From the NCBI GenBank assembly GCA_903903765.1, contig CAIVAH010000255.1, positions 1 through 28,251 of the forward strand: 28,251 nucleotides of DNA, written 5' to 3'. Below the pieces are notes generated by a model. The model was not told the origin of the DNA, did no database searches, and saw only the letters and a list, made by a program, of their open reading frames with translations. Below, one piece after another: positions 1 to 28,251 of this stretch; the first letter of the stretch is position 1; every line of letters starts with the position of its first letter. Made by a program: the position numbers and the translations under genes. The DNA comes from an uncultured Methylococcaceae bacterium. GTDB taxonomy: Bacteria > Pseudomonadota > Gammaproteobacteria > Methylococcales > Methylomonadaceae.

Positions 1-755
1 CACGCGAAGTAGCTATCGCTCTCCGAAGAACTCCAGTAGAAGTAATCAGCAAACCCACCCACAACATCTTTTTGTGCATACAATAAACTAAGCTCATCTT
101 TAGATGGCAAGAACCAATCACTATAACCATTTATGGTATACGCATCTGCCATTTTAGCCGCGGTATTGGCTTGGTTACAGCCCTTGACTATCGCTGCAGT
201 ATTGGCAGCGCCTGTGCCCACCGCTGTGCCTTGTGCGCCAGGAATTGAAGTGCTTTGACACCCCCATTCATAACCAGCAATATTACTGATATCGGCAGGC
301 GCTGCCTCTAAGCCATGTAAACCGGTAGTATCACTTAGATAAAATACCTTACCGCCCGCAGGGCCGGTATCACCTATGTGGTAAACCGTAGTATTAGTAG
401 GGGCACAACTGGTTTGCCATGAAGGAGCCGTGGCATTCTTTAGATACTGTAAGGTAGCGGCATTACAGCTATTAGCCGTAAATTTAGGTGCTGATAAAAC
501 TTGCCATTGATTACCATCCCAATATTGCACATCTCCAACATTAACCCCGGCTTGCGGTAAACCCGCAGGACCGCGTGCGCCAGTGGCACCTTTATCGCCT
601 TTATCACCCTTGGCGCCTTTTAAGCCTTGTGGGCCGGCAGGGCCCATTAAGCCCATCGGGCCTTGCGTGCCAACGGCGGAGGCCGTACTTAACGTCAGAC
701 TACAGCTGACCAGTAAGGCGGTTAGGCAGATATTTTTTAAAGAACTATTTCGCAT
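1..755 (-). CDS. Secreted collagen-like protein with Lcl/DUF1566-type C-terminal domain (3' end cut by window edge)
   Basis: Reading from an ATG at 755, the frame stays open to the window edge (about 251 residues). Residues 1-27 form a Sec signal peptide (hydrophobic core, ending STASA). Residues 29-65 carry about a dozen Gly-X-Y collagen triplets rich in GDKG and GPAG. A short 'QYWDGNQWQVL' segment lies near residues 75-86. The rest resembles the C-terminal domain of Legionella collagen-like adhesin Lcl and DUF1566 proteins, with motifs such as 'GDTGPAGGKVFY', 'NGYSDWFLPSKDELSLLY' and 'FYWSSSE'. In the family these are surface-exposed adhesin or carbohydrate-recognition domains; a role in attachment is inferred. 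No Shine-Dalgarno is clear upstream of the ATG, but no better in-frame start exists. The stop codon lies outside the window. Confident for domain type, not for function. Confidence 0.85.
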   Translation of the reverse strand, partial: MRNSSLKNICLTALLVSCSLTLSTASAVGTQGPMGLMGPAGPQGLKGAKGDKGDKGATGARGPAGLPQAGVNVGDVQYWDGNQWQVLSAPKFTANSCNAATLQYLKNATAPSWQTSCAPTNTTVYHIGDTGPAGGKVFYLSDTTGLHGLEAAPADISNIAGYEWGCQSTSIPGAQGTAVGTGAANTAAIVKGCNQANTAAKMADAYTINGYSDWFLPSKDELSLLYAQKDVVGGFADYFYWSSSESDSYFA

Positions 756-828
756 GGTTGTATCTACACGGGTTAATAATGGAAAGAAAGGTTATCGTGC
801 GTTGTGCTGGAGCATTTTATTTTTGGGT

Positions 829-857
829 AATGTAATCTAAAACTAAATATTTTACAA
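829..857 (-). promoter_or_regulatory. Candidate sigma70 promoter for the collagen-like gene
   Basis: On the minus strand TTGTAA (857-852) is followed after 17 bases by TACATT (834-829), each 4 of 6 to consensus. It lies about 75 bases upstream of the ATG at 755. The region is AT-rich, so chance matches are likely; this is inference only. Confidence 0.3.
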
Positions 858-888
858 GCACTAAGCCACTGTAATAAAATGTTTTTTT

Positions 889-906
889 ATGACAATAATA
901 TGTCAT
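889..906. repeat. Perfect short inverted repeat between bepA and the collagen-like gene
   Basis: ATGACA (889-894) and TGTCAT (901-906) are perfect inverted arms around ATAATA. It sits just upstream of the candidate promoter for the collagen-like gene. Its size and symmetry suit a dimeric regulator site. The weak AT stem lacks a U tract in the useful direction, so it is a poor terminator for bepA. Function unknown. Confidence 0.4.
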
Positions 907-971
907 TTCTAGCGCGGGCTTTGCATAGGCTAGGTTTGCGTATTTAAGGCTAAACCAGCGAGGCTGAGGGC

Positions 972-2432
972 TTAGCGACTGCGTTTTGCTTCGGCTTGTA
1001 AGGCGTAAAAAAAGTTTAAGCGTTCATTTAAAATGGACGAGAGTTGGAAATTAAGTCCAGGCGATGTTTGGGCTAATTTAATTTGTAAAATGGCATCTTG
1101 GGTTTGACCCATGGCAAAGTAATATTCGGCAAGATAGCGGTGCGATTCAGCGGGTTGATGCAAATCACTATAGGCAAGTCCGAGTAATTCCCAATACACA
1201 GGGATCTGTTGAATTTGATAGCCCAAGGATAACAATAAGGTTCTGGCGAGTTCTGGATTTTTTATTTTTAGTAAGGAGGCGATGTAATCTAATTTGATGG
1301 CGTCATTATCGGGGAATTGATTAACCAACTTCTGATATCGCGTTACTGCTAAGGCATAATTATGCGCATCAAAAGCGGTTTTTGCTAAGGCATTAGCGTA
1401 ATGGGTTTGCTCGGGGTAGTCGTGCGTTAAACTTTGGAATATGCTTTCTGCTTCGGCAAATTTTTCTAGTTTAAGGGCAATTAATCCCAAAGCATATTTT
1501 GCGACGGTGCGCTGTTCGGTGGTGCCTTGGTTTAAGCGCGAGGTAAAATAGGTTTTTGCCGCATTATTATGCGCATCCGTTTCGGTTAAGACTTTTATTT
1601 TAGCTTTGATCAGTTGATAGCCTAAAGAATCCGGATATTGTTTGTAAGGATAGGTTTCTGCTCTGCCTCTAGAATCAGAAATACGCGACACGGTGACTGG
1701 GTGAGTTCTTAAAAACTCAGGGACTGCTTGACCATAATAACGGGTGGCTTGTTGCAAGCGTTCAAAAAAGGTGGGCATACTGCGTGGATCAAATTGCGCT
1801 GCCGATAAAGTTTGCATACCGACCCGATCGGCTTCTTCTTCATTTTCTCGGGTAAAGTTGATTTGAAACTGGATATTGCCGCCCATAATCGCCATGATAG
1901 CCGCTTGGCCCATTTGTGGTGCTTGCGTGCCTAATAAAATGGCCGCTAACATGCCTGCTGCGCTGGGTATGGATAAGCGCCCCGCGGCTTCTGCCGCACG
2001 AAATAAATGCCGTTGGGTAACGTGTGAAATCTCGTGCGCTAAGACAGAAGCCAATTCGCTTTCGGCTTCGGTCATTAAGATCAAGCCAGAGTTTACACCA
2101 ATATAGCCACCAGGGCCGGCGAAGGCGTTAATATCATTTTCCATGACCACAAAAAAATGAAAAGGGTGGCTAGGTGCGTCTGAGTTGGCGGTTAATTTTT
2201 GGCCAATTGCTTGGATATACGCTTGGATTTCTGGGTCTTGGTTAATGGTTATTTGAGAATGTAAGCTTCTAAAAAACTCTTCGCCAAATTCTTTTTCTTC
2301 AGCCGGTGATATTAAGGTGCCGGATGAATCGCCCATGTCGGGTAAATCAATTTTTGTTACCTCATCAGCTTGTTGCGTGGCGGGTAATAGCGAAAGACAG
2401 AGTGAAATTGCGAGTGTGGTGCGTTTAAACAT
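972..2432 (-). CDS. bepA: Periplasmic M48 zinc metalloprotease/chaperone with TPR domain (BepA/YfgC)
   Basis: This 486-residue protein matches BepA, which in E. coli works in outer-membrane protein quality control at the Bam and Lpt machineries. A Sec signal peptide covers about residues 1-22. The M48 catalytic motif HEISH is at 133-137. The third zinc ligand is probably Glu198 in the ExxAD motif at 198-202, following 'NFTRE'. The segment 'NAFAGPGGYIGVNSGL' (102-117) is typical of the family. Residues from about 290 onward are alpha-helical TPR-like repeats, giving the usual protease-plus-TPR architecture and close to the usual length. The ATG at 2432 places the signal peptide directly at the N-terminus. 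It is transcribed divergently from tusD. All catalytic residues appear intact. Confidence 0.93.
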   Translation of the reverse strand: MFKRTTLAISLCLSLLPATQQADEVTKIDLPDMGDSSGTLISPAEEKEFGEEFFRSLHSQITINQDPEIQAYIQAIGQKLTANSDAPSHPFHFFVVMENDINAFAGPGGYIGVNSGLILMTEAESELASVLAHEISHVTQRHLFRAAEAAGRLSIPSAAGMLAAILLGTQAPQMGQAAIMAIMGGNIQFQINFTRENEEEADRVGMQTLSAAQFDPRSMPTFFERLQQATRYYGQAVPEFLRTHPVTVSRISDSRGRAETYPYKQYPDSLGYQLIKAKIKVLTETDAHNNAAKTYFTSRLNQGTTEQRTVAKYALGLIALKLEKFAEAESIFQSLTHDYPEQTHYANALAKTAFDAHNYALAVTRYQKLVNQFPDNDAIKLDYIASLLKIKNPELARTLLLSLGYQIQQIPVYWELLGLAYSDLHQPAESHRYLAEYYFAMGQTQDAILQIKLAQTSPGLNFQLSSILNERLNFFYALQAEAKRSR

Positions 2433-2484
2433 GTAATCTCGGGTATATATTAAGAACGCTAGTTTATACGGTGTATTATGAACT

Positions 2485-2513
2485 TTTTATTATAGAATAA
2501 GCTACCTTATAAT
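2485..2513 (+). promoter_or_regulatory. Candidate promoter for tusD-tusC
   Basis: A perfect TATAAT lies at 2508-2513, about 40 bases upstream of the tusD ATG. With a 17-base spacer the -35 box would be TTTTAT (2485-2490), which is weak. It sits in the 120-base divergent gap with bepA. Confidence 0.35.
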
Positions 2514-2553
2514 AAAGTATCCGGCAATAATTCTTTACATCCTGTTTATTTTG

Positions 2554-2943
2554 ATGAAATTTAGCATTCAAGTTAATGGCAGTCCTTATCATAGTCAAGC
2601 AAGTTTGATGGCTTTTAAGTTTGTACAGCAAGCCTTAGCGATGGAGCATGAGGTGCTTAGGGTGTTTTTTTATCATGAAGGGGTTTTTAATGCCTTTAAA
2701 TACGCGACGCCTTTAGAAGATGAACAAAATTTGACGCAGCTGTGGAGTAACCTAGCACAACAATATGGCGTTGATTTGGTTATTTGTATCTCTGCAGCAC
2801 AACGTCGGGCTTTGTTAACCCCAGATGAAGCAAGTCGACAATCTAAACCCGGAGATGACGTGGCTGACGGTTTTAGAATCTCTGGCTTAGGGCAGTGGGT
2901 TGAAGCCTCGTTGCTAGCCGATCGATTTATTATATTTGGTTGA
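2554..2943 (+). CDS. tusD: Sulfurtransferase subunit TusD (DsrE family)
   Basis: This 129-residue DsrE-family protein starts 'MKFSIQVNGSPYHSQAS' like TusD. In E. coli TusD belongs to the TusBCD complex that relays persulfide sulfur from TusA to TusE and MnmA for 2-thiouridine synthesis at tRNA position 34. The sulfur-carrying cysteine, Cys78 in E. coli TusD, is represented by the Cys in 'VDLVICISAAQRRALL'. The frame also contains TTG at 2551 directly before the ATG at 2554; the ATG gives the normal N-terminus. The stop is 4 bases before the tusC ATG, so the two are co-transcribed. No dissimilatory sulfite reductase genes are visible, favouring a Tus rather than a Dsr sulfur-oxidation role. 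Confidence 0.9.
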   Translation: MKFSIQVNGSPYHSQASLMAFKFVQQALAMEHEVLRVFFYHEGVFNAFKYATPLEDEQNLTQLWSNLAQQYGVDLVICISAAQRRALLTPDEASRQSKPGDDVADGFRISGLGQWVEASLLADRFIIFG

Positions 2944-2947
2944 GCGG

Positions 2948-3304
2948 ATGCGCAAATATTTATTTATGTTAAGTAAAGCTGCGCATAGCGGTTGTTATCT
3001 GCAAGAAACTTTGGATGTTATTTTAACGGTGGCGGCTTTTGATCAACAGGTAGCCATTTTATTGGTAGATGAGGGCATTTTTACTATTAATCGTTATCAA
3101 CACGCCGCACGTCATGGTGTTAAAGACGTGAGTGCTATTTTTTCTGCGCTGGAAATTTATGATGTGCGGGACATCTATGTGGAAGTCGAATCCATGCAAC
3201 AGTTTGGTGTCGATACTTTAGATGAAAGTTTTAATTATCAGCTCATCAATAGGCAAGATATCAATGGCTTACTAGACACATTTGATGTTATTTATAGTGC
3301 TTAG
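2948..3304 (+). CDS. tusC: Sulfurtransferase subunit TusC (DsrF family)
   Basis: This 118-residue protein belongs to the DsrF/TusC family and is the partner of TusD in the sulfur-relay complex for tRNA thiolation. Its start 'MRKYLFMLSKAAHSG' and the central 'VAILLVDEGIFTINRYQ' and 'LEIYDVRDIYVE' segments match TusC, and its length is normal. An upstream in-frame TTG at 2936 would overlap tusD, but the ATG at 2948 gives the family N-terminus. The third subunit, TusB/DsrH, does not follow: the next gene is on the opposite strand and its stop codon abuts this one (3304/3305). Either TusB is elsewhere or the complex lacks it. Confidence 0.88.
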   Translation: MRKYLFMLSKAAHSGCYLQETLDVILTVAAFDQQVAILLVDEGIFTINRYQHAARHGVKDVSAIFSALEIYDVRDIYVEVESMQQFGVDTLDESFNYQLINRQDINGLLDTFDVIYSA

Positions 3305-3637
3305 TTAGCTCACCCCAAAGTTGTCTTCATTATTGCTCATTCTTTTTTCTATGTCTGCTAATACACCGTATAAGATATGCGAAATACCGGTGTACATAAA
3401 AAACATCGTAAATTGATTGTCAATCGCGACGGTGTTTATCTCTCCGTAAAATTCCATGGACCCAATCATTAAGATTAAAAAGAAACCTACGGGCATCATT
3501 AATCTGAAGCCTTTGGTCACCATGCAATAAAATAAGATCACACATTCGGTTAGCGCCAGATAAATCATGATCATCCGTAAATTATTATCTAAATGCCCCA
3601 TATAAGTCTTCATTAAAAACAAATACTGAATATTCAT
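3305..3637 (-). CDS. Small integral membrane protein of unknown function (5' part possibly frameshifted)
   Basis: The 110-residue frame encodes about three hydrophobic helices: around residues 22-40 ('MIMIYLALTECVILFYCMV'), 45-64 ('LMMPVGFFLILMIGS') and 75-95 ('FTMFFMYTGISHILYG'). A charged C-terminal tail follows. I do not recognise the family. The ATG at 3637 has no convincing ribosome binding site. Immediately upstream, in another frame of the same strand, is an open stretch (3585-3737) that encodes a further membrane helix. Joining the two would give a four-helix protein of about 140 residues. The real gene may therefore begin at 3737 and be disrupted, or this frame may start at an internal ATG. 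It ends directly against the tusC stop with no space for a separate terminator. Confidence 0.6.
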   Translation of the reverse strand: MNIQYLFLMKTYMGHLDNNLRMIMIYLALTECVILFYCMVTKGFRLMMPVGFFLILMIGSMEFYGEINTVAIDNQFTMFFMYTGISHILYGVLADIEKRMSNNEDNFGVS

Positions 3638-3737
3638 CTGAATAACTCAGAAAACTTAAACTAATTAATAAAACCACAGCACAATAAAAATTTAGCTCTA
3701 CTAGTATTTTTAATACGGTATATTTATTAAAGTTCAT
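3585..3737 (-). pseudogene. Probable displaced 5' end of the small membrane protein gene (apparent frameshift)
   Basis: From ATG at 3737 (in-frame ATG also at 3752) the frame runs 50 codons to TAA at 3585. It reads 'MNFNKYTVLKILVELNFY', then a hydrophobic helix 'CAVVLLISLSFL', then a polar loop 'SDEYSVFVFNEDLYG'. It overlaps the 5' part of the 3305-3637 frame, one frame apart. Removing one base, for example in the GGGG run at 3596-3599, would join '..NEDLYG' to 'HLDNNLRMIMIYL..' and give a continuous four-helix protein. This may be a true mutation, a sequencing error or a recoding site; the sequence alone cannot decide. Confidence 0.45.
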
Positions 3738-3756
3738 TTTAGCTATTCTCATGATT

Positions 3757-3892
3757 AAACTAAAAAAAGACCCTCCTCGAAAAGTTAAGGAGGGTTTACA
3801 GAGGAGGACGGGTTATAATCGCCCATTATTTAGGCCATTACATATTCAATTACATGGTCTTCATAATCAAGTTGTTGACTATGGAAACCTTG
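3757..3892 (-). ncRNA. Candidate small RNA or attenuated leader on the minus strand
   Basis: A minus-strand promoter-like sequence (3899-3926) and a strong intrinsic terminator (3761-3795) bracket about 135 bases with no convincing coding frame on that strand. The RNA would contain two C-rich anti-Shine-Dalgarno-like stretches, GTCCTCCTC and ACCCTCCTT, the second forming the 5' arm of the terminator. This suits a trans-acting sRNA that masks ribosome binding sites. Because the terminator ends about 25 bases before the ATG at 3737, the element could instead be an attenuated leader for the membrane protein gene. No known RNA family is recognised. Confidence 0.4.
3761..3795 (-). terminator. Intrinsic terminator, minus strand
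   Basis: Perfect 8-bp stem ACCCTCCT (3770-3777) with AGGAGGGT (3788-3795) and a 10-base loop. On the minus strand the stem is followed by TCTTTTTTTA. It lies upstream of the 3737 start, not downstream of any recognised minus-strand gene. This is the main reason to suspect a small RNA or an attenuator. Confidence 0.75.
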
Positions 3893-3898
3893 TTAATA

Positions 3899-3926
3899 AA
3901 TTTACCGCTTGTATTATTTTTGTCAA
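3899..3926 (-). promoter_or_regulatory. Candidate sigma70 promoter driving the minus-strand RNA
   Basis: A consensus TTGACA (3926-3921) is followed after 16 bases by TAAATT (3904-3899), 4 of 6 to the -10 consensus. The predicted start is near 3892. Confidence 0.4.
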
Positions 3927-3993
3927 ACAATAACTGAACAAAATATGTACAATTATCGACTAGCAAGTCATTAAAATTTTTTATGAGGGTTTT

Positions 3994-4905
3994 GTGTTGA
4001 AATTACTGTTAACCGGCGGTACAGGCTTTCTTGGAAGTGCGTTAGTAAAGACATTTTTGGCTAGCAATTATGACATCACCTTAGTGAGTCATTATTCTGC
4101 AAAAGCGCATCAACAATTTGGCCAACAGGTAAAAGTATTAGCGCAGGTAAATGAGTTACAAGCGGATGACAGCTTCGATGTGATTATCAATCTAGCTGGC
4201 GCACCGATTTTTGGGGCTTTATGGACGGCAAAAAGAAAGGCTGTCATGCGTGATAGTCGCATTAAATTGACGACTGATTTGGTTGCTAAAATCGCCACAT
4301 TTAACAGTAAACCGAAATTATTGATCAGCGGTTCGGCTATTGGTTTTTATGGGGAGCAGGGGACTAATATCGTGACTGAAGAGAGCACAATTGAGCCTGA
4401 TTTTTCGCAAACCTTGTGTGCCGATTGGGAAGATGCCGCGCTTAAAGCTGAGCAGTATGGGGTGCGCGTTTGTTTAATTAGAACCGGCTTAGTGCTAGGT
4501 AAAGAAGGTGGTTTTTTAAAGCCTATGTTATTACCTTTTAAGTTGGGTCTAGGCGGTCGATTAGGTGAAGGTACGCAATGGATGTCTTGGATTCACCTGA
4601 ATGATTGGGTCGCTATTGTTAAACAGATGATGGCAGATGAACAAATGCACGGTGCTTACAATGCCACGGCGCCGAATCCGGTTACTAATTCTGAATTTAC
4701 CCAGCAACTAGCGAATTCTTTACATAGACCGGCCTTTTTACCTGTACCGCGTGTGTTTTTAAAGTGGTTACTGGGTGAGATGGCTGATTTATTGTTATGT
4801 AGTCAGCACGTGCTGCCAATGCGGTTGCAAACGCTTAATTTTGAATTTGAATATCCGGATTTATCTCTAGCGCTCAAGCAAGTGGTGCAAGTTTCTGATG
4901 TCTAG
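3994..4905 (+). CDS. TIGR01777-family NAD(P)-dependent epimerase (YfcH-like)
   Basis: A 303-residue extended short-chain dehydrogenase/epimerase of the TIGR01777 (YfcH) family. The Rossmann dinucleotide-binding motif TGGTGFLG is at residues 7-14. Family motifs 'VIINLAGAPI', 'LISGSAIGFYGEQG', 'RTGLVLGKEGG' and 'WIHLNDWV' follow in order. The C-terminal DUF1731-type region is seen in 'RPAFLPVPRVFLKWLLGEMADLLL'. The start is GTG at 3994, chosen because GAGGG (3985-3989) gives a well-spaced ribosome binding site; the ATG at 3983 is in another frame and stops at once. The substrate of the family is not known. The last 8 bases overlap the next gene, implying translational coupling. Confidence 0.9.
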   Translation: MLKLLLTGGTGFLGSALVKTFLASNYDITLVSHYSAKAHQQFGQQVKVLAQVNELQADDSFDVIINLAGAPIFGALWTAKRKAVMRDSRIKLTTDLVAKIATFNSKPKLLISGSAIGFYGEQGTNIVTEESTIEPDFSQTLCADWEDAALKAEQYGVRVCLIRTGLVLGKEGGFLKPMLLPFKLGLGGRLGEGTQWMSWIHLNDWVAIVKQMMADEQMHGAYNATAPNPVTNSEFTQQLANSLHRPAFLPVPRVFLKWLLGEMADLLLCSQHVLPMRLQTLNFEFEYPDLSLALKQVVQVSDV

Positions 4906-5125
4906 TTTAAAAAATCAAATCAATCCGAATAAACTATTACTTAGTAAATGGACGGCGGTTAAACCCGTGCATAAGGAAAAGCATTTTATTGTGGTTAAAG
5001 TTAATAGGGATGAGCAAGAAGTTATTAGCACCTGTATTTTAGAAGCTGTTATTAATAAACGCGAACTTGAGATTGATTGGCATAATTTACAGGATAATCA
5101 AGTGTGGATGACTGGCTGGCAATGA
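4898..5125 (+). CDS. Small conserved protein, TIGR02450 type
   Basis: This 75-residue protein resembles the small TIGR02450 family. 'LLLSKWTAVKPVHKEKHFIV' near the N-terminus and 'NNLQDNQVWMTGW'-like Trp-rich ending are the recognisable parts (here 'HNLQDNQVWMTGWQ'). Function is unknown. The ATG at 4898 lies inside the last codons of the preceding epimerase gene, so the two form a translationally coupled pair. No signal peptide or membrane helix is present, so it is probably cytosolic. Confidence 0.75.
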   Translation: MSSLKNQINPNKLLLSKWTAVKPVHKEKHFIVVKVNRDEQEVISTCILEAVINKRELEIDWHNLQDNQVWMTGWQ

Positions 5126-5219
5126 CAATTATATGTGCTTTTAGATTGTATCTTGGTGAATAACTCTATAAAATCCTACTAGTTATGGAGCTGACGCCTA
5201 GCTTTGTTTAACTTAACTA

Positions 5220-5248
5220 TTAAAAACAGCTGTATTTATACCTATAAT
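5220..5248 (+). promoter_or_regulatory. Candidate promoter of the cytochrome c peroxidase gene
   Basis: TTAAAA (5220-5225), a 17-base spacer and a perfect TATAAT (5243-5248). This is 20 bases before the ATG; a strong Shine-Dalgarno, GGAGAGG, is at 5255-5261. Confidence 0.45.
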
Positions 5249-5267
5249 AATATTTGGAGAGGAATTT

Positions 5268-6272
5268 ATGTTTAAAATTCGTTTGTTAGTATCCGCAATT
5301 GCTTTAATTAGTTCGATATCAGTGGCATCTGCTTGGGAAGCATTACCTACTTCTGCACCTGCCCCTGCTGACAACCCAACAACGGATGAAAAAGTTGAAT
5401 TGGGTAAAATGCTTTATCATGATCCTCGCTTATCTTCAACCGGTACGGTTTCTTGTGCTTCTTGCCATAATACAATGTTAGGCGGTGAAGATAATAGACC
5501 GAATTCTATGGGTGTAAATGGTCAAACTGGCGGGCGTAGTGCCCCTACCGTTTGGAACTCGGCTTTTAATGCGGTGCAATTCTGGGATGGTAGAGCAGCT
5601 AGTTTAGAAGCTCAAGCGGCCGGCCCTGTGACTAACCCAATTGAAATGGGTATGAAAAGTTGGGATGATGTGGTTGCCCGTTTAAAAACTATTGAAGGTT
5701 ATCAAACTGCTTTTGAAGCGGCGTTTGGCAAAAATGAAATCTCTAAAGAAAATGCCACAAAGGCTATTGCTGCTTACGAAAGAACTTTAATTACCCCCTA
5801 CAGCCCTTATGATCGCTATGTGACAGGTGATAAATCAGCGTTAACAGATCAACAAGTGCGTGGTATGGAAAAAGTACAATCATTAGGTTGTACCTCTTGT
5901 CACAGTGGCCCAGCGTTTAATGGCCCAGGTATGTTCCATCCATTCCCAATCCACAGCAACCCTGTTTATGCGGCAAAATATCACTTTAAAGATGATAAAG
6001 GTTTAGCTGAAGTGACTAAGAAAAACAGTGATGAGCATTTATTTAAAGTACCAACTTTACGTAATATTGCTTTAACTGCGCCTTATTTCCATAATGGTTC
6101 TGTAAAAACTTTAGATGAAGCGGTCATTGTGATGGCTAAAACTCAATTGGATAAAGAATTAACTAAAGAAGAAGTGGCTGATATAGTGGCATTTTTAAAT
6201 GGATTGACGGGTCAATTCCCTAAACAAACTATGCCTGTATTACCGCCAACACCCGGTTCAACTTTTAACTAA
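5268..6272 (+). CDS. ccpA: Di-haem cytochrome c peroxidase (CcpA/MauG family), periplasmic
   Basis: A 334-residue c-type di-haem peroxidase that would reduce hydrogen peroxide to water with electrons from a small cytochrome or copper protein. A Sec signal peptide ends after residue 22 (SVASA). The two haem-binding motifs are CASCH (63-67) and CTSCH (208-212). The family motifs 'FWDGRA' (105-110), 'FKVPTLRNIALTAPYFHNG' (259-277) and Met289 in 'VIVMAKTQL' are present; that Met matches the high-potential haem ligand of Pseudomonas CcpA. The loop 'SMGVNGQTGGRSAPT' (80-94) has Val83 where Pseudomonas and Nitrosomonas enzymes have the distal His ligand. This places it in the subgroup without that switchable ligand, or signals an altered function. 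The enzyme is transcribed alone, ending at a hairpin. Confidence 0.9.
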   Translation: MFKIRLLVSAIALISSISVASAWEALPTSAPAPADNPTTDEKVELGKMLYHDPRLSSTGTVSCASCHNTMLGGEDNRPNSMGVNGQTGGRSAPTVWNSAFNAVQFWDGRAASLEAQAAGPVTNPIEMGMKSWDDVVARLKTIEGYQTAFEAAFGKNEISKENATKAIAAYERTLITPYSPYDRYVTGDKSALTDQQVRGMEKVQSLGCTSCHSGPAFNGPGMFHPFPIHSNPVYAAKYHFKDDKGLAEVTKKNSDEHLFKVPTLRNIALTAPYFHNGSVKTLDEAVIVMAKTQLDKELTKEEVADIVAFLNGLTGQFPKQTMPVLPPTPGSTFN

Positions 6273-6281
6273 TCCTATCAG

Positions 6282-6309
6282 GGTAGGGAGGTATGAATAC
6301 CTCCCTACC
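6282..6309. terminator. Long perfect hairpin between ccpA and ssb
   Basis: GGTAGGGAGGTAT (6282-6294) and ATACCTCCCTACC (6297-6309) are perfect 13-base inverted arms. It begins 9 bases after the ccpA stop and ends 27 bases before ssb. No U tract follows on either strand, so it may act as an mRNA 3'-end stabiliser or a weak terminator rather than a classic intrinsic one. Confidence 0.5.
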
Positions 6310-6336
6310 TAATTCTGTATTTATAAAGAGAAATCT

Positions 6337-6762
6337 ATGAGCAATGTATTTAGCTTTACTGGAACTGTCGGTAGAGATGCTGAAGTCAGATATGCGCCAT
6401 CAGGTATGGCTGTTTTAAATGTGACAGTCGCAAATAATATAGGTTTTGGTGATAAACAACAAACCTTATGGGTACGGGTGGTGCTTTTTGGCAAACGGGC
6501 AGAAGGGCAGTTACAAAATTACTTGAAAAAAGGTCAGCAAGTATTCGTTTCTGGTGAACTTTCACAAAGTGAATACACTGGAAATGATGGGGTGACAAAA
6601 ACCAGCTTAGAACTCACAGCGAATGTGATTGATTTGATTGGTAAGCGAAATGAAGCGAGTTCAAATGGGCCAACTATGCGTGAACAGCAAACAAGTCATA
6701 GACAAGCTGCTCCGAGTGTTGATACTTATGACGCGCCTTATGATGACGATATCCCATTTTAA
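6337..6762 (+). CDS. ssb: Single-stranded DNA-binding protein
   Basis: This 141-residue protein has the SSB OB-fold start ('SNVFSFTGTVGRDAEVRYAPSG' split here as residues 2-22) and the conserved 'LWVRVVLFGKRAE' core. A short polar linker leads to the acidic C-terminal tip 'YDDDIPF', which binds partner proteins in replication and repair. The tip is intact. It coats single-stranded DNA in replication, recombination and repair. The ATG at 6337 follows AAGAG at 6327-6331. It converges on bcsZ. The product is shorter than E. coli SSB (178 residues), mainly in the linker. Confidence 0.93.
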   Translation: MSNVFSFTGTVGRDAEVRYAPSGMAVLNVTVANNIGFGDKQQTLWVRVVLFGKRAEGQLQNYLKKGQQVFVSGELSQSEYTGNDGVTKTSLELTANVIDLIGKRNEASSNGPTMREQQTSHRQAAPSVDTYDAPYDDDIPF

Positions 6763-6785
6763 TTTGCGAAATATCTTAAATTCAA

Positions 6786-6815
6786 TATAGAAACCTCTTT
6801 AAAGAGGCTTCTATA
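6786..6815. terminator. Hairpin between convergent ssb and bcsZ
   Basis: Nested arms TATAGAA...TTCTATA and CCTCTTT/AAAGAGG form a 14-bp stem with one mismatch (6793 with 6808). It sits midway between the two convergent stop codons. On the minus strand the inner stem is followed by TTTCTATATT, a modest U-rich tail, so it could terminate the bcs operon and, less efficiently, ssb. Confidence 0.55.
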
Positions 6816-6828
6816 ACAATTGATCTTA

Positions 6829-7929
6829 TTAGGGTTTTATCGTTAACTGGCCATCTTTATCAAACTCATAACGCCCATCAAACCAACCTTTACCAAATAA
6901 AGTTAAGACACTGTCATAGTATTGATCGGGTTTGGTACTATTGGTTACAAAGCTTTTTGTAGAAGCAAATTCTCTAGCTAAACCTGCATTATTACTACTA
7001 GCTAAAAATGGTAACACTGCAGCTGAAAAACCTTTAGGTTTATTACCGCCTTGTTTTTTTGCTAAGAGATCATAATACTCATAGACGTCTTTGTCCTGAG
7101 TAATGATGTCTGAAAAAGGTGAATAATGCGCAATTAAAGCTTTTTTATCGGTATCTAAATCATTTAGCATGCCTAACCATAAATACACTCTAATAGCATT
7201 ATAACCGCCTATATTAGCTTCATTTTGATCCAGTATTACCCCATTTGAATAGTAAACATATGACCATTCAGGTGCTATGCCAAGCGGTGATGATTGAATG
7301 AGAAACTTGACACTGTTAACGGTAATTTCTTGCCAAGGCGAACTGGGATACAGCACAGAAAATTGTTTAAAAATTTGTATAGGCAGATAACTTGGGTTTA
7401 AACGCCAGAAATGGTTATTTAAAATAAAGCCCTTTGCACCCGGTAATATCATCCAGCCAAAATTTGGAATTTGTACGGCTTCGTTCTTTAAAATCTGATT
7501 AGAAATTAAAAAAGCGAGGGATTTATATTTATAGTTGTTCCAAACTCGGCCTGCTTGCACCAATGTATAAGCAATCCATAAATCAGCATCGGATGCGGAA
7601 TTTGCATCTAAGACTTGGAAAGTTTGATTTTTATCATTCAAGCCCCATGACCATGCAGGTAAATTACTAGTCAAATCACCTTTGGCTAGATTATTTTCTG
7701 TCCACTTTAATAGTTTTGAAAAGGTAGGCTTATCGTTGGCTACAAGAGCGAAGAATAAAGCGTAGGCTTGACCTTCTGATGTAGTTATTGATTGATTGTT
7801 ACTACCGTCAATCACTCTTCCGTCTGCATTGATATAGGTAGATTTAAAACTATTCCATTCTGGCCATGCATTATCAGCGGATGTATTGAGTGAAAAAACA
7901 CAAAGACATAGAAGTAATAAATATTTCAT
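6829..7929 (-). CDS. bcsZ: Periplasmic endo-beta-1,4-glucanase BcsZ (GH8)
   Basis: A 366-residue GH8 cellulase (E. coli BcsZ has 368) that trims cellulose in the periplasm during export. The signal peptide is about residues 1-18. Glu52 in 'TTSEGQAYALFFAL' matches the E. coli general acid Glu55. The motifs 'LPAWSWG', 'ANSASDADLWIAYTL', 'NPSYLP' and 'PKGFSAAVLPFL' are family-typical. At the place of the E. coli general base Asp243 ('YDAIRVYMW'), this protein reads 'YNAIRVYLW' with Asn244. The fold is thus intact but the catalytic base seems replaced. It is the last gene of the bcs operon, 6 bases after bcsB, and runs into a hairpin shared with ssb. Identity is secure; activity is uncertain. Confidence 0.93.
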   Translation of the reverse strand: MKYLLLLCLCVFSLNTSADNAWPEWNSFKSTYINADGRVIDGSNNQSITTSEGQAYALFFALVANDKPTFSKLLKWTENNLAKGDLTSNLPAWSWGLNDKNQTFQVLDANSASDADLWIAYTLVQAGRVWNNYKYKSLAFLISNQILKNEAVQIPNFGWMILPGAKGFILNNHFWRLNPSYLPIQIFKQFSVLYPSSPWQEITVNSVKFLIQSSPLGIAPEWSYVYYSNGVILDQNEANIGGYNAIRVYLWLGMLNDLDTDKKALIAHYSPFSDIITQDKDVYEYYDLLAKKQGGNKPKGFSAAVLPFLASSNNAGLAREFASTKSFVTNSTKPDQYYDSVLTLFGKGWFDGRYEFDKDGQLTIKP

Positions 7930-7935
7930 AGAGTA

Positions 7936-10161
7936 TTAATCATCAAAGTTATGTAATCGGACATAAGCGACATATTTAAGTAAACGCCATACCACAAATA
8001 TTATTAAACCTGTCATTAATAGCGTTAGGAAGCCTAATAATATTGGACTGTCACTTAAATGGAACCAAACCAGTTTATACAGAGGTAATTGTCCAATGTA
8101 ATAAGATTTATTATCTTCTAATCCAACGATATCATCGCCTTTGAATAGACTAGCAGTACCATCCAATTTGACATTATTACTTAGAATATTTGCAGTTACA
8201 TTTTTTAATTCTGTAGCATCAGAAGCTACAATTGCCACTGCACTTCTATTACTTTGCCAAGGTGATTCAAACCCTAATATAGCCCCAATCTGATTATCAT
8301 TACCTTCAACATATTCTGGTGAGGGTAGGGTGATTTTTTTATTGATGGCATCTAATATTATACTTTGCCAGTTTTCTTCAATTTTAGGCATTGATTCTTC
8401 AGGGATTAAACTAATAATCAATAGATCTTTATCTTCTATGTCATCAAAAGGTGCTTTATGAAATAAAGTAAACTTAGTCGCCGTGATACCTGTAGAAGAG
8501 CCCATTGCACCGAGCAATTTTAGATACACACTAATCTCAGCAGTACTAGGTTTATCGGATATGTAAATACCCGTCTCAGAAAGATCTGCTAAGCGGGTAA
8601 ATGGAAAGCCTAAGTTTATAAAAGATTTAATATCTGGCATAGCCATGTAATGAGGGAAGCCCCTTAAATCTAAAGTAGAATCACTGTCAATTTCACCATA
8701 CATATAAGTAGGAGTTAAATCAGTACAATTACCACCTTCGGGTTTATTAAACCGGTATTGGAATTCAAGCTTATTTTTATCCCCTAGTCTAAAACCAGGA
8801 ATTAATACTTCATTTTTGTTACCAAATACTAAATCGTCCACTAATGGGATACGAATTTTGTCTCCTTCATTACCGCCACCGACGCCTTTTTCTGTCAAGC
8901 CATAGCCTTTAAGAAAAATATCATTAACAAGAATTGATAATTGTGAGTCATCAACTTTATTAGCAGGTGAATAACGGTAGCCGATGTTCAGAGGAATCCC
9001 TTTACTTCGCCAAGTAAACAGATCAGGAGCTATGTTAAAATGAATCGAAATTTCCGGTGGCGTTTTACCCATCACTTGTAACTCACTCTTGTTATGAATG
9101 AGTTCTTTTAATGGTATTTCACGCTCGGTTTGTAACCAGTTAACCGCGTCATAAGGCTTTCTTGGGGCAATTTCTTTTGGATGCTCAATTTGTGTATACG
9201 AACCATTAAGCACAGATGAACCGGTTGTTAAACCTTCAATTGCAACCCTTAAGTCTTGTTTATCTCGTCCTAAAACTAATAGTAATTTAATAAATGGATT
9301 GTTTGGGTGAGAAATGAGTTGAACTGTTGGTTTGTCTACTTCAGGAAGATTTTTTAAAAAATCAGGTCGGTTTTTATTTGTAGCAAAGACAATAGCATGT
9401 TTATTAGGGAGCGCATTAATAACAACTGGAAAAAGTAATTCTTGCCACTTGGTTAAGGTGCCAAAATAAGACGCTGCAATACCTGATGCCTCTAAAACGT
9501 CTTCAATGCCTGTTTCTGGATAAACGAATGGTACTTCAATAGTTCCAAAATCATTGATATCTACAAATGGTTTCGGAAAGAAAATAAAATCATTCTTAAC
9601 CGGAATGGGTTCAGCAGATGTAACAAGTTTACTGGAGTTATCAATTTCAAACCATAAACCAGAATTTGCTTCACTAACGCAATTAAGATCCCTGTGCGCA
9701 ACTAATTCAAACGATATTGTATTGAATTTTGATAGGAACTTTGGATCAAGGTTAAATGTAAGATTTTGTTTAATTCCGCCTTTGTCTTTTTCAACAGCAA
9801 TATAACCAAGCACATGATTATTCAATAGAATCCGCACATGTGAAGATGCAGGAGAAAGGATAGGTGAATACATGTAACTTAATTCTAACGTAGCGTTTGT
9901 CACTATCTCATCTAGGCGTGAACCAAAATTTATATAAGCCGTCGCTAAGTTACCTTGTAACTTTATGGGGTATTTGATATCCAATTCTAGAAAAGTTGAT
10001 TGGAGTTGTTTTGAAGGTGGATTATCAAGTGAATAAGTCGTATTTTCTTTAAAGAAATCTCGTTGAGCACCTTGAACCGGAAAAACTATAGTGATAAAAA
10101 ATAAAAACAGTATATTTGTTGTGTTTTTAAGAAAATAAGATTTTGATTTATATATCTTCAT
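7936..10161 (-). CDS. bcsB: Cellulose synthase periplasmic subunit BcsB
   Basis: A 741-residue periplasmic protein with a signal peptide (about residues 1-31) and a single C-terminal membrane helix (about 707-730, 'LLGFLTLLMTGLIIFVVWRL'). BcsB binds BcsA through this helix and guides the emerging glucan across the periplasm. Two carbohydrate-binding and flavodoxin-like repeats are expected; recognisable segments include 'ELVAHRDLNCVSEANSGLW' and 'YRFNKPEGGNCTDLTP', which match the BcsB family. It is slightly shorter than E. coli BcsB (779). It starts 14 bases after the bcsA stop. No sign of truncation. Confidence 0.93.
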   Translation of the reverse strand: MKIYKSKSYFLKNTTNILFLFFITIVFPVQGAQRDFFKENTTYSLDNPPSKQLQSTFLELDIKYPIKLQGNLATAYINFGSRLDEIVTNATLELSYMYSPILSPASSHVRILLNNHVLGYIAVEKDKGGIKQNLTFNLDPKFLSKFNTISFELVAHRDLNCVSEANSGLWFEIDNSSKLVTSAEPIPVKNDFIFFPKPFVDINDFGTIEVPFVYPETGIEDVLEASGIAASYFGTLTKWQELLFPVVINALPNKHAIVFATNKNRPDFLKNLPEVDKPTVQLISHPNNPFIKLLLVLGRDKQDLRVAIEGLTTGSSVLNGSYTQIEHPKEIAPRKPYDAVNWLQTEREIPLKELIHNKSELQVMGKTPPEISIHFNIAPDLFTWRSKGIPLNIGYRYSPANKVDDSQLSILVNDIFLKGYGLTEKGVGGGNEGDKIRIPLVDDLVFGNKNEVLIPGFRLGDKNKLEFQYRFNKPEGGNCTDLTPTYMYGEIDSDSTLDLRGFPHYMAMPDIKSFINLGFPFTRLADLSETGIYISDKPSTAEISVYLKLLGAMGSSTGITATKFTLFHKAPFDDIEDKDLLIISLIPEESMPKIEENWQSIILDAINKKITLPSPEYVEGNDNQIGAILGFESPWQSNRSAVAIVASDATELKNVTANILSNNVKLDGTASLFKGDDIVGLEDNKSYYIGQLPLYKLVWFHLSDSPILLGFLTLLMTGLIIFVVWRLLKYVAYVRLHNFDD

Positions 10162-10175
10162 TGCTTGATAGTGTC

Positions 10176-12746
10176 TTAATAAATGTTTTGGGGAAATAAG
10201 GTTTTTATAAAATATACAAGTTTTTTACCTTTCAAAAAATATTTAGTAATTCTATTTGGAACTGAACGAGCCAAAATTATGTATCCATGAAAACCAACAG
10301 TCACTATATCAAGTAAACTAGTCAATGGTTTATCGATACTAAAGTTATCTTCCCAACTGCACCAAGCATCTGATCGTGAATAATTACATTTAACAAAATC
10401 TCTCCTTTGCTTTTCGGTGAGATTATCCAATAAAAGACCCATGTAAACTTTGTTTATAGAAGAGATAACGGCAGGAAACACATATTCTCTATTACCATGT
10501 GATAATATCACATGAATATGTTCATTTTTATTAAAATTTAAGTTATCTGCGTATAGTTGAACACCTAAGCCAGAATCAGAATAGTTGTTCATTCTTGCCT
10601 TAAATAAATGCCCCGAACTATTTCTTATAACAATGTCTGTTTTTACATCAATTCGATGATTTAATCTTAATTGTTTTGTTTCTTGAGCAACGCTAATTGC
10701 TCCACCTAAGACTAATAGATTATAAGTTGCCCAAACAATATTTATAATCACAGTCGAAACTTCATACTCTGGCCCATAAATATATCGATAAATACCAAAA
10801 CAAATACCAACTATATTAAAAAATATCAGTATTAGATATGGTTTAGAAACCCTTAAATCAAAAAACTCTTCTTTTATAATTCCACCCTTAGATGTAACAT
10901 TAAATGAACCTACATTTGGTTTAAATAATGCAACTGTTGTTGGAATAGCAATGTACCAAGCTAACACGGCTTCATAAATTTCAGCCCAAAAGGAGAATCG
11001 ATGTTTCCCTTGCATATAAGAATTTGCAAGGTTGGAATGAATAATAGACGGCAATGCATACAATAGTATTTCATTAGTCGGTGCATGAATAATATACGCA
11101 TGAATAATTAAATAGGCTAAAGGTGCTATTAGAAATATTAAACGCGGAATGCCACCAAAAAAATGTAACATAGCATTGGCATAACATAGGCGTTGGCTAA
11201 ACTTTAAGCCGATACCCGTTAGGGGATTATCAATTCTAAAGATTTGCGCCATACCTCGTGACCAACGAATTCGTTGACCAATGTGAGCGGATAATGTTTC
11301 TGTCGCTTGTCCAGCTGCTTGTATGATATTAATGTATGCTGATGTATACCCTTTACGATGCAATTTTAAGGCGGTATGGGCATCTTCAGTAACCGTTTCG
11401 ATAGCAACGCCACCGATTTCTATTAAAGGTTTTCTCTTTAATATTGCACATGATCCACAAAAAAAAGCAGCGTTCCACAAATCATTTCCATCTTGAATGA
11501 CGCCGTAAAACAGACTGTTTTCATTAGGCGTTTTTTTGAAATTACTTAAGTTTCGTTCAAATGGATCAGGGGAGTAGAAATGATGAGGGGTTTGAATTAA
11601 AGCTAGTTTTTTATCTTTAATAAACCAGCCCATTGTGGTTTGTAAAAAAGATCTAACCGGGATGTGATCGCAATCAAAAATTGCGATATATTCACCATGA
11701 CTTGATTGCATGGCATTATTAATATTTCCAGCTTTTGCATGAGTATTGTTGACTCTACTGATGTAGCCTACACTTACTTGTTCTGCAAGTTCTTTTACTT
11801 CATGACGATTTCCATCATCAAGAATGTAGATGTTAATTTTTTCTTTTGGCCAATCTATATTAGTAGCCGCTATTGTTGTAGTTTTGATAATTCCAATTGC
11901 TTCATTATAGGTCGGTATGAAAATATCCACTGTTGGCCATAAAGAGATATCGTTCGATAATAAATGTGCTTTTCTCTGTAAAGGACCAGCAATTTGAAAA
12001 TAACCCAATAACAAAATCAGCCATGTATAAACTTCTGCTATAAATAAAATAATACTAAAAGTGGTGTCAATACTACTGTCAGTGTTGATAGTCGATGTAG
12101 CTCTCCAAAACAAATATCGTGAAGCTAATGTTAAAGAGAGAATCACTAATATTAATTTTGGTAAGTAACCTTTAGTTTTACGAACTGACATTGCAACAAT
12201 CCACATGATTACTACAAATATCAATTGAGAAGTAATATTAAATGGAATGGTTAGACATACTATCGCTAATAAGAAAATAATAAATAGATAAATCTGTGGC
12301 CTAAACTGACCATCATTTGAACTGTCAGAATTTTCAATATCATTAAGGATTTTTCCTGAACTGGCCTCAAAAACTTTAAATGGAAAAAAAATGATTGAAA
12401 ATCCACGATAGATGATTTTATTGATTAAATTTAAGTTATCAAGTAACTTATCATAGGGACTTGATTGATTGATGAAGCTGATCCAAATCAACTGAATAAG
12501 GATTCGAAAAATATCAAGAAATGAGATTCTTGCTAATTGTACTTGGGGTAAAAAAACTCTTAACGATTTTGTTACATGTAAACGTTTTGATTCGTGGCAG
12601 TATATAGATAATAAAAAAAAGACTAATAAACCTAATATAAGGCCACTTTTTTCGGGTTTATGACTAAAATAGTGTTTTTTAAAGCTTATCCATGCCTCGT
12701 TAAATTGTGAGCCATAAAAAGTTGAATAAATCACATTTGAAATCAT
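10176..12746 (-). CDS. bcsA: Cellulose synthase catalytic subunit BcsA, UDP-glucose-dependent, with PilZ domain
   Basis: An 856-residue inner-membrane GT2 enzyme polymerising UDP-glucose into beta-1,4-glucan (E. coli 872). The catalytic motifs are DDG (310-312), DCD (358-360), FFCGSC (428-433), TED (453-455) and QRIRW (491-495), all intact. The gating-loop motif 'FNVTSKGG' is at 615-622. Multiple membrane helices flank the domain. The C-terminal PilZ domain has both c-di-GMP elements, RLNHR (694-698) and NYSDSG (721-726), so activation by c-di-GMP should be retained. An N-terminal region of about 150 residues precedes the main helices, as in Enterobacteria. Its ATG overlaps the bcsQ stop by 4 bases (ATGA), indicating translational coupling. 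Confidence 0.96.
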   Translation of the reverse strand: MISNVIYSTFYGSQFNEAWISFKKHYFSHKPEKSGLILGLLVFFLLSIYCHESKRLHVTKSLRVFLPQVQLARISFLDIFRILIQLIWISFINQSSPYDKLLDNLNLINKIIYRGFSIIFFPFKVFEASSGKILNDIENSDSSNDGQFRPQIYLFIIFLLAIVCLTIPFNITSQLIFVVIMWIVAMSVRKTKGYLPKLILVILSLTLASRYLFWRATSTINTDSSIDTTFSIILFIAEVYTWLILLLGYFQIAGPLQRKAHLLSNDISLWPTVDIFIPTYNEAIGIIKTTTIAATNIDWPKEKINIYILDDGNRHEVKELAEQVSVGYISRVNNTHAKAGNINNAMQSSHGEYIAIFDCDHIPVRSFLQTTMGWFIKDKKLALIQTPHHFYSPDPFERNLSNFKKTPNENSLFYGVIQDGNDLWNAAFFCGSCAILKRKPLIEIGGVAIETVTEDAHTALKLHRKGYTSAYINIIQAAGQATETLSAHIGQRIRWSRGMAQIFRIDNPLTGIGLKFSQRLCYANAMLHFFGGIPRLIFLIAPLAYLIIHAYIIHAPTNEILLYALPSIIHSNLANSYMQGKHRFSFWAEIYEAVLAWYIAIPTTVALFKPNVGSFNVTSKGGIIKEEFFDLRVSKPYLILIFFNIVGICFGIYRYIYGPEYEVSTVIINIVWATYNLLVLGGAISVAQETKQLRLNHRIDVKTDIVIRNSSGHLFKARMNNYSDSGLGVQLYADNLNFNKNEHIHVILSHGNREYVFPAVISSINKVYMGLLLDNLTEKQRRDFVKCNYSRSDAWCSWEDNFSIDKPLTSLLDIVTVGFHGYIILARSVPNRITKYFLKGKKLVYFIKTLFPQNIY

Positions 12747-13510
12747 GCGGAAACTTTATGACTAAAATGCAACATAATCCAAGTCGCTAAAGTTTTAAAC
12801 TGTTTACTTGTCGCAGACTCTGGCGAATATAACTGTACGGTTGTTTTTTGCGCTAAGGCTTCTTTGATATTTTCATCATAATAAATCTTAACGGGGATCA
12901 ATGAATTGGCTAAATGTGCTTTTAAAACTAATGATGTATCATGATCCAACTGACTAAGTGGCATAAACTTATTGATTAAGTACAAACATTTAGTATTTAA
13001 TGCAGAATCATTTTTTAAATAATTGGATTGAATTGAATCACTAATCAATGAGACAGAGATCACTTGTGGTTCGATTACTCTAATAATACTATCGGCATAC
13101 TTTAATGCTTGTATGCTCAACTTATTTAATTCACTTCCTGTATTTAAGATAAGCCATTTTTTTTTCGAATTTTTTGCAAGATTTAGTTTTTCAGACAACC
13201 AAGTATCAGTATTAATTTTTTCTAAAAGATCAAGTTGATTATCATAGGAAATCCCTCCAAATGGAATAAAATTAACACCTAACTCGCACTTAAAACCGGC
13301 TTTATACCAAGCTTCATCGTTAAGCACATTAAGCGCCCAACCTGATTTATTGAACCAGTCCATGTTAAAATGCAATCGAAGTAAGTTACTAGGATTTAAG
13401 TCAATAACCAATACATCTTGATTTAAATCATATAAATTTCTTGCTACATTGGCCGTCACTGTAGAAGAACCGACGGATGACTGGATACCTTGTATACACA
13501 AAACTGGCAT
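12743..13510 (-). CDS. bcsQ: Cellulose biosynthesis ParA/MinD-like protein BcsQ (YhjQ)
   Basis: A 255-residue SIMIBI-class NTPase related to MinD/ParA. In E. coli BcsQ works with BcsR at the cytosolic face of the synthase, and is needed for cellulose secretion. 'NLLRLHFNMDW' and 'SGWALNVLNDEAWYKAG' closely match E. coli BcsQ. The Walker A region reads GIQSSVGSST (8-17), with neither the deviant nor the standard lysine of the KGGVGKT motif. E. coli BcsQ (GVRGGVGTT) also departs from the canonical motif, but this copy loses the GG as well. The gene starts directly after the bcsR stop (TAAATG) and overlaps bcsA. Confidence 0.92.
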   Translation of the reverse strand: MPVLCIQGIQSSVGSSTVTANVARNLYDLNQDVLVIDLNPSNLLRLHFNMDWFNKSGWALNVLNDEAWYKAGFKCELGVNFIPFGGISYDNQLDLLEKINTDTWLSEKLNLAKNSKKKWLILNTGSELNKLSIQALKYADSIIRVIEPQVISVSLISDSIQSNYLKNDSALNTKCLYLINKFMPLSQLDHDTSLVLKAHLANSLIPVKIYYDENIKEALAQKTTVQLYSPESATSKQFKTLATWIMLHFSHKVSA

Positions 13511-13681
13511 TTATTTTCTTTTATCCTCGTGGAAGAAATCAAAACTAGTTATTTCTTTGATTAAAGACCATTTATCAATGATTTCTTTAAGTTCTTCAAT
13601 TTCTTTTATTTCTATATAGCTATAATGGGTTATACCCAAACTTTTATATAATTCTGAAACATCATCTTTATCATAATCCAT
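13511..13681 (-). CDS. bcsR: Small cellulose regulator BcsR (YhjR)
   Basis: A 56-codon frame from ATG at 13681 to TAA at 13511, lying between bcsG and bcsQ. The C-terminal half 'YSYIEIKEIEELKEIIDKW' then 'SLIKEI' matches the E. coli BcsR pattern 'Y-x-DI...E-x-L...L-x-x-W-PLL-x-E'. In E. coli BcsR forms a complex with BcsQ that controls assembly of the Bcs macrocomplex. It precedes bcsQ as in E. coli and its stop codon abuts the bcsQ ATG. Length is close to E. coli BcsR (62). It is acidic and lacks the E. coli N-terminal extension. Identification rests on position plus the weak sequence pattern. Confidence 0.82.
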   Translation of the reverse strand: MDYDKDDVSELYKSLGITHYSYIEIKEIEELKEIIDKWSLIKEITSFDFFHEDKRK

Positions 13682-13689
13682 AAGACTTA

Positions 13690-15291
13690 TTACTCAATTT
13701 CATATTTCAACCATTCATTTTTATTGAAAGAATAAAAATAATCATTATTGTATTTCATAACAATTGATCCTTCGTTTTCAGAGAGTAGGGGAGTTGTAGG
13801 TGCTCCAATTATTAACTGCTCTGCACTAAACGCTTTTTTACTAAATACATCTTGAATTAAAAGTTCGTTTACGATATGTCCAATTACCGTATAGCTAGAG
13901 GGTTCCTTAACACGGATTTGATTACCGGATCGAACAATGTCACTACCGATTATTTTTAATCCGACTGGTACATTGGTGATTTTGGGACTTGCTAATTCAC
14001 GCATACCTGCTATTTGAACTTTGTCACCTCTAATATTTGCACCATGTTCTGGAACAAATAACACAACAATAGGCTTATTAGTTTTTTTAAGTTCATCCAA
14101 TAAATTATAAAAATCATTTAATAAATTGGTCAGTCTTTCTTCATAAGTTTCAGAAGACGTTTGTGATTTTTTATATTGATAATGGACGCCATCATGTAGG
14201 CTAACGGTATTATAAAGAGTGAATTTTTTATTGCTTTTACTCACATTTCTGTTTTGTAACCATAAAGTAAACATATCACTATCACGATGAATATATGAAT
14301 TATCAAAGTTTAAGAGATAGGGTTTTAAATTAAAATGGTTAGGTCTGACTTGTAAATCACCTTTATCGACCACTAATGGTGCAAAATTATCGAAGTTACC
14401 ATCATGATTTAATAAAAACTCTATGTCGTATCCTAAATTTCTTAAATTATTTGCTAGATAGCATTGTTTGTTAGAGGGTTGACTCATTATTGAGTTATGA
14501 CTTTTCTGGCCACAGTTTGCCTGTAATAATCTTACAACTGCTGGTCCACTGTATGAGGTAGCCGTATTAAAGTTTTCATACAAAAGATCAAATTCTTTAA
14601 ATAACTTATGATTTTCCAAATGATAGAAATTTATATCATCCCAGGCTAATGAACAGACACTTAATATCAAAATATCAAAATCCACTTTAGGTAATACATC
14701 ATTTCTTAAACCCAATTGGATAGTAGATTGTTTCTCAAAGAAATCTTTTTCGTATTGAGTTAAATTATCATTTAGTGAGGATGAACTACTACTTGAATTA
14801 GTTTTATCCAAATATGAATAGTTATTTGTTTTTGAATTTGCATTGATATTTGCTGCGTTATGAGCATTAATATGATTAATGAATAAAATCAAGATAACCG
14901 TTATCACCACTGAAGTCATTCGCAATACATTAAAAAGCATAAAATACAATACTGTACATATGAACAATATTAATATGAAATTTAACGATATAAATCTTGA
15001 TCCAAGTTCTAATAAATAATTTAAGCCAAACTGCGAGATTTGTGATGTCTGAGCCAGTGCATGACTTATTGGAGGCAAATAAGAATCATCGTATAGGATG
15101 TATAAGGCTATGGGTATTGCAATTAATTGCTGCAATACAAAATATAGTCTAGTTTTAATAGGAATGATTAAAAATATTAAGAACGCGAAGTTTCTTAAAT
15201 AATCAAATTCAATTATGCCATTAAGAAATAATACTATCTTAACAACAAAATATATATTCCAAGCGCCTATAGTATATTCACTCGACTTCAA
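13690..15291 (-). CDS. bcsG: Cellulose phosphoethanolamine transferase BcsG
   Basis: A 533-residue protein with an N-terminal multi-helix membrane domain (about residues 13-140), a seven-serine linker (166-172) and a periplasmic alkaline-phosphatase-fold domain. BcsG transfers phosphoethanolamine from phosphatidylethanolamine to cellulose. Catalytic and zinc residues are conserved: Cys213 in 'SVCSLAWDD' (E. coli Cys243), the nucleophile Ser248 in 'TSYSGP' (Ser278), and Glu415-His416 in 'VPEHGAN' (Glu442-His443). 'MRELASPKITNVPVGLKIIG' also matches. It starts 2 bases after bcsF and stops 8 bases before bcsR. The presence of all key residues implies modified (pEtN) cellulose. Confidence 0.94.
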   Translation of the reverse strand: MKSSEYTIGAWNIYFVVKIVLFLNGIIEFDYLRNFAFLIFLIIPIKTRLYFVLQQLIAIPIALYILYDDSYLPPISHALAQTSQISQFGLNYLLELGSRFISLNFILILFICTVLYFMLFNVLRMTSVVITVILILFINHINAHNAANINANSKTNNYSYLDKTNSSSSSSSLNDNLTQYEKDFFEKQSTIQLGLRNDVLPKVDFDILILSVCSLAWDDINFYHLENHKLFKEFDLLYENFNTATSYSGPAVVRLLQANCGQKSHNSIMSQPSNKQCYLANNLRNLGYDIEFLLNHDGNFDNFAPLVVDKGDLQVRPNHFNLKPYLLNFDNSYIHRDSDMFTLWLQNRNVSKSNKKFTLYNTVSLHDGVHYQYKKSQTSSETYEERLTNLLNDFYNLLDELKKTNKPIVVLFVPEHGANIRGDKVQIAGMRELASPKITNVPVGLKIIGSDIVRSGNQIRVKEPSSYTVIGHIVNELLIQDVFSKKAFSAEQLIIGAPTTPLLSENEGSIVMKYNNDYFYSFNKNEWLKYEIE

Positions 15292-15293
15292 AA

Positions 15294-15473
15294 TTAGTCC
15301 TCACGCGATTTGAAAAATTTTGAAAATTTTACAGGTTGAATAATCTCAGGCTTTCCACTTAATATGCGCACTGCTTTTATAATAAAACACCATAAATCTT
15401 TAATAATAAGCCCTAAGCCAACACCCGATACAAAAGCTAAAGACGCAGTAATTATAAAATCGTCAAAATTCAT
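15294..15473 (-). CDS. bcsF: Small inner-membrane cellulose regulator BcsF
   Basis: A 59-residue protein with one N-terminal membrane helix ('FIITASLAFVSGVGLGLII') and a basic tail containing 'SGKPEIIQPVKF', resembling the 'AKPRYVKPA' of E. coli BcsF (63 residues). BcsF recruits BcsE to the membrane so that it can stimulate BcsG. The ATG at 15473 was chosen over the longer frame from 15521, which would overlap bcsE by 38 bases. With this start the gene lies 10 bases after the bcsE stop. It ends 2 bases before bcsG. Recognised mainly by position, size and the tail motif. Confidence 0.85.
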   Translation of the reverse strand: MNFDDFIITASLAFVSGVGLGLIIKDLWCFIIKAVRILSGKPEIIQPVKFSKFFKSRED

Positions 15474-15483
15474 GTCAGTTTTC

Positions 15484-17115
15484 TTAAAATATATTATGTG
15501 GCTTGGCAGGATTTCTGACATTTACACTAGGTGTTTTTACTGGCATTTCCATATTGGTAACGCTGTCTGTGTCGTCGTATGTTTCTGATTCTGTGTTGCC
15601 TGATATCATAGATTTAATTTCAAATCTTATTTCATCAGTATATGTAAACACTTCTTGTTCTAGAAATAATTCTTCATAAGGTAAAATAAATAAATGTGCA
15701 AGCGCATTTGCAATTGCGGCTAATTCGCACTGATACAAAAACAAATATAAAAAACCATTACAATGCGTAAAAACATCGCCATTCCGTTTTATTCGAATTA
15801 AATTAAATACTTCCTCAATCGGTATTACTTCATTTAACTTAAATTTAATTAATGAAGAGTTGATTTCCATTTTTTGTGCATAATCAATAAGTATGTTGAT
15901 TTGCTCAACAAACTCATCAACACTCATAGCACCTTTACTATAACTATTAATATCTATTTGATTATATTCTTCAATGTTATTTGGAATCACACGTGAATAA
16001 TAACAACCTTGCATCGCATCCACCATTGAAATAAATTTTAGAAACTCAACAGACTTAGGAATAACGATATTAGCGCCTAGATTGATTAATAATTTCTCAT
16101 CACTATTTCGTAACGGTAAATTCATTTCACGCACAATGATTTTTAATTGTCTTCCACCTTTTCTACGAACATGAAGGATTTGCTGTGCTAATTCAGATAC
16201 GTGTTCAGATGAAATGGTATAGATAATGATGGTTGCAATTGAATCATGGCCAATAATATTAAATATTTCATCAAAGTCATTAACGAGTTCCCATTTACGG
16301 GGATATAACTCATGTGAAAGGGAAGATGGTTTTAGTAATAAAGTTGTTTCTTGACCAGTTAAAGGTGACATTAATGATACCAAAGAAGGAGTTTTACTGA
16401 ATTTATCGATTGATAATTGATGATTATCTTCATCAAATATCAGGTCTAATGAGATATTTGCTTGCACTGACATTTTAAGATGCCAAAATAATATATTATA
16501 TTTAATATTAATGCTTTCATAATCGATAACCGTTAAGCCATTAAATAAATTATTAAATTTAGAAAATTGTTTATGCGTTACGTTAGATGATTGATCACCA
16601 TAAATAATCCAAAGACACATCATATTCTGGCTGATAAACCAACTTTGCCAAGATGATAATAAAAATGCTAATTCCATCTCTGTCATTGATAAAAATATAT
16701 CTTGATAAATGTCGATAACAATCAAATCAAAATCAGCGAATTTTTTACTTGAAATATCACTTTTAATTTTTTTAAAAAATAAATTGTATTCCTCAACATA
16801 GATAAAATTTAATGATAAATGCCCAGTTCTATATATTGCCATCAACTTATCAGCTTTATTTTGAGGCACATTAAAAACATCACTCTTATCTTCAAATGAT
16901 AATAAAGCAGTTTTATTAGAAGCATTACTGATTATTGTTTCAACAATGATGGATCTCGCCATAGCTAAGGTGGGTACAGATAAAGCAAAAAGACCTGGCT
17001 TTTCAATGGAATTAAATTTTGGATCCAAATCAACAATACCAATAATTGACTGACTTGTTGTCAAACTATTAGCATCATGATGACCATCATTTTGTTTTAC
17101 CAGTCGTAACTTCAT
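15484..17115 (-). CDS. bcsE: c-di-GMP-binding cellulose regulator BcsE
   Basis: A 543-residue cytosolic protein (E. coli 523) of the BcsE family (DUF2819). BcsE binds c-di-GMP through a degenerate GGDEF-like region and enhances cellulose output through BcsF and BcsG. The RxGD I-site motif is present as RNGD (444-447, in 'IKRNGDVFTHCNG'), aligning with the RTGD of E. coli. The receiver-like segment 'GRQLKIIVREMNLPLRNSDE' (321-340) matches E. coli. The start ATG at 17115 leaves a 47-base gap after bcsC. So c-di-GMP sensing should operate at both BcsE and BcsA. Confidence 0.92.
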   Translation of the reverse strand: MKLRLVKQNDGHHDANSLTTSQSIIGIVDLDPKFNSIEKPGLFALSVPTLAMARSIIVETIISNASNKTALLSFEDKSDVFNVPQNKADKLMAIYRTGHLSLNFIYVEEYNLFFKKIKSDISSKKFADFDLIVIDIYQDIFLSMTEMELAFLLSSWQSWFISQNMMCLWIIYGDQSSNVTHKQFSKFNNLFNGLTVIDYESINIKYNILFWHLKMSVQANISLDLIFDEDNHQLSIDKFSKTPSLVSLMSPLTGQETTLLLKPSSLSHELYPRKWELVNDFDEIFNIIGHDSIATIIIYTISSEHVSELAQQILHVRRKGGRQLKIIVREMNLPLRNSDEKLLINLGANIVIPKSVEFLKFISMVDAMQGCYYSRVIPNNIEEYNQIDINSYSKGAMSVDEFVEQINILIDYAQKMEINSSLIKFKLNEVIPIEEVFNLIRIKRNGDVFTHCNGFLYLFLYQCELAAIANALAHLFILPYEELFLEQEVFTYTDEIRFEIKSMISGNTESETYDDTDSVTNMEMPVKTPSVNVRNPAKPHNIF

Positions 17116-17162
17116 TCTAAAGAGTCTCTTATTTGTGAATTAAGCTAAATGAAAACAGAAAG

Positions 17163-20100
17163 TTAATAATCAGCATAATCATTAATAGTATTTGGAACTT
17201 TAGGAGGGGTACTTATAGCATCCCAATGTTCATTAAAATCGTATTTTAAGTACAATCCAACATTACTTGGGTTATAAAATAAAGCACGTTGTATCTGCGC
17301 ACGCCCACCGATTGACCAGTGATCAGTTAAACGTTTCTCAATAACAGCGCTCACCCCATAAGTAAAAGCATGAGTTTCACTGCCTAAATAAGTTGTTGTT
17401 AATCCGGAGTTCAAAGCTTGGTCTTGCAAAATCGGATCATTTGGGTAGTAGTCAGAATCGTTAACTTTTGAATAAGAGTAAGCGCCAGTAACACGAAGGG
17501 AATAAGCCAAATCAGAATAACGGCCATAGAGTGTTATAGGTAATGATAGCGATGCATAAGCTTGGGGACTAAAATACCCACCATTACCAAAACTAAATTC
17601 ATTTTGATTATTAGCATAGTGCATAAAAAGAGTATTTAAACCCCAATCGACATTACTTAGATTTTTAGTGTCCTTCCATAAAGCACCATAAATACCAACC
17701 TGTCCTTGAAACTTATCATTATCCTTTAAATTCTGACCATTTATGTACTGATATTGCCAATTTGACCAAACTCCAACGGCACTTCCGTCATCATATCCCA
17801 AACTGAATCCGGCGCCATTTTGTCTAGCTCCACCCCAAATTTGTTGGGTATAAGGATCAGTAAGTCCAGCATATGATAGAACGGTATTTCGGATTGGTCG
17901 ACGTGATGCATTAATGGCCCATGAAAATGCATTAAAGTCTCCATCCAATCGTAAGCCACCTACCACATCTGAAACTAAGAAATTTTCTGGTGTTCTACCA
18001 ACATCAACCATCCAATTCTTACCCATCCAGCCAACGTTATAACCAACGCCTGTTGCTATTGGGGTTGAGTTATTTTGGCCACTTAAATGTAATTGCGATG
18101 TTCCAAAATCTTTAGCATTTAAGTTTTGTAATTCACCTTCTAGATGTACTGGATTAACTCTAATTATTGCATGACCAATATTATTTACTGGCAACTTTGC
18201 TTCAATATTAGCGGCTAATGAACTAGTATTAGTCCCAAAACGGTAATCAGGAAAGAATGTCACATAACCATCAGATTTCTTTCGCAATTCGTCTATATTT
18301 GATTTAACATTACTCGTTAGCCAATCAACATTGCTATTTTGATAAAGCCATTTTTTATCAGCTTCATTGATGATAGTGGTGTCTATCTTAGCTGTAAGCA
18401 AATTTTCTTCAAATTTGTTATTGGCTTTATTAGCTTGTAACGCCGCATAACATAACCGCTCAGCTAAACGCCATTTTTTCATGTATAAAGCGGATTTTGA
18501 TGCAATATAAAGTGCGCGATCTTCACTACGTTTATCTAATAATAGTTCTTGCATTGCCGTTTCAGCTTGTTTGAACTGTTCTAAATCTACAAGAATCTGT
18601 ATACGTTTTACTTTCGGGTAATCAGAGTATTTATCTAAACTTACTAATTTATCAAAATGTTCATCAATCCATAGTGAAATCAATTGACGCGTACTTTCTG
18701 GGTTTTTTGAGTTTATATTTTGTGCTTGTTTTGATTCTAAGAAAATTGCCGAGAATAAAGTATCATTTTGGAGCAGTTGTAAATAAATCTCTTTAGCTTG
18801 TGCTATTTTGTTTTGAGCGACCAATTTATTTGCTTGATCAATTTTGTACTCAAATATGATTTGATTATATTGTTCAAGTTCGTCATTTGAAGCAAGCTTC
18901 AAATTAATTTTTTTATCAAGATTGGCTAACTTATCAAAATCTTTTAGTTTAGTCAGTATACGAGCGTAATCTAATTGAGTAGAAATAGGCCACTGAGCTG
19001 AGTATTCCAGCTTATTAATAACTTTTCTGGAATGTTCCTTTACATCTATATCATATAGAGTATTCGCAATTTTAATTAAAAGTTTAGGCTCTTTATTTGC
19101 GTTTTCCTCAAGCGTAGTTAGATAATTAATGGCTTTCGCTCTATCTTCTTTTAATAAACTTTCAATATGATTAAATTGGTAATTGAGTGATAAACGTTGT
19201 TGCGCTTCAATCATCCCAATGGTGCGTTTATCCGGATTGATTTTATTAATTTCATTTAATGCATCAATTGCACGGCCATTTTTAGATAGATATAAAGCAT
19301 ATGCATAGCTTATCTCATCAGATAAAATATTGTTTTTTAAGTAATCTAAAACGTACTTGTCTGCATCTGCCTTTCTATTTAGTTTATTAAGTAAATTAGC
19401 TAAACTAAAGATAAGCCAGGGGTCTTGGGTTTTAAATCCTGAAGCAAAATTAGTTTTCTCAGCGGCTAAAGCAATATTATGCTGTATTAGGGCTGTTTCA
19501 GCATCTGCGATTGTTGATTGTAATTTTTTATCGGACAGAAAATTTGCAATTACTTTTTTCTGTGAATCATTGTATTGGTCAGATAAAGTAAAAGCTTGCA
19601 CAGTCTTATTGTTATCAAATAACAAATTAAATCTTCCTACCAATGCTGAATAATTAGACTCATTAATGCCAAGCGCTTTAATGAAATATTCATCTGCTAA
19701 AGCTATGTTATTTGTGCTCGCGTAGATTTTTGCAATTGCGATATAGGGTGAGATTTCACTAGGATCCTGCAATATTTTTTTATTGTATTGGTCAATTACA
19801 TATTGCTTGTTAGCATTACTTGTTGCCAATTTATCAATTTGTAATAACTCAATCCAATAATTGGCTTTAGCTATCAATGCGTCCCAATTGGTTTTTTTAG
19901 CATTATTTCCGCGCAGTTTCTTTCCTTGTAGAAAAAAATCTTTAGCTTCACTGTAATTATTTTGACCTAATTTGGTGTTACCCAAACCTAAATAAACTTG
20001 TGAGTCTTTCGGATGTATTTGTTTTGCAATTAAAAAACTTCGTTCAGCTAACTCATATTCTGAATTATCAAGATGAGAAAATCCTTTTAAAAGAGCTTGA

Positions 20101-20936
20101 TATCCAGGGTCATGGATTTTATTATTGTAAGCAGTAAATTTTGATCTTAAATCCTTTACCTTCTCAATGACCTTTTCATCATAAGGAAATGTTGTAGCTA
20201 ATTTGTCGATATCAAAAGTTGTTAAATTTTCAACAGGAATCTCTGATATAGCGTTAAGCCATGCAGAAACAGTTTCCGGAGAATGAGTATCAGCATTAGA
20301 TAGTTGATCGTAAAGTCTAAGTGATTTTTTTACATCTGATTTATTGCTATTAGCTAATAAATTTGCATAGGCTAATTTATATTCTTTAATATAGGGATAT
20401 TCTTTAATTCTGGCTTCTAAGATTTGTTTTGCTTTGGTGTTATCACGTCCATTGTTGTAACCAAGCATATCTAGATACTCAATATCTAGACTAATAGTTG
20501 GCATGCCGTAGGGGAATAAATCTTGATAAATGCTAATTGATTCGCTTTTTCTTTGATTACCCGATAAAAAGCGAGCTTGCTGCAATTTGAGCTTATTGGG
20601 CCCATAGGCATAAAACAAACTTTTTAAAATGTTTAATCTGGGATCGTTCGCGTTTTTAGATTCAAGTATCGCTATATTCTTTTTAGCATTTTCACTATCA
20701 CCCTTAAGAATATTGATCTCAGCTTGTAAATATAGCACCTCAATATTGTTGTTATCAATTGATAACCAATGTTCTAACGCGGAATCAGCAATATCAAATC
20801 TATTGTCGATTTCAGCGATTAAAATCTGTTGCTTAAGGCGTTCAATTTGATTTGTTGAATCTGCTTTTGCATTTAAACCGCCATTCATAATTATTAAACT
20901 TAGGGTTAATAATTTAATGCGTTTTTTTTGTGACAT
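17163..20936 (-). CDS. bcsC: Cellulose export outer-membrane porin BcsC with periplasmic TPR scaffold
   Basis: About 1257 residues from ATG at 20936. The signal peptide is 'MSQKKRIKLLTLSLIIMNGG', followed by LNAKA. A long alpha-helical TPR superhelix fills roughly residues 30-880. The C-terminal part is an outer-membrane beta-barrel (from about 900) with 'WGLNTLFMHYANNQ' and 'GRYSDLAYSLRVTGAYSYSK', typical of the BcsC barrel. BcsC secretes the glucan through the outer membrane. An in-frame ATG at 20978 would add 14 residues before the signal peptide and lacks a ribosome binding site; AAAGG at 20947-20951 supports the shorter start. It is longer than E. coli BcsC (1157), mainly in the TPR region. 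It is the first gene of the operon. Confidence 0.92.
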   Translation of the reverse strand: MSQKKRIKLLTLSLIIMNGGLNAKADSTNQIERLKQQILIAEIDNRFDIADSALEHWLSIDNNNIEVLYLQAEINILKGDSENAKKNIAILESKNANDPRLNILKSLFYAYGPNKLKLQQARFLSGNQRKSESISIYQDLFPYGMPTISLDIEYLDMLGYNNGRDNTKAKQILEARIKEYPYIKEYKLAYANLLANSNKSDVKKSLRLYDQLSNADTHSPETVSAWLNAISEIPVENLTTFDIDKLATTFPYDEKVIEKVKDLRSKFTAYNNKIHDPGYQALLKGFSHLDNSEYELAERSFLIAKQIHPKDSQVYLGLGNTKLGQNNYSEAKDFFLQGKKLRGNNAKKTNWDALIAKANYWIELLQIDKLATSNANKQYVIDQYNKKILQDPSEISPYIAIAKIYASTNNIALADEYFIKALGINESNYSALVGRFNLLFDNNKTVQAFTLSDQYNDSQKKVIANFLSDKKLQSTIADAETALIQHNIALAAEKTNFASGFKTQDPWLIFSLANLLNKLNRKADADKYVLDYLKNNILSDEISYAYALYLSKNGRAIDALNEINKINPDKRTIGMIEAQQRLSLNYQFNHIESLLKEDRAKAINYLTTLEENANKEPKLLIKIANTLYDIDVKEHSRKVINKLEYSAQWPISTQLDYARILTKLKDFDKLANLDKKINLKLASNDELEQYNQIIFEYKIDQANKLVAQNKIAQAKEIYLQLLQNDTLFSAIFLESKQAQNINSKNPESTRQLISLWIDEHFDKLVSLDKYSDYPKVKRIQILVDLEQFKQAETAMQELLLDKRSEDRALYIASKSALYMKKWRLAERLCYAALQANKANNKFEENLLTAKIDTTIINEADKKWLYQNSNVDWLTSNVKSNIDELRKKSDGYVTFFPDYRFGTNTSSLAANIEAKLPVNNIGHAIIRVNPVHLEGELQNLNAKDFGTSQLHLSGQNNSTPIATGVGYNVGWMGKNWMVDVGRTPENFLVSDVVGGLRLDGDFNAFSWAINASRRPIRNTVLSYAGLTDPYTQQIWGGARQNGAGFSLGYDDGSAVGVWSNWQYQYINGQNLKDNDKFQGQVGIYGALWKDTKNLSNVDWGLNTLFMHYANNQNEFSFGNGGYFSPQAYASLSLPITLYGRYSDLAYSLRVTGAYSYSKVNDSDYYPNDPILQDQALNSGLTTTYLGSETHAFTYGVSAVIEKRLTDHWSIGGRAQIQRALFYNPSNVGLYLKYDFNEHWDAISTPPKVPNTINDYADY

Positions 20937-21028
20937 GTTTAAAAAACCTTTAATCTCTAAGCTTCTATTAATTTCCATATTGAAAATACGTACACAAGGT
21001 TTTTTTTAAAATTCTATTAAGAATCAAA

Positions 21029-21088
21029 TTTATAGAAATAAATAACTTTTGTCAATTGAAATAAAAGTTAATATAAATAGAATGTCAA
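21029..21088 (-). promoter_or_regulatory. Candidate tandem promoters of the bcs operon
   Basis: Two consensus -35 hexamers TTGACA are found on the minus strand, at 21088-21083 and 21055-21050. The second is followed after 15 bases by TATAAA (21034-21029). The first can pair with TTTATT or TTTTAT near 21061-21066. They lie in the 177-base AT-rich gap between the asd stop and bcsC, where no clear asd terminator is seen. Start-site mapping is needed; the spacer of the second is short. Confidence 0.4.
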
Positions 21089-21113
21089 ATAATAAAAAAC
21101 TCTTATGTAAAAA

Positions 21114-22136
21114 TCAAATAAAGTCTTTTATCAATATCTCAGCAATTTGCACACTATTTAGAGCAGCTCCTTTCCTTACATTATCTCCGACCACCCATAA
21201 ATCAATGCCTTGAGGATGTGATATATCTTCTCGGATACGCCCAACAAAAACATTATCATTACCAGAAGAGTCAGTTACCGCCGTAGGATATCCGCCATCA
21301 ACTCTTTCATCAATAACGGTAATACCTGGTGCATTAGATAATAGTTCTTTAACTTTCTCACAACTTATCTTTTTAACAGTTTCAATATGCACTGATTCAG
21401 AATGTCCATAGAATACAGGTACGCGAACTGCAGTCGCATTCACCATTACACGTTCATCACCCAATATTTTTTGGGTTTCCCAGACCATTTTCATCTCTTC
21501 TTTGGTGTAGCCATTGTCCATAAATACATCTATTTGAGGTAAAACGTTAAAGGCGATTTGTTTAGGATAAACTTTAGCGGTAATTGGTTGTAAATTTAAT
21601 AGATTTAAGGTTTGTTTCCCCAATTCTTCTATGGCTTCTTTACCCGTGCCTGATACGGCTTGATAAGTACTCACATTAATACGGCTTATACCTACTGCAT
21701 CGTATATCGGTTTTAATGCAACTAACATTTGAATGGTTGAGCAATTTGGATTGGCTATAATGCCTCTGTTGACATAATCAGCAACTTTTTCTGGATTAAC
21801 CTCAGGTACAACTAAAGGTATGTCATGATCGTATCTAAATTGAGAGGTATTATCGATAACAACACATCCAGCCGCTGCTGCAATAGGCGCATAAACTTCT
21901 GAGATGGATGCGCCAGGTGAGAATAAACCAATCTGTGCTTTTGAAAAATCAAAAGTAGCTAAATCTTGTACTTTTAAATAACCCTCTTTGAAAGGAATAC
22001 GTTTACCAACTGAATTGCTACTAGCTAATGCATAGACTTCACCCACAGGAAAATTGCGTTCTTCCAATATTGATAACATGGCTTCACCTACTGCACCCGT
22101 TGCTCCCACGACAGCAACGTTATAAAGTTTACTCAT
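21114..22136 (-). CDS. asd: Aspartate-semialdehyde dehydrogenase
   Basis: A 340-residue enzyme reducing beta-aspartyl phosphate to aspartate semialdehyde with NADPH, the branch-point step for lysine/diaminopimelate, threonine and methionine. The NADP-binding motif GATGAVG is at 11-17. The nucleophile Cys132 sits in 'NPNCSTIQ'. The active-site His/Arg region 'VRVPVFYGHSESVHIE' (237-252) is intact. AAGGA precedes the ATG at 22136. Transcribed in the same direction as adk and bcs, 67 bases after adk. It looks like the shorter Asd2-type enzyme. No anomaly seen. Confidence 0.95.
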   Translation of the reverse strand: MSKLYNVAVVGATGAVGEAMLSILEERNFPVGEVYALASSNSVGKRIPFKEGYLKVQDLATFDFSKAQIGLFSPGASISEVYAPIAAAAGCVVIDNTSQFRYDHDIPLVVPEVNPEKVADYVNRGIIANPNCSTIQMLVALKPIYDAVGISRINVSTYQAVSGTGKEAIEELGKQTLNLLNLQPITAKVYPKQIAFNVLPQIDVFMDNGYTKEEMKMVWETQKILGDERVMVNATAVRVPVFYGHSESVHIETVKKISCEKVKELLSNAPGITVIDERVDGGYPTAVTDSSGNDNVFVGRIREDISHPQGIDLWVVGDNVRKGAALNSVQIAEILIKDFI

Positions 22137-22163
22137 TTACTTATATTCCTTAATCAAAATCGA

Positions 22164-22176
22164 GAGGCACTGCCTC
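22164..22176. terminator. Small hairpin between adk and asd
   Basis: GAGGC (22164-22168) and GCCTC (22172-22176) with a 3-base loop. No U tract follows it on the minus strand, so termination is doubtful. It could merely be a processing or structural element in an adk-asd transcript. Confidence 0.25.
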
Positions 22177-22203
22177 AAAATAGAACTATTAATTTAAAAG
22201 TTT

Positions 22204-22872
<669 letters not shown>

Positions 22873-22886
22873 TTATAACACAACAC

Positions 22887-22922
22887 GCTTATTCACTTGT
22901 AAAAATGCTTATACCTGCTTAT
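22887..22922. promoter_or_regulatory. Helically phased GCTTAT direct repeats in the adk-sucA intergenic region
   Basis: GCTTAT occurs at 22887, 22907 and 22917, spacings of 20 and 10 bases that place the copies on one face of the helix. They lie in the 195-base divergent region between adk and sucA. A regulator site is possible; the region is AT-rich and chance cannot be excluded. Confidence 0.3.
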
Positions 22923-22991
22923 TCTATTGAAAAAATTTTATTTAATGCCGAAATCAATCAATCTTGGCGAGATTTTTGATAATTGGTAAGA

Positions 22992-23021
22992 TTCACTTGT
23001 GTGACTAATTCGCTTTAGAAT
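22992..23021 (+). promoter_or_regulatory. Candidate sucA promoter
   Basis: TTCACT (22992-22997), an 18-base spacer and TAGAAT (23016-23021, 5 of 6). It would give a leader of only about 10 bases before the ATG at 23038, so an upstream start is also possible. Confidence 0.25.
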
Positions 23022-23037
23022 TTATTGGATAGTAATA

Positions 23038-25866
23038 ATGAGTAAGCTGATAGAAGTTTTTCAAGATTCATCATCATTGCAAGGCAGCAATGCAACCTAT
23101 ATTGAAAGTTTATACGAGCGCTATTTAGATGATCCCGAATCTGTAGAAATCAGTTGGCAAAAACATTTTAAAGAAATACAGCAAGGTTTGGCGTATGAAA
23201 CGCCACATAGTCCCGTTGTTGACAGATTTGCTGAGTTAGCAACACAATCACATCGCCGATTAGCTCAACTACAAGGCTTTACTGAAGAAAGCGTAAAAAA
23301 ACAAGCTGCCGTTTCTAGACTTATCAACCATTACAGGGTGCGTGGGCATCAGATAGCTAATAGTAATCCGCTAGGAAAAAGTATCCAACCAACTTCAGAT
23401 ATGGATCCGTCTTACTACGGATTAACTGAGTTAGATATGGATACTTTATTTGATACGGGTGCAATACAAGGGGGTGTCGACCGATTAACGTTACGAAATA
23501 TTATTGACAATTTAAGGGCTATTTATTGCGCAAGTATTGGCTCCGAATTTATGCATATTGTTGATACTAAAATTAGACGCTGGTTAATCAATCGATTAGA
23601 GACATCAAAAGCGACCGTTTCCTTAAATACTAATCAAAAACTGGAGATACTTAAATTATTAACAGCTGCTGAAGGTATCGAAAGTCATTTACATCATCGC
23701 TTTGTGGGACAAAAGCGGTTCTCTCTTGAAGGTGGAGAATCATTAATACCAATACTAGACGAATTAATACAAAGTTCTAGCCAAAAAGGCGTAAAAGAAA
23801 TCGTGATTGGCATGGCACACCGTGGTCGCTTGAACGTATTAGTCAATATATTAGGTAAAAGCCCAGCAAGTTTATTTGATGAGTTTGAAGGAACTTCATC
23901 TTTATTGCCTGGTGCTAAATCAGGGGATGTTAAATATCACATGGGATTTTCATCCAACTTAGACACTCCAACTGGCCCGGTGCATGTCACTTTAGCGTTT
24001 AATCCTTCACATTTAGAAATTATAAATCCCGTAGTAGAAGGCTCAGTTAGAGCTCGCCAAGATAGAGCAGGTGAGGAAGGTGTAAGTACGGTTATACCTG
24101 TTTTAATACATGGTGATGCTGCTTTCTCTGGACAAGGAATCGTAATGGAGACACTTAATATGTCTCAAACGCGGGCATTTTATACCGGTGGCACAGTGCA
24201 TATCGTGATCAACAATCAAATTGGCTTTACGACTAGTAATCCATTAGATGCGCGATCAACTTTATATTGTACTGATGTAGCTAGCATGATTCAAGCGCCA
24301 GTATTTCATGTAAATGGTGATGACCCAGAAGCCGTTATCTTTGTGACTAAACTAGCACTAGATTATCGAATGACCTTCAATAAAGACGTAGTAATTGATC
24401 TTATTTGTTATAGACGACTAGGACATAACGAAGCTGATGAACCTGCTGCGACTCAACCTTTAATGTATAAAAAAATTCGTAAGCATAAAACTACTCGAAA
24501 AATTTATGCTGAAAAATTAATCAGTGAAAAATTATTAAGTTTTGATGCTGCGTTAGCAATGGAGCACGATTATCAAAAACTATTAGAAGCAGGTGCTGTG
24601 GTTTCTAGGCCTATCTCTAAGAACCCAGAATACTCATACACCAATCAATGGTTTAAATTCCTTAATACAACTTGGGATACCCCTGCAAATACAGCAATAT
24701 CTTTAGATTTTTTGCGATTTTGTAATGATCGAATGCAACGTTTACCCGCTGGATTTGAATTACATCCAAGAGTTGCAAAAGTCATGGACAATCGTCGCAA
24801 AATGGCAGCAGGCGCATTACCCTTGGATTGGGGTTTTGCAGAAAATCTAGCCTATGCCAGTTTACTTTTAGAAAAACATCCCATAAGAATTACAGGGCAA
24901 GATGTTGGACGCGGGACTTTTGTGCATCGACATGCCGTATTACATAATCAACTTAACAATAAAACCTACACCTCCTTAAAGCATTTAGACAAAGAGCAAG
25001 GTAGCGCGTTGATCTTTGATTCTTTATTATCTGAAGCCGGTGTTTTGGGTTTTGAATATGGTTACAGTACAACAACACCGAATTCATTGGTGATTTGGGA
25101 AGCCCAATTTGGTGATTTCGCTAATGGTGCACAAGTTGTTATTGATCAATTTATTAGTTCGGGTGAAACTAAATGGGGACGGCTTTGTGGATTAGTGATG
25201 TTATTACCCCATGGCTATGAAGGGCAGGGGCCTGAACATTCATCAGCAAGATTAGAGCGGTATTTACAATTATGTGCAGAAAATAATATCCAAGTTTGCA
25301 ACCCTACAACGCCAGCCCAAATCTTTCATCTACTTCGTAGACAAATCATACGTCCATACCGAAAACCATTGGTTATTATGAGTCCAAAGAGCTTATTAAG
25401 ACATAAATTGGCGGTATCTTCTTTGGAAGATTTAAGCTCAGGACAATTCCAAACTATTATCCCAGAACACATTAAAGTTAATCCAAAAGAGGTGACACGG
25501 TTTATTTTATGTGCAGGTAAAGTCTATTACGATTTACTTGAAACGCGAGATCAAGATAATTTAAAAAATATCGTTATCTGTCGATTAGAACAGCTTTACC
25601 CATTTCCGGGAAAACAACTTAAAACAGAATTAGCTAAGTATCCCAATTTAATCGAGTTCATTTGGTGCCAAGAAGAACCAAAAAATCAAGGTGCTTGGTA
25701 TCAATTAAAACACCATTTTACAGATCAACTAGACTCGAATATTAGTTTATTCTATGCGGGTCGCGATGCTTCTGCAGCACCCGCGGTTGGAAAATTCCAC
25801 GTCCATATAGAACAACAAAAAGCTGTCGTTCATTCGGCCTTATACGGCAATACCTTAGGAAATTAA
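23038..25866 (+). CDS. sucA: 2-oxoglutarate dehydrogenase E1 component
   Basis: A 942-residue thiamine-diphosphate-dependent E1o, decarboxylating 2-oxoglutarate and succinylating the lipoyl group of SucB in the TCA cycle. The N-terminal segment '[16 protein letters not shown]' is the E1o-specific E2-interacting region. Catalytic and cofactor motifs are intact: '[10 protein letters not shown]' (259-268, matching His260-His261 region of E. coli), 'GDAAFSGQG' (359-367), '[10 protein letters not shown]' (391-400), 'GDDPE' (427-431) and '[12 protein letters not shown]' (458-469). The C-terminal '[20 protein letters not shown]' is typical. Length is as in E. coli (933). It starts the sucA-sucB-lpd operon; the gap to sucB is one base, with GGAA in the final codons serving as the sucB ribosome binding site. 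Confidence 0.96.
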
Positions 25867-25867
25867 T

Positions 25868-27142
25868 ATGAGCATCGAAGTAGTAGTACCGCAATTACCC
25901 GAATCAGTATCTGATGCAACATTAATCAACTGGCAAAAAAAACCAGGGGACTTTGTTAATAAAAATGAAAATTTAGTCGATCTTGAAACGGACAAAGTAG
26001 TATTAGAAGTAACCGCACCAGAGTCTGGCATCCTAAGTCAAATACTTAAAGAAAATGGCACAATAGTAACGGCCGGTGAAGTGTTAGCTATATTACAAAT
26101 TCAATCCGCCGAAGAAAATACTATTGTGGAACCGATTGAAAAATCAACACAAACGCCGCTTAATAACGAAGAAGACATGCCTCTAAGTCCTTCAGTGCGC
26201 CGCTTAATTCATGAGAATGGCTTAAATCCTAATGAAATCACCGGGACAGGTAAAAGTGGTCGATTAACTAAGTCTGATGTATTAGAACATCTTAATAGCT
26301 CATCATCAATTACTGTAGAACTAACTGCTGTAACAAACGAGACTGTTCAACCCGGAAGTCCAATCAGTGCGGCAAATAAACAAGAAGCACCTGAATCTAC
26401 AATTATTACTCCATCAGATTCTATCAACACGTCTTCTAGCATACGCCCTGAACAGCGCGTAGCGATGACCCGTTTAAGGGCAAAAGTTGCAGAAAGATTA
26501 TTACAAGCGCAACAAAATGCTGCTATGTTAACCACCTTCAATGAAGTTAATATGCAAAATGTAATTGATTTACGTAATCAGTACAAAGATCGTTTCGAGA
26601 AAAAACATGGCGTAAAACTTGGTTTTATGTCTTTCTTCGTTAAAGCCTCAATCGAAGCTTTAAAACATTTCCCAGCCATTAATGCCTCAATTGATGGGAG
26701 CGATATTATTTATCATGGTTACTATGATTTAGGAATCGCGGTCAGTACACCACGCGGACTGATTGTGCCAGTCTTGCATGATGCGGATCAACTAGATTTT
26801 GCAGGTATAGAGAAAAGTATTGCCTCTTATGGTGAAAAAGCGCGGGCAGGTACCTTAAGTTATGATGATCTAAAAGGTGGAACATTTACTATTACAAATG
26901 GTGGCGTGTTTGGTTCTATGTTATCTACGCCAATATTAAATCCACCGCAATGCGCAATCTTAGGTATGCATGCCATTAAAGAACGGCCTGTTGTTGAAAA
27001 TGGCCAAATTGTTATCAGACCGATTATGTATCTCGCACTCTCATATGATCATCGTTTAGTTGACGGTCGAGAAGCGGTACAATTTTTGGTAACAATAAAA
27101 GAATGTTTAGAATCTCCAGCTCATTTATTATTAAACATTTAA
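25868..27142 (+). CDS. sucB: 2-oxoglutarate dehydrogenase E2 component (dihydrolipoyl succinyltransferase)
   Basis: A 424-residue E2o forming the core of the complex and transferring the succinyl group to CoA. One lipoyl domain with the lipoylated Lys43 in '[11 protein letters not shown]' occupies residues 1-78. A peripheral-subunit (E3/E1)-binding domain follows at about 105-141 ('[20 protein letters not shown]'), then a Ser/Thr-rich flexible linker and the catalytic domain from about 193. His395 and Asp399 in 'SYDHRLVDG' are the catalytic pair. The E3-binding domain is intact, which matters because the next gene is an apparently redox-inactive E3 homologue. Confidence 0.96.
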
Positions 27143-27146
27143 TATT

Positions 27147-28251
27147 ATGCCCAATATTAGCAAAGCTTATTATGATGTCATTGTTATTGGCACAGGCCCA
27201 GCTGGATACGCAAGTGCTGTTCGCTGTGCAGAATTAGGATTGAATACTGCATGTATTAATACGCGAGATGATGCAAATCATAAAGATACGCATCTTAATA
27301 CAGGTAGTGTGGGCACCATGGCATTATTAGAATCTGCTAAAAAGTACCACAGTTTAATCCACGAATTTGCTCAACACGGTATTTTTGCGAACGATATAAA
27401 TTTTGATATAAAAACGGCATTAAGTAGAAAAGATAAGATTCTTGCTGAAATTGGCCAAAAAATGATTGAGCTATTTCATAAGCATAAAATTGAGCATATT
27501 CATGCAAAAGCACGTTTATTAAATGCCCACCAAATTGAGATTATTGATGATAAAACTTATTTAAAGTCAATAATAAATGCTAAATATATTATCTTAGCTT
27601 CGGGTTCAGAATCTATAACTCTACCTACTATTGAAATCGATAATGAATTTATATTTGATGCTAAAGCAGCACTAAATCTAAAAGAAGTTCCCAAAAAACT
27701 GGCCATTATTGGTGCTGGCGTCATGGGGTTAGAACTGGCAAATATCTGGAGTCGGTTTGGTGCAGACACCATTTTATTAGAAGCTCAAGAAAACTTTCTA
27801 TCGGTACTTGATCACGAGGTATCAGGTGCTGCATTTAGTCTATTTCAAAAACAAGGCCTTGATATACGAATAGGTGCTAGAGTGATATCTGCTAAAAAGG
27901 GCAGTAAACACATTACAATTGAATATCAAGATCAAGACGGCACACATAGCTTAAAAGTTGATAAAGTTATAGTTGCTTGTGGTAGCAGACCGAATACCAC
28001 AAATTTAGCGGCACCTGAGGCAAACTTATTATTGGATCAAGATGGTTATGTTTATGTAGATGAGCATTGTCGTACCAATTTACCAGGGGTTTACGCAGTA
28101 GGTGATCTTACATTATTAGGACCGATGTTAGCTCATAAAGGCATAGAAGAAGGTATCTTTGTTGCTGATTTTATAGCCGGTATCAATAATCCCATCAATT
28201 ATGATATTTTACCCAGTGTTATTTATACAGAACCCGAAATTGCTTGGGTAG
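27147..28251 (+). CDS. Dihydrolipoyl dehydrogenase-like flavoprotein lacking the redox disulfide (3' end beyond window)
   Basis: The frame opens at ATG 27147, 4 bases after sucB, and stays open to the window edge (368 residues). It has the Lpd fold. FAD-binding GTGPAG is at 15-20, the 'ILASGSE' motif at 149-155, NAD-binding 'IIGAGVMGLELA' at 187-198, and 'GVYAVGD' at 314-320. The family's redox motif CLNVGCIPSK is replaced by HLNTGSVGTM (49-58): both active-site cysteines are missing (His49, Ser54) and the following lysine is Met. The C-terminal dimerisation domain with its catalytic His-Glu is outside the window. Position implies E3 of the 2-oxoglutarate dehydrogenase complex, but the chemistry of E3 cannot work without the disulfide. 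No strong ribosome binding site; probably coupled to sucB. Confidence 0.9.
   Translation, partial: MPNISKAYYDVIVIGTGPAGYASAVRCAELGLNTACINTRDDANHKDTHLNTGSVGTMALLESAKKYHSLIHEFAQHGIFANDINFDIKTALSRKDKILAEIGQKMIELFHKHKIEHIHAKARLLNAHQIEIIDDKTYLKSIINAKYIILASGSESITLPTIEIDNEFIFDAKAALNLKEVPKKLAIIGAGVMGLELANIWSRFGADTILLEAQENFLSVLDHEVSGAAFSLFQKQGLDIRIGARVISAKKGSKHITIEYQDQDGTHSLKVDKVIVACGSRPNTTNLAAPEANLLLDQDGYVYVDEHCRTNLPGVYAVGDLTLLGPMLAHKGIEEGIFVADFIAGINNPINYDILPSVIYTEPEIAWV

Follow-up and report, generated by a model that had tools for sequence, protein, structure and literature searches.

The window analysed here is one entire contig (G000:C255, 28251 bases) of a metagenome-assembled genome (MAG) from a Methylococcales methanotroph, an assembly of 1.92 Mb in 328 contigs that is 80% complete. 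Three genes lie head to tail on its forward strand: sucA for the E1 component of 2-oxoglutarate dehydrogenase (23038..25866; NCBIfam NF006914, 1337.8 bits against a cut-off of 764), sucB for the dihydrolipoyl succinyltransferase E2 (25868..27142; NF004309, 586.2 bits, cut-off 449), and an lpd-like gene (27147..28250) whose frame starts 4 bp downstream of sucB. This frame is open as far as it can be seen, and the contig end cuts it before its 3' end. SucB keeps the lipoyl motif ETDK, the DHRLVDG motif and an E3-binding domain at residues 106-139 (26183..26284, forward strand; Pfam PF02817, 47.3 bits, cut-off 23.7), and is thus as intact as the first-pass annotation of this DNA had described it. 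The reverse strand of the window carries, by Pfam, a cellulose synthesis cluster (10176-20978) with a PilZ-containing glycosyltransferase (10176-12746), BcsG (13690-15291), BcsE (15484-17115) and the BcsC C-terminus (17163-20978). On another contig of the same MAG (G000:C107, locus L005) a 263-residue frame (407-1198) has motifs that we take to indicate a proteorhodopsin-type rhodopsin, and behind it a carotene-desaturase-like frame begins (1483-1857).

The lpd-like protein is homologous to the Pseudomonas fluorescens Lpd 1lpf (phmmer 1.9e-92). The FAD motif GTGPAG (27189..27206), the NAD motif GAGVMG (27711..27728) and the GVYAVGD motif with the FAD aspartate (28086..28106) can all be read on the forward strand, as the first-pass annotation had noted. 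The CLNVGCIPSK motif of 1lpf aligns with HLNTGSVGTM, so that both redox cysteines are replaced: H49 (CAT, 27291..27293) stands for the interchange cysteine and S54 (AGT, 27306..27308) for the charge-transfer cysteine, all on the forward strand, at the very codons named before. The annotation had concluded that the means for E3 dithiol chemistry are missing from the protein, and we agree on the basis of H49, S54 and also M58 (27318..27320, forward strand), which replaces the CIPSK lysine. This methionine had been missed, as had a stretch before the motif that is 4 residues shorter than in 1lpf, the old and stepwise nature of the loss and its tie to methanotroph physiology. Around 110 C-terminal residues, including the interface domain and the catalytic His-Glu, lie beyond the window end. 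The protein, of which about 77% lies before the cut, scores 309.2 bits against TIGR01350 (cut-off 408.8). This cut-off is reached by most complete family members, G014 and G026 being below it, so that TIGR01350 does not test the active site. The six closest relatives (L015-L020, 80-85% identical) have complete frames that end in HARPTLSE, with Arg for the catalytic His in all six.

To describe how widespread this state is we surveyed 201 sampled genomes of the window's family (f1) at a match threshold of E <= 1e-75. An lpd-like match was found in 148 genomes from 25 of 29 genera, and SucA in 196 genomes from all 29. At this threshold no sucAB-type lpd copy was found in four SucA-bearing genera of the sample (g15, g22, g23 and g31), g15 being represented by a single genome that is 77% complete. 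We read 144 of the 149 matched places, leaving out five partial ones (G165, G203, G219, G224 and G229). The aligned set of 154 orthologs combines 143 of these places (the window's own excluded) with 11 further genomes of the window's genus; 17 duplicate loci, frames below 340 residues and three rows from f2, f5 and f6 were kept out.

The first cysteine is kept in none of the 154 orthologs (Y 73, H 52, F 27, N 1, V 1), and its place is taken by an aromatic residue (Y, H or F) in 152; three rows have a Cys one place further along. The CIPSK lysine is likewise kept in none (M 68, I 45, L 23, V 17, F 1). The other catalytic residues are retained more often, namely the second cysteine in 108, the catalytic His in 111 (otherwise R 29, Y 8, gap 4, other 2) and the catalytic Glu in 124 (otherwise K 20, gap 4, D 3, S 3). 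The cofactor sites are nearly invariant: the FAD glycines are kept in 153, 153 and 151 rows, the FAD Asp and each of the three NAD glycines in all 154, and the Glu opposite the lost Lys in 151. The NAD-ribose acid is E in 132 rows and D in 22, and the FAD-side acid is D in 148 and N in six.

Taken per genus, the first Cys and the Lys are absent in all 25 genera read. The window's genus has lost the second Cys and the catalytic His, as have some further genera; most genera outside it retain these residues. The 31 rows of the window's genus show H, then G, S or D, then M at the three motif sites, and the catalytic His is absent in every row showing that place, with Arg nearly always instead. By this pattern the loss is old and stepwise, with the first Cys and Lys gone throughout and the second Cys and His gone in some genera. 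A thiol or acid-base role may persist in the genera that keep the second Cys, His or Glu, and the function may differ between genera. Database homologs show the same state. Among the best 120 of about 8000 matches to the window protein the first-Cys place is H in 118 and Y in two, and among the best 120 of about 8000 for a distant family member it is Y in 73, F in 45, H in one and unreadable in one, so that the first Cys is missing in all 239 readable proteins of the two lists. The names among the nearest matches include Methylobacter, Methylovulum, Methylicorpusculum and 'Methylococcaceae bacterium'. The active site is also in this state in single-contig genomes, for example G018, G116 and G133.

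A quick maximum likelihood tree with 74 rows places all 46 rows from f1 on one side of a branch with an SH-aLRT of 99; this tree includes the motif columns, has no bootstrap, and its long rows such as L105 are unsure. Intact relatives are found in the same order. In f7, the family of Cycloclasticus, and in f8, CLNVGCIPSK is present in all 20 loci L269-L288 and in all seven loci L062-L068, the latter with HAHPTLSE or HSHPTLSE. The intact comparison set of the 154-row analysis comprises 12 of 19 loci, the other seven having been assigned to the PDH query. With the Cycloclasticus ortholog as query, both Cys, the Lys, the His and the Glu are kept in all of the best 120 of about 8000 matches, which include other Gammaproteobacteria. 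The single copies read from f5 (YMSAGS) and f2 (FLNSGC) are without the first Cys. An lpd copy in the f6 genome G052 (L105) reads SLLNGC, with the first Cys lost and the second Cys and Lys kept, and has no sucAB nearby; a match resembling it lies on G242:C140, also from f6. In a class-wide sample 91 of 185 genomes match a disulfide-free query, and the 30 best of these 91 matches all have SucB in the flank and keep both cysteines; the thirtieth of these loci, L322, reads GGTCANVGCIPSK. Among the sequences read, the disulfide loss thus appears to be confined to Methylococcales. A simple tie of the loss to pMMO is not clean: PF02461 is found in 5 of 7 Cycloclasticus-family genomes and in both f8 genomes, and no PF02461 protein was found in G000, G037, G040, G045 and G242.

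The altered motif keeps its place beside sucAB, as the first-pass annotation had proposed to look for in related genomes. Measured frame to frame, the distance to a SucB upstream on the same strand is at most 200 bp for 142 of the 154 orthologs and at most 400 bp for six more, giving 148 in total; of the exceptions, two rows are cut by contig ends and four have no SucB in the stretch examined. ETDK is found in 175 and the DHRxVDG pattern in 174 of 178 Methylococcales SucB rows, a set that includes duplicates and some lineages without lpd. Some loci are arranged otherwise: SucA stands without an adjoining SucB frame in L262 (G070, g23) and L266 (G044, f2), and sucB-lpd and SucA lie on different contigs in G037 and G040. 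Genome G227 has two disulfide-free Lpd copies (C6 and C131; L135 and L158), the second on a short contig, which may reflect a strain mixture.

Pairwise NG86 medians give a rough measure of selection, as dS is near saturation in several groups and unusable pairs were dropped. On this measure the dN/dS of the disulfide-free protein is 0.055 in the window's close group and 0.036, 0.134, 0.058 and 0.068 in four others, and that of SucB in the same groups and order is 0.062, 0.081, 0.095, 0.083 and 0.071. The intact Lpd has 0.034 in f7 and 0.043 in f8 (one pair). The value of 0.134 belongs to g39, where it exceeds those of SucB (0.095) and SucA (0.058). These ratios indicate purifying selection on the disulfide-free lpd beside sucB. 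Private decay of the window gene is ruled out by the family survey together with dN/dS, and the first-pass argument against plain decay, which had relied on the open frame, gains from a state fixed across the family.

If the sucAB-linked protein does not act as E3, the activity has to come from elsewhere. An Lpd of at least 493 bits to TIGR01350 is present in 57 of 61 genomes (the exceptions are G000, G007, G009 and G025), a count in which the sucAB copy is the one that counts for seven f7/f8 genomes. The non-sucAB, PDH-type Lpd of relatives reads CLNVGCIPSK in all 23 loci read (L069-L091), and an E2-like frame 27% identical to SucB adjoins it in L107, L109 and L111, the three loci viewed with flanks. 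The frame of this Lpd has about 580-680 residues rather than about 480 in G042, G048, G053 and other f7 genomes and in G051 and G054 of f4; the longer frames probably carry an N-terminal extension. The idea of an E3 elsewhere, raised in the first-pass annotation, therefore holds for the relatives; in the window's own MAG no second Lpd was found. This is no evidence of absence, given a completeness of 80% and a PDH operon that runs into a contig end: the only aceE match in G000 spans positions 1-111 of 885 and breaks off about 2 bases before C76 ends. The gene can also be missing altogether. No lpd follows sucAB in two g22 genomes, one g31, two f4 and one f6 genome, and the lpd of G066, a g19 genome, is fragmented, possibly by assembly error. 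The f4 loci come from M. capsulatus-type genomes of what we take to be the Methylococcus family, in which the gene is absent in both loci read. The sucAB-linked lpd is thus dispensable in some lineages, and since relatives have an intact PDH-type Lpd, E3 activity can come from there. Judged by gene content, E3 supplied in trans appears to be a workable arrangement in Methylococcales.

The explanation that we place first, at slightly short of an even bet, is that an ancient disulfide-free 'E3' has been kept as an NADH-linked FAD flavoprotein docked on SucB, with the true E3 acting in trans; the function is one that we infer. The third gene of the methanotroph sucA-sucB-lpd operon would no longer yield a working lipoamide dehydrogenase. 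Its product would still be a dimeric FAD protein reducible by NADH and would still be seated on SucB at the E3-binding domain, and a different protein, the PDH-type Lpd, would re-oxidise SucB's dihydrolipoyl groups. FAD would be the only resting place for NADH electrons in a protein without the disulfide. A NADH-reducible flavoprotein on the SucB core is therefore to be expected; in the passages of PMC6296175 that describe them, Irc15p is reduced by NADH and LpdA is similar. Its role would be that of a non-disulfide flavoprotein on 2-oxoglutarate dehydrogenase, either of the diaphorase or quinone-reductase type or as a redox sensor. The first-pass annotation had left the choice between a structural or regulatory pseudo-E3, an alternative oxidoreductase and a relic. 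The retained FAD and NAD(H) motifs would lean towards the alternative oxidoreductase over the pseudo-E3.

The main rival, possible but in our view rather unlikely, is a catalytically silent pseudo-E3. It would do no more than fill the E3-binding domain of SucB, or lend the complex stability, and by competition with the PDH-type Lpd it would restrain or adjust 2-oxoglutarate dehydrogenase. It would account well for the operon linkage to sucB, the E3-binding domain that SucB retains, the E3 fold in our structural model of a close relative and the well conserved interface domain (mean 0.78 over 25 genus representatives). It would also suit the reports that type I methanotrophs lack 2-oxoglutarate dehydrogenase activity although the genes exist (passages of PMC517821 and PMC5023229). 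However, a mere plug would not need the NAD glycines kept in 154 of 154 rows, lineages without the gene exist within the same family, and cited 13C work points to a complete oxidative TCA cycle on methane in M. buryatense 5GB1 (passages of PMC6456754, PMC6373157 and PMC10602362). A further reading, in which the E3-shaped flavoprotein takes the E3 seat of SucB, is unable to receive electrons from dihydrolipoyl groups and so sets the flux by competing with the PDH-type E3, with the NADH/NAD+ state of the flavin as the readout, seems unlikely to us. If it is true, type I methanotrophs would carry a built-in brake that partly explains, at the molecular level, their 'missing' 2-oxoglutarate dehydrogenase.

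It is improbable that the protein is a relic, an E3 made redundant by the PDH-type Lpd and heading for loss. Several lineages have indeed lost the gene: the sucAB-type copy is absent in four of the 29 genera with SucA, the g22, g31, f4 and f6 loci have sucAB without it, it lies in pieces in G066, and the active site has eroded further in the window's genus. Yet the dN/dS medians of 0.036-0.134, the kept cofactor motifs and a first-Cys replacement that is aromatic in 152 of 154 rows rather than random all weaken this option. That the protein is still an E3, through some unusual chemistry or a thiol that is supplied from elsewhere, is very improbable despite its operon place, its fold and the TIGR01350 cut-off passed by most relatives, as both cysteines and the Lys are gone in the window's group, the catalytic His is gone in all six nearest relatives and an intact Lpd is present in relatives. 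A sequencing, assembly or binning error, which an 80% complete MAG in 328 contigs might invite, can practically be dismissed: the same state in 239 of 239 readable homologs from two lists of the best 120 of about 8000 and in the single-contig genomes stands against it, and the family-wide survey rules out a sequencing error at the window motif.

A docked flavoprotein with the E3 in trans bears on an old question of methanotroph physiology. According to a passage of PMC5023229, no gammaproteobacterial methanotroph has ever been shown to have 2-oxoglutarate dehydrogenase activity. For M. alcaliphilum 20ZR, a passage of PMC5802761 reports pyruvate dehydrogenase at 120 (methane) and 290 (methanol) nmol/min/mg and gives 'N.D.' for 2-oxoglutarate dehydrogenase; the entry is left unexplained in that passage, and the methods describe an assay. 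Our genome G094 is Methylotuvimicrobium alcaliphilum 20Z (8000 bases compared to NC_016108.1, 100% identical). Its sucAB-linked copy reads GGTYINAGCVSSM and is of the disulfide-free form, and its other Lpd reads GGVCLNVGCIPSK. For M. buryatense 5GB1, passages of PMC6456754, PMC6373157 and PMC10602362 give the full oxidative cycle on methane and little TCA flux on methanol, and a passage of PMC6373157 argues that Methylomonas sp. DH-1 runs a complete cycle. Both the absent-activity and the full-cycle reports are compatible with a complex that relies on the PDH-type Lpd, perhaps in limiting supply, as its E3. Loss of function in lpd alone does not explain absent activity in f4, because the f4 loci do not have the gene. 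Whether type I methanotrophs run the complete TCA cycle is a question that a passage of PMC6373157 still describes as unsolved.

Database entries call these proteins dihydrolipoyl dehydrogenase. This name encourages users to assign them as the 2-oxoglutarate dehydrogenase E3, a role that known chemistry would rule out on the residues read here, and it bears on metabolic models of industrially used methanotrophs. Our results make it testable whether the TCA cycle of type I methanotrophs is complete and what the source of its E3 is, and with it the old puzzle of why 2-oxoglutarate dehydrogenase activity is so hard to find in methanotrophs. Disulfide-free Lpd homologs are already known. In our searches of the open-access literature we found no description of one that is operon-linked to sucAB, fixed through 25 methanotroph genera and accompanied by an intact sister in Cycloclasticus.

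The structural model was made for P0003, a complete relative 82% identical to the window protein, and speaks to fold identity only. It has a mean pLDDT of 88.6, with residues 41-50 beside the motif less sure (mean 59), and shows the E3 fold with a TM of 0.95 to Pseudomonas LpdG (5u8v) at 42% identity. Two known groups of homologs were rejected as a home for the window protein. Against NF005883, the LpdA-type NAD(P)H-quinone dehydrogenases, to which we take Mycobacterium tuberculosis LpdA to belong, the truncated protein scores 153 bits (cut-off 479), and against NF003585, the soluble transhydrogenase SthA, it scores 197.5 bits (cut-off 465), again on the truncated protein. Among the closest known systems, the Cycloclasticus sucAB-linked Lpd and Pseudomonas LpdG share the operon place, Cycloclasticus also the order, and the proteins found with the Cycloclasticus query differ in keeping both Cys, the Lys, the His and the Glu. 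SthA is described in a passage of PMC6296175 as a flavoprotein without at least one redox Cys and without a catalytic His. The same source describes LpdA as an Lpd homolog without the full disulfide or the catalytic dyad, which is a quinone reductase without disulfide reductase activity (PMC6296175). LpdA resembles the methanotroph protein in its incomplete disulfide, and the difference is that the window protein falls below the NF005883 cut-off.

The nearest known analogue of the methanotroph disulfide-free 'E3' is Irc15p of Saccharomyces cerevisiae, an Lpd paralog and FAD protein without the redox cysteine pair. In the passages of PMC6296175 that deal with it, NADH reduces Irc15p at a rate of 250 per second, and ferricyanide and menadione, unlike lipoic acid, accept its electrons. 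The two proteins, likened by description, have in common that the redox cysteine pair is missing and that a canonical Lpd is encoded elsewhere in the genome (PMC6296175). The absence of both cysteines holds for the window's genus, and most other genera keep the second Cys. Irc15p differs in that it is eukaryotic, microtubule-associated, keeps the His-Glu dyad and has no operon partner from a dehydrogenase complex, as far as the same passages describe it (PMC6296175). The methanotroph protein would thus be a bacterial, operon-linked case of an E3 that has lost its disulfide and yet stays under purifying selection.
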